From: Steroidobacteraceae bacterium
GTDB taxonomy: Bacteria; Pseudomonadota; Gammaproteobacteria; Steroidobacterales; Steroidobacteraceae
Direction: 5' to 3'
Assembly: GCA_025451275.1 (NCBI GenBank)
Contig: JANWKR010000010.1
Span: forward strand, 1-64,000
Length of the DNA: 64,000 bases
Part shown: one piece after another, positions 1-64,000 of the stretch
How the letters are laid out: the number at the start of each line of letters is the position of its first letter
How positions within the stretch are numbered: position 1 is the first letter of the stretch
Made by a program: the position numbers and the translations under genes
Notes under the pieces: model-generated
Seen by the model: the letters and a program-made list of their open reading frames with translations, nothing else
Told to the model about the DNA's origin: nothing
Databases searched by the model: none

Positions 1-114
1 GTGCTGAGACTGCCCGGGCGCTCGAGCGGCGCCGACCAGGACGTACGCCGTGCGCTCGAGCTTGGCCTGCCGGTGTACCGGCGCCTGGAGGACGTGCCCG
101 CGCACGAGCCTTGA
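1..114 (+). CDS. C-terminal fragment, possibly a DUF4406-like (nucleotide-binding fold) protein
   Basis: An open frame runs from the window edge to a TGA at 112-114 and gives about 37 residues. It contains LPGRSSGADQDVRRALELGL followed by a PVYRRLEDVP end. A short loop, a helix of the type 'G-A-x-x-x-V-x-x-A-x-x-L-G-L-P-V-Y', and an end soon after recall the C-terminus of DUF4406 / nucleoside-deoxyribosyltransferase-like folds. The start lies outside the window, so length and function cannot be checked. The family suggestion rests on pattern only. Confidence 0.35.
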   Translation: MLRLPGRSSGADQDVRRALELGLPVYRRLEDVPAHEP

Positions 115-177
115 GCGCGGCGGCGCTTCACGGGACCATGGTGCTTTCCCCGCGCCACGTCAGAAAGGAAGGATCCC

Positions 178-609
178 ATGACCATCAAGACGCTCTACAC
201 CGCGCATGCCACCTCCGTCGGCGGCCGCAACGGCCACACCCAGTCCGCCGATGGGCTGGTCGGCGTCGACCTGTCCATCCCGAAGGCCATGGGCGGCCCC
301 GGCAAGCCCAACACCACGACGCCGGAAGACCTGTTCGCCGCCGGCTACGCCGCCTGCTTCGGCAGCGCCTGCGAATTCGTGTCGCGCCAGATGAAGCTGC
401 GCCCCACCCGGATCACCGTGCGCTCGGCGGTCAGCATCGGCGAGGCGCCGGGCGGCGGCTTCGGACTCGCGGTGGAGCTGGAGCCGGAAATCGCGGGCGT
501 CACGCAGGCGGAGGCGGAGAAGCTGGTGGCCGCCGCCCACGAGGTGTGCCCCTACTCGCGCGCGGTGCGCGGCAACGTGGACGTGACACTCAAGACCAAG
601 GCGGTGTGA
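178..609 (+). CDS. ohr: Ohr-type organic hydroperoxide resistance peroxidase (OsmC/Ohr family)
   Basis: 143 residues, the normal Ohr length. Ohr reduces organic hydroperoxides in the cytoplasm with a reactive cysteine pair, re-reduced by lipoyl proteins. Both cysteines are present: C60 in AAGYAACFGSAC and C124 in the family motif VCPYSRA. The N-terminal YTAHATSVGGRNGHTQS and the TTPEDLFAAGYAACF stretch fit Ohr better than OsmC or YhfA. A strong Shine-Dalgarno (AGGAAGGA) lies just before ATG 178. No OhrR-type regulator is visible beside it. The gene stands alone between the preceding gene tail and the convergent corA. Confidence 0.93.
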   Translation: MTIKTLYTAHATSVGGRNGHTQSADGLVGVDLSIPKAMGGPGKPNTTTPEDLFAAGYAACFGSACEFVSRQMKLRPTRITVRSAVSIGEAPGGGFGLAVELEPEIAGVTQAEAEKLVAAAHEVCPYSRAVRGNVDVTLKTKAV

Positions 610-625
610 CGCGCGCGGCGGCAGC

Positions 626-1600
626 CTACAGCCAGCCCTTGCTGCGGAAGTACACCCACGGGATGAGCGCGGACACCACCATCAGGCCGAGCGCCGCCCA
701 GACTCCCCAGGGCTCGTGCAGCCAGGGGATGTAGCTGAAGTTCATGCCGTAGAAGGCGCCGATCACCGACGGCGGCAGCATGAGCACGGTGACCACCGAG
801 AAGATCTTGAGGATGTTGTTCTGATCGATGGTCACCATGCCGAGGGTGGCATCGAGCAGGAACTGCACCTTGTCGCCGAGGAACGAGGCGTGGTCGGCGA
901 GTGCGCCGACGTCACGCGACACCGTGCGCAGGCGCAGCCGCGCCTCCTGCGTGACGCGCGCGTTGCCGCTCTCCTGCAGGAAGGTGAGCAGCCGCGACAG
1001 GCTCACCAGGCTCTCGCGCGCCTTCGACACCAGCTCGCCCCCGCGTCCGATCTGCTCGAGTTCGGCATGGAAATCGCGCCCGTGCCGCCGTCCCTGGCGG
1101 GGATGCGTGAGCACCCGCTGCGAGATGGCCTCGATGTCGGCGCCGACTTTCTCCAGCACGTCGGCGATGCGGTTGACGAACGCCTCGAGGAGGCCGGCGA
1201 GCAGCAGCGGCGCGGAGGTGCACGCGGCCGGGTGCGTCTGCGCGAAGGCGATGAAGCGCTGGAACGGCAGCGGGTCGGCGTAGCGGTTGGTGACCAGGCA
1301 GGCACCGGCGAGGATGAACGTGACCTGGGTGCTCTCGGCGAGATCGGTGTCGAGGCGCGTCACCACGGTGGCGGTGAGGTACAGCGAGCCGTTCTCTTCG
1401 TAGAGGCGGTTGGAGGCCTCGATCTCGCGCATTTCCTCGCGCGTCGGAACGTCGATGCCGAGCGCCTGCTCGACCAGCTGCTCCTCGGCCGCCGTCGGCT
1501 CGCGCAGGTCCAGCCACAGCGCCGCGGCGGGCAGCGCCGCGCCGGGCGCCGGCTCGTGCCGCACCAGACCGCCGGGGCCGGGGACGAAGATGTTCAGCAC
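626..1600 (-). CDS. corA: CorA-family magnesium/divalent cation channel
   Basis: 324 residues, normal for CorA. A long soluble N-terminal part (about 1-260) is followed by two C-terminal membrane helices. The signature GMN sits at residues 285-287 at the end of TM1 (FYGMNFSYIPW) with an acidic loop (HEPWG) before TM2. The protein ends in a short basic tail (FRSKGWL). CorA forms a pentameric inner-membrane channel for Mg2+ (also Co2+/Ni2+). It is convergent with ohr (16-base gap) and lies 28 bases downstream of dsbA on the same strand, so read-through from that operon is possible. Confidence 0.93.
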   Translation of the reverse strand: MLNIFVPGPGGLVRHEPAPGAALPAAALWLDLREPTAAEEQLVEQALGIDVPTREEMREIEASNRLYEENGSLYLTATVVTRLDTDLAESTQVTFILAGACLVTNRYADPLPFQRFIAFAQTHPAACTSAPLLLAGLLEAFVNRIADVLEKVGADIEAISQRVLTHPRQGRRHGRDFHAELEQIGRGGELVSKARESLVSLSRLLTFLQESGNARVTQEARLRLRTVSRDVGALADHASFLGDKVQFLLDATLGMVTIDQNNILKIFSVVTVLMLPPSVIGAFYGMNFSYIPWLHEPWGVWAALGLMVVSALIPWVYFRSKGWL

Positions 1601-1628
1601 GCGACGCGCTCGACCTGCGCGCGCCGGC

Positions 1629-2489
1629 TCAGTGGCCGCGCTCGGCCGCGACCAGGTCGTTGATGAGGTCGATGAGCTTGGCCTCGCCGCCGGCCTTGAT
1701 CACGTCGGTGGAGTAGCGGCCGTTCACGACGATGAACGGCACGCCCTCGACGTGGTAGCGCTGCGTGGTCTGCTCGGCGCGCTGCAGGTCGCTGTTCACC
1801 GAGAACGAGTTGTAGGCCTTGGCGAAATCGTCGGCGCTGACGCCGTTCTTGACGGCGAACGCCTGCTGCAGCCTGAAGCTTTCCTCGTCGCTGTCCCCGA
1901 CCAGCGGCGGCTTGCGATCGAGCTCGAGCTGGTGGATGGTCTCGAACGCCTTCTCGAACAGTCCCGGACGGTCGAGGGCCTCGATGGTGTAGTACAGGTG
2001 CGCGTGCGACTTCTGCAGCGCCTGCCAGATGACGTGCACGCGCACGAAGTCGACGTATGCCGGCTTGGTCTTCAGCCACGCGCGCAGCAGCGGCTCGAGG
2101 TCGTAGCAGTGCGGGCAGCCGAGCCAGAACACCTCGAGCACCTCGACGTGGCCGGGCGGCACGCTCGTGGGCTGCGTCGGCACGATCGGGTCGTAGTTGA
2201 CCCCGGCCTTCCATTTGCCGTCGGGCATCTGCGGCGGGAGCGAGGTCATCTTCTCGAGCGAGGCGTCGCTCTTGGCCTGCTGGTGGTCGGTTTCGTCCGC
2301 GCCGGACTCCTGCGAGGCGGTGGCCTGCTGGGTCTCGCTCTGCGGCGCGGCGGGCGGCGCCGCAGGCGGCGGTGCGGCCGGCTCGGTGGCTGCTGCCGGT
2401 GCGGCGGGCGTCGCGGCGGGCGGGGGCGGGGATTGCTGGCTGCAGGCGGCGAGCGCGGCGAGCGCCGCCAGGGCGAGGAGCCGCCGCAT
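1629..2489 (-). CDS. dsbA: DsbA-like thiol:disulfide interchange lipoprotein
   Basis: 286 residues. The catalytic CPHC lies at 125-128 in the thioredoxin-fold context FWLGCPHCYDLEP, and the cis-Pro loop is GVPFIVVNGRY. DsbA introduces disulfide bonds into exported proteins in the periplasm. Unusually, the N-terminus is a lipoprotein signal (MRRLLALAALAALAAC, lipobox LAAC, Cys16). About 60 residues of Pro/Ala/Gln-rich linker follow before the domain, so the enzyme is probably tethered to a membrane. The start ATG overlaps the stop of the cytochrome c4 gene by one base (TGATG), so the two are translationally coupled. That pairing near engB is common in gammaproteobacteria. Confidence 0.92.
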   Translation of the reverse strand: MRRLLALAALAALAACSQQSPPPPAATPAAPAAATEPAAPPPAAPPAAPQSETQQATASQESGADETDHQQAKSDASLEKMTSLPPQMPDGKWKAGVNYDPIVPTQPTSVPPGHVEVLEVFWLGCPHCYDLEPLLRAWLKTKPAYVDFVRVHVIWQALQKSHAHLYYTIEALDRPGLFEKAFETIHQLELDRKPPLVGDSDEESFRLQQAFAVKNGVSADDFAKAYNSFSVNSDLQRAEQTTQRYHVEGVPFIVVNGRYSTDVIKAGGEAKLIDLINDLVAAERGH

Positions 2490-3139
2490 CAGCGCATGCC
2501 CTGCAGGTAGGAAGCCACGTCGCGCATCTGCTCCGGGGTCAGGCGTTTGGCGATCGTGAACATCATGACGCCGTTGCGGCTCGCGGTCTCCGGGTTCGCG
2601 CCGCTGTAGCGCGCGCCGCTGGCATAGTCCTTGAGTTGCTTGATGACGTAAGCGGACTGCTGCGCGCGCAGCGCCGGGTAGCCGGCCGCGAGGTTGCCGC
2701 GGCCCGCCGGGCCGTGGCAGGCGATGCACGCGGGGACCTCGTGCGCCGGGTCGCCGTGCTGGTACAGCGCCTGGCCGGCCTGCCAGTAGGACGGGTCGGC
2801 CTCCAGGCCGGTCGGGGTCTGTGCCTCGTAGTAAACCGCGATGTCGTCGATGTCCTGGTCCTGCAGCGTCGCGGCCAGCGGTTTCATCACCGGGTTGTCG
2901 CGCGCACCGGAGCGGAACAGCCGCAGCTGCTCGGCGATGTAGACCGCGTTCTGGCCGGCCAGCCGCGGCCAGTCGGGGTTGGAACTGTTGCCGTTCGGGC
3001 CGTGACAGGAAGAGCACACGGCGGTCTTGGCGGCGCCGTCGGCCGCCTTGCCGTGCGTGAACGGCACGTCCGGGGTGGCCGCCAGGCAGGCCGAGGTCAA
3101 CACCAGTGCTGCGGCCATCCAACTCGAGGTGTGCGCCAT
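2489..3139 (-). CDS. Cytochrome c4-type di-haem c protein
   Basis: 216 residues from ATG 3139, which has GGAAAG about 8 bases upstream. The in-frame GTG/ATG further up would add a non-signal extension. There is a signal peptide (MAHTSSWMAAALVLTSACLA) and two CXXCH haem sites, C42-SS-CH and C138-IA-CH. Each begins a roughly 90-residue cytochrome c domain with Met axial-ligand candidates (NPVMKPLAATL and NGVMMFTIAKRLTPEQM). C4 cytochromes carry electrons in the periplasm to terminal oxidases. It is divergent from engB (84 bases between the starts) and coupled to dsbA downstream. Confidence 0.93.
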   Translation of the reverse strand: MAHTSSWMAAALVLTSACLAATPDVPFTHGKAADGAAKTAVCSSCHGPNGNSSNPDWPRLAGQNAVYIAEQLRLFRSGARDNPVMKPLAATLQDQDIDDIAVYYEAQTPTGLEADPSYWQAGQALYQHGDPAHEVPACIACHGPAGRGNLAAGYPALRAQQSAYVIKQLKDYASGARYSGANPETASRNGVMMFTIAKRLTPEQMRDVASYLQGMR

Positions 3140-3194
3140 CGTTGTCTTTCCGTCCGGTCCGGCGATGCGAGGGCGCGAATTGTACACTACGGCC

Positions 3195-3227
3195 ATGCGT
3201 GCGCTTTTTTACCCGCCCCCTGCATGA
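3195..3227 (+). other. Ten-codon upstream mini-ORF overlapping the engB start
   Basis: ATG 3195 opens a 10-codon frame (MRALFYPPPA) whose TGA at 3225-3227 overlaps the ATG of engB at 3224 (ATGA). It lies just after the TTGTACACTAC stretch that probably holds the engB promoter. A short proline-rich ORF ending on the start of a GTPase gene could couple translation, or be chance. Nothing else supports expression. Confidence 0.2.
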
Positions 3228-3811
3228 GCCGCTTCGGCGACGTGCGCTTTCTCATCAGCGCCGCGGCGCCGGCGCAGTTTCCCGCCGATCGCGGGGCCGA
3301 GGTGGCATTCGCGGGACGCTCCAACGCCGGCAAGTCGAGCGCCATCAACGCCATCGTGCACCACCAGGGACTGGCGCGTACCAGCAAGACCCCGGGGCGC
3401 ACGCGACTCATCAACTTCTTCGAGCTCGCGCCGGGCCAGCGCCTGGTGGACCTGCCGGGCTACGGCTATGCGAGCGCGCCCGAGGCACAGCGCCGCACCT
3501 GGCAGGGGCTCATCGAGGCGCTGCACGCGCGCGCCTCGCTCCGCGGGCTGTTCGTGATCGTGGACGTGCGGCGCGGCCTCGGCGATGCCGACCTGCAGCT
3601 GCTCGACTGGGCCGGCGACCGGCAGGCCCACGTGCTGCTGGCCAAGGCCGACAAGCTCGGCCACGGCCAGGGCAGCGCCGCGCTGCGTACGGCCGCGGCC
3701 CGGGTGGCGGGCCGCGCCAGCGTGCAGCTGTTCTCCGCGCTGAAGGGCACGGGCATGCGCGACGCCCAGGACACGCTCGAGGCCTGGCTCGGCGGAAAGA
3801 CCCGCAAATAA
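3224..3811 (+). CDS. engB: EngB/YihA/YsxC ribosome-biogenesis GTPase
   Basis: 195 residues, family-typical. This essential GTPase acts in assembly of the large ribosomal subunit. G1 is GRSNAGKSS at 31-39, G2 is in TSKTPGRT at 53-60, and G3 is DLPGYGYA at 76-83. G4 reads AKAD at 140-143 where TKAD (or NKxD) is usual; the essential K and D remain. ATG 3224 is chosen because the following MSRFGDVRFLISA lines up with the N-terminus of known YihA proteins. It is divergent from the cytochrome c4/dsbA pair. The 3' end overlaps the U-tract of the minus-strand terminator at 3806-3845. Confidence 0.95.
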   Translation: MSRFGDVRFLISAAAPAQFPADRGAEVAFAGRSNAGKSSAINAIVHHQGLARTSKTPGRTRLINFFELAPGQRLVDLPGYGYASAPEAQRRTWQGLIEALHARASLRGLFVIVDVRRGLGDADLQLLDWAGDRQAHVLLAKADKLGHGQGSAALRTAAARVAGRASVQLFSALKGTGMRDAQDTLEAWLGGKTRK

Positions 3812-3845
3812 AAAACCCCGGCGGTTTCCTAAGAAGCCGCCGGGG
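3806..3845 (-). terminator. Rho-independent terminator, minus-strand orientation
   Basis: On the minus strand, CCCCGGCGG (3845-3837) pairs with CCGCCGGGG (3824-3816). The stem extends inwards by four more pairs (including a G-T) to a four-base loop. The run TTTTTTATTT (3815-3806) follows. On the plus strand no T-run follows the hairpin, so it mainly ends transcripts coming from the right. Confidence 0.85.
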
Positions 3846-3985
3846 CAGACTAGCCCGGCACAGGTCTCATGAACCGGGTTTGTACCCGCTCAGGGAGGGA
3901 AGCGGGGAGTGCTTGCGCACTCAGTAAGTATGACGACCTGGGGGCCGCGGAGTTCCGGCAGGTCGTCCAAAAAATCACTTGGTAA
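3806..3985 (-). ncRNA. Candidate structured small RNA (or long 3' UTR) ending at the terminator
   Basis: The 224 bases between engB and the next gene hold no ORF but a series of perfect hairpins: GACGACCTG/CAGGTCGTC (3932-3940 with 3959-3967), GAGTGC-TTGC-GCACTC (3907-3922), and CCCGCT/AGCGGG (3885-3890 with 3901-3906), then the terminator. In minus-strand RNA the loop of the third hairpin reads UCCCUCCCUG, which is complementary to a Shine-Dalgarno. A TATGAT -10-like box lies just upstream (around 3987-3995) with no clear -35. No 4.5S, 6S, tmRNA or RNase P signature is present. The 5' end is a guess. It could also be the 3' UTR of the barrel gene ending at 4036. Confidence 0.42.
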
Positions 3986-4035
3986 ATCATAAGTTTGCTG
4001 AACGGGCTGTATCGTTCCCGCCACAGTCTGCCGGC

Positions 4036-4599
4036 TCAGAGGAAGCTCAGGACGACCGAGAGCGAGAAAATCCTAGCCCCGTTAGTGCTCGGGATATCGA
4101 AGCGCTCGTACTCGAGCCGCCCGCCGATGTTGCCAAAGTGGGCCTGGGCCCCGACGCCCCAGGCGAAATCGGTGCCCCGGTCCGAGAAGGCGAAGAAGCT
4201 GCTGGGTGGCAGCGTCCCGGCCGAGTTCGCGTCTCCGCTCAGCTTCCAGCGCGCCACCCCGGCCTTGCCGAAGACGTCGAGCCACGGCACGGGCAGCGGC
4301 AGGAAGCCGACGCCGTAGGCGGCGAAGGCCTTGGCGTCGGTGCTGGTGGTGCCGCCGATGAGCGTCTGGGTGTGGTTGCCGAGATCCATGTAGTCGGCCT
4401 CGATACCCAGCACGTGCAGCGGGCGCACCCCGGCGAACACCTTCCAGGAGGTCTTCTTGATGTCGCCGAACGCCACCCCGGTATGGGTCACGTCGTCGAC
4501 CTTGTCGTTGGACAGCCCGGCGCCGGCGTAGAGCAGCCCGTCGGCGCGCGCGGCGGTGGCGGCGAGCGCCAGCAACAAAAGGAGCGAGAACCTGCGCAT
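4036..4599 (-). CDS. Small outer-membrane beta-barrel protein (OMP_b-brl type), copy 1
   Basis: About 187 residues from ATG 4599, which has GAGG 7 bases upstream; a GTG at 4602 is adjacent. A signal peptide (MRRFSLLLLLALAATAARA) is followed by alternating amphipathic strands with Gly/aromatic turns (YAGAGLS, WKVFAGVRPL, GIEADYMDLG, GAQAHFGNIGGRLEYE). It ends in a strand with SVVLSFL, as in 8-stranded OmpA/OmpW-size barrels. The substrate or role is not visible. It is a tandem paralogue of the next gene; shared blocks include EADYxDLG and a DAKAFAAYxVGFLPxPVP segment. Confidence 0.75.
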   Translation of the reverse strand: MRRFSLLLLLALAATAARADGLLYAGAGLSNDKVDDVTHTGVAFGDIKKTSWKVFAGVRPLHVLGIEADYMDLGNHTQTLIGGTTSTDAKAFAAYGVGFLPLPVPWLDVFGKAGVARWKLSGDANSAGTLPPSSFFAFSDRGTDFAWGVGAQAHFGNIGGRLEYERFDIPSTNGARIFSLSVVLSFL

Positions 4600-4732
4600 C
4601 ACTGCACCTCGTTGTCATCCATGAAACAGACGGGACGTAGCCGCGCGGCGACAAGGCCGGCGGCGTGCGGTCCCGAGCTGGAATGACCGGCGGCGGCGGC
4701 GGAAGTTCGGCGGTGTGAGCCGCGCGCCCCGC

Positions 4733-5305
4733 CTAGAACAGCAGCATCGCGTCCAGCGAGATGACCTGCGCGCCGTTGGTGTGGGCGATGTTGAAGTTCT
4801 CGTATTCGAGACGCGCGCCGATGGCGCCGAAGTGCACCTGTGCGCCGGCGCCCCATGCGAACGCCGTGCCGTTGCGCGAGAAGGCGAACAGGCCCGCAGT
4901 GCCGGGTGTCGTGGTGTCGCCTTCGAGCTTCCAGCGCGACAGGCCCGCCTTGGCGTACAGATCGAGGAACGGCACCGGCACCGGCAGGAAGCCGACGGCG
5001 TAGGCCGCGAACGCCTTGGCGTCGGAGTGCGTGCTGCTCTGCCCGCCGGAGCCGGGCTGGAAGAGGCTGCCGCTGCCGGTGCCGAGATCCAGGTAGTCGG
5101 CCTCGACGCCGAGGAAGCTCAGCGGCCGCACTCCGGCGAGCGCCTTCCAGGAGGTGTGATCGATGTCGGCGAAGCTCAGATTGCTGTTGGTGATGTCGCT
5201 CAGCTTGTTGCGCGTGATGCCCGCGCCCACGTAGAACAGCGCGTCATCGGCGTACGCCAGCGCGCTCGTGAGCAGAAGCAGAGCGGCGAGCAGAAGTCTT
5301 GGCAT
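4733..5305 (-). CDS. Small outer-membrane beta-barrel protein, copy 2
   Basis: About 190 residues from the ATG that begins MPRLLLAALLLLTSALAYA (signal peptide). An in-frame ATG six codons upstream is less likely. The barrel pattern matches copy 1 strand by strand (YVGAGITRNKLSD, ALAGVRPLSFLGVEADYLDLG, FLDLYAKAGLSRWKLEGD, GAQVHFGAIGARLEYENF). It ends in LLF, a proper aromatic C-terminus for BAM recognition. The loop after EADYLDLG is Gly/Ser-rich and longer than in copy 1, so the pair probably diverged in surface loops. About 130 bases separate the copies. Function is unknown. Confidence 0.75.
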   Translation of the reverse strand: MPRLLLAALLLLTSALAYADDALFYVGAGITRNKLSDITNSNLSFADIDHTSWKALAGVRPLSFLGVEADYLDLGTGSGSLFQPGSGGQSSTHSDAKAFAAYAVGFLPVPVPFLDLYAKAGLSRWKLEGDTTTPGTAGLFAFSRNGTAFAWGAGAQVHFGAIGARLEYENFNIAHTNGAQVISLDAMLLF

Positions 5306-5360
5306 GTCGAGTCTCCGTGGCATGACCTGTGCCTAACGCGGCCGGCGGCCGCCAGTTGAC

Positions 5361-8111
5361 CTAGTGTGCCTCGTCCCAGTTGGCGCCGCTGCCGATGTCC
5401 ACCCGCAGCGGCACGCTGAGCTCGGCGGCGTTCACCATGTGCTCGCGTACCGCCGCGCTCGCCTCGGCGAGCGCGGCCCCGCGCACCTCGAAAACCAGCT
5501 CATCATGCACCTGCATGACGAGGCGCGCCGGGGAGCCGGGGCGGGCGCACCAGGCATCGAGGCTGATCATGGCACGCTTGATGATGTCGGCGGCGGTGCC
5601 CTGCATGGGCGCGTTGATGGCGCTGCGCTCGGCGTACTGACGCAGCTGGGCGTTGCCGGAGCGGATGTCCGGCAGGTACAGGCGCCGCCCGGACACCGTC
5701 TCGACGTAGCCGCGCTCGCGGGCGCTGGCGCGCGTCTCGTCCATGAAGCGCTTCACGCCCGGGTAGCGCTGGAAGTAGCGCTCGACGTACTGCTGCGCGG
5801 CGCCGCGTTCGATGCCGAGGTTGCGCGCCAGGCCGAACGGCGACATGCCGTAGATGAGCCCGAAGTTGATCACCTTGGCGGTGCGGCGCTGGTCCGCGGT
5901 GACCGCGTCCAGCCCGACCCCGAACACCTCGGCCGCGGTGGCGCGGTGCACGTCGCGGTCCTCGGCGAAGGCGGCCCTGAGGCCCTCGTCCCCGGACAGG
6001 TGCGCCATGATGCGCAGCTCGATCTGCGAGTAGTCGGCCGCCAGCAGCACGCAGCCCTCGGGGGCGATGAACGCCTGGCGGATGCGGCGCCCCTCGGGGC
6101 GGCGGATCGGAATGTTCTGCAGGTTGGGATCGACCGATGACAGCCGCCCGGTGGCCGCGACCGCCTGGGAATAGTTGGTGTGGATGCGCCCGGTGCGCTC
6201 GTTCACCTGCTCGGGCAGCTTGTCGGTGTAGGTGGACTTGAGCTTGGCGAGCGCGCGGTACTCGAGCACGATGCGCGGCAGCGGGTAGCTCTCGGCCAGC
6301 TCCTCGAGCACGTCCTCGGCGGTCGAGGGCTGCCCGGTCGGGGTCTTGCGCCGCACCGGCAGCTGCAGCCGCTCGAACAGGATCTGCTGCAGCTGCTTGG
6401 GCGACTCGATGTTGAATTCGTGGCCGGCCTCGCGGTGCGCCTGCAGTACCAGCTCCTGCAGCTGGCGCGCGAACTCGCGGCTCTGCGCGCGCAGCCGCTC
6501 GCGGTCGATGAGCACGCCGTAGTGCTCCATGGCGAGCAGCACCGGCGCGAGCGGCTGCTCGATCTCCCGGTACAGCTGCGCCAGCGCCGGCACCGACTCG
6601 AGCTGCGGCCACAGCGCCCGGTGCAGCCGCAGCGTCACGTCGGCGTCCTCGGCCGAATACTCGCTCGCCTTGTCGATGGGCACCTGGTCGAAGCAGATCT
6701 GGCGCGCGCCCTTGCCCGTGACCTCCTCGTAGCTGATGGTGCGCACGCCCAGGTAGCGCTGCGCGTCGGCGTCCATGTCGTGGTTGGTGGCGACGCTGTT
6801 CCACACGTACGACTCGAGCATGGTATCGAAGCGCATGCCGGCAAGCGCGATGCCGGCGTTGGCGAGCACGTGCGCGTCGTACTTGAGGTTGTGGCCGACC
6901 TTGCCGCGTGCGGCATCCTCGAGCAGCGGCTTGAGCGCCGCGAGCACCCGCGCGCGCTCGAGCTGATCGGGCGCACCCGGGTAGACGTGGCGCAGCGGCA
7001 CGTAGGCGGCCGTGCCCGGCTCGATGCAGAAGGACAGGCCGACGATCTCGGCGCGCATGTAGTCGAGGCTCGTGGTCTCGGTGTCGAAGGCGAACAGCTC
7101 GGCGCGGCCGAGTGCCGCCAGCCAGCGCTCGAAGTCCTCCCAGCGGGTGATGGTCTCGTAGTGGCGCGGCGTGTCGGCGAGTGCCGCTGCTGCCGGGGTC
7201 GCAGGCGCCGCGGGCGGCGGCGCCTCGCTCGCGGCCGCCGGCGCGCTGGCCGTCTCGCCGCCCTCCAGCTGCCGCAGCAGCCCGCGCAGCTCGTAGCGCG
7301 TGTACAGCTCGCGCAGCTTCATGACGTCCGGCGCGCGCGGCTCGAGCTCCTCGAGCGACAGCGGCAGCTCGAGGTCGGTCTTGATGGTCGCCAGGCGCCG
7401 CGACAGCTCGAGCGTGTCGAGCCCGGCGCGCAGGTTCTCGCCCACCTTGCCCGGCACCTCGGCGACGCGGCCGATCAGCTCGTCGAGCCCGCCGAACTGC
7501 TGCAGCAGCTTGGCGCCGGTCTTGGGGCCGACCTTGTCGATGCCGGGGATGTTGTCCGAGCTGTCGCCGATGAGGGCGAGGTAGTCGATGATCTGCTCCG
7601 GAAAGACGTCGAACTTGGCCTTCACGCCCTCGCGGTCGAGCAGCGAGTTGTTCATGGTGTTGATGAGCGTGATCGAGCCGTCCACCAGCTGCGCCATGTC
7701 CTTGTCGCCGGTGGAGATGAGCACCGTCTGCCCGGCGCGCGCCGCGCGACAGGCGAGCGTGCCGATGACGTCGTCCGCCTCGACGCCGGCGATGCGCAGC
7801 AGCGGCAGGCCCTGCGCCTCGATGATCTCCAGCAGCGGGGCGATCTGCGCGCGCAGGTCGTCGGGCATGGCCGGGCGGTGCGCCTTGTACGCGGCGAACA
7901 GGTCGTCGCGGAAGGTGCGGCCCGGGGCGTCGAATACCACCGCGATGCGGCGCGGCTGATAGTCCTTCATGAACTTCAGCAGCATGTTCAGCACCCCGAG
8001 CACCGCCCCGGTCGGCTCGCCGCGCGAGTTCGACAACGGCGGCAGGGCGTGAAACGCCCGGTAGACATAAGAAGAACCGTCGACGAGAACCAGGTCCGGA
8101 GAGCGCGCCAT
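5361..8111 (-). CDS. polA: DNA polymerase I
   Basis: 916 residues from ATG 8111 (MARSPDLVLVDGSSYVYRAF), which matches the usual PolA N-terminus. In-frame upstream codons would only add an unrelated 18-residue lead. The order is an N-terminal 5'-3' nuclease (about 1-290, with GDKDMAQL and the GDSSDNIPG helix-hairpin region), an Ala/Pro-rich linker near 300-330, a 3'-5' exonuclease with an intact DTET active site (FAFDTETTSLDYM), and a family A polymerase with motifs ADYSQIELR, RRTAKVINFGLIYG and QVHDELVFEV. It repairs DNA and removes Okazaki primers. It is a single gene, divergent from the DUF1800 gene. Confidence 0.98.
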   Translation of the reverse strand: MARSPDLVLVDGSSYVYRAFHALPPLSNSRGEPTGAVLGVLNMLLKFMKDYQPRRIAVVFDAPGRTFRDDLFAAYKAHRPAMPDDLRAQIAPLLEIIEAQGLPLLRIAGVEADDVIGTLACRAARAGQTVLISTGDKDMAQLVDGSITLINTMNNSLLDREGVKAKFDVFPEQIIDYLALIGDSSDNIPGIDKVGPKTGAKLLQQFGGLDELIGRVAEVPGKVGENLRAGLDTLELSRRLATIKTDLELPLSLEELEPRAPDVMKLRELYTRYELRGLLRQLEGGETASAPAAASEAPPPAAPATPAAAALADTPRHYETITRWEDFERWLAALGRAELFAFDTETTSLDYMRAEIVGLSFCIEPGTAAYVPLRHVYPGAPDQLERARVLAALKPLLEDAARGKVGHNLKYDAHVLANAGIALAGMRFDTMLESYVWNSVATNHDMDADAQRYLGVRTISYEEVTGKGARQICFDQVPIDKASEYSAEDADVTLRLHRALWPQLESVPALAQLYREIEQPLAPVLLAMEHYGVLIDRERLRAQSREFARQLQELVLQAHREAGHEFNIESPKQLQQILFERLQLPVRRKTPTGQPSTAEDVLEELAESYPLPRIVLEYRALAKLKSTYTDKLPEQVNERTGRIHTNYSQAVAATGRLSSVDPNLQNIPIRRPEGRRIRQAFIAPEGCVLLAADYSQIELRIMAHLSGDEGLRAAFAEDRDVHRATAAEVFGVGLDAVTADQRRTAKVINFGLIYGMSPFGLARNLGIERGAAQQYVERYFQRYPGVKRFMDETRASARERGYVETVSGRRLYLPDIRSGNAQLRQYAERSAINAPMQGTAADIIKRAMISLDAWCARPGSPARLVMQVHDELVFEVRGAALAEASAAVREHMVNAAELSVPLRVDIGSGANWDEAH

Positions 8112-8222
8112 GGAGGGTGAAAACCTTAAGGGGATCGCGAGTATAAGCGAGCCGCGCCGCCGCACCGGTCAACCCGGCCGCAGCGCCCGCGCTATAGGGT
8201 CAGGTGCCCGCCGGGAGCCGCC

Positions 8223-9620
8223 ATGTCCGAGCCGTTCACATCCGCGATCGCCGCCAACCGCTTCGGGCTCGGTGCCCGGCCGGGCGAGCTGGCCGCGATC
8301 GGTGGCGGTGGCCGCGACTGGCTGCGCGCGCAGCTCGCGGGCCCGCCGCCGCAGCTCGCCGCGGCGGGGCTGCGCTCCTGCACCGACATCCTGGCCGCGG
8401 CGCTCGAGCTGCGCCGTGAATTGCAGGCGGCGCGCAAGGCGGACGCGCAGGGCGTGGCCGCCGACCCGCTGCAGAAGCTGCCGCAGTTCCTGCGTCCCAT
8501 CTATGCAAGCGAGGTGACCGCGCGCCTGCAGCAGGCGGTCACGAGCGAGCGCCCGTTCCTCGAGCGCCTGACGCAGTTCTGGGCCAACCACTTCGCGGTC
8601 TCGATCGACAAGCAGTTCCTCGCCGGGCTCGCCGGCAGCTTCGAGCGCGAGGCGATCCGCCCGCACGTGCTCGGCAACTTCGCCGATCTGCTGCTCGCCG
8701 CCGAGACGCATCCGGCCATGCTCCTGTACCTCGACAACTACCTGTCGGTGGGCCCACACGCGCCGGCGGCGCTGCGCGCCGCACGCCGCGACGCACAGCG
8801 CAGGATCGGCATCAACGAGAACCTGGCGCGCGAGATCCTCGAGCTGCACACCCTCGGCGTCGGCGGCGGCTACACGCAGGCCGACGTCACCACCTTCGCC
8901 GCGGTGCTGAGCGGCTGGTCGATCGGCGGCGAGGGCGGCCGCTTTCGCGGCGGCGTGCCCGGACAGTTCCTGTTCCGGCCCGAGCTGCACGAGCCCGGCA
9001 CCAAGGTGGTGCTCGGCACGCGCTACCGCGACGACGGCTTCGGGCAGGGCGTGGCGGTGCTGCGCGACCTGGCGCGCGCGCGCGCCACCGCCCAGTTCGT
9101 CGCCACCAAGCTGGCGCGCCACTTCATCGCCGACGAGCCGCCGGCGGCGGCGGTCGCGCGCCTCGCCGACGCGTTTCACTCGAGCGGCGGGGACCTGCCG
9201 CGCGTCTACCACGCGCTGCTCGATGCGCGTGAGGCCTGGGACAGCGGCCTCGCCAAGTACAAGAGCCCCTGCGACTACGTGCTGTCGGCCTACCGCGGGC
9301 TCGGCCTGCCGGCCGATGCCGCGCACGCGCCGCTCGCCCCATTCGAGCTCCTCGGCCAGCGCACCTGGTCGCCGGGCTCGCCGGCGGGCTGGCCGGACCG
9401 CAGTGCCGACTGGGACGGCGCCGCCGCGCTCATGAAGCGCATCCAGTGGGCCCAGGCGCTCGGCGAGCGCCTCGGCGGCCGCTGCGACGCAGTCGCACTC
9501 GCCCCCGAGCTGCTCGGCGCCAACCTCGGCGCGGCGACCCGCGGCGCGCTCGCCCACGCGGCCAGCGCCGCCCAGGCGGTGACGCTGCTGCTGGCCGCGC
9601 CCGAATTCATGCGGCGCTGA
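8223..9620 (+). CDS. DUF1800 family protein
   Basis: 465 residues. The start (MSEPFTSAIAANRFGLGARPGEL), the block FWANHFAVSIDK, the LLYLDNYLSVG segment, and NENLAREILELHTLGVGGGYTQADV are diagnostic of DUF1800. No convincing signal peptide is visible, though family members are often exported. It is followed 19 bases later by a DUF1501 gene. The two families almost always occur as a pair whose biochemical role is unsettled; DUF1501 resembles alkaline-phosphatase/sulfatase folds. They are probably co-transcribed. Confidence 0.9.
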   Translation: MSEPFTSAIAANRFGLGARPGELAAIGGGGRDWLRAQLAGPPPQLAAAGLRSCTDILAAALELRRELQAARKADAQGVAADPLQKLPQFLRPIYASEVTARLQQAVTSERPFLERLTQFWANHFAVSIDKQFLAGLAGSFEREAIRPHVLGNFADLLLAAETHPAMLLYLDNYLSVGPHAPAALRAARRDAQRRIGINENLAREILELHTLGVGGGYTQADVTTFAAVLSGWSIGGEGGRFRGGVPGQFLFRPELHEPGTKVVLGTRYRDDGFGQGVAVLRDLARARATAQFVATKLARHFIADEPPAAAVARLADAFHSSGGDLPRVYHALLDAREAWDSGLAKYKSPCDYVLSAYRGLGLPADAAHAPLAPFELLGQRTWSPGSPAGWPDRSADWDGAAALMKRIQWAQALGERLGGRCDAVALAPELLGANLGAATRGALAHAASAAQAVTLLLAAPEFMRR

Positions 9621-9639
9621 GGCCGCCAGGAGCATCGCG

Positions 9640-10887
9640 ATGAGTACGCGACGTCAGTTCCTCACGCACGCGGCAAGCGCCGCCGGCGGCCTGTTCTGCA
9701 CCACGCGCCTGGCGTTCGCCGGCGCAACGGCCGCCAGCGGCGGCCGCCGCCCGCGCCTGGTACTGATCGTGATGCGCGGCGCGCTCGATGGCCTGGCCGC
9801 CGTGCCGCCCTACGGCGACCGCGACTACGCCGCGCTGCGGGGCGAGGCGGCGCTGCACGCGCCCGGCGCGCCCGGCGGCGCGCTCGCCCTCGACGGCTTC
9901 TTCGGGCTGCACCCCGCGCTCGAGTTCCTCGGCCAGAGCTACCGCGCACGCGAGCTCCTGGTGCTGCACGCGCTCGCGAGCCCCTACCGCGAGCGCTCGC
10001 ACTTCGACGGCCAGGACGTGCTCGAGAACGGCACGCCGCGGCCGCACGCGCTGCAGAGCGGCTGGCTCAACCGCGCGCTGGCGCACCTGCCGGGCGCGCA
10101 TCCGCGGGAGGCCGGCGTGGCGCTCGGCCAGAACGTGCCGCTGGTGATGCGCGGGCCCGCGGCCGTGACCTCGTGGTCGCCCTCGAAGCTCGCCGCCCCG
10201 GACGAGGACACCCTGGCACGCCTCACGGACCTGTACGCCGGCGACGCGCTGCTCGCCCAGCGCCTGGCCGACGGCCTGGCGGCGGATGCCATCGCCGCCG
10301 AGGACGGCGCCGGCATGACGCCGCTGCCGCCGGCGGCGGGCGATGCGGCGCGGCCGCGTGCTGCCCACAGCGCCCGCTATGCCGAGACCGTGCGCGCCGC
10401 GGCCGGGTTCCTGCGCCAGGAGGACGGGCCGCAGGTGGCGGTGTTCGACACCAGCGGCTGGGACACGCACGCCAACGAGGGCGGCGCGCAGGGCCAGCTG
10501 GCCACGCGCCTCGCCGGGCTGGATGCGGCGCTGGCGAGCCTGCGACAGGAGCTCGGTGCGGCATGGGGCGACACCGCGGTGCTCGCCATCACCGAGTTCG
10601 GGCGCACCGCCGCCATCAACGGCACCCGCGGCACCGACCATGGCACGGCGACCGCGGCATTCCTTATCGGTGGGGCGGTCGCCGGCGGGCGGGTGCTGGC
10701 CGACTGGCCGGGCCTGGCGCCGCGCCAGCTGTACCAGGGCCGCGATCTCGCCCCGACGCTCGACCTGCGCGCGGTGCTCAAGGGCGTGCTCGCCGGGCAT
10801 CTCGGCGTGAGCACGCGGGCGCTCGATGAGGAGGTCTTCCCGGACAGCGCGCGCCTCCGGCCGCTCGCGGGGCTGATGCGCGCCTGA
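9640..10887 (+). CDS. DUF1501 family protein with Tat signal
   Basis: 415 residues. The N-terminus MSTRRQFLTHAASAAGGLFC is a twin-arginine signal (RRQFL), so the folded protein is exported by Tat. The body has VLIVMRGALDGLAAVPPYGD, FGLHPALEFL, RSHFDGQDVLENG, DTSGWDTHANEGG and EFGRTAAINGTRGTDHGTA. These are the conserved DUF1501 blocks and resemble the metal-binding motifs of the alkaline phosphatase superfamily. It is paired with DUF1800 upstream, and the Shine-Dalgarno CAGGAG lies 9 bases before ATG. It is convergent with lptM 5 bases away. Confidence 0.9.
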   Translation: MSTRRQFLTHAASAAGGLFCTTRLAFAGATAASGGRRPRLVLIVMRGALDGLAAVPPYGDRDYAALRGEAALHAPGAPGGALALDGFFGLHPALEFLGQSYRARELLVLHALASPYRERSHFDGQDVLENGTPRPHALQSGWLNRALAHLPGAHPREAGVALGQNVPLVMRGPAAVTSWSPSKLAAPDEDTLARLTDLYAGDALLAQRLADGLAADAIAAEDGAGMTPLPPAAGDAARPRAAHSARYAETVRAAAGFLRQEDGPQVAVFDTSGWDTHANEGGAQGQLATRLAGLDAALASLRQELGAAWGDTAVLAITEFGRTAAINGTRGTDHGTATAAFLIGGAVAGGRVLADWPGLAPRQLYQGRDLAPTLDLRAVLKGVLAGHLGVSTRALDEEVFPDSARLRPLAGLMRA

Positions 10888-10892
10888 GTGCC

Positions 10893-11114
10893 TCAGTGCG
10901 GCGACTTGGAGTCGCCGTCGTCCTTGTCGGTCTTCTTCGGCGGCGTGGCGGAGGTGTCCTGCGGCGCCGGCGCGCTCTGCGCCGGCGCGGTAGCGGCCGG
11001 GACCGGCGGGGTCACCACCGCGCCGCCCTTGTCGGGCAGGTACAACGGTCCCTTCTGGCCGCAGCCGCCGAGCAGCGCGAGCGCGAGCAGCGTCAGGCAG
11101 CGCGCCGCTCTCAT
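10893..11114 (-). CDS. lptM: LptM (YifL) lipoprotein of the LPS translocon
   Basis: 73 residues. The lipoprotein signal MRAARCLTLLALALLGGC (lipobox LGGC, Cys18) is followed at once by GQKGPLYLPDK, the conserved LptM motif. LptM helps LptD mature in the outer membrane by mimicking LPS. The rest is a Pro/Ala-rich and then Lys/Asp-rich tail typical of the family. In many proteobacteria lptM lies next to lysA/dapF; here it is the second gene after a small membrane protein, with an ATGA overlap. Confidence 0.85.
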   Translation of the reverse strand: MRAARCLTLLALALLGGCGQKGPLYLPDKGGAVVTPPVPAATAPAQSAPAPQDTSATPPKKTDKDDGDSKSPH

Positions 11115-11530
11115 ACGTACATCGGCCGCTTGTCGCGCAGCGCCAGCCAGCCGCGGATGACGCGGTAGGCGATCCAGATGCCGAGCGCCCACAGCCCGAA
11201 CACCGCCATCGGCCAGCCGATGATGACGAGGAAGAACGGCGCCGACACCAGCACGATGACGCACGCCCACAGCAGTGCGTACCAGAAGGTGCGGATCTGC
11301 CAGCGGAAGTGCGACTCCAGGTAGGTGCCGCGCGTGGCCGAGCGGCGCACGTAGTTCATGATCACGGCGACGATCGACGGCAGGCCGCCGATGAAGCTGC
11401 CGACGATGGTGTGGGCGCTGCTCAGACCGATGACAACCGCGAGCGCGTGCAGCGCGTAGATGACGTGGGTATAGGTGACCAGCGACTCATCGACGCGGGC
11501 CTCGGCGCTGATGGGATTGGGAGTGGACAT
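11111..11530 (-). CDS. DUF4870-like small membrane protein
   Basis: 139 residues with about three to four hydrophobic segments: VIYALHALAVVIGLSS, FIGGLPSIVAVIMNYV, WYALLWACVIVLVSAPFFLV, and IGWPMAVFGLWALGIWI. A polar part follows the second segment (RGTYLESHFRWQIRTFW). The HFRWQIRTFWY-like block and overall length fit the DUF4870/YidH-like inner-membrane family with no assigned role. Its stop overlaps the lptM start (ATGA), and it begins 14 bases after the thioesterase gene, so three genes probably share one transcript. Confidence 0.65.
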   Translation of the reverse strand: MSTPNPISAEARVDESLVTYTHVIYALHALAVVIGLSSAHTIVGSFIGGLPSIVAVIMNYVRRSATRGTYLESHFRWQIRTFWYALLWACVIVLVSAPFFLVIIGWPMAVFGLWALGIWIAYRVIRGWLALRDKRPMYV

Positions 11531-11544
11531 GGGGGCCTCTCAGG

Positions 11545-11979
11545 TCAGCTCTTGGGGCGCTGCTCGATGATCGCCATGGTCAGGCGCGACACACACACCA
11601 GCCGCTCGCGCTCGTCGCGGATCTCGATGTGCCACACGTGGCTGCGGGCGCCGAGGTGGAACGGGCGCGCGGTCGCGGTGACCGTGCCCGAGGAAACACC
11701 GCGCAGGTGGTTGGCGTTGATCTCCTGGCCGACGCACAGGTTCTGCTTCAGGTCGATGCACAGCATCGAGGCGACGCTGCCGAGGGTCTCGGCGAGGGTC
11801 ACCGAGGCGCCGCCGTGCAGCAGACCGTAGGGCTGGTGGGTGCGCTCGTTCACCGGCATGGTGGCGCGCAGGAAGTCATCGCCGACCTCCGTGTAGCGGA
11901 TCCCGAGGAAGCCGGCCATGCCCTGGTTGGCCCTGGCGTTGAGTTGTTCGACGGTCGGGGCGGAGCGCCAGATGCTCAT
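11545..11979 (-). CDS. Hotdog-fold acyl-CoA thioesterase (YdiI/PaaI-like)
   Basis: 144 residues from ATG 11979. The sequence follows E. coli YdiI (MenI) closely: FLGIRYTEVGDDFLRATMPV, QPYGLLHGGASVTLAETLGS, EINANHLRG, PFHLGARSHVWHIEI. The HGG substrate loop is at 55-57 and the likely catalytic Glu is E64. Such enzymes hydrolyse acyl- or aryl-CoA esters in the cytosol. YdiI acts on 1,4-dihydroxy-2-naphthoyl-CoA in menaquinone synthesis, but no menaquinone gene is nearby, so the true substrate is open. It is divergent from the FAH gene. Confidence 0.85.
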   Translation of the reverse strand: MSIWRSAPTVEQLNARANQGMAGFLGIRYTEVGDDFLRATMPVNERTHQPYGLLHGGASVTLAETLGSVASMLCIDLKQNLCVGQEINANHLRGVSSGTVTATARPFHLGARSHVWHIEIRDERERLVCVSRLTMAIIEQRPKS

Positions 11980-12041
11980 CGCACCTAGTCTAGCGGTTTG
12001 CACGGTGGCAATCTGCCCCGGTGCCCGCTACGGAGACGACG

Positions 12042-12743
12042 ATGACCGAGTTTGCTTTCCCGCCGCCGCCGCCGCCGAGCGTTGCCGTGGCAGGCACGAC
12101 GCAGCGCTTCCCCGTGCACCGCATCTACTGCATCGGCCTCAACTACGCCGACCACGTGCGCGAGATGGGTAACGACCCGCAGGCCGCGCCACCGGTGTTC
12201 TTCATGAAGCCGGCCGATGCGGTGGTGGCCAACGGCGCGGCCATCGCCTACCCCTCCGTGACCGGCAACTTCCACCACGAGATCGAGCTGGTGGTGGCAC
12301 TGGCGCGCGGCGGGCGCGACCTCGCACCCGCACGCGCACTCGAATGCGTGTTCGGCTACGCCGCCGGCAACGACCTGACGCGCCGCGACCTGCAGGCCGC
12401 GGCCAAGCAGCGCGGCCAGCCCTGGGACACCGCCAAGGGCTTCGACCAGTCGGCGCCGGTCGGCGCCATACGCCCGGCGGCGCTCGGGCACGTCACGCGC
12501 GGGCGCATCTGGATGAGCGTCAACGGCACGCTGCGCCAGGAGTCGGACATCGCGCACATGATCTGGGACGTGCCGCACGTCATCGCCGAGCTGTCGAAGC
12601 TGTACGAGCTCAGGGCCGGCGATCTCATCTTCACCGGCACGCCCTCCGGCGTCGGTCCGCTCCAGCCCGGCGACCGGCTCGAGGGCGGCATCGAGGGGCT
12701 GGAGGTGCTGCGCAACAGTATCGCGCCGGGAGCCGGGGCATGA
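12042..12743 (+). CDS. FAH-family hydrolase, probable fumarylpyruvate hydrolase
   Basis: 233 residues from ATG 12042. The C-terminal FAH fold has metal ligands E80 and E82 (FHHEIELVV) and D111 (GNDLTRRDLQ), plus KGFDQSAPVG and the GDLIFTGTPSGVGPL end. FAH enzymes cleave C-C bonds of acylpyruvates. The size is that of fumarylpyruvate hydrolases (NagK type), not the larger tyrosine-pathway fumarylacetoacetases. The next gene, a zeta-class isomerase, overlaps it by four bases, as in gentisate-pathway pairs (isomerase plus hydrolase). The ring-cleaving dioxygenase is not in the window, so the pathway is inferred. Confidence 0.8.
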   Translation: MTEFAFPPPPPPSVAVAGTTQRFPVHRIYCIGLNYADHVREMGNDPQAAPPVFFMKPADAVVANGAAIAYPSVTGNFHHEIELVVALARGGRDLAPARALECVFGYAAGNDLTRRDLQAAAKQRGQPWDTAKGFDQSAPVGAIRPAALGHVTRGRIWMSVNGTLRQESDIAHMIWDVPHVIAELSKLYELRAGDLIFTGTPSGVGPLQPGDRLEGGIEGLEVLRNSIAPGAGA

Positions 12744-13384
12744 AGCTGTACGGCTACTTCCGCAGCTCCGCCGCCTACCGCGCGCGCATCGCGCTCAACT
12801 ACAAGGGGCTGACGTGGGAGCCGCAGCTGGTCGACCTGCGCCCGCCGGCCAGCATGCAGCACTCGCCGCAGTTCCGCGCCGTCAACCCGCAGGGACTGGT
12901 GCCGGTACTGGTCGACGGCGACACCATCCTGACGCAGTCGCTCGCCATCATCGAGTACCTGGATGAGACCCACCCCGAGCCGCCGCTGCTGCCGCGCGCA
13001 CCGCTGCCGCGCGCGCAGGTGCGCGCGCTGGCGCTCGCCATAGCCTGCGACATCCACCCGCTCAACAACTCGCGCGTGCTCAGCTACCTGCGCGATCCGC
13101 TCGGGCACGACGAGGCGACCGTGAACGCCTGGTACGCGGAATGGATCCGGCGCGGCTTCGAGGCCCTCGAGGGCGAGGCGCGGCGCCTCGGCGACGGCCG
13201 CCACATGTTCGGCGAGCAGGTGACGCTCGCCGACGTGTGCCTGGTGCCGCAGATGGCCAACGCGCACCGTTTCCACTGCGACGTGACGCCCTACCCGACG
13301 CTCAACGCGGTCAGCGCGCACCTCGAGAGCCTGCCGGCGTTCGCGCGCGCCGCGCCGGACGTGCAGCCGGACGCACCCCACTAG
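12740..13384 (+). CDS. maiA: Glutathione-dependent maleylacetoacetate/maleylpyruvate isomerase (zeta-class GST)
   Basis: 214 residues, normal for the class. The N-terminal thioredoxin domain begins MKLYGYFRSSAAYRARIALN, with the catalytic SSxxxxxRIAL motif of zeta GSTs. It continues with NPQGLVPVLVDG and TQSLAIIEYLDE (glutathione binding). The C-terminal helical domain has DIHPLNNSRVLSYL and GEQVTLADVCLVPQMANAHRF. The enzyme performs cis-trans isomerisation before FAH-type hydrolysis. The start overlaps the FAH stop (ATGA). Whether the substrate is maleylacetoacetate or maleylpyruvate cannot be told from sequence alone. Confidence 0.88.
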   Translation: MKLYGYFRSSAAYRARIALNYKGLTWEPQLVDLRPPASMQHSPQFRAVNPQGLVPVLVDGDTILTQSLAIIEYLDETHPEPPLLPRAPLPRAQVRALALAIACDIHPLNNSRVLSYLRDPLGHDEATVNAWYAEWIRRGFEALEGEARRLGDGRHMFGEQVTLADVCLVPQMANAHRFHCDVTPYPTLNAVSAHLESLPAFARAAPDVQPDAPH

Positions 13385-13399
13385 TTTTCCGGAGGCCCG

Positions 13400-14974
13400 A
13401 TGTCACGCAGACGTTTCTTACGCTCGAGCGCCGCCCTGCTCACCGCCGCTTCCGCGGACTGGCTGCTGGGCGGGGTGGCGGCCGCGCCCGCCGCCGCCGG
13501 CACGCCCTTCGACTACGCGCGTCTCAAGGGCAGCGCGCGCGCCCTGGCGGGACAACGCTACGCCGGCAACGCCCCGCACCTGCCGGCGCCGCTGGCCGCG
13601 CTCGATTGGGATCACTGGGAAGCCATCGCCTTCCGCGACGAGCGCTCGCTGTGGGCGGGCGCGGGCCTGCGCTTCCAGGTGCGCTTCGCGCACCTCGGCT
13701 ACACGCTGCAGAAGCCGGTAACCATGTACGAGGTGGCGAACGGCACGGCGCGCGAGATCCGCTTCGATCCGGGGATGTTCGACTACAGCCACGCCGGCAT
13801 CAAGGGCACGCAGCTGCCGGCGGACCTCGGCTTCGCCGGCTTCCGCATTTTCCACCACACCGACTGGACGCGCGACTGCACCGTGTTCCAGGGCGCCTCC
13901 TACTTCCGCGCCGTGGACGGCGAGCTGCAGTACGGCATGTCGCACCGCGGACTTGCGGTCAACTGCGGCATGGCCGAGCCCGAGGAGTTCCCGGACTTCG
14001 TCGCCTTCTACCTCGAGCGGCCGGCCGCCGGCTCGAGCCGCCTGACGGTGTACGCGCTGCTCGACTCGCCGAGCATCACCGGCGCCTACCGCTTCATCAT
14101 CGACATGGGCGACACCCAGGTGATGGACATCGACGCGTCGCTGTACCCGCGCCGCCCGATCGAGCGGCTCGGCATCGCCCCGGGCACCAGCATGTTCCTG
14201 GTCGGCAAGAGCGACCGGCGCGTGGCGGATGACTGGCGTCCCGAGATCCACGACTCCGACGGACTGCAGCTCTACACCGGCACGCAGGAGTGGATCTGGC
14301 GGCCGCTGGTCAATCCGCGCAGCGTGCGCGTCAACAGCTACCTCGACGACTCGCCGCGCGGTTTCGGTCTCATGCAGCGCGAGCGGCAGTTCGCGCAGTA
14401 CCTGGACGACTGGGCCTTCTACGACCGGCGCCCGTGCGTGTGGGTGGAGCCCAAGGCGCCCTGGCACAAGGGCTCGGTCATGCTGGTGGAGATCCCGACC
14501 GCCGATGAGACCATGGACAACGTGGTGGCGTTCTGGACCCCGGCGGACAAGCCGCAGCCCAACCGCGAGTACCTGTACGGCTACCGCCTGTACTGGTGCC
14601 GCACCAACCCGCACGGGCCGCAGCTGGCGGTGGCGCAGGCCACCCACACCGGCATCGGCGGGGTGGTCGGCCAGAAGCGCTCGCACTTCTCGTGGCGCTT
14701 CGTGGTCGATTTCGAGGGCGGCGAGCTCGGCACGCTCGGCGAGCACGCGCACGTCACGCCGGTGATCAGCACCTCGCGCGGCCGCATCGAGGTACCGTCC
14801 GCGCGTCCGCTGCAGCCGCTGTCGCAGTGGCGCGTGATCTTCGACCTGGCACTCGCCGACGACAGCGTCGAGCCGGTCAACTTGCGGCTGTTTCTCGAGC
14901 TCGACGGCGAGGCGCTGTCGGAGACCTGGACCTATCAGTACACCCCGCCGCCCGCGGCGCAGCGGCGGCTGTGA
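13400..14974 (+). CDS. opgD: Periplasmic glucan biosynthesis protein OpgD (MdoD), Tat-exported
   Basis: 524 residues. The twin-arginine signal MSRRRFLRSSAALLTAASA distinguishes OpgD from the Sec-exported OpgG. The MdoG-fold body begins FDYARLKGSARALAGQRY and includes FPDFVAFYLERP, the DTQVMDIDASLYPRRPIERLGIAPGTSMF block (a continuous family signature), NNVVAFWTP-type segments and a C-terminal Ig-like part. OpgG/OpgD act in the periplasm on the backbone of osmoregulated glucans. No opgH synthase is present here. A GH17-GT2 glucan synthase lies 38 kb away in this window and could supply a different beta-glucan. It is convergent with the flavin reductase gene, one base between stops. Confidence 0.92.
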   Translation: MSRRRFLRSSAALLTAASADWLLGGVAAAPAAAGTPFDYARLKGSARALAGQRYAGNAPHLPAPLAALDWDHWEAIAFRDERSLWAGAGLRFQVRFAHLGYTLQKPVTMYEVANGTAREIRFDPGMFDYSHAGIKGTQLPADLGFAGFRIFHHTDWTRDCTVFQGASYFRAVDGELQYGMSHRGLAVNCGMAEPEEFPDFVAFYLERPAAGSSRLTVYALLDSPSITGAYRFIIDMGDTQVMDIDASLYPRRPIERLGIAPGTSMFLVGKSDRRVADDWRPEIHDSDGLQLYTGTQEWIWRPLVNPRSVRVNSYLDDSPRGFGLMQRERQFAQYLDDWAFYDRRPCVWVEPKAPWHKGSVMLVEIPTADETMDNVVAFWTPADKPQPNREYLYGYRLYWCRTNPHGPQLAVAQATHTGIGGVVGQKRSHFSWRFVVDFEGGELGTLGEHAHVTPVISTSRGRIEVPSARPLQPLSQWRVIFDLALADDSVEPVNLRLFLELDGEALSETWTYQYTPPPAAQRRL

Positions 14975-14975
14975 G

Positions 14976-15527
14976 TCAGTCGCGGCGCAGGAAGGCGACG
15001 TAGCCGGCGAGGAACTGCCGCAGCTGTTCCTCGATCGCCGCGTCCTTGAGCGCACCGGACTCGTCGAACACGGTCGCGGCGCGCGACACCATGAGGCGCG
15101 CGCCGAACCACGGCTGGGTGCCGAGGGTGCGCAGCACCGGCAGCCACGCCGCCTGGCTCTGGACGGTGCCGAACGGGCCGGGCGAGGCGCCGATGAGCGC
15201 GAAGGGCCGGCCGCCGAACACGCGCTTGATGTCCGCGGACGGGCGCGACAGCCAGTCGATGGTGTTCTTGAACACCCCCGGGATGCTGTTGTTGTACTCG
15301 GGGGTGACCAGCAGCACGCCGTCGGCGCCGACGATCGCCTCCTTGAGCTGCGTGACGGTCGCCGGAATCCCCTGCGCCTCGACGTCGCCGTCGTAGAGCG
15401 GGATGCCGCGGATGCTGGCGACCTCCAGCGTCGCGTCCGCCGGCATGAGGCGCGTCGCGGCGCGCAGCAGCGCCGAGTTGTACGAGCCGCGGCGCAGGCT
15501 GCCCGAGATCCCCAACACCTTGGTCAT
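14976..15527 (-). CDS. NAD(P)H-dependent FMN reductase (ChrR/azoreductase type)
   Basis: 183 residues, flavodoxin-like fold. The phosphate-binding loop is GISGSLRRGSYNSALLRA near the N-terminus. PEYNNSIPGVFKNTIDWLSRP is the FMN/dimer motif of this family, and FALIGASPGPFGTVQSQ follows. Relatives reduce quinones, chromate, azo compounds or free flavin. It has its own good Shine-Dalgarno (GGGAGATGAC region upstream of ATG 15527). It lies 70 bases before the arginine operon's end on the same strand and is not obviously part of it. Confidence 0.88.
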   Translation of the reverse strand: MTKVLGISGSLRRGSYNSALLRAATRLMPADATLEVASIRGIPLYDGDVEAQGIPATVTQLKEAIVGADGVLLVTPEYNNSIPGVFKNTIDWLSRPSADIKRVFGGRPFALIGASPGPFGTVQSQAAWLPVLRTLGTQPWFGARLMVSRAATVFDESGALKDAAIEEQLRQFLAGYVAFLRRD

Positions 15528-15597
15528 GTCATCTCCCTGGATACCGCGGCAGCCTGCCCTGCGCGCACCGGGCTTGCAACACGCCGCCCGCTGCGCG

Positions 15598-16782
15598 CTA
15601 CTTCTTGAGCTTCGCCGCGACGCGGCGGTAGGCCTCGCGGAACGGCAGGCCCTCGCTCACCACCAGGCGGTTGGCTTCCTCGGCGGCGTGGATCCCTGGA
15701 TCGAGCCGTATGGCGTCGCGCCGGAACGCGAGCGCCGCGACCGCGTCCGGCAGAATGGCGAGGCTGTCGGTGACCAGGTCGATGGCACGGAACAGCGGGA
15801 ACTTGATGAGCTGCAGGTCGCGCTGGTAGCCGGAGGGCAGCTTGGCGCACACGGCGAGCGCCTCGGCGAGGCAGGCCTGGGTGGTGGCGGCGCGCGCGCG
15901 CAGCAGCTCGAACAGGTCGGGGTTGCGCTTCTGCGGCATGATCGAGGAGCCGGTGGTGAAGGCTTCGGTGAGGGTCACGAACCCGAACTCGGACGTTGCG
16001 AACAGCAGTACGTCGGCGGCGAAGCGCGACAGGTCCTGCTGCAGCAGCGCCAGCTCGCACAGCAGCTGCGCTTCGGCCTTGCCGCGCGACAGCTGCACCG
16101 CGGTGACCGGCTCGTGCACGGTCTCGAACCCGAGCCGCGCGCGCGTCGCCTCGCGGTCGATCGGCAGCCCCGGGGGGCCGTAGCCGGCCGCCGAGCCGAG
16201 CGGGCTCTTGCCGAGGCGGCGCTGCACCGCGAGCAGTCCGGCCGCGTCGTCATCGAGCTCGGCGGCGAAGCCCTCCGCCCACAGCCGCACCGAGCTCGGC
16301 ATGGCCTGCTGCATGTGCGTGTAGCCGGGCAGCGGGGTGTCCGCTTCGCGCGTGCCCAGCGCGCGCAGCGCCTGCGCGCCGGCGCGGGCCGCGGCGGCCA
16401 GCTGCGCCACCGCATCGCGCAGGTACAGGCGCAGCGCCGTCAGCACCTGGTCGTTGCGCGAGCGGCCGAGGTGGATCCGCGCCCCCGCGCTGCCGGTGCG
16501 CGCGGTCAGGCGCCGCTCGAGCGCGGTCTGGCCGTCCTCGTCCTCGAGCTCGATGTGCCAGGCGCCGCGCTCGTGCTCGGCGCCGAGCGCCTCGAGCGCC
16601 GCCCGCAGCGCCGCCAGGTCCTCACCCGACAGCAGCCGCTGCGCGTGCAGCATCTCGGCGTGCGCGAGCGAGGCGCGCACGTCGTAGGCCACGAGCCGTT
16701 CATCCAGTGCGTAGTCCTCGCCTGCGGTGTAGCGCAGCACGCGGGCGTCGAGCGGTGCGCCCTTGTCCCACAGGCGCGTCAC
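15598..16782 (-). CDS. argH: Argininosuccinate lyase
   Basis: 394 residues from GTG 16782, which overlaps the argB stop (GTGA). ArgH cleaves argininosuccinate to arginine and fumarate. Seen: LWDKGAPLDARVLRYTAGEDYALD at the N-terminus (split here only for description), HLGRSRNDQV, PGYTHMQQAMPSSVRLWA and the fumarase/ASL signature GSSIMPQKRNPD. It is 50-70 residues shorter than typical ArgH because the C-terminal helices end early (FREAYRRVAAKLKK). All catalytic segments are kept. It is the last gene of the arginine operon. Confidence 0.93.
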   Translation of the reverse strand: MTRLWDKGAPLDARVLRYTAGEDYALDERLVAYDVRASLAHAEMLHAQRLLSGEDLAALRAALEALGAEHERGAWHIELEDEDGQTALERRLTARTGSAGARIHLGRSRNDQVLTALRLYLRDAVAQLAAAARAGAQALRALGTREADTPLPGYTHMQQAMPSSVRLWAEGFAAELDDDAAGLLAVQRRLGKSPLGSAAGYGPPGLPIDREATRARLGFETVHEPVTAVQLSRGKAEAQLLCELALLQQDLSRFAADVLLFATSEFGFVTLTEAFTTGSSIMPQKRNPDLFELLRARAATTQACLAEALAVCAKLPSGYQRDLQLIKFPLFRAIDLVTDSLAILPDAVAALAFRRDAIRLDPGIHAAEEANRLVVSEGLPFREAYRRVAAKLKK

Positions 16783-17711
16783 GGGCCGCTCTGCTGCTCG
16801 TCGGGCGTCAGGGCGTTGATGTCGGCGACGATCAGCGTGCCGGTGCCCTCGTTGGTGAACACCTCGCCGAGGATGCCTTCCGGGGAGCGGTACGACACCA
16901 CGTGCACGCGCCGCACGCCGCCGCGGATCGCATCCTCGATGGCCTTGGCCTTGGGCAGCATGCCGTCGGCGATGCGACCCTCCTCGCGCAGCCGCTTCAG
17001 GCCCTTCAGATCGGTGTAGGAGATGAGCGACCCGGGATCGGCCAGCTCGCCGAGGATGCCGGGCGCGCCGGTGCACAGGATGAGCTTCTCGGCCTCCAGC
17101 GCCGCGCCGATGGCGGCCGCCACCGTGTCGGCGTTGATGTTGAGCAGCGTGCCGCTCTCGTCGGCCGACAGCGGGCTCACCACCGGCATCAGCGCGTTGT
17201 CGAGCAGCTTCCTCAGCACCGTGGTGTCGACCGAGTCGATGTCGCCGACGAAGCCGAAGTCGACCATCTCGCCGGCCGCCGACCTGACCGGCGGGCGCTT
17301 GTGGGCGCGTACCAGCCCGGCGTCGACGCCGCTCACTCCGACCGCGTCGACGTCGAGGTCGCGGCAGATGCCCAGCACCTGGGTATTGATCAGGCCGTTG
17401 AGCACCATGGCGGTGACGTCGATGAACTTCTGGTCGGTGATGCGCCGGCCCTCGACCATGCGGCTCGGGTTGCCGAGCGCGGCGGACACCTCGGTGAGCT
17501 GCGGACCGCCGCCGTGCACCAGCACCACGCGCACGCCGAAGTAATGCAGGATCCCGATCTGCTCCACCAGCATGCGCGTGGCGACGCTGTCGGCGAACAC
17601 GCCGCCGCCGGCCTTCACGACGAAGGTCTTGCCCTTGTACATGCGGATGTAGGGCGCGGCGCTCTTCAGGGCGCGGATGGCGAGGGTCTGGTCGGCTCTG
17701 TGCATGATCAT
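16779..17711 (-). CDS. argB: N-acetylglutamate (acylglutamate) kinase
   Basis: 310 residues. The amino-acid kinase fold is clear: FVVKAGGGVFADS (ATP lysine and glycine loop), LVHGGGPQLTEV, GRRITDQKFIDV, and LLNINADTVAAAIGAAL. It ends GMLPKAKAIEDAIRGGVRRVHV and FTNEGTGTLIV. It phosphorylates N-acylglutamate, the second step to arginine. The first loop reads VKAGGG where most ArgB proteins have VKYGGN/VKLGG. The protein has no GNAT domain, unlike the fused NAGS-kinase of Xanthomonas, so it cannot supply its own acylglutamate. Two ATGs two codons apart (17711, 17705) are possible starts; argF' ends 25 bases upstream. Confidence 0.9.
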   Translation of the reverse strand: MIMHRADQTLAIRALKSAAPYIRMYKGKTFVVKAGGGVFADSVATRMLVEQIGILHYFGVRVVLVHGGGPQLTEVSAALGNPSRMVEGRRITDQKFIDVTAMVLNGLINTQVLGICRDLDVDAVGVSGVDAGLVRAHKRPPVRSAAGEMVDFGFVGDIDSVDTTVLRKLLDNALMPVVSPLSADESGTLLNINADTVAAAIGAALEAEKLILCTGAPGILGELADPGSLISYTDLKGLKRLREEGRIADGMLPKAKAIEDAIRGGVRRVHVVSYRSPEGILGEVFTNEGTGTLIVADINALTPDEQQSGP

Positions 17712-17736
17712 GATGGCGTCCGGGCCGTGGGAAATG

Positions 17737-18732
17737 TCAGGGGCGCAGCAGGCGGTGCAGCACCGCCATCTGCGCCGGCAGGCGGTTGTAGGCCTCGCGC
17801 TGCACCACGCTGCGCGGGCCGTCGAGCACCGCGGCGGCGATCGCGGTGTTGCGCCGTACCGGCAGGCAGTGCATGACCCGGCACTCGGGCGCGGCGGCGA
17901 ACCAGTCCTCGCGCACGCACCAGTCGGTGAGGGCACTGCGCAGGCGCGCATCCGCGGCGGCGTCGCCATAGCAGGCGGTGGCACCCCACTCCTTTACATA
18001 GAGGACCTGGGCGCCCTCGAGCGCCTCGTCGCGCGCACTGGTCTCGCGCACCGAGCCGCCGGAAGCGGCCGCGGCCCGCCGCGCGCGCTCCATGAGCGGC
18101 GCCGGCAGGGCGTAGCCGTCCGGGCGCAGCACGATCACCTCCATGCCGCGCAGCGCCGCCATGTGCAGCGCCGCCGCCGGTACCGCCAGCGGCAGCGCGC
18201 GCGGGTGGTAGGCCCAGGACAGCACGAAGCGCGCCGCGCGCGGCACGGCCAGGTCGTCCAGGGTCTTCCAGTCCGCGAGCGCCTGGCAGGGATGGTTGAC
18301 CGCGGACTCGAGGTTGATGAGCGGCTTGTCGGTGAGGGCCGCCATGGCATTGAAGGTGCCCTCGGCGAGATCGTGCTCGAGGTCGCGGCCCTCGGCGAAG
18401 ATGCGGATGCCGAGCGCGTCGCAGTAGGAGGCGAGCACCGGGATGGCCTCACGCACGTGCTCGGCGGCCGCGCCGTCCATGACCACGTCCGGGCGCGTCT
18501 CCAGCTGCCAGCTGCCCTGGCCGGGGTTGATGACGAAGGAGCTGCCGCCGAGGCGCGCCATGGCCGCCTGGAACGAGGCCAGGGTGCGCAGCGAGGGGTT
18601 GAAGAACAGCAGCCCCAGCTGCTTGCCGGCGAGCGCGTGCGGCTCGGGCTGCTTCTCCAGGCGCCGCGCCAGCTCGAGCAGCGACAGCACCTCGTCGCGC
18701 CCGAGATCGGCCAGATCGACGAAACGCTTCAT
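17737..18732 (-). CDS. argF': N-acetyl- or N-succinylornithine carbamoyltransferase
   Basis: 331 residues. The carbamoyl-phosphate loop is FFNPSLRTLASFQ, not the STRT of ordinary OTCase. HCLPVRRN lies at 288-295, and GSWQLETR...VVMDG then EHVREAIPVLASYCD strongly resembles the acetyl/succinyl-ornithine class. It carbamoylates an N-acylornithine, so arginine is made through acylcitrulline. From memory, the acyl-specificity residue is Glu92 in Xanthomonas AOTCase and Pro90 in Bacteroides SOTCase; here the aligned residue is Ala90. The carboxylated Lys302 of AOTCase aligns with Met322. The ATG overlaps the argD stop (ATGA). The deacylase expected after this step is not in the window. Confidence 0.88.
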   Translation of the reverse strand: MKRFVDLADLGRDEVLSLLELARRLEKQPEPHALAGKQLGLLFFNPSLRTLASFQAAMARLGGSSFVINPGQGSWQLETRPDVVMDGAAAEHVREAIPVLASYCDALGIRIFAEGRDLEHDLAEGTFNAMAALTDKPLINLESAVNHPCQALADWKTLDDLAVPRAARFVLSWAYHPRALPLAVPAAALHMAALRGMEVIVLRPDGYALPAPLMERARRAAAASGGSVRETSARDEALEGAQVLYVKEWGATACYGDAAADARLRSALTDWCVREDWFAAAPECRVMHCLPVRRNTAIAAAVLDGPRSVVQREAYNRLPAQMAVLHRLLRP

Positions 18733-19922
18733 GGCGGCAGGTCACGCAACGCGTCGCGCAGCAGGTCGACGTGCTCCTCCTGCAGGATGAACGGCGGCAG
18801 CAGGCGCAGCACGTGCGGGTCGCTCGAGGTGCCGGTGAGGATGCAGCACTCGAGCAGCTCGGCCTGGATCTCCTGCGCCGGGCGCCGGGTCCGCAACCCC
18901 ACCAGGAGCCCGGCGCCCTGGCAGCCGGTCACCGGCCCGAGCACGCAGCTGCGGCGGATGTAGGCGCCCATGCGGCGCACGCGCTCGAGCAGCCTCTCCT
19001 CCTTGAGCGCGGCCAGCACCGCGATCATGGCCGCGCACGCCATCGGGCCGCCGCCGAAGGTGGTGCCGAGCGCGTCCGTCTTGAGCGAGGCGGCCACCAG
19101 CGGCGACATCATGAGGGCTGCGCACGGGAAGCCGTTGCCGAGCGCCTTGGCGGTGGTGAGCAGGTCGGGGCGCACGTTGTAGAAATTGGCGGCGAAGGGC
19201 TGCCCGGTGCGCCCCATGCCGCACTGCACCTCGTCGAATATCAGCAGCGCCCCGACCTCGTCGCAGCGCGCTCGCAGCGCCGCGAGGAACGCCGCCCCGA
19301 GGTCGACCGCGCCGGCCATGCCCTGCACCGGCTCGACGATCACCGCGGCGGTCTTGCGCGTTACGTGTGCGGCGACCGCCTTGGAGTCGCCGCGCGGGAT
19401 GAAGCTCACCTCGAAGGGCGTGCGCGGGAAGCCGTACCACTTGTCGCGCGCGCCCCAGCTCACCGCCCCGGCGGCGGCGGTGCGGCCGTGGAAGCCGCCC
19501 TCGATGGCGGCGACGTGCTCGCGGCGCGTCATGCGCAGCGCCACCTTGAGGGCGTTCTCGTTGGCCTCGGCACCCGAGTTCACGAAGAACACCCCGCCGA
19601 AGGGCAGTCCGGAGAAGCGCACCAGGCGCCGCGCCGCGCGGCTGCGCACGCGCATGGCGACTGCGTTGCTCTGGAACTGGCAGCTTTCCGCCTGCGCGGC
19701 GAGCGCCTTGGTCCAGCCGGGGTGCGCGTAGCCCAGGCTGGCGACGGCGTGGCCGCCATACAGGTCGAGCACGCGCTCGCCGCGGCCGTTGGTCAGCCAC
19801 ACGCCCTGGGCGGAGGCCACGTCGAACGGGTACTGCGCGAAAACCGGCGCGAGGAAGTCGCGCTGTCGCACGGCCTCGCGGATCGCGCTGGCGGAGGTCG
19901 CGGAGTCTTTCTTCTTTACCAT
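18729..19922 (-). CDS. argD: Acetylornithine (or succinylornithine) aminotransferase
   Basis: 397 residues, class III PLP aminotransferase. Cofactor-binding parts are NSGAEANENALKVA, FHGRTAAAGAVS, LLIFDEVQCGMGRTG (D230) and TTAKALGNGFPCAAL with the Schiff-base K259. It makes N-acylornithine from the semialdehyde with glutamate. It lies between argC and the transcarbamylase: argC follows argD's start by 13 bases upstream, and the argD stop overlaps the argF' ATG. Its position in the operon argues for biosynthesis rather than AST catabolism. Confidence 0.92.
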   Translation of the reverse strand: MVKKKDSATSASAIREAVRQRDFLAPVFAQYPFDVASAQGVWLTNGRGERVLDLYGGHAVASLGYAHPGWTKALAAQAESCQFQSNAVAMRVRSRAARRLVRFSGLPFGGVFFVNSGAEANENALKVALRMTRREHVAAIEGGFHGRTAAAGAVSWGARDKWYGFPRTPFEVSFIPRGDSKAVAAHVTRKTAAVIVEPVQGMAGAVDLGAAFLAALRARCDEVGALLIFDEVQCGMGRTGQPFAANFYNVRPDLLTTAKALGNGFPCAALMMSPLVAASLKTDALGTTFGGGPMACAAMIAVLAALKEERLLERVRRMGAYIRRSCVLGPVTGCQGAGLLVGLRTRRPAQEIQAELLECCILTGTSSDPHVLRLLPPFILQEEHVDLLRDALRDLPP

Positions 19923-19935
19923 GGCCTCGCGGCTT

Positions 19936-20997
19936 TCAGGTCCAGCCGGGTGCCGGCGCCGTGAGACCCGTCGTCTCGGGCAGGTCGAACAGGCGGTTCA
20001 TCCACTGCACGGCGCCGCCGGCGGCCCCCTTGGTGAGGTTATCGAGGGCGCATAGTACCGCGACCGTGTTGCCCCGCACTGCGGCAGACAGGTGTGCATA
20101 GTTGCTGGCGGCGACGTCCTTGACGCGCGGTGCTTCGCTCGTGACGCGTACGAACGGCGCCCGCGCGTAGTAGCTGCGCAGCGCGCCGAGCACCGCCGCG
20201 GTGTCGGCGGCGCGCGCCAGCGCCGCCTGCACGGTCACGTGGATGCCGCGCGCGAACGGCCCGGAGTGCGGCACGAAGGCCAGCTCGGGTGCGACCCCGG
20301 TGGCGGCACGCGCGCAGGCGACGACCTCCGGCACGTGACGGTGGGCGAGCGCACTGTAGCTGTAGAGGTCGCCGTGCCGCAGCGGGTGATGCGTGCCCGG
20401 GATGGGCTTGCGGCCCGAGCCGGTGCTGCCGGTGACGCCGCTCACGAACAGCGGCCCGCTGGTCAGCCCGGCGGCGAGCAGCGGTACGCACGCGAGCAGC
20501 ATGGCGCTGGCGAAGCAGCCGGGGTGGGCGACGTGCGCGGTGTCGGGGCGCGCCAGGTGCTCGGGCAGGGCGCAGGTGAACTCGCGCAGGCGCTGCGGCG
20601 CGCCGTGCGCGTGCGCGTACACCGCCTGGTAGGCCGCGGCGTCCGGGTAGCGGAAGTCGGCCGAGATGTCGACCACGCGTACTGCGGCGCGCGCCGGCTG
20701 CGCGGCGCCGAGCAGCGCGTCGACGAGCCCCGCCGACACCCCGTGCGGCGCGGCCGAGAACAGCGCCGCGCGCGGCGCTGCGCACAGCAGCTGCTGCAGC
20801 TCGGACTGCGAGCTGAAACGCGCCTCCGGGTAGGCACAGGCGAGGTGCGGGAAGGCGGCCGCGAGCGGCTCGCCCGGGCGGCTGTCCGAGAGCGCCGCGG
20901 CGAGCGCGAACTGCGGGTGCTGGGCGATGAGCCGCAGCAGCTCGCCGGCCACGTAGCCGCTGCCGCCGAGCACGAAGGCCGGGATGCGCGCGCTCAT
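19936..20997 (-). CDS. argC: N-acetyl-gamma-glutamyl-phosphate reductase
   Basis: 353 residues. The Rossmann start is FVLGGSGYVAGELLRLI, and the catalytic cysteine C161 is in AHPGCFASAML. VSGVTGSTGSGRKP and the late ALDNLTKGAAGGAVQWMN are further ArgC signatures. It reduces the acylglutamyl phosphate made by ArgB to the semialdehyde. The ATG overlaps the stop of the P-loop gene upstream (ATGA), so the unknown gene and argC are translationally coupled. Confidence 0.95.
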   Translation of the reverse strand: MSARIPAFVLGGSGYVAGELLRLIAQHPQFALAAALSDSRPGEPLAAAFPHLACAYPEARFSSQSELQQLLCAAPRAALFSAAPHGVSAGLVDALLGAAQPARAAVRVVDISADFRYPDAAAYQAVYAHAHGAPQRLREFTCALPEHLARPDTAHVAHPGCFASAMLLACVPLLAAGLTSGPLFVSGVTGSTGSGRKPIPGTHHPLRHGDLYSYSALAHRHVPEVVACARAATGVAPELAFVPHSGPFARGIHVTVQAALARAADTAAVLGALRSYYARAPFVRVTSEAPRVKDVAASNYAHLSAAVRGNTVAVLCALDNLTKGAAGGAVQWMNRLFDLPETTGLTAPAPGWT

Positions 20998-22076
20998 GCC
21001 GCCGCCGGCGCGGCGGTCTTGAGTCCCAGCGCCTCGATGACGCGGTCGCCGAGCGCGGCGCCGTGGCTCATGGCGTTGCAGGCCGGCACGCCCATCTGGC
21101 CGGTGATGATCTCGATGCCCACCTGGTTGTCGGTGGCGGGGCCGGTGACCACGCACGGCTCGATGCGGAAGCGCTCGCGCAGCAGCTTGACACCGCCCCA
21201 GGCGGCGACCGGGTCGTTGGCCGACAGCACCACGCCGCTGAGCGCGGTGCGGATGTCGGCACACTCGAGGATGGCGTCCACGCCGTAGGTGCCGAGGATG
21301 CCGTCGCCCAGCTCGAACACGATGACGTCGGGCCGGCCGGCGGCCAGCTCGGTGAGCATGGTACGGGTGAGCGCCGGACCGTTGACGCGCGTGGTGGTGA
21401 CCACCCCGAGGTCGGTGAAGATGGCGCAGCGGCGTGCGCCGGCATCCTCCATGGCGAGGATGTCACGCCGCAACGACACGCCGGTGGCCTTGAAGGCGTC
21501 CACCGTCAGCCCGCGGTGGCGCATGCGCGCAATGATGGCGCAGGCGGCGGCGGTCTTGCCGGCCTCCATGCAGGTGCCGGCGAGCGCCACCACGGGCACG
21601 CCGCGCGTGTCGAGCGCGGCGGCGGCATCGAGGCGCTTGGCGCCGACGCGAGCCGGCACGCCGATGCGCTCGCCGAGGTAGGGGAAGTGCAGCGCCACGC
21701 CGAGCACGCGGCAGTCGAAGGGCTTGCCCTTCTCCGGGTTAATCGAGTCGCACACGCCCAGCACGCCGCCGATGTTGAGCATCTGGATGACGTCGCCGGG
21801 GGCGACGCGCTCGGGCACGTGTCCGGAGTAGCCGAACAGCGCGCGGCGGTGGCCGAGCGCGCCGGCGACGATGTCGCCCTTGCCGACCTTGGCCATGCGG
21901 CCGCTGACCAGCTCGAGCGTGTTGTAGGTGGACTTGTTGTTGAGCACCTCGACCACCACCACCACGCCTTCCTCGGCGGGGATGTCGGGGGCGACGCGCA
22001 CCTCGTGCGCCAGGCCGCAGGCCTGGGTCACGGAGGCGAGCTTGTCGACCACCACCGAGCGCATGCCGTTCACCAT
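20994..22076 (-). CDS. P-loop protein of the arginine operon, BioD/DUF1611 (DgcN)-like; function unknown
   Basis: 360 residues from ATG 22076, one base after the argG stop; a start at 22121 would overlap argG. The N-terminal part (1-155) is beta-rich with no motif I know. The C-terminal part (160-350) is a SIMIBI-type NTPase fold with a P-loop GTCMEAGKT at 167-175, then AFKATGVSLRRDILAMEDAG, VIVFELGDGILGTYG and, at the end, MGVPACNAMSHGAALGDRVIEAL. The P-loop/FKATG spacing and the G-x-P-x-C...HGA end resemble DUF1611 proteins, some of which (DgcN) are, as I recall, N-acetyltransferases acting on D-glutamate. It is flanked and coupled by argG and argC, so a role in arginine synthesis is likely. 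Its reaction is not established. Confidence 0.7.
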   Translation of the reverse strand: MVNGMRSVVVDKLASVTQACGLAHEVRVAPDIPAEEGVVVVVEVLNNKSTYNTLELVSGRMAKVGKGDIVAGALGHRRALFGYSGHVPERVAPGDVIQMLNIGGVLGVCDSINPEKGKPFDCRVLGVALHFPYLGERIGVPARVGAKRLDAAAALDTRGVPVVALAGTCMEAGKTAAACAIIARMRHRGLTVDAFKATGVSLRRDILAMEDAGARRCAIFTDLGVVTTTRVNGPALTRTMLTELAAGRPDVIVFELGDGILGTYGVDAILECADIRTALSGVVLSANDPVAAWGGVKLLRERFRIEPCVVTGPATDNQVGIEIITGQMGVPACNAMSHGAALGDRVIEALGLKTAAPAAA

Positions 22077-22077
22077 C

Positions 22078-23322
22078 TCAGCGATCCTTCTGCTGCCGGG
22101 CGCGCTCACCGGCGCGCACATGAAACACCCCGGGGAGCGCGGCGATGCGCGAGAAGCCGAGCGCGTCGCTGGCCGACCACTCGCCGGCCGCCTCCCCGTA
22201 CACGCCGCGCGAGGCGGCCATCAGCGAGTAGGGCGAGTCGACGCCTTCGACGAACAGCGCGCCGGTCTGCAGGAGCACGTGCACCTCGCCGGTGACGCGC
22301 TGCTGCGAGCTCGCGAACAGCGCCTCGATGTCGCGACACACCGGGTCGAGCAGCTGCCCCTCGTGCACCAGGTCGCCGTAGGGTTGCGCCAGCAGCTCCT
22401 TGATGCGCTGCTGGCGCCCGGTGAGCACCAGCTTTTCGAGCTCGCGGTGCGCGCTCAGCAGCACCTCGGCGGCCGGGGCCTCGAAGGCGACGCGCCCCTT
22501 GGTGCCGATGATGGTGTCGCCGAGATGGATGCCGCGGCCGATGCCGTAGGGTGCCGCCAGCGCCTCGAGCGCCTCGATGAGAGCCACCGGCTCGAGCGCG
22601 CGCCCGTCCAGCGCCACCGGTCGTCCCTGCTCGAAGCGCAGCGTGTGGCGTAGCGGGGCGCGCGGCTGCGGGAACGCGCCGCGCGTCAGGATCCAGGCCT
22701 CCGCGGGGATGCTGCCGGAGGAGGTGAGGGTCTCGGTGCCGCCGATGGTCACGCCCCACAGCCCGCGGTTGACGGAGTACTTCGCGCCGGTCGGCGGCAG
22801 TGGCAGGCCGCGGCTGTGCAGGTAGTCGAGCTCGTCCTGGCGCCTGAAGGCCTGGTCGCGCACCGGCGCCAGCACCCTGAGGTCGGGGGCCAGGGTGCGC
22901 AGCGCGACCTCGAAGCGCACCTGGTCGTTGCCGGCCGCGGTGCAGCCGTGCGCGACGGTGTCGGAGCCGAGCTCGCGCGCCATGCGCGCGATCGTCTGTG
23001 CCTGCATGACGCGCTCGGCGCCCACGCACAGCGGGTACAGCGCGCCGCGGCGCACGTTGCCCATGATGAGGAAGCGCAGCACCTGCTCGAAGTAGCCGGC
23101 GCGCGCATCCACCTGGTGGTGTGCGACCGCGCCGAGCGCGCGCGCACGCTCGGCCAGGGTGCGCGCGGCGGCGGCATCGATGCCGCCGGTGTCGACGGTG
23201 ACCGTGATCACCGGGCGGTGCTCGCGCTCGATGAGCCAGGGCACCAGGAACGAGGTGTCCAGCCCGCCCGAGTAGGCGAGCACGATGGGCGCGGGGCCCG
23301 TTGGCGACGGCGGCGCGGCCAT
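22078..23322 (-). CDS. argG: Argininosuccinate synthase
   Basis: 414 residues from ATG 23322, two bases after the argR stop. The PP-loop is VLAYSGGLDTSFLVPWL (SGGLDTS at 18-24). AHGCTAAGNDQVRFEVAL, TGAKYSVNRGLWGVTIGG and GTKGRVAFEAPAAEVLL are ArgG landmarks. The ATP-dependent enzyme joins citrulline and aspartate. The length and the LDYLHSRGLPLPPTGAKYSVN segment fit the shorter ArgG branch. It is the second gene of the operon. Confidence 0.95.
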   Translation of the reverse strand: MAAPPSPTGPAPIVLAYSGGLDTSFLVPWLIEREHRPVITVTVDTGGIDAAAARTLAERARALGAVAHHQVDARAGYFEQVLRFLIMGNVRRGALYPLCVGAERVMQAQTIARMARELGSDTVAHGCTAAGNDQVRFEVALRTLAPDLRVLAPVRDQAFRRQDELDYLHSRGLPLPPTGAKYSVNRGLWGVTIGGTETLTSSGSIPAEAWILTRGAFPQPRAPLRHTLRFEQGRPVALDGRALEPVALIEALEALAAPYGIGRGIHLGDTIIGTKGRVAFEAPAAEVLLSAHRELEKLVLTGRQQRIKELLAQPYGDLVHEGQLLDPVCRDIEALFASSQQRVTGEVHVLLQTGALFVEGVDSPYSLMAASRGVYGEAAGEWSASDALGFSRIAALPGVFHVRAGERARQQKDR

Positions 23323-23324
23323 GC

Positions 23325-23777
23325 TCAGACCGGGAACAGGGTGCGCAGGCGGCCGACGAGCTCGTCCTGGGCACGTGCGCTCGCGGTGGCGATGAAAATG
23401 GTGTCGTCGCCGGAGATGGTGCCCGCGACCTCGGGCCACTCGGCCCGGTCGATGGCGACCGCCACGCTCTGCGCGGCCCCGATGGTGGTACGCAGCACGG
23501 TGAGCGACGGGCCGGCGCGGCGCAGGGCGCGCACGAACTGGGTGAGGGCGCCGAAGTCGCCGTTGGCGCGCGTCACCTCATCCGGCGGCAGCGCGTAGCG
23601 GCCGTTGGCCTTGAGCACGCCGAGGTCGCGCAGGTCGCGGCTGATTGAGGACTGCGTGGCGTCGAAGCCGGCCTTCTTCAACAGACGCACCAGGTCCTCC
23701 TGCCGCGGCACCCGGCCGTCTCGCAGGATGCGCACGATGGCGGCGCGCCGCTCCAGTTGCTGCGCATCGCTCAGCAT
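23325..23777 (-). CDS. argR: Arginine repressor ArgR
   Basis: 150 residues, normal length. The N-terminal winged helix has DATQSSISRDLRDLGVLKANG, the DNA-recognition helix of ArgR. The C-terminal hexamerisation/arginine-binding domain ends with EVAGTISGDDTIFIATAS (the GDDT motif binds arginine). It is the first gene of the arginine operon, immediately downstream of two ARG boxes, so it almost certainly represses itself and the seven genes after it. This arrangement is tidier than the usual unlinked argR. Confidence 0.94.
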   Translation of the reverse strand: MLSDAQQLERRAAIVRILRDGRVPRQEDLVRLLKKAGFDATQSSISRDLRDLGVLKANGRYALPPDEVTRANGDFGALTQFVRALRRAGPSLTVLRTTIGAAQSVAVAIDRAEWPEVAGTISGDDTIFIATASARAQDELVGRLRTLFPV

Positions 23778-23787
23778 CGACGCTGCT

Positions 23788-23826
23788 TATGCATAAACAT
23801 GCACGCATTGTGCATATTAATGCATG
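23788..23826 (-). promoter_or_regulatory. Tandem ARG boxes (ArgR operator) of the arginine operon
   Basis: Two dyads lie 11 bases upstream of the argR ATG: TGCATAAACATGCA (23790-23803) and TGCATATTAATGCA (23811-23824). Each has 5-bp inverted arms and an AT-rich centre. Their centres are 21 bp apart, exactly the spacing of paired 18-bp ARG boxes separated by 3 bp. The AT content stands out in a 70 % GC background. They may also affect the divergent transporter gene at 24016, although that start is about 190 bases away. Confidence 0.82.
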
Positions 23827-24015
23827 GGAGTCAAGGGCGCGGCGACAGCTCCGCGAGGCGCAGGGCATGCAACGGGGGCAGGCGGCGGATCATTTACAGT
23901 GCCTGTCCCGCAGCGGGCGGCAGCACCGCTTTGCGGAGCGTGCGCGACGGAGCCCATTCTGGGGAGCGCCACGCGACAGCATCATGAACGCCGGCGGCAG
24001 GAGGACGGGTAGCGC

Positions 24016-25275
24016 ATGGGTCGGTCACGGTCGGGACGCGTGTTCCACGGCTGGTGGGTGGTGGCGGCGGCGTTCGCCATCACCTTCGTGGGCTTCGGCA
24101 GCGCCTACACCTTCAGCGCCTTCGTCGCGCCCCTGCAGGCGGAGTTCGGCGCCTCGCGCGGCTCGGTCGCGCTCGTGTTCTCGTTCGCAGGATTCCTGTA
24201 CTTCGCGCTCGGTTCAGTCAGCGGACCGCTGTCGGACCGGCTCGGTTCGCGCGCACTGGCGGTGGCCGGCATGCTGCTGCTCGGGCTCGGGCTGGCGCTC
24301 GCCGCCCGCGCCCGCACGCTCACCGGGGTGTACGCCGCCTACGCCCTCGGCGTCGGCCTCGGGGTGGGCTGTGCCTATGTGCCGGCGATCGGTGCGGTGC
24401 AGCGCTGGTTCGTGCGCCGCCGCGGCTACGCCTCGGGCATCGCCGTGAGCGGCATCGGGGTGGGGACGCTCCTCATGCCGCCGTGCGCCTCCGCGCTCAT
24501 CGGTGCGTTCGGCTGGCGCGGCGCCTACCTCGGGCTCGCCGCGGTGGCGGTGCTGCTGGGCGGCGGCCTGTCACTGCTCATCGAGAACGACCCGCGCCGG
24601 CGCGGGCTCGCGCCCGACGGCGATCCCCCGCACCCGCAGCCGGCGCCGCCGGACGGCATCCCGGTGCGCGCGGCGCTCGCCACGGGTCGCTTCGCCGGCC
24701 TGTACGCCGCCTGCCTGTGCGCCTCGTTCGGCGTGTTCGTGCCGTTCGTACACCTGGTGCCCTACGCGCAGGACCGCGGGGTCGCGCCCGCGCGCGCCGC
24801 GCTCCTCATCAGCGTCATCGGCGTCGGCAGCACCGCCGGGCGCTTCCTGCTCGGCGGGCTGGCCGACCGTGTCGGGCGCGAGCGTTTCCTGGTGGCGATG
24901 TACGCCGCCATGGCCCTCGCGCTCGCGAGCTGGGCGCTGGCCGGGCAGTTCTGGACGCTGGCGGCCTTCGCGCTCGCCTTCGGTGTGTGCTACGGCGGCT
25001 GGGTCGCGGTGCTGCCGGCGGTGGTGATGGACTATTTCGGCGGCCGTCACGTCAGCAGCCTGATCGGCATCCTCTACAGCAGCGTCGCGTTCGGCACGCT
25101 GCTGGGCCCGAGCGCGGCCGGTTTCATGTTCGACGTGAGTCACAGCTACACGCTGCCGATCGTGGCGAGCGTGGGCGCGAACCTGCTCGCGGCCGCCGTC
25201 GCGACGCTGGCGGTGCGCCACCGGCCGCGCCCGGCGCCCGAGCTGGCGGCGGCCGCGCCCGGCGGCGAGGACTGA
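24016..25275 (+). CDS. MFS transporter, monocarboxylate/oxalate-formate (OFA) type
   Basis: 419 residues with 12 hydrophobic helices. The N-terminus FHGWWVVAAAFAITFVGFGSAYTFSAF with LQAEFGASRGSVAL is typical of the OFA/MCT branch. The loop 2-3 motif is GPLSDRLGSRALAV, repeated in the second half as GGLADRVGRERFLV. The middle loop carries PRRRGLAPDGD. Substrate is probably an organic acid anion but cannot be read from the sequence. It is divergent from the arginine operon. Its stop TGA abuts the next gene's stop in opposite orientation (TGATCA at 25273-25278). Confidence 0.85.
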   Translation: MGRSRSGRVFHGWWVVAAAFAITFVGFGSAYTFSAFVAPLQAEFGASRGSVALVFSFAGFLYFALGSVSGPLSDRLGSRALAVAGMLLLGLGLALAARARTLTGVYAAYALGVGLGVGCAYVPAIGAVQRWFVRRRGYASGIAVSGIGVGTLLMPPCASALIGAFGWRGAYLGLAAVAVLLGGGLSLLIENDPRRRGLAPDGDPPHPQPAPPDGIPVRAALATGRFAGLYAACLCASFGVFVPFVHLVPYAQDRGVAPARAALLISVIGVGSTAGRFLLGGLADRVGRERFLVAMYAAMALALASWALAGQFWTLAAFALAFGVCYGGWVAVLPAVVMDYFGGRHVSSLIGILYSSVAFGTLLGPSAAGFMFDVSHSYTLPIVASVGANLLAAAVATLAVRHRPRPAPELAAAAPGGED

Positions 25276-26001
25276 TCAGTCCGCGGCGTCGGCGACGCCG
25301 CTGATGTGCCAGGGACCGCCGATCCAGCGGCTGAGGTAGATGACGTACAGCGTCGACTGCTGCGGCGCGCGGTCCGGGTCGGCCACGAACAGCGCGTAGC
25401 GGCGGCGCAGCGTCGCGCCCGACAGGCGCACGATGCGCAGCACCGGCGCGCCCTTGAGCCGCCCGGCACCGATGGCGGTGCGCAGCCGCGCCGCGGCCGG
25501 GGTAGCGCGCTCCCCGGCGCCGTGGCCGTCGCGCCACTCGGCGTCGAAGACGCGCACCGCGCCCGAGGCTTCATTCCACAGGTGCATCGCGGCGACGAAG
25601 GCCGGCGCGCTGACGTCGTAGGTTTCGGTGTAGGCCTGCGGCGGTGCCGGGCACGGTCCGGTGGCGAGCGCCATGCGCTGCGCATCGCCGTGCTCATCGC
25701 GGCGCAGCTGGCGCCGGCCGCCGCTGCCGGCGGCCGTCAGCACGTGGCTCGCATAGCTGCATACCCCGTTCTCGTGCGCGACCGCACTCTCGCTGCGGTA
25801 GAGCGGCACCGCCGCAGTGTCGGCGCCGGCCGGCGGGCACACGCGTACGTTGACGTCGCTGGAGTGCGCGAGCCAGGCGCGCACCAGCTCCGGCGCGGCG
25901 GAGCTGGCGCGCGTGTAACTCTGGCAGGCGGGCTCGGCCGCCCGTGCCGGGACGGCCAGTGTGACCAGGGCAACGAGCGCGGCGGCGGCGGTAGCACGCA
26001 T
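25276..26001 (-). CDS. Secreted protein of unknown function, third gene of the tam operon
   Basis: 241 residues. A signal peptide (MRATAAAALVALVTLAVPARA) is followed by a mature part with five cysteines (C at PACQSY, VRVCPP, NGVCSY, GPCPAP), suggesting disulfides. The end TLYVIYLSRWIGGPWHISGVADAAD looks like a beta-sheet domain. I do not recognise the family. The ATG directly follows the tamB stop codon (TAGATG, no gap), so it must be co-translated with tamB. An envelope role is likely but unproven. Confidence 0.7.
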   Translation of the reverse strand: MRATAAAALVALVTLAVPARAAEPACQSYTRASSAAPELVRAWLAHSSDVNVRVCPPAGADTAAVPLYRSESAVAHENGVCSYASHVLTAAGSGGRRQLRRDEHGDAQRMALATGPCPAPPQAYTETYDVSAPAFVAAMHLWNEASGAVRVFDAEWRDGHGAGERATPAAARLRTAIGAGRLKGAPVLRIVRLSGATLRRRYALFVADPDRAPQQSTLYVIYLSRWIGGPWHISGVADAAD

Positions 26002-29000
26002 CTATTTCTCGATCGAGTAGACGAAGTCGGCGCCGCGCGCCGTGCCGAGCTCGATGCGCATGGTCCAGTGATCGCCGAGCGTGTAGCGCGCCTTGAAGGT
26101 GTTGAGCTGCTCGGTGAGGCTGACGCCGTAGCTCACGTACAGGCGCGGCGACAGATAGTGGCCGAGCACCAGCGAGGTCTCGTTGGCGATCGGGTCGGTC
26201 TCGAGTGAGACATCCGGCAGTCCGACGCGCGAGCCGAGCTGGGCGGCGAGCAGCGCCGCGCCCTGGCCGAGCGCGGCACTGCCGGCGCCGCCGGCGCGGC
26301 CCTGGTTCTGTGCCGACTCGAACGAACCGCCGGCGAGGATCAGCGAGGCGATCTGTGACTGGGGCAGCGGCGGGTCGGAGAAGAACGTGATGCGCGGCTG
26401 CAGCAGCGTGCCGCGCACGTTGATGCCGGCCTTGACGTCGGGGAATTCCTTGACGGCGCGCACGTCGATTCCCGGGTCGTCGATCGGGCCGCCGGTGAAT
26501 ATCAGCCGGCCGCGGTCGATGTCGAGCTTGCGCGCGTAGGCGGTGTACTTGCCCTCGGCCACCGACAGCTCGCCGGTGCCGCGGGTGAAGGTGTCGTAGC
26601 CTGAGCGCACGGTGACGCTGCCGACCAGGCGCCCGGTGAGACCGGCGGCATCGATGTTCACCTTGTCGCCGAGGGTGAGCGTGATGTCGCTCATCACCTC
26701 GAAGCGCTTGGCGGGGTCCTCGACGTCGCTGCCGACCAGCACCTCGTCGGGCGAGGCGCGCACCGAGTTGGTGATGTCCATCGGCTGGATCTTGGCGTAC
26801 GGCACCGCCACCTTGCCGGTCACCTCGATGCGGCGCCCGGTGATGGTGAAGTCGAGGTCCGGCGAGGCGTCGATCTGCGCCTCGGGCACGTCGGCGACGC
26901 GCAGGTTGGTGCCCTGCAGGTGGAACTTGCCGTAGGGCAGGAGCTTGCGCCACTCGACGTGGCCGCTGGCGGTCACGCTGCCGGCGCCGACGTGGGCGCT
27001 GCCCTGGAAGTCCACGCCGCCCTCGCCGAGTCGCGCCTCCATGGTGACCTCGCGCATGCTGAGGTTCACCTGGTAGACGTCGATCGAGCCGTCGGTGAGC
27101 CGCACGCTGCCGGCGAGGCGCGGCGCACCCAGGGTGCCGGCGACCTGCGCGTCGGCGCTGAAGTGCCCGGCGGCGCGGTCGATGTCGGGGACGTACAGCG
27201 ATACCAGTCCCGACTCATCGCCCTGGATGTGCAGCTCGCCGCTGACCGGCATGTCCGGCCACGCCGCGGCGTTGCGCTGCACGTCGAGCCGCGCGTGCAG
27301 CGTGCCGACCTGGCCGTCGCCGACGTCCGCCCGGGCGTTGATGAGCGTCGGGGTTGCGGTCACGTTGACGGTGCCCGAGCCGATGCGCGTGTGCTCGATC
27401 TTGTGGCTGGCGAGCTTGTGGTTGATCTGCGCGTTGGCGAGCTCGGCCCGCACCGTGCCCTGGATCGGCACCGCCGCATCGCCCGACAGGCGGGCCAGCA
27501 CGCTCGCGGTGCCGACGTACTCGACCAGGGGCGTCATGCCGGCGGTGAGCGTGTTCAGGGGCAGCTGGTTCGCCATCAGGGTCGAGGCCCAGCGCGCCGG
27601 CGTCCAGTCGCCATCGGCGCACATGCTGCCGGGCGTCCCCACCAGGCACAGCCATTCGACGCGCGCGTGGCCGAGCGACAGCGTCAGGTCCACGGCACGC
27701 TCGAGCGACAGATGCAGCTGCTCGTTGCCGCTGATGGTGAGCGCGGTCAGCTGCCCCTTGAACAGGCCGTGCCCGTAGGGGCCGCGCGCCTCGGCGCCGA
27801 CCGCGAGGCCGGTGGCGCTGGCGGCGAAGCGCACGTCGTAGTTGGCCGGCGGTCCCGTCAGCGCGAGCGTCACGCTGTCGAGGATGCGGCTCCGGTAGGC
27901 GAGCTTGCGCAGCCGCACGTCCACGTTGGATTCCTGCTGTGGCGCGCCCGGGTCGAAGTTGATCTCGGCGTCGAAGGTCTCGACCTTGATGCCGAAGGCA
28001 TCGAGGTCGCCGCCGTGGGCGCTGGCCACGATCGCCGGGTCATCGAGCGTGCCGTGCACCGAGCCGGAGGCCTTGAGTTCGCCGCGGCTGCCGGGTGCGA
28101 GCAGGCTCAGGTCGCGCGCCGCGAACGCGAAGCGCAGGTCGAGCCGCTCGGCGACGTGGCCGTCGAGCGCGAGGCTCGTGCCGCCGAGCGCCACCCGCAC
28201 GCTGCTGAAGCCCCAGGTGGCGCCGGCGCGCGTCACCGTGCCCGAGCCGCTCGCCGGCTCGCCGCGCAGCTTGCCGCTCACGCCGCTGAAGGCGGCGCTG
28301 AGATCTCCCTTGGTGTCGAAGCCGCGACCCGAGGCGCCGATGTCGAAGCTCAGGCTGCCCGGCAGGTCGGGCCGCAGCGCCGCCGGGTTGATGCCGGTGA
28401 CGCGCCCGCTCACCGACCACGTCTCCTGCGGCGTCCAGGTCACCAGTCCCCTGACGCTCGCGTGGCCGCCGAACAGGTCGACCTCGGCGCGCTCGTACTC
28501 GAAGCGGTCCTTGTCGAGGGTACCGGTGACGTCGAGCGGCATCGCCTCCAGATCGGCCGCGCGCGCGCTGCCGGCCACGTGCACGCGGTAGGGCAGGATG
28601 CCGGACAGGGTGAACGAGCCGGCGGCGCTGCGCACCGCCGGGTCGCGTCCGGTGAGCGGCCAGCGGAAGTCGGTCCAGGTGCCGCTCAGCTCGAGTCGCG
28701 GGCCGTGGTCGACGATGGCGATGGTGCCGGCGCCGCTGGCGTGCGCGCCCGAGCCCACGTGGCGCACGTCCATGCGCGTGGCAGTGAGCACGTGGTCGGC
28801 GTAGCTGCCGGCGAACTCGGTGTCGAAGGCGCCGGCGTGCAGGCCGGCCGGGGTCACCGGTCCGTGGGCCGTGAAGCCATGCTCGTCGCCGGCGCCGGCG
28901 ACGTGGCCGCTCATGTGCCCGAGCGGCCCGCTCGCGCCCCAGGCGGCGAGGTCGAAGTCCTGCACCGTGGCATCCCCCACCCAGTGCCAGCGGGAGGTGA

Positions 29001-29736
29001 GCTCGAGCAGCTGCCCGGTGACGTCGGCGCGGAACGGGCTGGTGGTGTGCGCGACCACGCTGAGCGCGTTCAGGTCGCCGCGCGCGCTGCCGGTCAGCGT
29101 CCAGCCCGGCTGCCCGGGCGGGGTCCAGTCGAGGCGGCCCCTGACCTCGAGCCCGAGCGGGTCGGTCGCGCGCAGCTCGCCGATGGCGTTGATGTGTGCA
29201 TCCTCGAGCTGACCGTCGGCCTGGAAGAAACGGATGTACCTGCGGCGGATGACCGCGGCGCCCTCGAGCGAGCGGGCCTCGAGCCGGAAGCCGTTGTAGA
29301 CCGAGAGCCGCGCGTCGTCGACGTGGCCGGCGTCGACGCTGATGATCATCCAGCGCGGCAGGAACTGCGCCGGGCCGGGGGTGGAGGGATGGGTGCGGCG
29401 TTTCACCTCGACCAGTGCGCTGTGCACGCTGCCGGAGCGCACGCGGATCGTCTGCAGCAGCAGCGGCATCAGCGCCACGCGGCCGCTGATGCCCTCGAAC
29501 GTCAGGTGCACCAGCTCGTGATCGACCTCCACGCGCTCGACGGTCAGGCCGTGCGCCACCGTGCCCTGGATGCCGGTGATGACGAGCCGCACCGGCCCGA
29601 GCCGCTCGGGCAGGTGGCGCACCACGAACTGCAGGCCCGCGGTGGTGTAGAGCGCCGACCACACCAGTACCAGTGGCGCGACGATGGCCGTCACGACCAG
29701 CAGGCAGGCGAGGATCAGCAGCAGGCGCAGGCGCAT
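26002..29736 (-). CDS. tamB: TamB, inner-membrane component of the translocation and assembly module
   Basis: 1244 residues, normal for TamB. The N-terminal signal anchor is MRLRLLLILACLLVVTAIVAP at 1-21, followed by a very long series of amphipathic beta-strands (AsmA/DUF490 type, a groove that carries lipid). The conserved TamB C-terminal domain has SVTVRSGYDTFTRGTGELSV, AKEFPDVKAGINVRGTLLQP, and FSDPPLPQSQIASLILAGG. The last strands end in a barrel-binding tail. TamB bridges the periplasm to TamA and takes part in phospholipid transport and barrel insertion. It begins four bases after the tamA stop. Confidence 0.93.
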   Translation of the reverse strand: MRLRLLLILACLLVVTAIVAPLVLVWSALYTTAGLQFVVRHLPERLGPVRLVITGIQGTVAHGLTVERVEVDHELVHLTFEGISGRVALMPLLLQTIRVRSGSVHSALVEVKRRTHPSTPGPAQFLPRWMIISVDAGHVDDARLSVYNGFRLEARSLEGAAVIRRRYIRFFQADGQLEDAHINAIGELRATDPLGLEVRGRLDWTPPGQPGWTLTGSARGDLNALSVVAHTTSPFRADVTGQLLELTSRWHWVGDATVQDFDLAAWGASGPLGHMSGHVAGAGDEHGFTAHGPVTPAGLHAGAFDTEFAGSYADHVLTATRMDVRHVGSGAHASGAGTIAIVDHGPRLELSGTWTDFRWPLTGRDPAVRSAAGSFTLSGILPYRVHVAGSARAADLEAMPLDVTGTLDKDRFEYERAEVDLFGGHASVRGLVTWTPQETWSVSGRVTGINPAALRPDLPGSLSFDIGASGRGFDTKGDLSAAFSGVSGKLRGEPASGSGTVTRAGATWGFSSVRVALGGTSLALDGHVAERLDLRFAFAARDLSLLAPGSRGELKASGSVHGTLDDPAIVASAHGGDLDAFGIKVETFDAEINFDPGAPQQESNVDVRLRKLAYRSRILDSVTLALTGPPANYDVRFAASATGLAVGAEARGPYGHGLFKGQLTALTISGNEQLHLSLERAVDLTLSLGHARVEWLCLVGTPGSMCADGDWTPARWASTLMANQLPLNTLTAGMTPLVEYVGTASVLARLSGDAAVPIQGTVRAELANAQINHKLASHKIEHTRIGSGTVNVTATPTLINARADVGDGQVGTLHARLDVQRNAAAWPDMPVSGELHIQGDESGLVSLYVPDIDRAAGHFSADAQVAGTLGAPRLAGSVRLTDGSIDVYQVNLSMREVTMEARLGEGGVDFQGSAHVGAGSVTASGHVEWRKLLPYGKFHLQGTNLRVADVPEAQIDASPDLDFTITGRRIEVTGKVAVPYAKIQPMDITNSVRASPDEVLVGSDVEDPAKRFEVMSDITLTLGDKVNIDAAGLTGRLVGSVTVRSGYDTFTRGTGELSVAEGKYTAYARKLDIDRGRLIFTGGPIDDPGIDVRAVKEFPDVKAGINVRGTLLQPRITFFSDPPLPQSQIASLILAGGSFESAQNQGRAGGAGSAALGQGAALLAAQLGSRVGLPDVSLETDPIANETSLVLGHYLSPRLYVSYGVSLTEQLNTFKARYTLGDHWTMRIELGTARGADFVYSIEK

Positions 29737-29740
29737 GAGG

Positions 29741-31627
29741 TCAGAGCTTGGGCGAGAAGTTGATGTGCAGGCGCGGTCCGGCGTTGCGCGACAGCGGCTG
29801 GGCGATGTCGATGCCGAGCGTCATGACCGGCAGCCGCACCCGCATGCCGACACCGACCGAATACTCGAGCAGCGGGCCGTAGTGATCAACCCCGCCGGGG
29901 TCGGTGAACCGCAGCTGGCGGCCGAGGTGGTCGAAGGCGTTGCCGTAGTCGACGAACGCGGCCACGCCCAGGTTGCGCGGCAGGTCGCGCACGAACTCCA
30001 CCGTGCCTGTGGCCAGGAACTTGCCGCCCACCTTGATGAAGTCGCCCGGGATGATGGCCTTGCAGCTGCCGTTGGGGTTCAGCGGGCTGACGCCGCCGGT
30101 CTGCGGCGCGCACACCTGCTCGGTCGGCGACAGCTCGTTGTAGGAGAAGCCGCGCACGCTGTTGTCGCCGCCGGCGAAGAAGCGGTACACCGTGGGCAGC
30201 TGGCTGAAACGCGACACCAGGGTGGCGCCGCCCTCGTCGCGCAGCAGCAGGTGCCATTTGCGCCCCAGGTGGAACACCTTCTCCAGCTGCACGTGCACCT
30301 GGATGAAGTTCGAGTCCGAGCCGAGCGAGGAGTGCGAGCCCTTGATCTCGGCGAAGAACGGATGCTCGAACAGCGGCTCGCCGAGATAGCCCTTCGGCAC
30401 CGAGGCGATGTCGAGCTCCGGCACCAGCAGCCGATCGGTGATGCTGCCGTTGGCGTCCTCGCTGGTGGTGCGCACCGCGTTCACCTGCCACACGTACTGC
30501 GACGGGCCCTTGACCATGGTGAAGCTCGGCCCGGCCTTGAGGGTGCGCGCCGTCACGTCGGCCAGCGTCTGCTGCTCGATCGAGCCGTTGAGCGACAGGT
30601 TCTCCAGCGCCGGGTCGCCGACCGGGATGCGGTAGCGGGTCTGGACGTAGTACCTGGTCACCTGCGCGGCCTGCACCTCGACGCTGAAGTTGTGGCCGTA
30701 CTGGTTGATGTGGCGGTCCTCGAAGCCGAGCGTGCCGCGCACGCCGGTGTCGGTGGCGTAGCCGACGCCGAACGAGTAGCGGTGGCGGCGGCTGGCGTCG
30801 CCGCGGATGCTGACCGGCACGCTGAGCGCCTGGCGGTCGGGCTCGCCCGGCAGCACCTCGAGATTGGCGAAGTACTGCGCGTCATCGAGCGCGAACTGCG
30901 TGCGCAGCACCTGCGTCAGGTCGTAGGGATCGCCCTGGTGATAGCGCAGGTAGCGGCGCACCAGCTTGTCGTTGACCACGTGCTGCTGGATGGAGGTGAC
31001 GCCGAAGTGGTAGCGCTGGCCGGTGTCGAGCTCGAGGGCGACGTTGGCGGTGTGCTGCGCCGGGTCGACCACCAGCTCGTTGCGAATCATCTTGGCGTCG
31101 AGGTAGCCGTAGGTGGCGGCGGTGCGCTGCAGGTCGGCCTTGAGCGCCTCGTAGTAGGCGTGGTTGAGCCGGTCGCCGGGGTGCAGCGGCAGGTGGTGCA
31201 GGATGCGCTGGAACAGCGGGTCGGTCTCGCCCGGGCCGTCGACGTGCACGTCGATGTGCTGCACCAGCACCGGCGGGCCGGGGGTGATGTCGATGACCAC
31301 GCGCCAGTCGCCGTGGCCCTGGTCGCTGACGGTCGAATCGACCTTGGGGTCGTAGTAGCCGAACGGGCGCAGCGCCGCCTGCACCTCGCGGTCGACGCGG
31401 TTGTGCAGCCGCTCGACCGTATCGGACGTGAGCTCGGCACCGCCCTTCTTGTAGCGTGCAAAGCTCAGGTAGGCGAGCACGTTGTCGCGGAGCTCGTCGT
31501 CCACGCCGCGCACCTCGATGTTGACGCCGGCGCCATGCGCGAGCGGCGCCGCCAGCAGGCACGCGGCGATCCACGGGGCCCGCCGGCGTCGTCGACGAGC
31601 CCGGAGTGCGGAGTCTGGCTGCGCCAT
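29741..31627 (-). CDS. tamA: TamA, Omp85-family outer-membrane barrel with three POTRA domains
   Basis: 628 residues. A signal peptide with a long Arg-rich n-region (six Arg in a row at 11-16) and core WIAACLLAAPLAHG comes first. POTRA domains cover roughly 35-265, with the usual GYYDP and YGYLDAK motifs. The Omp85 barrel follows to the C-terminus, with the lid-loop motif VRGFSYNEL and the last-strand region PVMTLGIDIAQPLSRN...LHINFSPKL. The usual last-residue Phe is displaced by a short end (SPKL). With TamB it exports or assembles outer-membrane proteins and moves lipid. Confidence 0.92.
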   Translation of the reverse strand: MAQPDSALRARRRRRRAPWIAACLLAAPLAHGAGVNIEVRGVDDELRDNVLAYLSFARYKKGGAELTSDTVERLHNRVDREVQAALRPFGYYDPKVDSTVSDQGHGDWRVVIDITPGPPVLVQHIDVHVDGPGETDPLFQRILHHLPLHPGDRLNHAYYEALKADLQRTAATYGYLDAKMIRNELVVDPAQHTANVALELDTGQRYHFGVTSIQQHVVNDKLVRRYLRYHQGDPYDLTQVLRTQFALDDAQYFANLEVLPGEPDRQALSVPVSIRGDASRRHRYSFGVGYATDTGVRGTLGFEDRHINQYGHNFSVEVQAAQVTRYYVQTRYRIPVGDPALENLSLNGSIEQQTLADVTARTLKAGPSFTMVKGPSQYVWQVNAVRTTSEDANGSITDRLLVPELDIASVPKGYLGEPLFEHPFFAEIKGSHSSLGSDSNFIQVHVQLEKVFHLGRKWHLLLRDEGGATLVSRFSQLPTVYRFFAGGDNSVRGFSYNELSPTEQVCAPQTGGVSPLNPNGSCKAIIPGDFIKVGGKFLATGTVEFVRDLPRNLGVAAFVDYGNAFDHLGRQLRFTDPGGVDHYGPLLEYSVGVGMRVRLPVMTLGIDIAQPLSRNAGPRLHINFSPKL

Positions 31628-31698
31628 TTCAAGGTGCGAGCTGGGAAAGTCCTTGGAATTCTAGAGCCTTGCGAGCACAACCGCTCGTCGCTCTACTG

Positions 31699-31727
31699 TC
31701 AGAGTCAACGCGCGCACCACCGGTTCC
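31699..31727 (-). promoter_or_regulatory. Possible sigma-E-like promoter of the tam operon
   Basis: On the minus strand GGAACCG (31727-31721) is followed 17 bases later by TCTGA (31703-31699). This resembles the RpoE pattern GGAACTT - 16 bp - TCTGA and would give a 5' leader of about 65 bases before tamA. The -35 match is partial. A TAGAAT -10-like box closer to the gene has no good -35. An envelope-stress promoter would suit tamAB but this is weak evidence. Confidence 0.3.
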
Positions 31728-31738
31728 GCTGACACCGC

Positions 31739-32515
31739 TCACGGCCACTCGCCCGGGCCGAGCGTGAACTCGCTGCGGCCGGTTTCCTGGCCGACGGCGT
31801 CGAAGCGCTGCTCGATCAGCCGCAACTCCCCCGCCGCCCCGAGCAGCAGCACGCTGGCGCAGCGCGTGCCGTAGCGGGGGTGCAGCACGAACGGGGCCGA
31901 AAGCGCCCGGGCCCACTCCGGCGGCAGGCCGCCGGTGTCGGTCTGCGCCTGCGGGGCCGGGGTACGATCGGCGAGCAGGGAGAACAGGCCGGCCGGCGCG
32001 GCGGCGGGCGTTTGCAGCCAGGCCTCGAAGCCGGCGCGCACCCGCGTCAGCTTCGGCCACGGCGTGTCGAGCAGCTCGTTCGACAGGCCGTAGATCCCGG
32101 GGGGCAGGGCGCGCGCGAACGGCGCGGCGCGGTTCGAGCCGTACCACAGCTCGCGGGCGTCGGTGAGCAGCAGGTTGAAGCCGGAGTAGTGCGCCGCCTC
32201 GGGCTCGAGCGCGGCGAAGAAGGCCGCGGCGTCGTCGCTGCCGCCGAGGTAGCGCGGGATCAGGCCACCACGCGAGCGTGCCCCCGGCTGCGGCCGCTGC
32301 AGCTCGCGGAAGTTGGTGACTATACCGAAGCGCCGCGCGCGGTCGAGGCCCAGCCACGTGCCCTGCGCCTGCAGGTCGCGCCCGGCGAGCATGTCGGCCG
32401 GCGGCGGCCACTTGGCGAGCGGCGCGGCGGGGCGCGCGTGGAACTCGTCGCGGTTGGCGGCCACCACGAGGCGGTAGCGCGGATGCGCCTGCCAGGCGAG
32501 CACCAGGAGGCACAT
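31739..32515 (-). CDS. NRDE (TANGO2-like) family protein
   Basis: 258 residues. The N-terminal Cys2 (MCLLVLAW) and the NRDE signature at 21-24 (AANRDEFHARP) are present, followed by AGRDLQAQGTWLGLD, RFGIVTNFREL, SRGGLIPRYL, GFNLLLTDARELWYGSN and GIYGLSNELLDTPWPKL. These are the full series of conserved TANGO2/NRDE blocks (Ntn-hydrolase-like fold). In animals the family is linked to lipid and haem handling; the bacterial role is unknown. It sits 4 bases downstream of nudC, so the two are probably co-transcribed. Confidence 0.88.
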   Translation of the reverse strand: MCLLVLAWQAHPRYRLVVAANRDEFHARPAAPLAKWPPPADMLAGRDLQAQGTWLGLDRARRFGIVTNFRELQRPQPGARSRGGLIPRYLGGSDDAAAFFAALEPEAAHYSGFNLLLTDARELWYGSNRAAPFARALPPGIYGLSNELLDTPWPKLTRVRAGFEAWLQTPAAAPAGLFSLLADRTPAPQAQTDTGGLPPEWARALSAPFVLHPRYGTRCASVLLLGAAGELRLIEQRFDAVGQETGRSEFTLGPGEWP

Positions 32516-32519
32516 CGCG

Positions 32520-33425
32520 TCAGCCGCCGGCCTGCAGCCAGCCCTCGATGAGGCGCCACGAGATCGACTGCGTCGGCGGCGCGAGCGCCTCGCCGGAAGT
32601 GATCTGCGCCCGCGTGAACCAGCGCGCGTCCTCGAGCTCGCCGCTGACCCGCACCGGGCTGCCGGCGGCGGCGCGCGCCTCGAAGCCGATCATCAGCGAG
32701 GACGGAAACGGCCACGGCTGCGAGGAGTGGTAGCGCACCGCGCCCACGTCGACGCCGGTCTCCTCCTGCACCTCGCGCACCACGGCGTCCTCGAGGCTCT
32801 CGCCCGGCTCGACGAAGCCGGCGATGGTCGAGTAGCGGCGCGCCGGCCAGTCCGCCTGACGCCCGAGCAGCGCGCGCTCGCCGTCGCTTACCAGCACGAT
32901 GATCGCCGGGTCGAGGCGCGGAAAGAACTCGTGCGCGCAGGCGGGGTTGGTGCAGCGCAGGCAGTGCCCGGCGTGGGTCGGCTGCGTCGGCGCGGCACAC
33001 ACGCCGCAGAAGCGCTGCCGCAGGCGCCAGATGGACAGGCCGCGCGCATAGGCGAGCACGGCCGCCTCGGCGGCTGCCAGCACCGCGGTGAGTGGCCGCA
33101 GCTCCCGGAAGCCGGTGCCGGGCGGGGTCGTGGGCACGGCATCGGCGGGCAGGTCGATCAGGACACAGCGCGCATCCTGGTACCAGCCGAGCAGCACGCA
33201 CGGCGCGTCGCCCATGGCCGCGGCGCCGGCGTTGTCCAGGAACGCGATGCGCGGCGACTCCCCGGAGCTGAGCAGCTGGGTGCTGCCGCGCGCCACCAGG
33301 TAGCGCGTCGCCGGGTCGGTGCGCGCCGCCTCGATCCAGCGCGGGTCCTCGCGCTCCTCGGCGCGCCGCTCCAGGTAGGGTCCGGAGAAGAAGTTGGGGC
33401 GCGCCTGCATCAATGCCGTCCGCAC
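32520..33425 (-). CDS. nudC: NAD(+)/NADH diphosphatase and NAD-decapping enzyme NudC
   Basis: 301 residues from GTG 33425; ATG 33410 (MQARPNFFSGPYLERR) is an equally good start. The zinc ribbon is C140-GV-C143 with C155, C158 and C163. The Nudix box GFVEPGESLEDAVVREVQEETGV is complete (split across 203-225). The NADH-pyrophosphatase motif SQPWPFPSSLM follows. NudC hydrolyses NADH and removes NAD caps from RNA in the cytosol. Both the zinc site and catalytic glutamates are intact. It is the first gene of a two-gene unit with the NRDE protein. Confidence 0.93.
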   Translation of the reverse strand: MRTALMQARPNFFSGPYLERRAEEREDPRWIEAARTDPATRYLVARGSTQLLSSGESPRIAFLDNAGAAAMGDAPCVLLGWYQDARCVLIDLPADAVPTTPPGTGFRELRPLTAVLAAAEAAVLAYARGLSIWRLRQRFCGVCAAPTQPTHAGHCLRCTNPACAHEFFPRLDPAIIVLVSDGERALLGRQADWPARRYSTIAGFVEPGESLEDAVVREVQEETGVDVGAVRYHSSQPWPFPSSLMIGFEARAAAGSPVRVSGELEDARWFTRAQITSGEALAPPTQSISWRLIEGWLQAGG

Positions 33426-33475
33426 TCGTCATACATGGCGGCGGATTCTAGCCGGGCCGTCCGCGAAAAGGCGCC

Positions 33476-34018
33476 TCAGGCGCGGGGTGGCACCGTGGCG
33501 CTGCAGTGCTGGCAGCGCACGCTGCGCAGCGGAAAGCGCTCCGTGACCAGGAGGCCGCCGCACTCGCTGCACGACGCCAGGCGCAGCTGGTCGCCGCGGC
33601 CGAGCGCGGTGGCGAGGAACACCGCGTGCTCGAAGGAGATCTGTGCCGAGGGCAGCAGCAGCCGGTAGGCCTCGAACGCCTGGCACAGCAGCTCGCCACG
33701 CGTCAGGCCGGGCGTCGCCGCCGCCTCCGCCCCCGGCAGCACGCCCAGCAGTGACAGCACGCTGGCGAGCAGTGCCGTCTCCTCCTGCAGGCGCAGCGAG
33801 CGGGTGAAGTAGGCCACCTGGTGCGGCGACTTGCCGCGGTGACGCGGCAGCTGGCGGCGGGCATGGCCGAGGTAGGAGCGGTACAGCTTGCGGATGCGGT
33901 CGTCGGACAGGCCGGTCCAGGCGCGGATGGTCTGGGTGCGCGCCTCGTGGCGCAGGAAGCGCAGCGCCAGTTCCATGCGCGCGCGCTCGCGGTGGTAGCG
34001 GTCGTCGGAAATGCGCAT
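33476..34018 (-). CDS. FlhC-like transcriptional regulator
   Basis: 180 residues from ATG 34018, which has GAGGA 7-8 bases upstream; ATG 34048 would place the start inside the palindrome. The N-terminal helical part is ERARMELALRFLRHEARTQTI...LSDDRIRKLYRSYLG, like the start of FlhC. Then a long helical middle with LCQAFEAYRLLLPSAQISFEHA follows. A zinc site with C150-SE-C153 and C169-QH-C172 has nearly the same spacing as FlhC (C137, C140, C157, C160 in E. coli). No FlhD and no flagellar gene is in the window. It probably regulates itself and the divergent gene through the palindromes at 34048-34104. Confidence 0.72.
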   Translation of the reverse strand: MRISDDRYHRERARMELALRFLRHEARTQTIRAWTGLSDDRIRKLYRSYLGHARRQLPRHRGKSPHQVAYFTRSLRLQEETALLASVLSLLGVLPGAEAAATPGLTRGELLCQAFEAYRLLLPSAQISFEHAVFLATALGRGDQLRLASCSECGGLLVTERFPLRSVRCQHCSATVPPRA

Positions 34019-34047
34019 GCGGGGGTCCTCGTGCAGGACTGGCACCA

Positions 34048-34069
34048 TTTTGGTTGAAAATCACCAAAA
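34048..34069. promoter_or_regulatory. Palindromic operator, copy 1, upstream of the FlhC-like gene
   Basis: A 22-bp near-palindrome: arm TTTTGGTTG, AAAA centre, arm TCACCAAAA. Seven outer bases are perfectly complementary. It is the same size and design as copy 2, with start-to-start spacing of 35 bp. It lies 29 bases from the FlhC-like ATG, where it would block or recruit RNA polymerase. Confidence 0.7.
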
Positions 34070-34082
34070 CTCAACACCACAA

Positions 34083-34104
34083 ATTTGGTTAAAAATAACC
34101 AAAT
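34083..34104. promoter_or_regulatory. Palindromic operator, copy 2
   Basis: A perfect 22-bp dyad: arm ATTTGGTTA, AAAA centre, arm TAACCAAAT (9-bp arms). It lies 69 bases before the plus-strand gene at 34173. It is strikingly AT-rich for this genome. A dimer-of-dimers regulator bound at two sites about 3.3 turns apart fits the pair. The binding protein is inferred, not shown. Confidence 0.75.
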
Positions 34105-34172
34105 CTGCGGATGGCTTGGAGGCGCCGCTCGGCTAGGATAGCCAACGCTGCGGACCGGGCCGGAGGCACACC

Positions 34173-34832
34173 ATGCTGTTGCACTGCGAGAACGAAGACG
34201 GCGTGACCGAGGCGGGCGGTGCGCTCGCCTGGCTGCACGACGGCACGCTCGAGTCCCTCATGGAGGTGAACGAGTCGTGTCTCGGGCTGCTGGCCGAAGA
34301 GGCGCGGCTGCGGGCCGCACCGGCCGCGCCGCTCGTGCGGCAGGTCGGTGAGCTGTGGCGCGCGCTCGATGCCGGGGCACGCCGGCGCGCCGCCGCCTGT
34401 CCCTACCTGCTGTTCGACGCCGGTTTCGCCGAGCCGCTGCGCTGGCGGCCGCAGGCGGTGCAGGTGGGCGAGGGCGCGCGTGCCGGCTACACCGCGTACT
34501 TCACCGCGGCGGCGGCGGCGCCGATGACGCGCCTGGTCATCACCTACGCCTGGCACCTGGCCCGGGCGCAGGGACCGGCGGCGCGGCTCCTGCTCGGCAT
34601 GCCCGGGCCGTGCGCGGCGCTGATCGCGCGCCACACCCTGCCGCAGATCCAGGCGCTCGCCGAGGCCCATCCCCAGTGGCTGCGCCCGCGCTGGCCGGCG
34701 CGCGTGCAGGTGTGGCGCGACCTGTTACTGGCGGCGGCCGGTGGCGAGTCCGGCGCGCTCGAGCGGGCGCGGCTGCGTGGCCTGACGCTGCTCGCCGCCG
34801 AGGTGCGGCGGGGGAGCGAGGCGCGCCACTGA
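34173..34832 (+). CDS. Unknown protein divergent from the FlhC-like regulator
   Basis: 219 residues with a strong GGAGG 7 bases before ATG 34173. Nothing I recognise. It is mostly helical and Ala/Leu/Arg-rich, without signal peptide or membrane helices. Distinct segments are LMEVNESCLGLLAEEARLRA, CPYLLFDAGFAEPLRW and WLRPRWPARVQVWRDLLLAAA. LITYAWHLARAQGPAARLLLGMP-type stretches suggest a helical bundle. The shared operator region makes it a likely partner or target of the FlhC-like protein, possibly filling the place of FlhD. That is a guess from position only. Confidence 0.6.
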   Translation: MLLHCENEDGVTEAGGALAWLHDGTLESLMEVNESCLGLLAEEARLRAAPAAPLVRQVGELWRALDAGARRRAAACPYLLFDAGFAEPLRWRPQAVQVGEGARAGYTAYFTAAAAAPMTRLVITYAWHLARAQGPAARLLLGMPGPCAALIARHTLPQIQALAEAHPQWLRPRWPARVQVWRDLLLAAAGGESGALERARLRGLTLLAAEVRRGSEARH

Positions 34833-35084
34833 GCGCGTGCCGGCGGCGCCGTTCCCGCGGCCGTCGCTGTGGGTGATGCCGCCGAGGTCGGCGCGCCGTT
34901 CGGCACCCTCGGCAAGGCCGCGCAGCCGGCCGGCCGGACCGCGCCGAAGCCCTGGACCGGCGCCCCGGCCTCCCGGACTAGCCGTCCGTTTCTGCCCTAT
35001 GCCTGTCTGTAGAAGCGGTGGCGCTCGCCTGCGCGCTGACCGAAGATACTGGCCGATTCTCAATCGCCACGGTCGCAGGAACCC

Positions 35085-35645
35085 ATGAAGCAGGCACTCA
35101 TCGTCATCGACGTGCAGGAATCCTTCCGCCACCGGCCGTACTTCCGCGGCGAGGGCCTGCCGGCCTTCCTGGACAACCTGCAGTCACTCATCGACGGTTG
35201 CCGCGCCCGCGGCATCCCGGTGCTACAGGTCTTTCACCAGGAGCCGGGCGATGATGCCGGCAACCCCTTCACCGCCGCCTCCGGCCAGGTACGGCCGATG
35301 CCCGAGCTGGCGCTGGTGCCGGATGCGGTCTTCACCAAGGAGGTGCACTCGGCGATGTTCGCCCGCACCGCCGACGGCACGACCCTGGAGCAGTGGCTGC
35401 GCGGGCGCGGCATCGGCGAGCTGCTGATCACCGGCATTCGCACCGAGCAGTGCTGCGAGACCACCGCACGGCACGCCTCGGACCTCGGCTACAGCGTGCG
35501 CTACGTGACCGACGCGACCCTCACCTTCCCGATGCGCACCCGCGCCGGGCGCGAGGTGTCGGCGGCGGAGATCCGCGAGCGCACCGAGCTGGTGCTCGAT
35601 GGCCGCTTCGCGCGGATCGTCTCGAGCGCCGGCGCACTCGGCTGA
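35085..35645 (+). CDS. Isochorismatase-fold cysteine hydrolase
   Basis: 186 residues. The catalytic triad can be placed: D9 in ALIVIDVQESF, K85 in VFTKEVHSAMF, and the nucleophile C123 in TGIRTEQCCETTARHA. A second Cys sits at 124 where Val is usual. Members hydrolyse nicotinamide, isochorismate, ureido acids or similar small amides; the substrate here is not evident. It is followed 18 bases later by a GlxA-type regulator on the same strand. This pairing suggests the regulator controls the hydrolase or that both respond to the same compound. Confidence 0.85.
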   Translation: MKQALIVIDVQESFRHRPYFRGEGLPAFLDNLQSLIDGCRARGIPVLQVFHQEPGDDAGNPFTAASGQVRPMPELALVPDAVFTKEVHSAMFARTADGTTLEQWLRGRGIGELLITGIRTEQCCETTARHASDLGYSVRYVTDATLTFPMRTRAGREVSAAEIRERTELVLDGRFARIVSSAGALG

Positions 35646-35663
35646 GCTGAGCGAGACCGCCGC

Positions 35664-36632
35664 ATGACCCGGCGCGAAGTGGTGTTCGTGCTGCTGCCCA
35701 ACGTGGTGCTGCTCGACGTGGCCGGCCCGGCGGACGCGTTCCGCAACGCCGCCAACCTGGTGCCGGGCAGCTACGCGCTGCGCTTCGTGGCGCCGCGCGA
35801 GCGCATCCCGAGCGCGGTCGGCCTCAGCCTCGCCGCCCTCGAGCCCCTGCCGGCAGCACTCACCCCGGGGAGCCTCCTGGTGCTCACCGGCATCGGCGGC
35901 AGCGGCATCGATCCGCACGAGCCGGCGACGCGCGACGTCATCGAGTGGCTCCGTGGCGGCGTCGCCCGCGACGCGCTGCTCCTGTGCGTGTGCGCGGGCA
36001 GCGTGCTGGCGGCGCGCGCCGGGCTGCTGGCCGGGCGCGAGTGCACCACGCACCACGCGCATATCGACGAGCTGCGGCAGGTCGAGCCGCGCGCCCGCGT
36101 GCTCGACAACCGCATTTTCGTCGAGGACGGCACGGTGTTCACCAGTGCCGGCGTCACCGCCGGGCTCGACCTGGCGCTGCACGTCATCGGCCAGCAGCAG
36201 GGACAGCGCGTGGCGGCGGAAGTGGCGCGCGACCTGGTCGTGTACCTGCGCCGCGCCGGCACCGACCCGGCGCTGTCGCCGTGGGTCATGCACCGTAACC
36301 ACCTGCACCCGGCCGTGCACCGCGTCCAGGACGCGGTGGCGCGCGACCCGGCGGCCAGCTGGGGCTCGGCGGAGCTGGCGGCGGTGGCCTGCACGAGCGC
36401 GCGCAACCTGGCGCGCCTGTTCGCCGAGCACGCGCACTGCTCGCCGCTCGACTACGTGCAGCTGATCCGCTTCGCGTTCGCCAAGCAGCTCGTGACCGGC
36501 AGCCGCCTCGACCTGGAGCGCGTCGCGGCGCGCTCCGGCTTCCGCTCTGCCCAGCACCTGCGGCGCGTGTGGTCGCGCTGGGAGGCGCGGCCGCCGAGCG
36601 CCTTCCGGCCGCGCGAGGCGCGCGCCGCCTAG
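35664..36632 (+). CDS. GlxA-family transcriptional regulator (DJ-1/PfpI domain plus AraC HTH)
   Basis: 322 residues. The N-terminal DJ-1/PfpI-like domain (about 1-190) has VVFVLLPNVVLLDVAGPADAF and the elbow LLCVCAGSVLAARAGLLAGR, followed by TTHHAHIDELRQVEP and FTSAGVTAGLDLALH. The C-terminal AraC domain (about 215-320) has ELAAVACTSARNLARLFAEH and FRSAQHLRRVWSRWEARPPSAFR. Such proteins regulate amine or amino-acid catabolism. It is co-directional with and close to the isochorismatase-fold gene. Confidence 0.9.
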   Translation: MTRREVVFVLLPNVVLLDVAGPADAFRNAANLVPGSYALRFVAPRERIPSAVGLSLAALEPLPAALTPGSLLVLTGIGGSGIDPHEPATRDVIEWLRGGVARDALLLCVCAGSVLAARAGLLAGRECTTHHAHIDELRQVEPRARVLDNRIFVEDGTVFTSAGVTAGLDLALHVIGQQQGQRVAAEVARDLVVYLRRAGTDPALSPWVMHRNHLHPAVHRVQDAVARDPAASWGSAELAAVACTSARNLARLFAEHAHCSPLDYVQLIRFAFAKQLVTGSRLDLERVAARSGFRSAQHLRRVWSRWEARPPSAFRPREARAA

Positions 36633-36633
36633 C

Positions 36634-36900
36634 TCAGGGGAATTTCCATTTGAGAATGACCGCGGTGAGCGCCGGCAGGCCGAAGATCAGCAGGAAGATC
36701 GGCAGCTCGTCCGCGGGCGTGTAGCCGGCCTTCGCGACCCCGACCCACAGGTTGGCGGAGGAGACGCCGAGCCACACCACGATGAACGCGACCGTCGCCG
36801 CGTAGGAGGCCCCCGGATAGTTGCCCGAGAACAGCCGGCCGAGGAGCAGGCACGCCGCCAGCAACAGCGAGCCCACGAGCAGGAAGAGTGCGGTGCGCAT
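36634..36900 (-). CDS. Small membrane protein of unknown function
   Basis: 88 residues from ATG 36900. Three hydrophobic segments are visible: TALFLLVGSLLLAACLLLGRL, ASYAATVAFIVVWLGVSSANLWVG and LPIFLLIFGLPALTAVILKW. The polar link KAGYTPADE lies between the second and third. No family is recognised. It is convergent with the GlxA-type gene (one base between stops) and 14 bases after the M24 peptidase gene, so probably transcribed with it. Confidence 0.65.
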   Translation of the reverse strand: MRTALFLLVGSLLLAACLLLGRLFSGNYPGASYAATVAFIVVWLGVSSANLWVGVAKAGYTPADELPIFLLIFGLPALTAVILKWKFP

Positions 36901-36914
36901 GGAGCCTGGACCGG

Positions 36915-37709
36915 TTAGAGGGTCAGCAGCTCTTCGTAGAACGCGCCGATCTGCCGCGCCGGATCGACCAGATGCACCTCGAGGATCCAGTGAGCCGTGC
37001 GCCCCGAGGCATCGCGGCATCTGAGCGGCGCGGGGTTGGCGGCCGTAATCAGCGAGCGGACTTTTTCGCCGGCAAAGTTTTCGTGCGGAAACTCGCCGAC
37101 CAGATGTCCGCAGTGGTAGTTACCGTAGGTCCAGCCGAGCGCGCCCGACAGCCGCACCACCTCCGCGTACAGCGCTGCCGCCGTCAGCTGCGCGTGCGCG
37201 GCGAAGAAGCCCTTGGCGGCGGCGAACACGCGCTCCAGGTCAGCGCACATGCGGTGCTTGAGCGGGTCATTCCCCAACACCCAGGTGCGTCCGAAGTCCG
37301 CTTCCCACCCGGCGAAGATCGGCCCGAAGTCGGCGAACGCGATGTCGTCTTCCGTCATGACGCGGTCCGGCGCCTCATCCTGATAAGGTCTGAGGGTGTT
37401 GGGACCCGAGCGCACGATGCGCTTGTGCCAGTGGCGCGCGACGGCGAATTGCCCGGCGGCGAGATCGCGCACCGCATCGCTCGCCGCCAGGTCGGTGGCG
37501 CCGGGCCGCAGGATGCCGGCCTGTTCCACCGCCGCAAAGAGCCGTGCCGCCTGGCGCTGCGCGTCGAGCAGGCGCGCCGCGCGCAGCTCCTCGCTACGCT
37601 CATGCCGCGCGCGCGCGTCCTTCGGTGCGCCTTGCGGGGCGGAGTCCACCTGGACTACCTGCGCCGCGGCAGCATCAGTAGACGGCGATCTCGCGCCGCC
37701 CGCCGGCAT
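36915..37709 (-). CDS. M24-family metallopeptidase (Xaa-Pro/aminopeptidase-like)
   Basis: 264 residues, pita-bread fold. Candidate metal ligands are all present: D in FADFGPIF, D in WEADFGRTWVLG, H in HCGHLVGEFPHENF, E in WILEVHLVDP, and E in GAFYEELLTL. HWHKRIVRSGPNTL matches the active-site entry of family members. It lacks the N-terminal creatinase-like domain of large Xaa-Pro peptidases. The ATG at 37709 overlaps the isoaspartyl peptidase by 35 bases; GTG 37649 would avoid this. It is co-directional with two isoaspartyl peptidases, suggesting a shared peptide-degradation role. Confidence 0.8.
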   Translation of the reverse strand: MPAGGARSPSTDAAAAQVVQVDSAPQGAPKDARARHERSEELRAARLLDAQRQAARLFAAVEQAGILRPGATDLAASDAVRDLAAGQFAVARHWHKRIVRSGPNTLRPYQDEAPDRVMTEDDIAFADFGPIFAGWEADFGRTWVLGNDPLKHRMCADLERVFAAAKGFFAAHAQLTAAALYAEVVRLSGALGWTYGNYHCGHLVGEFPHENFAGEKVRSLITAANPAPLRCRDASGRTAHWILEVHLVDPARQIGAFYEELLTL

Positions 37710-38589
37710 CGCGGGCGCCGCGGAACATGCCGTCGGTGCTGAACTGCATCACCGGGACCCCGTCGCGGTCGACCGCGATCAGCCCGCCGTCCCCGCCCAT
37801 CCCGGACAGCACCTGCAGCACCTCGCGCACCGCCTGCTCGAGGCTCAGGCCGCGGTACTCGACCGCGGTGCACACATGGTGCGCGGCGACCGCGCGGATG
37901 AAGTACTCGCCGTGCCCGGTGGCGGACACCGCGCACACGCCGTTCTTGGCATAAGTGCCGGCGCCGATGATGGGCGAGTCGCCGACCCGCCCGGGGCGCT
38001 TGTTGGTCATGCCGCCGGTGGAGGTGGCGGCGGCGAGGTTGCCGGCCGTGTCGCGCGCCACCGCACCCACCGTACCGCGGGTGGAGGGCACGAGGTCCGA
38101 GACGCGCGCGCCGCGTTGCTCGGCCTCGAGCTGCTCGACGCGCTCGGCGGTGCGGAAGTACAGGTTGGGCACCAGCTGGAACTTCTCCTCGAGCGCGAAC
38201 TCCTCGGCGCCGGCGCCGACCAGCAGCACGTGCCGCGACTTCTCCATCACGCGCCGCGCCAGCTCGATCGGGTTCCTGACGTGCCGCACCGAGGCCACCG
38301 CGCCGGCGCGCAGCTGCCTGCCGTCCATGATGGCCGCATCGAGCTCGGCGGCACCGTCGCGGGTGAGGGCGGCGCCGTGGCCGGCGTTGAACAGCGGATC
38401 GTCCTCGAGGATGCGCACCGCGGTAGTGACCGCATCCAGGCTCGAGCCGCCGCCCTCGAGCAGCGCGTAGCCCGCATCGAGCGCGCGCTCCAGACCCTCG
38501 CGGTAGCGCGCCTCGCGCTCGGGCGTGAGCGCGGCGCGCGGCACCGCGCCGGCGCCGCCGTGCACGGCGATGGCGTAGGTGCTGCTCAC
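37675..38589 (-). CDS. iaaA: Isoaspartyl peptidase / plant-type L-asparaginase, cytoplasmic copy
   Basis: 304 residues from GTG 38589, overlapping the stop of the upstream paralogue (GTGA). It is an Ntn-hydrolase: YAIAVHGGAGAVPR start, INAGHGAAL-type loop (FNAGHGAALTRDG), MDG block, and the autocleavage site just before the catalytic Thr in TRGTVGAVARD. TSTGGMTNKRPGRVGDSPIIGAGTYA binds substrate. It cleaves beta-aspartyl dipeptides and asparagine. No signal peptide, so cytosolic. The pair with an exported copy is notable. Confidence 0.92.
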   Translation of the reverse strand: MSSTYAIAVHGGAGAVPRAALTPEREARYREGLERALDAGYALLEGGGSSLDAVTTAVRILEDDPLFNAGHGAALTRDGAAELDAAIMDGRQLRAGAVASVRHVRNPIELARRVMEKSRHVLLVGAGAEEFALEEKFQLVPNLYFRTAERVEQLEAEQRGARVSDLVPSTRGTVGAVARDTAGNLAAATSTGGMTNKRPGRVGDSPIIGAGTYAKNGVCAVSATGHGEYFIRAVAAHHVCTAVEYRGLSLEQAVREVLQVLSGMGGDGGLIAVDRDGVPVMQFSTDGMFRGARDAGGRREIAVY

Positions 38590-39587
38590 TGCAGGTCGTC
38601 CCCGTACATGCCGATGACGCGCTTGCCCTGCGAGTCGCGCGCGCCGCGGAACATGCCGGCGCTGTTGAAATCCATGGCCACGTGCCCGGCGGGGTCGAGC
38701 GCGATCACGCCGCCCTCGCCGCCGGTGCGCTGCAGCTTCTCGTGGATGACCTCGTGCACCGCCTGCTGCAGGGTCAGGTGCCGGTAGGCCACCAGCGCGC
38801 AGATGTCGTAGGCGAGCACCTGGCGGATGAAGTACTCACCGTCGCCGGTGCCCGATACCGCGCACGTGGCGTTGTTCGCATAGGTGCCGGCGCCGATCAG
38901 GGGCGAGTCGCCGACGCGCCCCAGGTGCTTGTTGGTGAGGCCGCCGGTGGAGGTGGCGGCGGCGAGGTTGCCGGCGCGGTCGAGCGCCACGGCACCAACC
39001 GTGCCGCTGGCGGTGATGCCGGCGGCTTTCGCCTTGGCGGCCTCCGCCTTGCGGGCCTCCTCCAGCTCGCGCTCGCGCCGCTCGGTGCGGAAGTAGGTGC
39101 GCGGCACCAGTACCACGCCGTGCTCGAGCGCGAACTCCTCGGCGCCGTCGCCGACCAGCAGCACGTGCGGGCTCTGCTCCATGACCAGCCGCGCCAGCTC
39201 GATCGGATTCTTGACGTGATGCACCGCGGCCACCGCGCCGGCGTGCGGGCCCGAGCCGTCCATGATGGCGGCGTCGAGCTCGGCGTCGCCCTGGTGGTTG
39301 AGCACCGCGCCACGGCCGGCGTTGAACTGCGGATCGTCCTCCATCACGCGCACGGCGGCGGTGACCGCATCCAGGCTGCTGCCGCCCTTCTCGAGCACCG
39401 CGTAGCCGGCATCGAGCGCGGCGCCCAGGCCTGCACGGTAGGAGGCTTCGGCGGCGGGCGTCATCTTGGCGCGCTCGATGACGCCGGCGCCGCCGTGGAT
39501 GACGAGGGCGACGGGATGCTGGGCGGCGGCGAGCGCGGGCGCAGCCAACAGCAGATACACGAGCGCGGGCTTAAACGGGTGCGACAT
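38586..39587 (-). CDS. Isoaspartyl peptidase / L-asparaginase, exported copy
   Basis: 333 residues. The signal peptide MSHPFKPALVYLLLAAPALA precedes the Ntn domain (VALVIHGGAGVIERAKM, FNAGRGAVLNHQG, MDGSGPHAGAVAAVHHVKNPIELARLVMEQSP in parts). The catalytic Thr is in ASGTVGAVALDRAGNLAAATSTGG. The linker before the Thr is Ala/Lys/Glu-rich (EEARKAEAAKAKAAG), longer than in the cytosolic copy. It is expected in the periplasm. It is clearly a tandem duplicate and is the first gene of a minus-strand unit of four (two peptidases, M24, small membrane protein). It is divergent from pyc. Confidence 0.9.
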   Translation of the reverse strand: MSHPFKPALVYLLLAAPALAAAQHPVALVIHGGAGVIERAKMTPAAEASYRAGLGAALDAGYAVLEKGGSSLDAVTAAVRVMEDDPQFNAGRGAVLNHQGDAELDAAIMDGSGPHAGAVAAVHHVKNPIELARLVMEQSPHVLLVGDGAEEFALEHGVVLVPRTYFRTERRERELEEARKAEAAKAKAAGITASGTVGAVALDRAGNLAAATSTGGLTNKHLGRVGDSPLIGAGTYANNATCAVSGTGDGEYFIRQVLAYDICALVAYRHLTLQQAVHEVIHEKLQRTGGEGGVIALDPAGHVAMDFNSAGMFRGARDSQGKRVIGMYGDDLQ

Positions 39588-39673
39588 CTGTTCCCTTCGG
39601 CGGCTATCATCGAAGTACCGTGCACGCCGTGGCGTGCGCGGGCCTCCCCGGTCATCCGACGGCAGATCTTAAG

Positions 39674-42600
39674 GTGAAACCCGCCGCGTCGCAGCGGATC
39701 CGCAGCGTCCTGGTCGCCAATCGCGGCGAGATCGCGATCCGTGTCATGCGCGCCGCCAGCGAGCTCGGCCTGCGCACGGTGGCGATCTATTCGCAGGAGG
39801 ACCGCTTCTCGCTGCACCGGACCAAGGCCGACGAGGCCTACCTGGTCGGCGCCGACAAGGGCCCGGTCGAGGCCTACCTCGACATCGACAGCATCCTCGC
39901 CGTGGCGCGCGAGGCGCAGGTCGACGCCGTCCATCCCGGTTACGGCTTCCTGTCCGAGAATCCCGCGTTCGCGCATGCCTGCCGGGCGGCCGGCCTGGTG
40001 TTCGTGGGCCCCGAGCCGGACACCATGGCGCTGCTCGGCAACAAGGTGGCGGCGCGCGCGCTGGCGGTGTCGGCCGGGGTGCCGGTGATGCCGGCGAGCC
40101 CGCCGCTGCCGCGGGACGTAGAGGAGTGCGCGGCCCTCGCCGCGGCCATCGGTTACCCGCTTATGCTCAAGGCGAGCTGGGGCGGGGGCGGGCGCGGCAC
40201 GCGCCAGGTAGCGGATGCGGCGCAGCTGGCCGAGCTGCTGCCGCTGTGCCGCCGCGAGGCGCTGGCCGCCTTCGGCAATGACGAGGTGTACCTCGAGAAG
40301 CTGGTGCAGCACGCCCGCCACGTCGAGGTGCAGATCCTCGGCGACAGCCACGGCACGCTGGTGCACCTCTACGAGCGCGACTGCACCGTGCAGCGGCGCC
40401 ACCAGAAGGTGGTGGAGCGCGCCCCGGCGGTGTTCCTGAGCGAAGCGCAGCGCGCCGAGCTGTGCGCCATGGCGCTCGCCATCGGCCGCGCCGCCCGCTA
40501 CGGCAACGCCGGCACGGTCGAGTTCCTGCAGGACGCCGACTCGGGGCGCTGCTATTTCATCGAGGTCAACCCGCGCATCCAGGTCGAGCACACGGTGACC
40601 GAGGAGGTGACCGGCATCGACCTGGTGAAGGCGCAGATCCGCATCGCCGGCGGTGCGCGCATCGGCACGCCCGAGAGCGGCGTGCCGCCGCAGGCCGACA
40701 TCCGCCTCGCCGGCCACGCCCTGCAGTGCCGCGTCACCACCGAGGACCCGGAAAACAACTTCATCCCCGACTACGGCAAGATCGCCGCCTACCGCAGCCC
40801 GGCCGGCTTCGGCATCCGCCTCGACGCCGGCACCGCCTACGCCGGCGCCATCATCACCCGCTCCTACGACTCGCTGCTGGTGAAGGTCACCGCCTGGGCG
40901 CCGAGCGCGGCTGAGGCCATCGCGCGCATGCACCGCGCGCTGTGGGAGTTCCGCATCCGCGGCGTGGTCTCGAACCTGCGCTTTCTCGACCAGCTGATCA
41001 CCCACCCGCGCTTCGCCGGCGGCGACTACAGCACGCGCTTCATCGAGACGACGCCCGAGCTCCTGCAGTGGCCGCGCAAGCGCGATCGCGCCACGCGCAT
41101 CCTCGCCTACATCGGCACGACCATCGTCAACGGCCACCCCGAGGTGCAGGGCCGCGCCCGTCCCGCGCACGGCGCCCCGGCGCGGCTGCCGCCCGTGGCG
41201 CTGACCCCGCCGCTGCCGGGTACGCGCCAGAAGCTCGCCGAGCTCGGCCCGGAGCGCTTCGCGCGCTGGATGCGCGAGCAGCAGCGCGTGCTCCTCACCG
41301 ACACCACCATGCGCGATGCGCACCAGTCGCTGCTCGCCACGCGGCTGCGCACGCGCGACCTCGCGGCCATCGCGCCCTACTACGCGAGCCTTCTGCCCGG
41401 GCTGTTCTCGGTGGAGTGCTGGGGCGGGGCCACCTTCGACGTCGCGCTGCGCTTCCTGCGCGAGGACCCGTGGCAGCGCCTGGCGCTGCTGCGCGAGCAC
41501 ATGCCGAACCTGCTGCTGCAGATGCTGCTGCGCGGCGCCAACGGCGTCGGCTACACCAACTACCCGGACAACGTGGTGCGCTTCTTCGTGGCGCGCGCCG
41601 CGGCCGGCGGCGTGGACGTGTTCCGCATCTTCGACTCGCTCTACTGGGTCGAGAACATGCGCGTGGCGATCGACGCGGTGCTGGCGAGCGGCAAGCTGTG
41701 CGAGGCGGCCATCTGCTACAGCGGCAACTTAAGCGACCCGCACGAGCGCAAGTACACGCTCGACTACTACCTGGGCCTGGCGCGCGAGCTCAAGGCCGCC
41801 GGCACGCACGTGCTCGGCATCAAGGACATGGCGGGCCTGGTGCGGCCGCGCGCCGCGTTCGAGCTGGTGCGGGCGCTGCGCGAGGAGACCGGGCTGCCGG
41901 TGCACTTCCACACCCACGACACCAGCGGCATCGCCGCCGCCAGCGTGCTGGCGGCCATCGAGGCCGGTGCGGACGCGGTCGACGGCGCCGTCGATGCCCT
42001 CAGCGGCCTCACCTCGCAGCCGAGTCTCGGCTCGCTGCTCGAGGCGCTGCGCCACGGGCCGCGCGACCCGGGCATCGACCCCGACCGGGTGCGGCTGCTG
42101 TCCGCCTACTTCGAGCAGGTGCGCCGCCACTACGTCGCGTTCGAGAGCGACAGCCGCGCGCCGGCCTCCGAGGTGTACGTGCACGGCATGCCCGGCGGCC
42201 AGTACACCAACCTGCGCGAGCAGGCGCGGGGCTTAGGCATCGAGGAGGCACGCTGGCCGGAGGTGGCCGCCGCCTACGCCCAGGTGAACGACATGTTCGG
42301 CGACATCGTCAAGGTGACGCCGACCTCCAAGGTGGTCGGCGACCTGGCGCTGCTCATGGTGAGCGCGGGGCTGAGCCGCGAGCAGGTGCTGGACCCCGCC
42401 ACCGCGGTGGCCTTCCCCGAGTCGGTGGTGCAGCTGTTCCGCGGCGAGCTCGGCCAGCCGCACGGCGGCTTCCCGCCGGCGCTGCAGCGCAAGGTGCTGA
42501 AGGGCGTCGCGCCGCTCAGCGCCCGCCCCGGCGCGCTGCTGCCGGCGGCGGACCTCGAGGCCGAGCGCGCGCGCGTGCAGCAGCACCTGCCGCGCCCGGT

Positions 42601-43132
42601 CACCGACGAGGACCTGGCCTCCTACCTCATGTATCCCAAGGTATGGCTCGAGTACGCGCGCGAGCGCGCTCTGTACGGCGAGCCGGGCATCCTGCCGACG
42701 CCGGTGTTCTTCTACGGCATGGAGCCCGGGCAGGAGATCAGCGTCGACCTGGAGCGCGGCAAGACCCTCATCGTGCGCTACGTCGCGCTCAGCGAGCCGC
42801 ACGAGGACGGCACGCGCACGGTGTTCTTCGAGCTCAACGGCCAGCCGCGCTCGGTGCGCGTACCCGACCGCAGCCAGGTGGCCAAGCACCCGGCGCCGCG
42901 CAAGGCCGAGGCCGGCAACGCGCGCCACGTGGGTGCGCCCATGCCCGGCGTGATCGCCACCGTCCGGGCGGCGGCCGGCGCGCCGGTGGCGCGCGGCGAG
43001 GTATTGCTGACGCTCGAGGCGATGAAGATGGAGACCGCCGTGCGCGCCGAGAGCGACGGCGAGATCGCCGAAGTGCTGGCGCGTCCCGGGCTCACGGTGG
43101 ATGCCAAGGACCTGCTGGTGGTACTGCGCTGA
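39674..43132 (+). CDS. pyc: Pyruvate carboxylase
   Basis: 1152 residues from GTG 39674; GTG 39620 is an alternative start, with no ATG near. The domains are: biotin carboxylase (VLVANRGEIAIRVMRAA, LKASWGGGGRGTR, FIEVNPRIQVEHTVTEEVTG), carboxyltransferase (LLTDTTMRDAHQSLLATR, FSVECWGGATFDVALRFL, the DVFRIFDSLYWVENM block, TSQPSLGSLLEAL), and a C-terminal biotinyl domain with EAMKMET. The full single-chain alpha4 form is present. It makes oxaloacetate from pyruvate, feeding aspartate and glutamate. It is divergent from the isoaspartyl peptidase unit. Confidence 0.96.
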   Translation: MKPAASQRIRSVLVANRGEIAIRVMRAASELGLRTVAIYSQEDRFSLHRTKADEAYLVGADKGPVEAYLDIDSILAVAREAQVDAVHPGYGFLSENPAFAHACRAAGLVFVGPEPDTMALLGNKVAARALAVSAGVPVMPASPPLPRDVEECAALAAAIGYPLMLKASWGGGGRGTRQVADAAQLAELLPLCRREALAAFGNDEVYLEKLVQHARHVEVQILGDSHGTLVHLYERDCTVQRRHQKVVERAPAVFLSEAQRAELCAMALAIGRAARYGNAGTVEFLQDADSGRCYFIEVNPRIQVEHTVTEEVTGIDLVKAQIRIAGGARIGTPESGVPPQADIRLAGHALQCRVTTEDPENNFIPDYGKIAAYRSPAGFGIRLDAGTAYAGAIITRSYDSLLVKVTAWAPSAAEAIARMHRALWEFRIRGVVSNLRFLDQLITHPRFAGGDYSTRFIETTPELLQWPRKRDRATRILAYIGTTIVNGHPEVQGRARPAHGAPARLPPVALTPPLPGTRQKLAELGPERFARWMREQQRVLLTDTTMRDAHQSLLATRLRTRDLAAIAPYYASLLPGLFSVECWGGATFDVALRFLREDPWQRLALLREHMPNLLLQMLLRGANGVGYTNYPDNVVRFFVARAAAGGVDVFRIFDSLYWVENMRVAIDAVLASGKLCEAAICYSGNLSDPHERKYTLDYYLGLARELKAAGTHVLGIKDMAGLVRPRAAFELVRALREETGLPVHFHTHDTSGIAAASVLAAIEAGADAVDGAVDALSGLTSQPSLGSLLEALRHGPRDPGIDPDRVRLLSAYFEQVRRHYVAFESDSRAPASEVYVHGMPGGQYTNLREQARGLGIEEARWPEVAAAYAQVNDMFGDIVKVTPTSKVVGDLALLMVSAGLSREQVLDPATAVAFPESVVQLFRGELGQPHGGFPPALQRKVLKGVAPLSARPGALLPAADLEAERARVQQHLPRPVTDEDLASYLMYPKVWLEYARERALYGEPGILPTPVFFYGMEPGQEISVDLERGKTLIVRYVALSEPHEDGTRTVFFELNGQPRSVRVPDRSQVAKHPAPRKAEAGNARHVGAPMPGVIATVRAAAGAPVARGEVLLTLEAMKMETAVRAESDGEIAEVLARPGLTVDAKDLLVVLR

Positions 43133-43151
43133 CATGCTGAGGACCCTCGCC

Positions 43152-44987
43152 ATGCAACGACCGCTGCGGCACATCTGGTGCGCGCTCGCCCTCGCCGCGC
43201 TCACCGCCCTGGCGGCACCGCTGGCCGCCGCGCCGGGCACGGCGCTCGGCGGCGACTACCTCGGCACGCTGGGGCCCCTGCACCTGAGGCTGCATCTCGC
43301 GGTGGCCGCCGACGGCACGCTCAGCGGCACGCTCGACATTCCGGAGCAGGGCGCCCGCGGGCTGACCTGCAGCGACTTCAGGCTGGAGCACGACGCGCTC
43401 AGCTTCGCCGTGCCCTCCGTGCACGGCACCTGGCAGGGGACCCTCGGCGATGCCGGCCGCACCCTCAACGGCACCTGGCACCAGGGCGCCGAGGTGGCAC
43501 TCAACTTCAGCCGCGACACCTTCGTCGCGGCGAGCACCCCCGCGCCGGTCGACGGCGTTTGGCTGGGCGCGCTCGAGGCGCCGCCCCAGGGGACGCTGCG
43601 CATCCAGGTCAGGCTGAAGAGCGACCGCGACGGCCGCGAGTACTGCGTGCTCGACAGTCCCGACCAGCAGAGCTGGCAAATCGACTGCGGCCAGGTCAGC
43701 TGGACCAAGCCCGACCTCGCGTTCGAGGTGCCGGCGGTGGGTGGCGCCTGGCGCGGCACGCTGTCGGCCGACGGCGCCGCCCTCAGCGGCAGCTGGACGC
43801 AGGGTCGCAGGCAGCTGCCGCTGAAGCTGCTGCGGCAGGTGCGCGCGCTCGAGCCCCCGCCGGATCCGAAAATGACCACCGCGCCGGCGCTGCCGCCGGC
43901 GCAGGCCGCGGCGCTCCCGGCGCTGGTCAGGAAGGATTTCGCGGCGGCGCTCAGGGACGGGCCGCTCGGGCCGGCGACCTCGGCCGGCGTGGCGATCGGG
44001 GTGGTGCGCAACGGCGTGCGGCGGGTGTTCGCGCTCGGCACCGCGCGCCCCGACTCGATCTTCGAGATCGGCTCGCTCACCAAGACCTTCACCGGCCTGG
44101 TGCTCGCGCAGCTGCTCGAGCAGGGCAAGGTGCATCTCAAGGAGCCGGTGCGGGAGCTGCTGCCGCCCGGCACGGTGCCCAAGCCCGACGGCGAGGAGAT
44201 CACGCTGCTCGATCTCATCACCCATCGCTCGGGCCTGCCACGCCTGCCCGGCAACTTCAATCCGGCCGACCCGAACGACCCGTACGCCGACTACCACGCG
44301 GCTGAGCTGTACGGCTTTCTCCAGCAGCGCGGCGTCGCGAAGCCTGCGGACGCGGGCTTTCTCTACAGCAACCTCGGCGTGGGACTCCTCGGCCAGGCGC
44401 TCGCCAACCGCGCCGGCATGAGTTACGCGCAGCTGGTGGCTGAGGAAGTGACCGCGCCGCTGCACCTCGCCGACACGACCGTCGTGCTCGCCGGCGAGCA
44501 GCGCGCGCGTCTCATCCAGGGTTACGGCGCGGACGCGCGCCCGGCGCATGCCTGGCAGCTCGATGCGCTCGCCGGCGCCGGCGCCCTGCACTCCACCGCG
44601 GCCGACATGCTCGGCTACCTGGAGGCGAACCTGCATCCGCCGCGGGCGGCCGCGGGGGTGAGCGGCGCGGCGCGCACCCTGGGCCCGGCCATCGAGGTGT
44701 CGCACGAGCTGCGCGCGGACGCCGGCTCCGAGCGCATCGCCTTCGCGTGGCTGTTCGATACGCAGCGGGGCGAGTACTGGCACAACGGCGCCACCGGCGG
44801 CTACACCTGCTACGCATTCTTCAATCCCCCGGGGGACTACGCCGGCGTGGTGCTGCTCAACGACAGCCAGACCGCCGGCCCCAACGGCGCGCTCGCGGAC
44901 CTCCTCGGCCGCTACCTCAGCCGGCGCCTCGCCGGCGAGCCGGCGGTGATCTTCGGTGCGGCGGAGAACGCTACAGCGCGTCCTTGA
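43152..44987 (+). CDS. Exported serine hydrolase with beta-lactamase/PBP fold
   Basis: 611 residues from ATG 43152, which has GAGGA 8 bases upstream; ATG 43134 is possible. A signal peptide (MQRPLRHIWCALALAALTALA) is followed by about 250 residues of two repeat-like beta domains (each ending GTLxxxGxxLxGxWxQG; compare RTLNGTWHQGAEV and ALSGSWTQGRRQ). The class C-like catalytic domain follows, with SLTK at S308-K311, YSNLG as the Tyr motif, and HNGATGG as the KTG equivalent. It may act as an esterase or D-peptidase. The N-terminal repeat domains may bind a polymer. Its 3' end overlaps the convergent reductase gene by 17 bases. Confidence 0.82.
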   Translation: MQRPLRHIWCALALAALTALAAPLAAAPGTALGGDYLGTLGPLHLRLHLAVAADGTLSGTLDIPEQGARGLTCSDFRLEHDALSFAVPSVHGTWQGTLGDAGRTLNGTWHQGAEVALNFSRDTFVAASTPAPVDGVWLGALEAPPQGTLRIQVRLKSDRDGREYCVLDSPDQQSWQIDCGQVSWTKPDLAFEVPAVGGAWRGTLSADGAALSGSWTQGRRQLPLKLLRQVRALEPPPDPKMTTAPALPPAQAAALPALVRKDFAAALRDGPLGPATSAGVAIGVVRNGVRRVFALGTARPDSIFEIGSLTKTFTGLVLAQLLEQGKVHLKEPVRELLPPGTVPKPDGEEITLLDLITHRSGLPRLPGNFNPADPNDPYADYHAAELYGFLQQRGVAKPADAGFLYSNLGVGLLGQALANRAGMSYAQLVAEEVTAPLHLADTTVVLAGEQRARLIQGYGADARPAHAWQLDALAGAGALHSTAADMLGYLEANLHPPRAAAGVSGAARTLGPAIEVSHELRADAGSERIAFAWLFDTQRGEYWHNGATGGYTCYAFFNPPGDYAGVVLLNDSQTAGPNGALADLLGRYLSRRLAGEPAVIFGAAENATARP

Positions 44988-46191
44988 GGGCGACGCCGGG
45001 ATCGGCGAGCTTTTCCTGGTTGGGGCGCACGTGCGCGGCGATCAGCTTGCGTGCGGCCATCTGGTCCTTGGGCGAGTTGATGCTGTCGATGGCGATGAGC
45101 TCGCCGCCGCGCAGGTAGCAGGCGCTGAAGCTGCGGCCGGCCGGCGTGCCGCGCATCACGACCGTGTCGTAGCCGTGCGCCACGCCGACGATGATGAGCT
45201 TGAGGTCATACTGGTCGGACCAGAACCACGGCAGCTTGTCGTGCGGCGTCGGCGTGCCGAGCAGGTTGAGTGCCACGGTCGTGCCCTGCTCGAAGGCGTT
45301 GTCGACCGACTCGAGGCGCAGGTGCCGGCCGTACTGGCGGTTGAAGTGACTGGCGCAGTCGCCCGCGGCCCAGATGGCCTCGTCCGAGGTGCGGCAGTGG
45401 CCGTCGGTGACCACGCCGTTCTCGCACTCGAGGCCGGCGGCCTTGGCGAGCTCGTCCGCCGGCACCACGCCGACGCCGACGATCACCACGTCGGCCGGGT
45501 ACTCACCGCCCTGCTCGGTGAGCACCGCGCGCACGCGTCCGGAGCCGTCGCCGTGCAGGGCGCGCACCGTCTCGTTGCAGCGGATGGTGACCCCGTGGCG
45601 GGCGTGCTCGGCCTGGTAGAAGGCCGACACCGCCGCGCACGTGACGCGGTTCATGACGCGGTCGGCCATCTCCAGCACGGTCACCTCCAGCCCCAGCTCG
45701 CGCGCGGTGGCGGCGACCTCCAGGCCGAGGTAGCCGCCGCCGATGACAAGCACGCGCGCGCCCGGGGAGCAGGCGGCGCGGATGCGGTCGGCGTCGGCGA
45801 TGGTGCGCAGGTAGTGCACGCCCTCGAGCTCGCCGCCCGGCACCTGCAGCCGCCGCGGGCGGCTGCCGGTGGCGAGCAGCAGCGCGTCGTAGGGCAGCAC
45901 CAGCTGGTCGTCGAGGCGCACGTGGCGCTCGCGCGGGGCGATGTCGGTGACGCGCCGGCCCCAGTGGGCCTGCACGCCGTGGTCGGCGAAGAACTGCGGC
46001 GGGCGGATCGAGAGCCGCTCGCGCTCGAGCGCGCCGGCCAGGTACTTCTTCGACAGTGGCGGGCGCTGGTAGGGCACCCACGGCTCATCGCCGACCAGGG
46101 CCAGCTGCCCCGTGTAGCCGCGTCGCCGCAGGGTGTCGGCGGCCTGCACCGCCGCCTGGCCGCCCCCGACGATCACGATCTGCTGATACAT
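44971..46191 (-). CDS. FAD-dependent NAD(P)H ferredoxin/rubredoxin reductase-like oxidoreductase
   Basis: 406 residues from ATG 46191. The FAD-binding start is IVIVGGGQAAVQAADTLRRRGY. WVPYQRPPLSKKYLAG is the diagnostic motif of BphA4/HcaD/ThcD-like ferredoxin reductases. The NADH loop is VLVIGGGYLGLEVAATARELG, and the second FAD motif is AIWAAGDCASHFN. These enzymes pass electrons from NAD(P)H to a ferredoxin for a P450 or ring-hydroxylating oxygenase. No such partner is here. It is divergent from glnK. Confidence 0.88.
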   Translation of the reverse strand: MYQQIVIVGGGQAAVQAADTLRRRGYTGQLALVGDEPWVPYQRPPLSKKYLAGALERERLSIRPPQFFADHGVQAHWGRRVTDIAPRERHVRLDDQLVLPYDALLLATGSRPRRLQVPGGELEGVHYLRTIADADRIRAACSPGARVLVIGGGYLGLEVAATARELGLEVTVLEMADRVMNRVTCAAVSAFYQAEHARHGVTIRCNETVRALHGDGSGRVRAVLTEQGGEYPADVVIVGVGVVPADELAKAAGLECENGVVTDGHCRTSDEAIWAAGDCASHFNRQYGRHLRLESVDNAFEQGTTVALNLLGTPTPHDKLPWFWSDQYDLKLIIVGVAHGYDTVVMRGTPAGRSFSACYLRGGELIAIDSINSPKDQMAARKLIAAHVRPNQEKLADPGVALKDAL

Positions 46192-46322
46192 TGACCGAGA
46201 ATAGCCTATGAAGCTTGAGGTGCGCCGCACCACGCCGGGGCGCTTGGCACCGCGCGCCGCTCTACAATGGTGCAGCATTGCGGGGCGCGCGGGCCGCTGC
46301 CGGTGCAGGCCCAGCCGCTTAG

Positions 46323-46730
<408 letters not shown>

Positions 46731-46775
46731 GCCGCCACGCTTGGGCGCGGCGCGCCACGAAGTTATCCTTGCCCC

Positions 46776-47750
46776 ATGCCCACCGCGATCCGCTTCTACG
46801 AACACGGCGGCCCTGAGGTCCTGCGCGTCGAGGACGTGACGACCGACAAGCCCGGCAAGGGCGAGGTGCAGCTGCGGCACACCGCCATCGGCGTCAACTA
46901 CATCGACGTCTACGACCGCACCGGGTTGTATCCCTCGACGCTGCCGGGCGGGCTCGGGCGCGAGGCGGCCGGCGTCATCACCGCCCTCGGGCGCGGGGTG
47001 CGCGGCTTCAAGGTCGGCGAGCGCGTCGCGTACGTGTACCCGGTATCCGGGGCGTACTGCGAGGTTCGCAACGTGCCGGTCGAGCGCCTGGTCAAGGTGC
47101 CGGCCGGCGTCACCGACCAGCAGGCTGCGGCGCTGATGCTCAAGGGCCTGACCGCGCACTTTCTCATCCGCCGCACCTACAAGGTGGCGCGCGGCGACAT
47201 CATCCTGGTGCATGCCGCCGCGGGCGGCGTGGGACTGATCCTGTGTCAGTGGGCCAAGGCACTGGGAGCGAAGGTGATCGGGGTGGTGGGGAGCGAGGCC
47301 AAGGCGGAAGTCGCACGCCGCCACGGCTGCTGGAAGGTGCTGATCTCCGGCCGCGACGAGCTGGTGGCCTCCGTGAAGACGCTGACGCGCAACGAGGGCG
47401 TGCGGGTCGTCTACGATGCCGTCGGCAAGGACACATTCATGGAGTCGCTCGACTGCCTGAAGCGGCTCGGGATGATGGTGACCTTCGGCAACGCCTCCGG
47501 ACCGCCGCCGCCCATCAACCCGCTCGAGCTCAGCAAGCGCGGCTCGCTGTTCCTCACCCGGCCGACACTCTTCAACTACATCGCCACGCGCGCCGAGCTC
47601 GAGAAGGCGGCGCGCGAGCTGTTTGCGGCCGTGAAGAGCAAGAAGGTGCGCGTGGTCGTCGGCCAGACCTACCCGCTCGCGCAAGCCGCCGAGGCGCACC
47701 GCGATCTCGAGGGCAGGCTCACCACCGGCTCGACGGTGCTGGTGCCGTAG
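46776..47750 (+). CDS. qor: NADPH:quinone oxidoreductase (Qor, zinc-free MDR)
   Basis: 324 residues, the length of QorA. IRFYEHGGPEVLRVEDV, GVNYIDVYDRTGLYP, LPGGLGREAAGVITALG, and ALMLKGLTAHFLIRRTY are characteristic. The NADPH loop is VHAAAGGVGLILCQWAKALGA, and VVYDAVGKDTFMESLDCLKRLG follows. It reduces quinones by one electron in the cytosol. It starts 45 bases after glnK, with AAG-rich Shine-Dalgarno weak; read-through from the sigma54 promoter is possible. Confidence 0.92.
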   Translation: MPTAIRFYEHGGPEVLRVEDVTTDKPGKGEVQLRHTAIGVNYIDVYDRTGLYPSTLPGGLGREAAGVITALGRGVRGFKVGERVAYVYPVSGAYCEVRNVPVERLVKVPAGVTDQQAAALMLKGLTAHFLIRRTYKVARGDIILVHAAAGGVGLILCQWAKALGAKVIGVVGSEAKAEVARRHGCWKVLISGRDELVASVKTLTRNEGVRVVYDAVGKDTFMESLDCLKRLGMMVTFGNASGPPPPINPLELSKRGSLFLTRPTLFNYIATRAELEKAARELFAAVKSKKVRVVVGQTYPLAQAAEAHRDLEGRLTTGSTVLVP

Positions 47751-47775
47751 CGGGCTCCGCGGCGCGCGCGAACGC

Positions 47776-48291
47776 TCAGGCGCTCGCCGCCGCCGGCCGT
47801 GCCCGCAGCGGCCGGGCGCTGCGGCTGATGCCGAGCGCACCACTGCGCACCACCTCGAGCAGCTGCGCGCTGCGCGCGAGCTCGGCGACGAAGCCGCTGA
47901 CCTCCGCCTCGCTCGCCGTCAGCTCGACGATGAACCCGTCGACCGCCGGATCGAGCACGCGCCCACCGCTGCGGACCACGTGGCCGCGCACCGTATCGGT
48001 GTCGGCCGGGGCCACCCGCAGCTTCAGCAGCACCAGCTCGCGCTCGAGGTGTTCCCCGCGCGTCATGTCCAGCACGTTGACCACGTCCACCAGCTTGTTC
48101 AGCTGGTTGACGATCTGCTGGATGACCGGGTCGGAGCCGGTCGTGACCAGGGTCAGGCGCGAGACCGTGGGGTCGTCGGTGGGGGCGACCGAGAGGGACT
48201 CGATGTTGTAGCCGCGGGTGGAGAACAGGCCCGCCACCCGGGTCAGGGCGCCGGCTTCGTTCTGCAGCAGGATGGCGATGATGTGACGCAT
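47776..48291 (-). CDS. ilvH: Acetolactate synthase small (regulatory) subunit
   Basis: 171 residues from ATG 48291. The ACT domain is HIIAILLQNEAGALTRVAGLFSTRGYNIESLSVAPTDD in parts at 3-45, then LTLVTTGSDPVIQQIVNQLNKLVDVVNVLDMT. The C-terminal domain is shorter and Ala-rich at the end. It binds valine and gives feedback inhibition of the large subunit. It is transcribed away from ilvB, although the two subunits are normally made from one mRNA. Confidence 0.9.
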   Translation of the reverse strand: MRHIIAILLQNEAGALTRVAGLFSTRGYNIESLSVAPTDDPTVSRLTLVTTGSDPVIQQIVNQLNKLVDVVNVLDMTRGEHLERELVLLKLRVAPADTDTVRGHVVRSGGRVLDPAVDGFIVELTASEAEVSGFVAELARSAQLLEVVRSGALGISRSARPLRARPAAASA

Positions 48292-48435
48292 GGAACGGCG
48301 GGAAAGGCGCCGCCGGGAGCGCGGCAGGCCCGTCGAGAATACGGGATCGGGCCAAGTTTGCACCACACGGCCAAGCTGCTAGGCTCGATGATCCCCTCGG
48401 GTTTTCCTCGTCTTCGGGGCCACGCAGCGCGTCCA

Positions 48436-50283
48436 ATGAGCGACACGGTCATCCAGCCACGCCCGGCCGGGCACCCCCTGGCCGGCCAGCGCATGTCCGG
48501 CGCCCGCATGATCATGCAGGTGCTCGCGGACGAGGGCGTGACGACCATCTTCGGCTACAGCGGCGGGGCCATCCTGCCGACCTTCGACGCCGTGTTCCTC
48601 TACAACCAGGAGGCGAGCCGCGCCGGTGCGGCACAGATCCCGCTCATCGTGCCGGCCAACGAGCAGGGGGCGGGTTTCATGGCCGCGGGCTACGCCCGGG
48701 CGAGCGGCCGGGTGGGGGTGTGCGTCGTGACCTCCGGTCCCGGGGCGACCAACACTGTTACACCAGTGCGCGACTGCATGGCTGATTCGGTACCGATTGT
48801 AGTCATTTCCGGCCAGGTCTCGACGGCGGCCATCGGCACCGACGCCTTCCAGGAGGCCCCGGTGCCGTCGCTCATGGGCTCGGTCGCGAAGCACATCTTC
48901 CTCGTCACCGACCCGACGCGCCTCGAGAGCACCATGCGCACCGCCTTCGAGATCGCCCGCACCGGGCGTCCCGGACCGGTGGTCGTGGACGTGCCCAAGG
49001 ACGTGCAGAACTGGGAGGGGGTGTTCCGCGGCGAGGGCGTGCTGCCGATCCCGGGCTACCGCCGGCGCATGCAGGAGCTCGCCGGGGCGAGCATCGACGC
49101 CTCGTCCGCCGCGCGCTTCTTCGCCATGCTGTCCGAGGCGCACCGGCCGCTCATCTACGCCGGCGGCGGGGTGATCAACGGCAACGCCGCCGGGAGCCTC
49201 GCCGAGTTCGCGTCCAGCTTCGGCATCCCGGTGGTCACCACGCTCATGGGCATCGGCGCGCTCGACACCACGAGCCCGCTGTCGCTGCGCATGCTCGGCA
49301 TGCACGGCGCGGCCTTCGCCAACTACGCGGTCGATGACTGCGACTTCCTGATCGCGGTGGGCGCGCGCTTCGATGACCGGGTGGCGGGCGTGCCGGACAA
49401 GTTCGCGCGCAACGCGCGCCGCATCGTGCACCTCGACGTGGACCGCGCCGAGGTCAACAAGGTCAAGCGCGTGCACTGGAGCCACGTCGGGCTGGTGGAC
49501 GAGGCGCTGCGCACGCTCACCCGCCACGGCCGCGACAGCCGCTTCGGCGCCGACTTCGGCCCGTGGCGCGCGGAGGTCGCCGAGCTCAGGCGCGTCTACG
49601 CCATGAACTACGACCGCGCCAGCCCGCTCATCCAGCCGTACTACGTGATCGAGGAGATCAACCGCCGGGCGCGCGGCGAGGCCATCATCACCACCGGCGT
49701 CGGCCAGCACCAGATGTGGGCGGCGCAGTACTGTGATTTCCGGGGTCCGCGCCAGTGGCTCACCTCCGGCAGCATGGGCACCATGGGCTTCGGCCTGCCG
49801 GCCGCGCTCGGCGCGCAGTTCGCGCAGCCGCAGCGCCTGGTGATCGACATCGACGGCGACTCCTCGATCCGCATGAACATCGGCGAGCTCGAGACCGCCA
49901 CCACCTACGACCTGCCGGTGAAGGTCGTGGTGCTCAACAACTTCGGCGATGGCATGGTGAAGCAGTGGCAGAAGCTGTTCTTCAAGGGGCGGCTGTCGGC
50001 GAGCGACCGCTCGCTGCACAAGAAGGACTTCGTCAAGGCGGCGCAGGCCGACGGCTTCCGCTACGCGGTGCGTCTCGAGCACAAGGCCGACGTGCCGCGC
50101 GTCATCGAGGAATTCCTGGCCTTCCGCGGACCGGCGTTCCTCGAAGTCATGATCGACCCTGACGCGGGCGTCTACCCGATGGTCGGACCGGGCCAGAGCT
50201 ACGAGGACATGATCACCGGCGACTTCATCCCCTCGCGCCACAAGGTCGACATCAAGACGCCCGGGCCCTCGGAGATGTTCTGA
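48436..50283 (+). CDS. ilvB: Acetolactate synthase large (catalytic) subunit
   Basis: 615 residues from ATG 48436. The thiamine diphosphate enzyme has GYSGGAILPTFDAV, the catalytic Glu in PANEQGAGF (E76), TSGPGATNTVTPVRDCMADS, FDDRVAGVPDKFARNA, and the ThDP fold GDSSIRMNIGELETATTYDL ending VVLNN. It condenses pyruvate to acetolactate or with 2-oxobutyrate (made by IlvA at 62.5 kb) to acetohydroxybutyrate. ilvH lies on the opposite strand 144 bases away. No ilvC is in the window. The following gene begins one base after the stop. Confidence 0.96.
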   Translation: MSDTVIQPRPAGHPLAGQRMSGARMIMQVLADEGVTTIFGYSGGAILPTFDAVFLYNQEASRAGAAQIPLIVPANEQGAGFMAAGYARASGRVGVCVVTSGPGATNTVTPVRDCMADSVPIVVISGQVSTAAIGTDAFQEAPVPSLMGSVAKHIFLVTDPTRLESTMRTAFEIARTGRPGPVVVDVPKDVQNWEGVFRGEGVLPIPGYRRRMQELAGASIDASSAARFFAMLSEAHRPLIYAGGGVINGNAAGSLAEFASSFGIPVVTTLMGIGALDTTSPLSLRMLGMHGAAFANYAVDDCDFLIAVGARFDDRVAGVPDKFARNARRIVHLDVDRAEVNKVKRVHWSHVGLVDEALRTLTRHGRDSRFGADFGPWRAEVAELRRVYAMNYDRASPLIQPYYVIEEINRRARGEAIITTGVGQHQMWAAQYCDFRGPRQWLTSGSMGTMGFGLPAALGAQFAQPQRLVIDIDGDSSIRMNIGELETATTYDLPVKVVVLNNFGDGMVKQWQKLFFKGRLSASDRSLHKKDFVKAAQADGFRYAVRLEHKADVPRVIEEFLAFRGPAFLEVMIDPDAGVYPMVGPGQSYEDMITGDFIPSRHKVDIKTPGPSEMF

Positions 50284-50284
50284 C

Positions 50285-50905
50285 GTGGAGGAGGGGGCCC
50301 ATCATCACGCGCCGCACGCCACCGGCACGCACTGGCTCGACATCAGCCTGGCGCTGTCGGCGTTCTTCGTGAGCCTCGTGTCGCTCGGCCTCGCCATTCA
50401 CAACGGCCGGACCATGGAGCGGCTGGTCGCGGCCAACAGCTATCCGAACGTCGAATTCGAATACGGCAACGCCTACGACCTGCACGACGGCCGCGGCGAG
50501 CGGCCGGCGATCTACCTGTCCCTGCGCAACACCGGCATCGGGCCGGCGCGGCTGCACAGCGTCGAGCTGTCCTTCGCGGGCAAGCCGGTCACGAACCTGC
50601 GCTCGCTGCTGGAGCTGTGCTGCACGCGGGAGGCGGTCGAGACGCTGCCCAAGACCAGCTATCGGCTGTCCGGCGACGTGCGCGGCGCCATGGTGCCGGC
50701 CGGTCGGGACCTGAACCTGTTCGCGTGGCCGCGGCCCGAGGCCGATCCGCGCTGGGCGCGCCTCGAGGCCGCCTACCAGCAGATCGGCGCGCGCGTCTGC
50801 TACTGCTCGGTGTTCGACGAGTGCTATGTCCGCGACAGCGCGCACCGCGAGCCGAAGCGCGTGCGCTCCTGTCCCGTCGCGCCCGCCCCCTACGCGGGCG
50901 ACTGA
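50285..50905 (+). CDS. Membrane-anchored protein of unknown function
   Basis: 206 residues from GTG 50285, one base after the ilvB stop. The N-terminal His/Ala-rich start is followed by one membrane helix (LDISLALSAFFVSLVSLGLAI, about 18-38), then a soluble part. YPNVEFEYGNAYDL and AIYLSLRNTGIGPARLHSVELSF look like a beta-sandwich. Late CCT and VCYCSVFDECYV give several cysteines. No family is recognised. The tight coupling to ilvB may be only positional. Confidence 0.65.
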   Translation: MEEGAHHHAPHATGTHWLDISLALSAFFVSLVSLGLAIHNGRTMERLVAANSYPNVEFEYGNAYDLHDGRGERPAIYLSLRNTGIGPARLHSVELSFAGKPVTNLRSLLELCCTREAVETLPKTSYRLSGDVRGAMVPAGRDLNLFAWPRPEADPRWARLEAAYQQIGARVCYCSVFDECYVRDSAHREPKRVRSCPVAPAPYAGD

Positions 50906-50934
50906 GACCTGCCCCACCCGAAGGAGGGAACCCC

Positions 50935-52935
50935 GTGTCCGTCACGATCCGCGTCACCGTGCTCGCCTGCCTCGCACTCGCCGCCACGGGCGCCCGCGCC
51001 GCCACGCGCCAGGACCAGATCCTCATCATGGGCAACCCGCAGGGCTCGCAGACGGTGGCGGCGCAGGCCGCCGCGACCCGGGCCGAGTTCTCCTTCAACG
51101 ACCGCGGCCGCGGCGATCACATCGTTGCCACCTGGAAGCTCGACGCGGCGGGCGTCCTGACCGAATACCAGGGCAGCGGCAACGACTACATGAAGGCGGC
51201 GGTGACCGAGACGTTCCGCCTCGCCGGCGGCCACGCCAGCTGGCACAACCGCGCGGAGCATGGCGACAAGGCGCTGAGCGGCGCGGCCTTCTACGTGCCG
51301 ATGAACGGGCCGCCGGAGCTCTTCGGGGTGCTGGCGCGCGCGCTGCTCAAGGCGCCCGGCCATCGCCTGCCGCTGCTGCCCGCGGGCGAGGCGAGCCTCG
51401 AGACCGTGGGGCCGCTCGCGCCTGGCGGGGAGGCGGATCCCGGGCTGACCCTGTACGAGATCACCGGTCTCGACTTCGCGCCCACGCCGGTGTGGCTGAC
51501 GCGCGATGGCGGCACCGTCATCGTCTCGGACTGGTACTCGGTGCTGCCGGCGACGCTCGCGCCGCACGTCCCGCAGCTGCTCGCGGCGCAGCAGCATGCG
51601 AGCGAGGCCTGGTCGGCGCGCGTGGCGCGCGAGCAGACGCGCGTGCCCGCGCACGACGTGCTGATCCGCGCCGCGCGCCTGTTCGACCCGCGCGACCTGT
51701 CGGTGACGCCCGGCACGAGCGTGCTGGTGCGCGGGGCGCGCATCGTGCGGGTCGCGCCCGACGCCGCGCTCGAGGCGAGCGCGGACGCCGAGGTCATCGA
51801 TGCGCACGGCCGCCTGCTGATGCCGGGGCTGTGGGACAACCACCAGCACTTCGCCGACAACGCCGGCGCGCTCGACATCGCCACCGGCGTGACCAGCGCA
51901 CGCGACATGGCCAACGACACCGACGAGTTCCTCGAGCGCGTGGCGCGCTTCGACGCCGGCACCGAGCTCGGGCCGCGCGTGTTCAAGGCCGGCATCATCG
52001 ACGGCACCGGGCCGTTCGCCGGCCCCACCAAGATGCGCATCGACACCCCCGCGCAGGCGATCAAGGACGTCGACTGGTACGCCGACCACGGCTACGGGCA
52101 GATCAAGATCTACTCCTCGGTGCCGCCGCCGATCGTGCCGCTGATCGCCGCCGAGGCGCACGCGCGCGGCCTGCGCGTCAGCGGCCACGTGCCGGCCAAC
52201 ATGAGCGCGCGGCAGTTCGTCGACGCCGGCGCCGACGAGATCCAGCACCTCAACTTCATCGTGCTCAACTTCCTGTTCGACACGGTGAAGGAGACGCGCA
52301 ACATGAACCGCTTCACCGCGGTCGCCGAGCACGCGCGCGAGCTCGGTCCCGACCAGCCGCAGGTCCACGAGTTCATCGAGTACCTCGCGCGGCATCACAC
52401 CGTGCTCGATCCCACCATGAACGTCTTTGAGGCCATGTTCTGCGGCGATCCGGCCGCGCTCACCCCCGGCCTGGAGCGGATCGCGCCGCGCCTGCCGGCG
52501 CAGGTGCGGCGCGGCCTGCTGTCGGGTGCGCTGACGGTGCCGAAGGGCCAGGAGGCGCAGTACCGCGAGGCCTTCCCGGCGATGCTGCGCCTGCTCAAGG
52601 CGCTGCACGAGGCCGGCGTCACCATCATCCCCGGCACCGACTCGATGCCGGGCTACAGCCTGCACCACGAGCTCGAACTGTACGTGCGGGCCGGCATCCC
52701 CGCGCCCGAAGTGCTGCGCATGGCCACCCTCACTTCCGCGCACGTGATCGGCGTCGACGGCGAGCGCGGCGTGATCGCCGCCGGCAAGCTCGCCGACATG
52801 ATCCTCGTGGACGGCGACCCGAGCGTCAGCATCGCCGACATCAACAAGGTGGATCTCGTCATGAAGGGCGGCAGAGTCTATGACGCGGCGCGCGTCGAGC
52901 AGGCGCTCGGCATCAGCGCGCGCGGCGGCGGCTGA
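50935..52935 (+). CDS. Exported metal-dependent amidohydrolase
   Basis: 666 residues from GTG 50935, preceded by a very strong AAGGAGGG. A signal peptide (MSVTIRVTVLACLALAATGARA) precedes an extra N-terminal domain of about 200 residues. The amidohydrolase barrel then starts at HDVLIRAARLFDPRDLSVTPG, with GLWDNHQHFAD (first metal His pair), IKIYSSVPP, GLRVSGHVPANMSARQFVDAGADEIQHLN, GTDSMPGYSLHHELELYV and the end AGKLADMILVDGDP. Relatives act on imidazolone, dipeptides or lactones; the substrate is unknown. The location is periplasmic. Confidence 0.85.
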   Translation: MSVTIRVTVLACLALAATGARAATRQDQILIMGNPQGSQTVAAQAAATRAEFSFNDRGRGDHIVATWKLDAAGVLTEYQGSGNDYMKAAVTETFRLAGGHASWHNRAEHGDKALSGAAFYVPMNGPPELFGVLARALLKAPGHRLPLLPAGEASLETVGPLAPGGEADPGLTLYEITGLDFAPTPVWLTRDGGTVIVSDWYSVLPATLAPHVPQLLAAQQHASEAWSARVAREQTRVPAHDVLIRAARLFDPRDLSVTPGTSVLVRGARIVRVAPDAALEASADAEVIDAHGRLLMPGLWDNHQHFADNAGALDIATGVTSARDMANDTDEFLERVARFDAGTELGPRVFKAGIIDGTGPFAGPTKMRIDTPAQAIKDVDWYADHGYGQIKIYSSVPPPIVPLIAAEAHARGLRVSGHVPANMSARQFVDAGADEIQHLNFIVLNFLFDTVKETRNMNRFTAVAEHARELGPDQPQVHEFIEYLARHHTVLDPTMNVFEAMFCGDPAALTPGLERIAPRLPAQVRRGLLSGALTVPKGQEAQYREAFPAMLRLLKALHEAGVTIIPGTDSMPGYSLHHELELYVRAGIPAPEVLRMATLTSAHVIGVDGERGVIAAGKLADMILVDGDPSVSIADINKVDLVMKGGRVYDAARVEQALGISARGGG

Positions 52936-52959
52936 CGGCGCCCCAAACCCGGAGCAAAC

Positions 52960-53379
52960 ATGAAATACCTGCACACCATGGTCCGCGTCACCGACATCGA
53001 CGCCTCGCTGAAGTTCTACTGCGACGCGCTGGGACTCAGGGAACTGAAGCGCAACGACTATCCCAACGGCCGCTTCACGCTGGTGTTCCTGGCCGCGCCC
53101 GGCGACGAGTCGGCGCAGGTCGAGCTCACCTACAACTGGGATCGGCAGGAGTATCCGGGCGGGCGCAACTTCGGCCACCTCGCCTACCAGGTGGACGACA
53201 TCTACGCCACCTGCCAGCGCCTCGCCGACCACGGCGTCACCATCCTGCGGCCGCCGCGCGACGGGCACATGGCGTTCGTGCGCTCGCCCGACAACATCTC
53301 GGTCGAGCTGCTGCAGAGGGGCGAGCGCCTGGCGCCGGCCGAGCCGTGGCAGTCGATGCCCAACACCGGCAGCTGGTAG
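52960..53379 (+). CDS. gloA: Lactoylglutathione lyase (glyoxalase I)
   Basis: 139 residues. The Ni/Zn ligands can be assigned: H5 (MKYLHTMVRV), E55 (AQVELTYNW), H73 (NFGHLAYQV) and E116 (NISVELLQRG), the same pattern as E. coli GloA. FYCDALGLRELKRNDYPNGRFTLVFL is the typical first strand-helix unit in part. It detoxifies methylglyoxal using glutathione. The zeta GST elsewhere in the window also implies glutathione use. It starts 24 bases after the amidohydrolase. Confidence 0.95.
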   Translation: MKYLHTMVRVTDIDASLKFYCDALGLRELKRNDYPNGRFTLVFLAAPGDESAQVELTYNWDRQEYPGGRNFGHLAYQVDDIYATCQRLADHGVTILRPPRDGHMAFVRSPDNISVELLQRGERLAPAEPWQSMPNTGSW

Positions 53380-53397
53380 AGGCGGCACGCGGCGCAG

Positions 53398-56022
53398 ATG
53401 AAGTCGATCCCCAGCCTGATCATCGCGGCGGTATTCGCCTCGCTCACCTTCGCGGTGTGGGCGTACCTCAACCGCCCGACCAAGGAGCCGCCGTGGCCGG
53501 CGCGCATCCAGGGCTTCGCGTTTTCGCCGTTCCGCGCCAACGAGGACCCCACGCACTTCGAGATGCCCACCGACGCGGAGATCGATGCCGATCTCAGCCT
53601 GCTCGAGGGCAAGGTCAACGCGGTGCGCACCTACAGCGTCGCCAGCACGCTCGCCGACGTCCCCGAGCTCGCCGAGAAGCACGAGATGAACGTCGCGCTC
53701 GGCGCCTGGCTCGATTCGCACCGCGACAAGAACGAGGAGCAGCTGCGCACCGCCATCGATCTTGCCGCCGCGCACCAGAACGTGGTGCGCGTGCTGGTCG
53801 GCAACGAGGTGCTGCTGCGCGGCGACCTGCCGCTCGCGGAACTGGAGCAGATCCTGGACCGCGCCCGCGATGCCATCGAGCAGCCGGTCGGCACCGCCGA
53901 GACCTGGAACACCTGGCTCACCCACCCGGAGCTGGCGCGGCACGTCGACTTCATCGGCGTGCACCTGCTGCCCTACTGGGAGGGCGTGCCGGTGGACGAG
54001 GCGGTCGAGTACTCGTTTGCCCAGTACAAGCGCCTGCAGAAGACCTTTCCGCACAAGCCGATCGTGGTGGCCGAGATCGGCTGGCCGAGCCGCGGGCGTA
54101 CGCACGAGTCGGCGGTTGCCTCGGAGTCGAACGAGGCGCTGTTCCTGCGGCGCTTCCTGGCGCGCGCCCACAAGGAGCAGCTCACCTACTACGTCATGGA
54201 GGCCTTCGACCAGCCGTGGAAGGCCTACATGGAGGGCGCCGTCGGCTCCTACTGGGGCGTGTACGACGTCAACCGCCGCCCCAAGTTCGAGTTCACCGGC
54301 TCGATCGTGCGCATCCCGGAGTGGCACATCCTGGCGGCGATCTCGGTGGCGGTGGCGCTCGCGGTGCTCGGCATCCTCTACCTCAACAGCGATGCGCTGC
54401 GCCACCAGGGGCGCAGCTTCCTCGCCATCGTGGTGTACGCCGCGGCCACCATCGCGGTGTGGGTGATCTACGACTTCACGCAGCAGTACATGACGGTCTC
54501 GGGCGTCATCGCCGGCGTGCTGCTGCTGCTCGGCATGCTGGGCGTGCTGCTGGTGCTGCTGGCCGAGGCGCACGAGTGGGCCGAGGCGCACTGGGTGCAC
54601 TACCGGCGCCGCCTCGGCGCGCCGATGCTGAGCCCGAACGTGCGCCCGCCCAAGGTGTCGATCCACGTGCCGGCCTACAACGAGCCGCCGGCCATGCTGA
54701 TCGAGACGCTCGATGCGCTGGCGCGCCTCGACTACCCGGAGTTCGAGGTGCTGGTGATCGACAACAACACGCGCGACGAGGCGGTGTGGCGCCCGGTGGA
54801 GGCGCACTGCGCGGCGCTCGGCGCGCGCTTCCGCTTCTTCCACGTCGCGCCGCTGGCGGGGTTCAAGGCGGGCGCGCTCAACTATGCGCTGGAGCGCACC
54901 GCCGCCGACGCGCAGATCGTCGCCGTCATCGACAGCGACTACGTGGTGGACACCGGCTGGCTGCGCGAGCTGACGCCGGCGTTCGAGGACCAGCGCATCG
55001 CCATCGTGCAGGCGCCGCAGGATTATCGCGACGCCGGCGAGAGCGCCTTCAAGGCCATGTGCTACGCCGAATACCGCGGCTTCTTCCACATCGGCATGAT
55101 CACGCGCAACGAGCGCAACGCCATCATCCAGCACGGCACCATGACCATGGTGCGCCGGCTGCAGCTGCTGGAGTGCCGCTGGGCGGAGTGGTGCATCACC
55201 GAGGACGCCGAGCTCGGGCTGCGCATCTTCGAGCGCGGCTTCGATGCCAGCTACGTGCCGGCGAGCTACGGGCGCGGGCTGATGCCCGACACCTTCATCG
55301 ACTTCAAGAAGCAGCGCTTCCGCTGGGCCTACGGCGCCATGCAGATCCTCAAGGCGCACGCCCGCGCGCTGTTCCTCGAGGGCGGACCGCTGTCGGCCGG
55401 GCAGCGCTACCACTTCGTGGCCGGCTGGCTGCCGTGGGTCGCCGACGGCGTCAACCTGCTGTTCAACCTCGCCGCGCTCGGCTGGTCGGCGGCCATGGTG
55501 TGGGCGCCGGGACGGGTGGATGCGCCGCTGGTCATGTACTCGGTGCTGCCGCTGTCGCTGTTCACGTTCAAGATTGCCAAGCTGTTCCACCTGTACCGCG
55601 TGCGCGTTGGCGCCAACTTGCGCCAGACGGGGGCGGCGGCGGTCGCGGGGCTGGCGCTGACCCACACCATCGGTACGGCGGTGGTGAAGGGGCTGGTCAC
55701 GCGCAGCGAGCCGTTCTTCCGCACCCCCAAGCGCCGCGACACCTCCGGCCTGCTGCACGCGCTGGCCGCGGCGCGCGAGGAGACCCTCATGATGGCGGGC
55801 CTCATGGTCTCGGCCTGGGCGGTGTCGCACACCGCGCTGCCGCAGAACGCCGGCCCCGACCACCTGGCGTGGATCGTGGTGCTGCTGGTGCAGTCGGTGC
55901 CGTACGCCTCCTCGCTGGTGGTGTCGCTCATCAGCGCGTTCCGCCTGCCGGCGCGGCTGCTCGGCACCAGCTACCGCCCGGTCGCGGCACCGCGCCGCGC
56001 GGAAGCCGACCTGCGCGGGTGA
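53398..56022 (+). CDS. ndvB: Fused GH17 - GT2 membrane protein, NdvB-like beta-glucan synthase
   Basis: 874 residues. TM1 is at 5-23. The GH17 domain (about 35-300) has both catalytic glutamates: E137 in VGNEVLLRG and E226 in VVAEIGWPSRGR. Membrane helices follow at about 310-395. The GT2 domain (about 415-650) has IHVPAYNEPP, IDSDYVVD (DxD), WCITEDAELGLR (TED) and KKQRFRWAYG (QxxRW type). More C-terminal helices complete it. The layout is that of Bradyrhizobium/Pseudomonas NdvB, which makes periplasmic cyclic beta-1,3 glucans. It probably polymerises UDP-glucose across the inner membrane and trims or branches the product outside. Confidence 0.85.
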   Translation: MKSIPSLIIAAVFASLTFAVWAYLNRPTKEPPWPARIQGFAFSPFRANEDPTHFEMPTDAEIDADLSLLEGKVNAVRTYSVASTLADVPELAEKHEMNVALGAWLDSHRDKNEEQLRTAIDLAAAHQNVVRVLVGNEVLLRGDLPLAELEQILDRARDAIEQPVGTAETWNTWLTHPELARHVDFIGVHLLPYWEGVPVDEAVEYSFAQYKRLQKTFPHKPIVVAEIGWPSRGRTHESAVASESNEALFLRRFLARAHKEQLTYYVMEAFDQPWKAYMEGAVGSYWGVYDVNRRPKFEFTGSIVRIPEWHILAAISVAVALAVLGILYLNSDALRHQGRSFLAIVVYAAATIAVWVIYDFTQQYMTVSGVIAGVLLLLGMLGVLLVLLAEAHEWAEAHWVHYRRRLGAPMLSPNVRPPKVSIHVPAYNEPPAMLIETLDALARLDYPEFEVLVIDNNTRDEAVWRPVEAHCAALGARFRFFHVAPLAGFKAGALNYALERTAADAQIVAVIDSDYVVDTGWLRELTPAFEDQRIAIVQAPQDYRDAGESAFKAMCYAEYRGFFHIGMITRNERNAIIQHGTMTMVRRLQLLECRWAEWCITEDAELGLRIFERGFDASYVPASYGRGLMPDTFIDFKKQRFRWAYGAMQILKAHARALFLEGGPLSAGQRYHFVAGWLPWVADGVNLLFNLAALGWSAAMVWAPGRVDAPLVMYSVLPLSLFTFKIAKLFHLYRVRVGANLRQTGAAAVAGLALTHTIGTAVVKGLVTRSEPFFRTPKRRDTSGLLHALAAAREETLMMAGLMVSAWAVSHTALPQNAGPDHLAWIVVLLVQSVPYASSLVVSLISAFRLPARLLGTSYRPVAAPRRAEADLRG

Positions 56023-56028
56023 GCTGAC

Positions 56029-56907
56029 ATGCGCGAGGGGAGGCTGCGGGCGATCACCATCATGATCGCGGCGGTGGCCGTGTTCTCCTTCATGGACGCG
56101 CTGCTGAAGTTCCTGTCGGCGCACTACCCGCCGCTGCAGGTGGCCATGCTGCGCGGCGCCACCTCGCTGCCGTTCACGCTGCTGCCGGTGCTCATCGCCG
56201 GTCGTTACGCGGACCTGAGGCCGCGGCGCTGGCGCATGCACCTGTTGCGCGGCATGTTGTCGGTGGTGGTGATCGGCAGCTTCATCTACGCGGTGCGCGC
56301 GCTGTCGCTCGCCAACGCCTACTCGGTGTTCCTGTCCGCGCCGCTCATCGTGGCGGCGCTCTCGGTCCCGCTGCTCAAGGAGCGGCTGAGCTGGCGCAAC
56401 TGGCTCGCCATCCTGCTCGGGCTCCTCGGCGTCGTCATCATGCTGCGCCCGAGTGCCTCGAGCATGGCCAGCCTCGGCGCCCTGGCGGCGCTGGTGGGGG
56501 CGATCGCCTATGCCCTGAGCGGCATCGCGGTGCGGGTCCTGACCCGCACCGACACCACCGTGAGCGTGGTGTTCTGGACCGTGGGGCTCATGACGCTGTT
56601 CACCGGCATCATCTCGGCCCCGGACTGGGTGCCGATCGAGCACCAGCACTGGCGCCACCTGGCCGCGCTCGGGGTGCTGGCGGCCATCGGGCAGTACCTG
56701 CTCACCGAGGCGTTCCGTTCCGCGCCGCCCTCGGTGGTGTCGCCGTTCGAGTACACGGCGCTGCTGTGGGGCATCGGCATCGACCGGCTGATCTGGCACG
56801 TGCTGCCTGCGCCGCGCGTGCTGCTGGGCGGCGGCGTCGTGATCGCCAGCGGCCTGTACCTCATCTGGCACGAGCGCGCCCAACACCGCGCCGCCGCCCC
56901 CGCCTGA
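56029..56907 (+). CDS. EamA/DMT-family transporter
   Basis: 292 residues with ten hydrophobic helices in two EamA repeats. Repeat 1 covers ITIMIAAVAVFSFMDALLKFLSAHYPPLQVAMLRG to LSLANAYSVFLSAPLIVAALSVPLLKERLSW in parts; repeat 2 starts near MASLGALAALVGAIAYALSG. The end WGIGIDRLIWHVLPAPRVLLGGGVVIASGLYL is typical. The substrate is unknown (amino acids, riboflavin and others are moved by relatives). It starts 6 bases after the NdvB-like gene. Confidence 0.87.
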   Translation: MREGRLRAITIMIAAVAVFSFMDALLKFLSAHYPPLQVAMLRGATSLPFTLLPVLIAGRYADLRPRRWRMHLLRGMLSVVVIGSFIYAVRALSLANAYSVFLSAPLIVAALSVPLLKERLSWRNWLAILLGLLGVVIMLRPSASSMASLGALAALVGAIAYALSGIAVRVLTRTDTTVSVVFWTVGLMTLFTGIISAPDWVPIEHQHWRHLAALGVLAAIGQYLLTEAFRSAPPSVVSPFEYTALLWGIGIDRLIWHVLPAPRVLLGGGVVIASGLYLIWHERAQHRAAAPA

Positions 56908-56995
56908 CAGTCATGGAAGTGCGCGACGGAGCTTGGCAGAATGGCGCGCTCCAACGCTGACACCGGATCGCTCGCCAACAAGAGGAAGAGCCGCC

Positions 56996-58015
56996 ATGAG
57001 CAACGCAGAGGTCCTGGGACGATTCGTCTGGCACGAGCTGCTGACGACCGACACGGCCGCCGCCGCCGCGTTCTATCCGAAGGTCGTGCCCTGGCGCACG
57101 CAGCCTTCGAACATGCCCGGCTACACCATCTGGATGTCCGCACAGGCGCAGGTCGGCGGACTGATGGCGCTGCCGTCCGAGGCCGGCGACAGCCCGCCGC
57201 ACTGGCTGGTCTACATCGGCACGCCGAACGTCGATGCCACGTGCAGCCAGGCGCAGGGGCTCGGCGCGCGCGTGGTCAAGCCGCCGGGCGACATCCCCAA
57301 CGTCGGCCGCTTCGCGGTCCTCGCCGACCCGCAGGGCGCGACCTTCGCGCTGTTCACCCCGGGCGGCAACCAGGCCCCGCCCACCCCGCAGCAGGGCGGG
57401 TTCTCGTGGCACGAGCTCGCCACGACCGACGTCGCCGCCGCGGTGCGCTTTTACGGCACGCTGTTCGGCTGGAGCAAGGGGCGCGGCCACGACATGGGCG
57501 CCCTCGGCGTCTATCAGATCTTCGAGCACGGCGGCCAGCAGGTCGGCGGCATGTGCAACGTGCAGGGACCCTCCACCGCACCCTCCTGGCTGAGCTACGT
57601 GCACGTCGCCGACTCCGCCAAGGCGGTCGCCGCGGCCAAGGGCGCGGGCGGGCGGCTGCTGCACGGTCCCATGGAGGTTCCCGGCGGCAGCTGGATCGCG
57701 CTCATGATGGATCCGCAGGGCGGGGCGTTCGCCGTGCAGGAGGCGCCGCGCACCGGCCAGAAGCCGGCCGCGGCCAAGCCTGCGGCGACGTCCAAGGCAA
57801 CCGCGGCTGCAAAGCCCGCACGGGCCGCCAGGCCCGCCGCGAAGAAGAAGGCCGCCAAGCCGAAGAAGGCTGCGAAGAAGAAACCCGCCAAGCGGAAGGC
57901 GGCGAAGAAGAAGGTGGCCCGCAAGAAGGTCGCGCGCAAGAAGGCGCGTCCCGCCAGGCGCAAGACCGCACGCCGTGCGCCGAAGAAGCGCGCCCGCCGC
58001 GCGCGCCGGCGCTGA
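56996..58015 (+). CDS. Two-domain VOC (glyoxalase-like) protein with histone-H1-like basic tail
   Basis: 339 residues from ATG 56996 (AGAGGAAG upstream). VOC domain 1 is at about 7-122 and domain 2 at about 136-250; both begin with the same motif (FVWHELLTTDTAAAAAFY, FSWHELATTDVAAAVRFY). Each ends in a DPQGAxFAL/V strand, a pattern of the CFP-30B/hydroxylase-like VOC family. Residues 251-339 are a disordered tail of Ala, Pro, Lys and Arg (about 42 of 89 are Lys/Arg, no Asp/Glu), resembling AlgP/H1-like proteins (KKKAAKPKKAAKKK and later RARRARRR). Such tails bind DNA or RNA. The fusion in one frame is clear; its purpose is unknown. Confidence 0.85.
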   Translation: MSNAEVLGRFVWHELLTTDTAAAAAFYPKVVPWRTQPSNMPGYTIWMSAQAQVGGLMALPSEAGDSPPHWLVYIGTPNVDATCSQAQGLGARVVKPPGDIPNVGRFAVLADPQGATFALFTPGGNQAPPTPQQGGFSWHELATTDVAAAVRFYGTLFGWSKGRGHDMGALGVYQIFEHGGQQVGGMCNVQGPSTAPSWLSYVHVADSAKAVAAAKGAGGRLLHGPMEVPGGSWIALMMDPQGGAFAVQEAPRTGQKPAAAKPAATSKATAAAKPARAARPAAKKKAAKPKKAAKKKPAKRKAAKKKVARKKVARKKARPARRKTARRAPKKRARRARRR

Positions 58016-58023
58016 TGCCGTGA

Positions 58024-58058
58024 CCGGTCCGGCGCGCCGTCGCGGCGCGCCGGACCGG
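58024..58058. terminator. Strong bidirectional hairpin between convergent genes
   Basis: A perfect 15-bp stem: CCGGTCCGGCGCGCC (58024-58038) and GGCGCGCCGGACCGG (58044-58058) around a GTCGC loop. It sits in the 50 bases between two convergent genes. No clear T-run follows on either strand, so it may need help or act as an RNA-stabilising hairpin. Confidence 0.65.
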
Positions 58059-58065
58059 CGTCCCT

Positions 58066-59040
58066 TCAGACTCTGACCAGAGGCCGCCCGAAGTTGCCGC
58101 CCTGCATGGCGAGCAGCAGGTGCGCGGGCGCGTTGGCGAGCCCGTCGACCACGTGTTCCTTGGAGGCGATGCGCCCGGCGCCGTGCCAGGCGATGGCTTC
58201 GCGCAGGAACTCGCCCCGGCGGTGCTCGTAGTCGTGCAGGCGCAGGCGCAGCACCTCGACGCCGTTCGCGCCGGGGTGGTAACCGCCGCGTGACAGCAGT
58301 GCCTGGGCCTCGTGCGGCGCGATGCTGTTCTGCACGAGGCGCGCGCCGGCGGCGAGGTGACCGCCGCTGACCACCGCCTCGGGCAGCTCGCCGCCGGTGT
58401 TGTCGAAGAAGATGTCGATGCCGCGCGGCGCCAGCTGCTTCAGGCGCGCGTGCAGGTTGTCGGCACCGTGGTTGATGCAGGCGCTGAAGCGCGCGTGGCG
58501 CATCACCCAGTCACACTTCTCGCGCGTGCCGGCGATGCCAATGGCGCGCGCACCCTTGAGCATCGCGACCTGGCCGGCCATGGCGCCGGCGGCGTTGGCC
58601 GCTGCCGATACCAGCACCACGTCCCCGCGCCGCAGCCGCCCGAGATGCAGCAGTCCGAAGTAGGCGGCCATGCCGGGCGCACCCAACACGCCAAGCGCGG
58701 TGGACACCGGGGTCTGCCCGGGGTGCAGCAGGCGCGCGTGCCGGCCGTCGGACACGCACAGCTGCTGCAGGCCGCAGTCGAGCTCCACCAGACTGCCGAC
58801 CTCGAACACGTCGTGGCGCGACTCGATCACCTGCGCGACACCGCGCGCTGGTACCACGTCACCGGCGCGCGGCAGCTCCGGCGAGGTGCCATTCGCGGCG
58901 CAGCGGAACGGGTCGAGCGCCAGCCACAGGGCGCGCGCGAGAAACGAGCCGTTGGTCAGGAGCGGGCGCGGCGCCGCGACCAGCTCCAGGTCGGCCGGGC
59001 TCGCAGGCGGCCGCTTGATGCGGATCTGCAGGTTTTCCAT
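58066..59040 (-). CDS. NADP-dependent MDR-family oxidoreductase (CurA-like)
   Basis: 324 residues from ATG 59040. Zinc-free medium-chain reductase: LLTNGSFLARALWLALDPFRC, then VLGAPGMAAYFGLLHLGRLRRGD, VLVSAAANAAGAMAGQVAMLKGARAIGIAGTREKC (NADPH loop AANAAGA in place of AAAGAVG), IDIFFDNTGGELPEAVV, and QNSIAPHE. It matches the leukotriene B4 dehydrogenase/curcumin reductase group, which reduces alpha,beta double bonds. It follows the small lipoprotein gene by 5 bases and is probably co-transcribed. Confidence 0.85.
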   Translation of the reverse strand: MENLQIRIKRPPASPADLELVAAPRPLLTNGSFLARALWLALDPFRCAANGTSPELPRAGDVVPARGVAQVIESRHDVFEVGSLVELDCGLQQLCVSDGRHARLLHPGQTPVSTALGVLGAPGMAAYFGLLHLGRLRRGDVVLVSAAANAAGAMAGQVAMLKGARAIGIAGTREKCDWVMRHARFSACINHGADNLHARLKQLAPRGIDIFFDNTGGELPEAVVSGGHLAAGARLVQNSIAPHEAQALLSRGGYHPGANGVEVLRLRLHDYEHRRGEFLREAIAWHGAGRIASKEHVVDGLANAPAHLLLAMQGGNFGRPLVRV

Positions 59041-59045
59041 GAGGT

Positions 59046-59258
59046 TTACTTCGCCTGCTCCTCGGCGCCGGCACGCTGCGCGGCGGCCTCGCGGGCGGCG
59101 TTGTCGAGCTGCTGGCGGACGCGTTCCTCGGTGGCGTGCGCCTGCGCGGCCTGCTGCGCCTCGCTGGCCCCGCCCGCGGCGGCGGCCGCGCCGGTCCCGG
59201 CGACGCCGCAACCCGACAGCGCCAGGAACAGGCCGATGAGCGCGCACGTGCGTCCCAT
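59046..59258 (-). CDS. Small lipoprotein, Gln/Ala-rich
   Basis: 70 residues from ATG 59258. The lipoprotein signal is MGRTCALIGLFLALSGC (lipobox LSGC, Cys17). A short Gly/Ala linker and an amphipathic helix (AQQAAQAHATEERVRQQLDN then AAREAAAQR) follow. Small helical lipoproteins of this kind are common but without assigned role. Its stop is 5 bases before the MDR reductase start. The next gene upstream is divergent, 67 bases away. Confidence 0.65.
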   Translation of the reverse strand: MGRTCALIGLFLALSGCGVAGTGAAAAAGGASEAQQAAQAHATEERVRQQLDNAAREAAAQRAGAEEQAK

Positions 59259-59325
59259 GGACAGCAAATTTACGCGCCCCGGCCGCCGGCGCAAGAGACG
59301 CAGCGATCGTGGCATATTGTTACGT

Positions 59326-60075
59326 ATGGCCAGGCCAACCCCGAACCCCCGCCGCCCCGCCGAAGCGCAGCCCGCGCGCGTGCGCCGCGGTTACTTCGAG
59401 TGCCGCTACGGACAGCTGCACGTCCACAACTCCATGCCGCCCGGCGGCGGCTTCGAGGAGGGCACGCCGCTTTTGTGCCTGCACGACATGACCGGCTCGG
59501 GCCGGGTGTTCGCGCGCTGCATGGCGCTCGCCGGGCAGGAACGCTCGGTGTATGCACCCGACCTGCCGGGGTTCGGCGAGTCCGACCCGCCGGCGGCGCG
59601 GCCGAGCATCGCGGACTACGGCGCCGCACTCGGTGACTTTCTCGACAGCATGCGGCTGCGCCAGATCGACGTGCTGGCTCAGCGTGCCGGCGCAGCGCTC
59701 GCCGTCGAGCTCGCCGCGACGCGGCCGGCGCAGATCGGACGCGTCGTGATGGTGTCGGTGCCGCTGCTCAGCGAGGCCGAATGGCAGGGGCGCGCCGTGC
59801 CGCCGCCCGCCGCCGAGCTCCCCGGCCGCCCCGTCGAGTGGCAGCGCTGGGGCGCGGACGCCGCCGCGCAGTACCCGCTGCGCGAGCGCCTCGCGCGCCT
59901 CACCCAGCGGCTCCTGGTGCTGCGGCCGCGCGATGACCTGTGGGATGCGACCGGGCGGGTTCGGGACGTGCAGCCGGCGGCGCGCGTGACCGACCTGGAA
60001 ATGAGCGGGACGGAGCTGCTCAGCTCGAGCCCGGAGCGGCTGGTCGGGGCGCTGCGCGAGTTCCTGCACCGCTAA
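59326..60075 (+). CDS. Alpha/beta-hydrolase fold protein lacking the catalytic Ser and His
   Basis: 249 residues from ATG 59326. The fold is clear: LLCLHDMTGSGRVFARCMALAG (oxyanion region), VYAPDLPGFGESDPP, and YGAALGDFLDSMRLRQIDVL leading to the nucleophile elbow. That elbow reads AQRAG at 118-122 where G-H-S-x-G is normal, so Arg120 replaces the Ser. The acid is present (VLRPRDDLWD), but the usual GH...E.P end reads SGTELLSSSPERL, so the His is Thr. It is probably a non-enzymatic binding protein or a different chemistry. It lies upstream of the FHA protein, co-directional. Confidence 0.82.
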   Translation: MARPTPNPRRPAEAQPARVRRGYFECRYGQLHVHNSMPPGGGFEEGTPLLCLHDMTGSGRVFARCMALAGQERSVYAPDLPGFGESDPPAARPSIADYGAALGDFLDSMRLRQIDVLAQRAGAALAVELAATRPAQIGRVVMVSVPLLSEAEWQGRAVPPPAAELPGRPVEWQRWGADAAAQYPLRERLARLTQRLLVLRPRDDLWDATGRVRDVQPAARVTDLEMSGTELLSSSPERLVGALREFLHR

Positions 60076-60186
60076 GGCACTGTTTTCGCGATTGTTCTCA
60101 CAGATTTGTCGCGCCGTGCGCGGCTTTGCAGCGTGCCGCGCGCTACACTTTTGCGTGTAAAACCACTGCGAGCTGAGCCGTAGCCG

Positions 60187-62406
60187 ATGAGCCTGCGCCC
60201 CATGCCACCGGAGCTCCCGCCGTCGCGGGTAGAGTCCGATCTCGACACGACCGCCGAACTGCCGGTGCTCGATGCCGCGACCGGCGCCCCGGCGCACATA
60301 CCCGAGGAGCCGCACGGCTCGACCGGCACCTGGATCATGCCGTCCCCCGCACGCAACCTCGGCGTGCATGCCCCCGACGGCGGCACCGATCTGCTGACGC
60401 TGAGCGCCAGGCTGCACGACGCCGAGGAGCTGCTGGCGGGTAAGGCCGCGCGCCTGACTCAGCTCGAGCGCGCGCGCGATGAGGCGCTGCGCGCGCGCGC
60501 CGCGGCCGACGAGCGCATCGCGACGCTGGCCGCGCAGCTCAGCGAGCACCAGGCGCGCAACACCGCACTCGCCGCCCAGCTCGCCGAACAGCAGACCCGC
60601 GCCGTGTCGCTCAGCGCCCAGCTGGCCGAGGAGCAGGCGCGCGCCGCGCAGCAGGCGACGCAGCTCACCGAGTCGAGCCGCGCGCGCACGGCGGCCGAGC
60701 AGCGCAGTGCCCACCTCACCGAGGAGCTCAGTCAGGCCCGCGCGCTGGCGAGCGCCGCCAGCGCGCGTGAGTCGCAGCTGCAGGGGCGGCTCGACGAGCA
60801 TCAGCGCGTCAGTCGCGAGCAGCTGGCACAGGAGCTGCGCCAGCGCGAGGCACTGGATACGCAGGGTCGCGCCCGCGCCGCCAACATCACCGACGAGCTG
60901 CAGCGCGAACGGGCGCGCACCGCGAACTACCTCGAGTCACTGCACAGCGTCGAGGCGCGCCGGCTGATGGCGCAGGAACTGGTCGCCGACCTGCAGCAGG
61001 AGGCGCAGGCGCGCGAGGCGCAGCTGGCGCGGGTCGAGAGCGAGATCCACGGCCGCGACCGCGAGGCCAGCGAGCGCAGCGCCGAGCTGGCGCAGCGCGC
61101 GGCGCGCATCACGCGCCTCGAGCAGCAGCTGGCGGCCTTCGCCGAGCAGCTGGCGCAGCGCGACATGCAGCTGCGCGATGCACGCCAGGAGGCGCAGGGC
61201 CTGCAGACCGGCTTTGCGCGCCTGCAGACCGAGCTGACTGCGGCCAACGAGCGCAGCCGCGCGCTGGAGGCGGCCTCGGAGCAGCACGCCGCCACCGACG
61301 CCCGCGCGCAGGGCGAGCTGCAGCGCCGGCAGGCCGAGCACGGCGCGCTCGTAAGTGCGCTGGAGGCGGCGCGGGCCGCCGCGGCCGCCCAGACCGAGCA
61401 CGCCACCGCACAGGAAGCCGCGCTCGCCAGCGCGCGCGAGCGCATCGGCCAGCTCGAGGCGGCGCTCGAGCACCAGCGTGCCGAGGGCACCGCGCTCGCC
61501 ACGGCAGTGGCCGCGGCGCGCGTGGCCGCGGCTGCCCAGACCGAGCAGGCCGCCGCCCAGGAAGCGGCGCTGGCGGGCGGGCGCGAGCGCGTCGGCCAGC
61601 TCGAGGCGGCGCTCGCCGCCGAGCAGGCGCGGGCCGCACAGCTCGAGGCCGAACTGGGGCGGGTGCGCGACGAGATGGAGGACTGGGGCAGCGCCTTGAA
61701 GAGCGCGCAGCAGGAGCGCGACGGGCACCTGGCGGCGATCGCCACCGCCGAATCGCGCGCGCGCGAGATGGAGCAGCGCGTCGGCCTCAGTACCGAGGAG
61801 GTGCGCGTGCTGCAGATGGGGTCGGAGGCCGTCACCACGCGCGTGCGCGAGCTCGAGTCCGACCTGCGCGTCGCCGAGGAGGCGGTGCACCGGCTGGAGT
61901 CGGAGGCGCGCACGCGCAACGCCCGCCTCGAGGAGCTGGAAAGGGCCAATCAGCACTGGCGCGCGATCGAGGAGGCACGCCAGGAGGCGCGCCACGGCTC
62001 GACCGACACCGCCGCCGCCAACCAGGTGTTGCGCGAGGCGGCAGGCCCCGGAGGGGAGGCGGCGGAGGCGCAACCGGAGCCGGCCCCGGCCCCCGACGGC
62101 ACGGTACGGCTGCTGATCGTGCCGGGCGTGGATGGGCGCGAGGTCGTGCACGTGCTCGGGCGCAAGACCAGCATCGGCCGCACGCCCGACAACGACGTGC
62201 AGATCGACGCCAAGTTCGTCAGCCGTCACCACGCGGTGATCCTCGCCGGCCCGGCGCAGACCATCATCGAGGATCTCAACAGCACCAACGGCGTGCAGGT
62301 CAACGGGCGGCGCATCAGCCGCCATGCGCTCAAGGACGGCGACCAGGTCGCCATCGGGCGCACCCAGTACCGCTTCGCGGTGCGCAAGTCGGCCGAGAAG
62401 CGCTGA
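60187..62406 (+). CDS. Long coiled-coil protein with C-terminal FHA domain
   Basis: 739 residues. The N-terminal 75 residues are Pro/Glu-rich and disordered. A coiled coil follows (about 75-615) of Ala, Gln, Glu, Arg and Leu with heptads such as ARLTQLERARDEALRARAAA. The FHA domain (about 640-735) has SIGRTPDNDVQID with the pThr-binding Arg665, FVSRHHAVIL and EDLNSTNGVQVNGRRI, all intact. FHA binds phosphothreonine partners. No signal or membrane helix, so cytosolic. No kinase is in the window. A 49-residue internal repeat occurs at 61360-61617. Confidence 0.85.
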   Translation: MSLRPMPPELPPSRVESDLDTTAELPVLDAATGAPAHIPEEPHGSTGTWIMPSPARNLGVHAPDGGTDLLTLSARLHDAEELLAGKAARLTQLERARDEALRARAAADERIATLAAQLSEHQARNTALAAQLAEQQTRAVSLSAQLAEEQARAAQQATQLTESSRARTAAEQRSAHLTEELSQARALASAASARESQLQGRLDEHQRVSREQLAQELRQREALDTQGRARAANITDELQRERARTANYLESLHSVEARRLMAQELVADLQQEAQAREAQLARVESEIHGRDREASERSAELAQRAARITRLEQQLAAFAEQLAQRDMQLRDARQEAQGLQTGFARLQTELTAANERSRALEAASEQHAATDARAQGELQRRQAEHGALVSALEAARAAAAAQTEHATAQEAALASARERIGQLEAALEHQRAEGTALATAVAAARVAAAAQTEQAAAQEAALAGGRERVGQLEAALAAEQARAAQLEAELGRVRDEMEDWGSALKSAQQERDGHLAAIATAESRAREMEQRVGLSTEEVRVLQMGSEAVTTRVRELESDLRVAEEAVHRLESEARTRNARLEELERANQHWRAIEEARQEARHGSTDTAAANQVLREAAGPGGEAAEAQPEPAPAPDGTVRLLIVPGVDGREVVHVLGRKTSIGRTPDNDVQIDAKFVSRHHAVILAGPAQTIIEDLNSTNGVQVNGRRISRHALKDGDQVAIGRTQYRFAVRKSAEKR
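61360..61617 (+). repeat. 147-base in-frame repeat within the FHA protein gene
   Basis: Two similar blocks (61360-61470 and 61507-61617) encode AARAAAAAQTEHATAQEAAL...RERIGQLEAAL and AARVAAAAQTEQAAAQEAAL...RERVGQLEAAL. The offset is exactly 147 bases, 49 residues or seven heptads, so the coiled-coil register is kept. This suggests growth by unit duplication. Confidence 0.75.
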
Positions 62407-62460
62407 CAGCAGCGGCCACCGCCGCTAAGCTCTGACGCTCGCGCGCACTGCGCAGCGGGA

Positions 62461-63984
62461 GTGCCGGTGGCCAGTCCCTACATCGAACGGATCCTCAAGG
62501 CGCGCGTCTACGACGTCGCCATCGAGTCGCCGCTGGAGGTGGCGCCGCGGCTGTCGCGGCGGCTCGGCAACCAGGTGCTGCTCAAGCGCGAGGACCTGCA
62601 GCCGGTGTTCTCGTTCAAGCTGCGCGGCGCCTACAACCGCATCGCGCACCTGTCCGACAACAGTGCGCGCCGCGGCGTGGTGTGTGCCTCGGCCGGCAAC
62701 CACGCGCAGGGTGTGGCACTGGCGGCGCAGCGCCGCGGCATCGCCGCGCTCATCGTCATGCCGCAGACCACCCCGCACATCAAGGTGCAGGCGGTGATCG
62801 ACCTGGGCGCCGAGGTGGTGCTGCACGGCGACGACTACGACAGCGCCTTCGAGCACGCGCTGGCCCTGGTGCGCGAGCGCAACCTGATCCTGGTGCATCC
62901 CTTCGACGATCCCGACGTCATCGCCGGCCAGGGCACGGTCGCCGTGGAGATCGCGCGCCAGAGCGGCGGGGCGCTGGACGCGGTGTTCGTGCCGGTGGGC
63001 GGCGGCGGCCTGCTGGCCGGCATCGCCGTGTACATCAAGTACCTCTACCCCGGGGTGCGCGTCATCGGCGTCGAGCCCGAGGACGCCGCCGGCATGCACG
63101 ACTCGCTCAAGGCCGGGCGGCGCGTGACGCTCGAGCGCGTCGGCATCTTCGCCGACGGCGTGGCGGTGCGGCGCGTCGGCGAGGAGACCTTCGCGCTGTG
63201 CCGCGGCCACGTCGACGAGATCGTGCTCACCAGCACCGACGAGATCTGCGCCGCCATCCAGGACGTGTTCGAGGACACGCGCTCGATCGTCGAGCCGGCC
63301 GGGGCGCTGGCGGTGGCGGGCCTGAAGAAGTACGTGGCGCGCGAGGGCTGGCAGGGCAAGCGCCTGGTGGCCGTCAACTCCGGCGCCAACATGAACTTCG
63401 ACCGCCTGCGCCACGTCGCCGAGCGCGCCGACCTCGGCGGGGAGCGCGAGGCGCTGCTGGCGGTGGTGATCCCGGAGAAGCCGGGCAGCTTCCTGCGCTT
63501 CTGCGAGACGCTCGGCAAACGCAGCGTCACCGAGTTCAACTACCGCTATGCCGGCAGCGAGGGCGCGCAGGTGTTCGCCGGCTTTGCGCTCAGCCAGGGG
63601 CGCGCCGAGAAGGACGCGGTGGTGGCGGCGCTGCGCGGCGCCGGCTTCACCGTCACCGACATGACGGGCGATGAGCTCGCCAAGCTGCACGTGCGCTACA
63701 TGATCGGCGGCCACGCACGCGGCCTGGAGCACGAGCTGCTGTACCGCTTCGAGTTCCCCGAGCGCCCGGGGGCGCTGCTGCGCTTCCTGCAGTCGATCGG
63801 CACGCGCTGGAACATCAGCCTGTTCCACTACCGCAACCACGGCTCCGACTACGGGCGCGTGCTCGCCGGGATCCAGGTGCCGCCGGGCGAGCGCGCGGAA
63901 TTCCTGCAGCACCTGAAGGAGCTGCACTACGCCTACGTCGAGGAGACCACCAACCCGGCCTACCGGATGTTTCTCGGCGCCTGA
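62461..63984 (+). CDS. ilvA: Biosynthetic threonine ammonia-lyase (threonine dehydratase)
   Basis: 507 residues from GTG 62461; GTG 62467 (MASPYIERI) has better-placed GGGA and is equally likely. The PLP domain has the Schiff-base Lys53 in VFSFKLRGAYN, SAGNHAQGVALAA, the glycine loop VPVGGGGLLAG, and VNSGANMNFDRLR. Two ACT-like regulatory repeats (about 335-500) with EKPGSFLRFCETLG and ERPGALLRFLQSIG bind isoleucine/valine. It makes 2-oxobutyrate, which IlvB/IlvH in this window would use. It is a single gene downstream of the FHA protein, about 55 bases away. Confidence 0.96.
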   Translation: MPVASPYIERILKARVYDVAIESPLEVAPRLSRRLGNQVLLKREDLQPVFSFKLRGAYNRIAHLSDNSARRGVVCASAGNHAQGVALAAQRRGIAALIVMPQTTPHIKVQAVIDLGAEVVLHGDDYDSAFEHALALVRERNLILVHPFDDPDVIAGQGTVAVEIARQSGGALDAVFVPVGGGGLLAGIAVYIKYLYPGVRVIGVEPEDAAGMHDSLKAGRRVTLERVGIFADGVAVRRVGEETFALCRGHVDEIVLTSTDEICAAIQDVFEDTRSIVEPAGALAVAGLKKYVAREGWQGKRLVAVNSGANMNFDRLRHVAERADLGGEREALLAVVIPEKPGSFLRFCETLGKRSVTEFNYRYAGSEGAQVFAGFALSQGRAEKDAVVAALRGAGFTVTDMTGDELAKLHVRYMIGGHARGLEHELLYRFEFPERPGALLRFLQSIGTRWNISLFHYRNHGSDYGRVLAGIQVPPGERAEFLQHLKELHYAYVEETTNPAYRMFLGA

Positions 63985-64000
63985 GAGGCGCGTCCTTAGG

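Follow-up and report, generated by a model that had tools for sequence, protein, structure and literature searches.

A P-loop protein of the arginine operon as a probable N-acylglutamate synthase

The window, the whole 64,000-nucleotide stretch of DNA analysed here, carries an arginine operon on its reverse strand. Read in the direction of transcription, argR (arginine repressor, 23325..23777) is followed by argG (argininosuccinate synthase, 22078..23322), a gene for a 360-residue P-loop protein which we call X (20994..22076), argC (N-acylglutamyl-phosphate reductase, 19936..20997), an argD-type class III aminotransferase gene (18729..19922), argF′ (acylornithine carbamoyltransferase, 17737..18732), argB (stand-alone acylglutamate kinase, 16779..17705) and argH (argininosuccinate lyase, 15598..16782). 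X was described from its open reading frame and motifs, genome comparison and a structural model; argH was assigned by a domain match and the other genes by Pfam and NCBIfam. These matches agree with the earlier note in giving an operon of argB, C, D, F′, G, H and argR without NAGS, the 308-residue ArgB consisting of the kinase domain only, with no GNAT domain. Also missing is the argE′ deacylase found in a sister operon type, that of the NAGS-kinase. The start of X lies one base past the argG stop and its TGA overlaps the argC ATG, the arrangement from which coupling of X to argC had been claimed.

The reading frame of X, its strand and its motifs were all found as the earlier note had given them. 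The P-loop GTCMEAGKT (residues 167–175, reverse strand 21552..21578) has G167, M170, G173, K174 and T175 invariant among 64 aligned orthologs, as are Lys196, Thr198 and Gly199 of the KATG stretch (residues 196–199, reverse strand 21480..21491), which forms part of FKATG (residues 195–199). Glu255, in ELGDG (residues 255–259, reverse strand 21300..21314), is likewise invariant among the orthologs, and the end motif GVPACNAMSHGA lies close to the C-terminus. Conservation of the P-loop Lys and Thr, Lys196, Asp205 and Glu255 suggests that X binds a nucleotide, with Glu255 as the proposed acidic residue on the metal/nucleotide side. A 375-residue reading frame starting at 22121 was put aside in favour of the start at 22076; Met5, which is kept in at least 90% of the 64 aligned orthologs, may be the true start. 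Neither a GNAT nor an ArgJ domain was matched in X at E≤1 in Pfam or NCBIfam, which sets the protein apart from ArgA, ArgJ and the short and fused NAGS, all of which have the same reaction type as is proposed for X.

The full structural model of X (pLDDT 87.2) consists of a mostly beta N-terminal part of ∼155 residues, with no helix of four or more residues, and a C-terminal SIMIBI-type P-loop domain; residues 1–154 modelled alone, with no alignment supplied, gave a pLDDT of 31.7. The earlier note had linked X to DUF1611 and DgcN, a link that holds only in part. The modelled C-domain does share their fold (Z 16.7 for 2g0t, 16.5 for 2obn and 15.8 for 7xrj), but the match to CTP synthase (Z 17.3) and to the dethiobiotin synthetase BioD (Z 16.2) is nearly tied with these. 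At the level of sequence X scores 15.6 bits against PF07755, under the Pfam cut-off of 25, and neither DUF1611_N in X nor PF07755 in three other X orthologs scanned gave a match at E≤1. A hidden Markov profile comparison (hhalign) of X with DUF1611, the latter built from three sequences, gave 11% probability over columns 166–340 only, in the C-terminal half, and a profile of X together with a related family, P1, found nothing in the PDB at E≤1. When five relatives of X were scanned against PF07755, one P1 member (L051) passed with 27.8 bits and another protein (L056) fell just short with 24.4, and X is clearly related to the group of these two. Membership of X in DUF1611 was thus rejected on the sub-cut-off score, the hhalign probability and the lack of a PDB profile match, even though one P1 relative does pass, and X belongs to no family with a name. 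Moreover, in one genome two true DUF1611 proteins were found in addition to X, which is therefore not just the DgcN of that order.

In common with DgcN/DUF1611 (PF07755; 7xrj, 2obn, 2g0t), X has the SIMIBI P-loop C-domain, a GT-x4-GK loop and an F-K/R-ATG stretch; it differs in its arginine operon context and in having Lys196 before ATG where three DUF1611 proteins have Arg. This Lys aligns, by way of a second set of relatives (P2), with the K-x-x-TG lysine of dethiobiotin synthetase; the P2 proteins match BioD weakly in sequence over the P-loop and the K..TG stretch, while X itself has no match to the BioD model TIGR00347 (NCBIfam) at E≤1. BioD and the amidoligase domain of CTP synthase share the C-domain fold of X, from which they differ in gene context and in lacking the extra beta domain. 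Both of these enzymes activate an oxygen with ATP, after which an amine attacks. The substrate of DgcN is D-glutamate, and X may be linked to it in function.

The position of X is strongly conserved. The order argG-X-argC was seen in 20/20 fetched loci (19 genera, 8 families), and among 80 further loci on other genome contigs, several of them from genomes also counted in the 147-genome set below, X lies beside both argG and argC in 73; in the other 7 it has one of the two as neighbour and the contig end on its other side. As all 80 keep this arrangement, the placement of X with argG and argC is far beyond chance. Three genomes of other families have argD-argF′-argB-argH-argG-X-argC, with X 44–47% identical, and a fourth from outside the order has argG-X-argC on a short contig. 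In a genome of another class the arrangement is argR-X-argC-argB, with no further arg gene within 19 kb, an ordinary ornithine carbamoyltransferase gene (argF) at a separate place and no ArgJ. The retention of only these partners ties X to the first steps of the pathway.

We then compared the distribution of X with that of NAGS over 147 genomes of the window's order, all scanned with the ArgA and ArgJ models. The earlier note had named an argA, argJ or fused NAGS elsewhere as evidence against its proposal. The genome from which the window comes is 81% complete; it gave no ArgJ match, and its sole match to the ArgA model was ArgB itself, scoring 138 bits where the cut-off is 202.85. Across the order, ArgJ and ArgA above cut-off were each found in 0/147. 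This screen for NAGS consisted of the ArgA and ArgJ models, with ArgA sought within the order; the five X genomes from beyond it are a small sample. X orthologs are present in 109 of the 147, all of which have a stand-alone-type ArgB match and none a NAGS-kinase. Conversely, the longer NAGS-kinase type of ArgB occurs in 21 genomes (19 full and 2 fragmentary), none with an X ortholog. X is also missing from all 15 genomes without any ArgB match, and in the two that have a stand-alone ArgB yet lack X, the contig ends before the expected X site. The 109/21 split represents far fewer than 130 independent events, since presence or absence of X partly tracks lineage.

The NAGS-kinase operons offer a further comparison. 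Their Xanthomonas-type enzyme (PRK04531), with argF′ and argE′, takes the same place in the pathway as X, in a sister operon type within the same order. In the 12 such loci fetched, ArgB is 436–457 residues long in every case; PRK04531 passed in 10/10 scanned and the PF04768 acetyltransferase domain in 6/6 scanned, the two together spanning all 12. These operons differ from those with X in having the acetyltransferase fused to ArgB, an acetyl-type ArgF′ and an argE′, which is of the PRK08737 type in the one locus scanned. The lack of an ArgJ match or of ArgA above cut-off, the mutually exclusive pattern of X and NAGS-kinase, the operon context and the succinyl-type ArgF′ described below together make X probably an N-acylglutamate synthase, and the earlier note's proposal of an acylglutamate maker is well supported by the phyletic pattern and gene context.

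Could X instead be a nucleotide-binding helper, such as one that regulates ArgB or repairs metabolites, with an unrecognized GNAT elsewhere making acylglutamate, as in the Bacteroidetes proposal? The SIMIBI class does include accessory proteins, and two of these, HypB and MobB, match by fold or weakly by sequence. In addition, GNATs were screened by the ArgA and ArgJ models, and a second match to the ArgA model was seen in 14/109 X genomes; of the 13 detailed, 12 fall within the GNAT region of the model (E 1e-8 to 3e-6), two of these being adjacent to the operon, and one is the other half of ArgB. Against this, the other 95 X genomes have no second match at E≤1e-5, the genome of another class has no arg genes around X but argR, argC and argB, and the absence of X wherever a NAGS-kinase is present fits a replacement and not a helper of ArgB. 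Overall we regard such a role as unlikely. The two GNAT genes beside the operon lie just downstream of argH in a single genus; they were set aside as candidates for a real NAGS, the one scanned being a 172-residue general GNAT (PF00583) with no NCBIfam match at E≤1e-20. Inspection by eye found no GNAT at this place in the window, nor in G070, a further member of that genus.

The acyl group can be approached through the specificity residues of ArgF′. According to the review PMC4581275, acetyl-type carbamoyltransferases have Glu92, Asn185 and Lys302, and succinyl-type enzymes A/S/P/V/Q, P and V/I/E at these positions; GapMind attributes a preference for the succinyl substrate to Ser, Pro, Ala or Val at the first of them. 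Among the X loci, 88 gave an ArgF′ that could be used; the first position is Ala and the second Pro in all of these (Ala90 and Pro181 in the window), and the third is Ala in 51, Val in 36 and a gap in one. By contrast, the NAGS-kinase loci have Glu in 11/11, Asn in 11/11 and Lys in 10/11. The four X genomes outside the order with an ArgF′ carry P/P/E (two) or V/P/E (two). These residues point to succinyl over acetyl in X operons. It is rather unlikely that X is an acylglutamate synthase using acetyl or another small acyl group, with the changes in ArgF′ meaning something else, and part of that small likelihood already belongs to the preferred reading. In its favour, the DgcN structure 7xrj, whose C-domain fold resembles that of X, bears the title of an N-acetyltransferase, and Ala297 of the window's ArgF′, although not Lys, falls outside the published V/I/E set; the uniform first two residues and the GapMind assignment argue the other way.

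A pathway through acylated intermediates also needs a deacylase. In two X genomes (98–100% complete) the single match to the M20 family is DapE, the succinyl-diaminopimelate desuccinylase, and AstE/aspartoacylase, tried as a candidate, was found in 0/12 genomes. Where there is no other M20 deacylase, DapE plausibly frees citrulline, a role it could fill provided that the group is succinyl. With no argE′ in the operon and DapE the only M20 protein of those two genomes, a single transacylase would fill two gaps: X could take the acyl group off N-acylcitrulline (or N-acylornithine) and hand it to glutamate, replacing both NAGS and the deacylase in the manner of ArgJ in the acetyl cycle. We consider this improbable. 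The conserved nucleotide-binding P-loop would be superfluous for transacylation, and a succinyl group would leave DapE able to deacylate. Furthermore, the ornithine-type carbamoyltransferase of the argR-X-argC-argB genome means that acylcitrulline is probably not made there, although acylornithine could still be the donor.

We therefore return to X as the probable catalyst of the first committed step of arginine synthesis, the N-acylation of L-glutamate, most likely with succinyl. This explanation draws on gene content, context, conserved residues and modelled fold, and from these we infer the activity, the acyl group and its donor, the residue roles and the part played by DapE. X would convert L-glutamate to N-acylglutamate, which would be phosphorylated by ArgB, reduced by ArgC and transaminated by ArgD; the N-acylornithine would then be carbamoylated by ArgF′ before a deacylase, plausibly DapE, releases citrulline. 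Catalysis would take place in the C-terminal P-loop domain, linked to the mostly beta N-terminal domain. The nucleotide might be ATP, used as in a ligase to activate a carboxylate that the glutamate amine then attacks, or else the ADP moiety of an acyl-CoA. A more specific version, which we put forward tentatively, is that X founds a new acylglutamate synthase class: it would be a SIMIBI P-loop protein, neither GNAT nor ArgJ, that acts as an ATP-dependent glutamate N-succinyl ligase, while DapE of the lysine pathway would share in desuccinylation.

That a predicted arginine pathway has no NAGS is a familiar situation. The Bacteroides succinyl pathway (BT3761, BT3717 and BT3549 in GapMind) resembles that of X in having a succinyl-type carbamoyltransferase and no ArgA or ArgJ found; its proposed synthase there is BT3761, >50% identical to the NAGS Cabys_1732. 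Succinylglutamate synthase is mentioned in GapMind and in a gut-microbiome paper, and a 2015 NAGS review states that the glutamate-succinylating gene had not been identified. Among papers surveyed by title and start of abstract we found none on X, and the literature surveyed gave no confirmation that Steroidobacter grows without arginine. If the assignment is correct, X fills the NAGS gap for most of an order, as sampled by the 109/147 genomes, and adds a non-homologous way of starting a central pathway; sequence would then predict which bacteria use succinyl and which acetyl arginine intermediates.

A broader group of P-loop proteins would then become easier to approach as well. In the P1 family, an M20 hydrolase gene adjoins in 15/15 fetched genomes, which would be consistent with paired acylation and deacylation. 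Plasmid records label some of the wider P-loop relatives as DUF1611, dethiobiotin synthase or hypothetical.

X, a 360-residue P-loop protein encoded at 20994-22076 on the minus strand, lies within a tightly packed operon, argR-argG-X-argC-argD-argF'-argB-argH (23777 to 15598, minus strand), starting one base past argG and overlapping the argC start with its stop codon. Its neighbours could be named by Pfam and NCBIfam (argH by Pfam alone), both of which assign ArgB to the stand-alone type; X itself had no match above any cut-off in either database. In the window genome (2.49 Mb, 149 contigs, 81% complete) the ArgJ model found no match, and the sole ArgA-model match, below the cut-off, was ArgB. 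The earlier note's observation of an arginine operon without a NAGS is confirmed.

Because the window genome is incomplete, we used a sample of 147 genomes of the order, including it. Neither ArgJ nor an ArgA above the cut-off was found in any of the 147. Orthologs of X are present in 109, from eight of 16 families, at 58-91% identity (the window's own protein excluded; fragments at least 61%), and six further genomes have only a relative at 29-35%. Since the ArgA model also matches ArgB, ArgB types could be sorted by it. In all 109 X genomes the match is of the stand-alone type, in one of them split. Another 19 of the 147 show a longer type of ArgB, a frame of 356-466 residues whose match is weaker and different; short matches in two more were taken as fragments of this type. 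The longer ArgB is 436-457 residues long in all 12 fetched loci, is accepted by the NAGS-kinase model PRK04531 in all 10 loci scanned, and carries the NAGS acetyltransferase domain PF04768 in six of six scanned. No genome of the 147 has X together with it. X and NAGS-kinase show a clean replacement, though a partly lineage-bound one, with both states present in one family, f7. Two genomes have a stand-alone ArgB without X, and in both the contig stops short of the expected X position, one ending inside argD and the other starting at argC. The 15 genomes with neither an ArgB match nor an X ortholog (G009, G013, G023 and 12 others) are probably arginine auxotrophs or reflect assembly gaps.

The gene order of the window recurs in all 20 fetched X loci (19 genera, eight families), and in all 80 further loci, several of whose contigs also belong to the 147 genomes, X has argG and argC as its neighbours (73) or one of these and a contig end (7). 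Among 321 genomes of the class, four, from three other families, carry X at 44-47% identity; loci L181, L182 and L184 read argD-argF'-argB-argH-argG-X-argC with argR diverging, and L183 is argG-X-argC on a short contig. A phylum sample of 398 genomes added one genome of another class, G717, whose X is 71% identical and belongs to a four-gene unit, argR-X-argC-argB (locus L220, 6589-10239), which may have been horizontally acquired and has no other arg gene within 19 kb. The carbamoyltransferase of G717 is the ordinary ornithine enzyme, with argF encoded away from this unit, and the genome has no ArgJ match. The composition of the unit links X with the first steps, those of the kinase and the reductase, and not with carbamoyl transfer.

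The replacement pattern and the operon context strengthen the functional idea put forward earlier, that X is the acylglutamate maker, as a putative activity; X is proposed as a putative non-homologous replacement for NAGS. As our genome screen for NAGS used the ArgA and ArgJ models only, it is possible that X genomes contain a NAGS of another GNAT kind. A second ArgA-model match occurs in 14 of the 109 X genomes; one is the other half of the split ArgB, one is unlisted, and 12 cover a GNAT part (E 1e-8 to 3e-6), which speaks for such an enzyme. Two of these matches, in X genomes of one genus, are to a GNAT gene just downstream of argH (L214 5475-5993; G082:C24:90881-91129); the one scanned is a general GNAT. 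We consider it probable that X makes acylglutamate, with succinyl the likeliest group. Acylglutamate synthesis by X with an acetyl group, a reading partly contained in the first, is unlikely. A NAGS review (PMC4490483) gives the gene for glutamate succinylation as not identified as of 2015, and the GapMind paper (PMC7311316) proposes BT3761, >50% identical to the NAGS Cabys_1732, for Bacteroidetes. Judging from titles and the openings of abstracts, our literature search found no report on X.

It was the comparison of ArgF' sequences that shifted the likeliest acyl group from acetyl to succinyl. A review (PMC4581275) describes three residues that separate acetyl- from succinylornithine carbamoyltransferases, and GapMind (PMC7311316) states that a first residue of S, P, A or V causes preference for the succinyl substrate. 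We compared 88 ArgF' from X loci (the window, all 20 fetched loci, and the 67 of 80 further loci with a long enough match) with the 11 available from the 12 NAGS-kinase loci, one of which lacks argF'. The X-locus enzymes have Ala first and Pro second in 88 of 88, followed by Ala (51), Val (36) or a gap (1); the NAGS-kinase-locus enzymes have Glu first and Asn second in 11 of 11, and Lys third in 10 of 11. In the four X genomes from other families of the class the triplets are P/P/E (twice) and V/P/E (twice); G717, having an ordinary carbamoyltransferase, is uninformative on this point. As the residue sets differ by locus type, synthase type and carbamoyltransferase specificity change together, and we read the pattern as pointing to succinyl intermediates in X bacteria. 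Counting against this, Ala297 of the window enzyme is outside the published succinyl residue set.

The X operon also lacks the deacylase gene of its sister operon type. A gap of 1.1-1.3 kb separates argG from argB in 10 of the 11 NAGS-kinase loci having both genes (none in L069), filled in the one locus read by an M20 hydrolase gene of type PRK08737; this gap is absent from X operons. All 147 genomes have at least one M20 match, and in five X genomes there is just one at E<=1e-5. A re-examination of ten X genomes gave a single match at E<=0.001 in three (G037, G119, G135). The sole M20 protein of G037 (100% complete) and of G119 (98%) is DapE, as is the top match in G048, G070 and G029; G052 has ArgE besides, and G041 and G048 have more M20 proteins. 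AstE was found in none of 12 genomes checked. Our proposal is that DapE cleaves N-succinylcitrulline in X bacteria. A rival to deacylation by DapE is that X itself is a transacylase; the deacylase might also be a protein of another fold.

An AlphaFold2 model of X from 64 sequences (pLDDT 87.2, pTM 0.86) is mostly beta over residues 1-155, with no helix of at least four residues, and alpha/beta over residues 156-360. VIA-align matches of the modelled C-domain are close to tied: CTP synthase (Z 17.3), the DUF1611 structures 2g0t (16.7) and 2obn (16.5), dethiobiotin synthetase (16.2) and DgcN 7xrj (15.8). Foldseek ranked CTP synthase, SRP-receptor GTPase and dethiobiotin synthetase at the top. 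DgcN acetylates D-glutamate; the PDB title of 7xrj names an N-acetyltransferase. The best Pfam match of X is DUF1611, at 15.6 bits against a cut-off of 25. Given near-tied fold matches and a score below the cut-off, X is in the same fold class as DgcN but, by the tests made, is no DUF1611 member, so that of the family link suggested in the earlier note the common fold stands and the membership does not. One X genome of the window's family, G010 (loci L217 and L218), encodes two true DUF1611 proteins besides X, one a close DgcN relative (7xrj, E 2e-106). Care is therefore needed with dgcN counts in the order. A hadal metagenome paper (PMC12363236) reports dgcN in Woeseiales; its search may have caught X or its relatives.

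Two families are related to X by hhalign, P1 (E 9.5e-39, 306 columns) and P2 (E 1.7e-34, 330 columns). Common to X, P1 and P2 are G-T-x-M-x-x-GKT, K-x-TG, Asp205, D-x-G (222-224) and Glu255. In this alignment, from which one P2 row lacking the P-loop pattern was removed, three DUF1611 sequences have Arg at the Lys196 position and Thr at the Asp205 position. At 27.8 bits the P1 member of L051 is above the DUF1611 cut-off, and that of L056 falls just short (24.4); the P1 profile against the DUF1611 profile gave 6%. P2 weakly matches MobB and BioD chains (E 4.5e-4 and 6e-4).

We settle on N-acylation of glutamate as the probable reaction of X. It could use ATP, activating succinate and passing it to glutamate, or its P-loop could hold the diphosphate of an acyl-CoA; we regard these two donors as near even. 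In dethiobiotin synthetase an amine displaces a phosphorylated oxygen. By analogy with that chemistry, from which we infer the single-residue roles, ATP use would agree with the conservation of the P-loop Lys/Thr, Lys196, Asp205 and Glu255.

The relatives of X have contexts of their own. P1 genes adjoin an M20 hydrolase in all 15 fetched genomes (L051-L057, L059-L064, L185, L186; in L051 at 7331-10151), with a flavin-reductase-like gene, labelled by eye, on the far side in 13; in the remaining two the contig runs out within the M20 gene. It is possible that P1 and M20 form an acylation/deacylation pair for an amine. A Priestia megaterium plasmid (NZ_CP085446.1; L160, 2700-11388) has an X-like protein, 28% identical, as part of a putative phosphonate natural-product cluster that also encodes a PEP mutase-like protein, a thiamine diphosphate enzyme, two ATP-grasp proteins, M20, an LLM monooxygenase and an ornithine carbamoyltransferase. 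On both a Sulfitobacter and a Paracoccus plasmid (L158, L159), a P2 relative annotated as DUF1611 directly precedes an ATP-binding gene of an ABC transporter.
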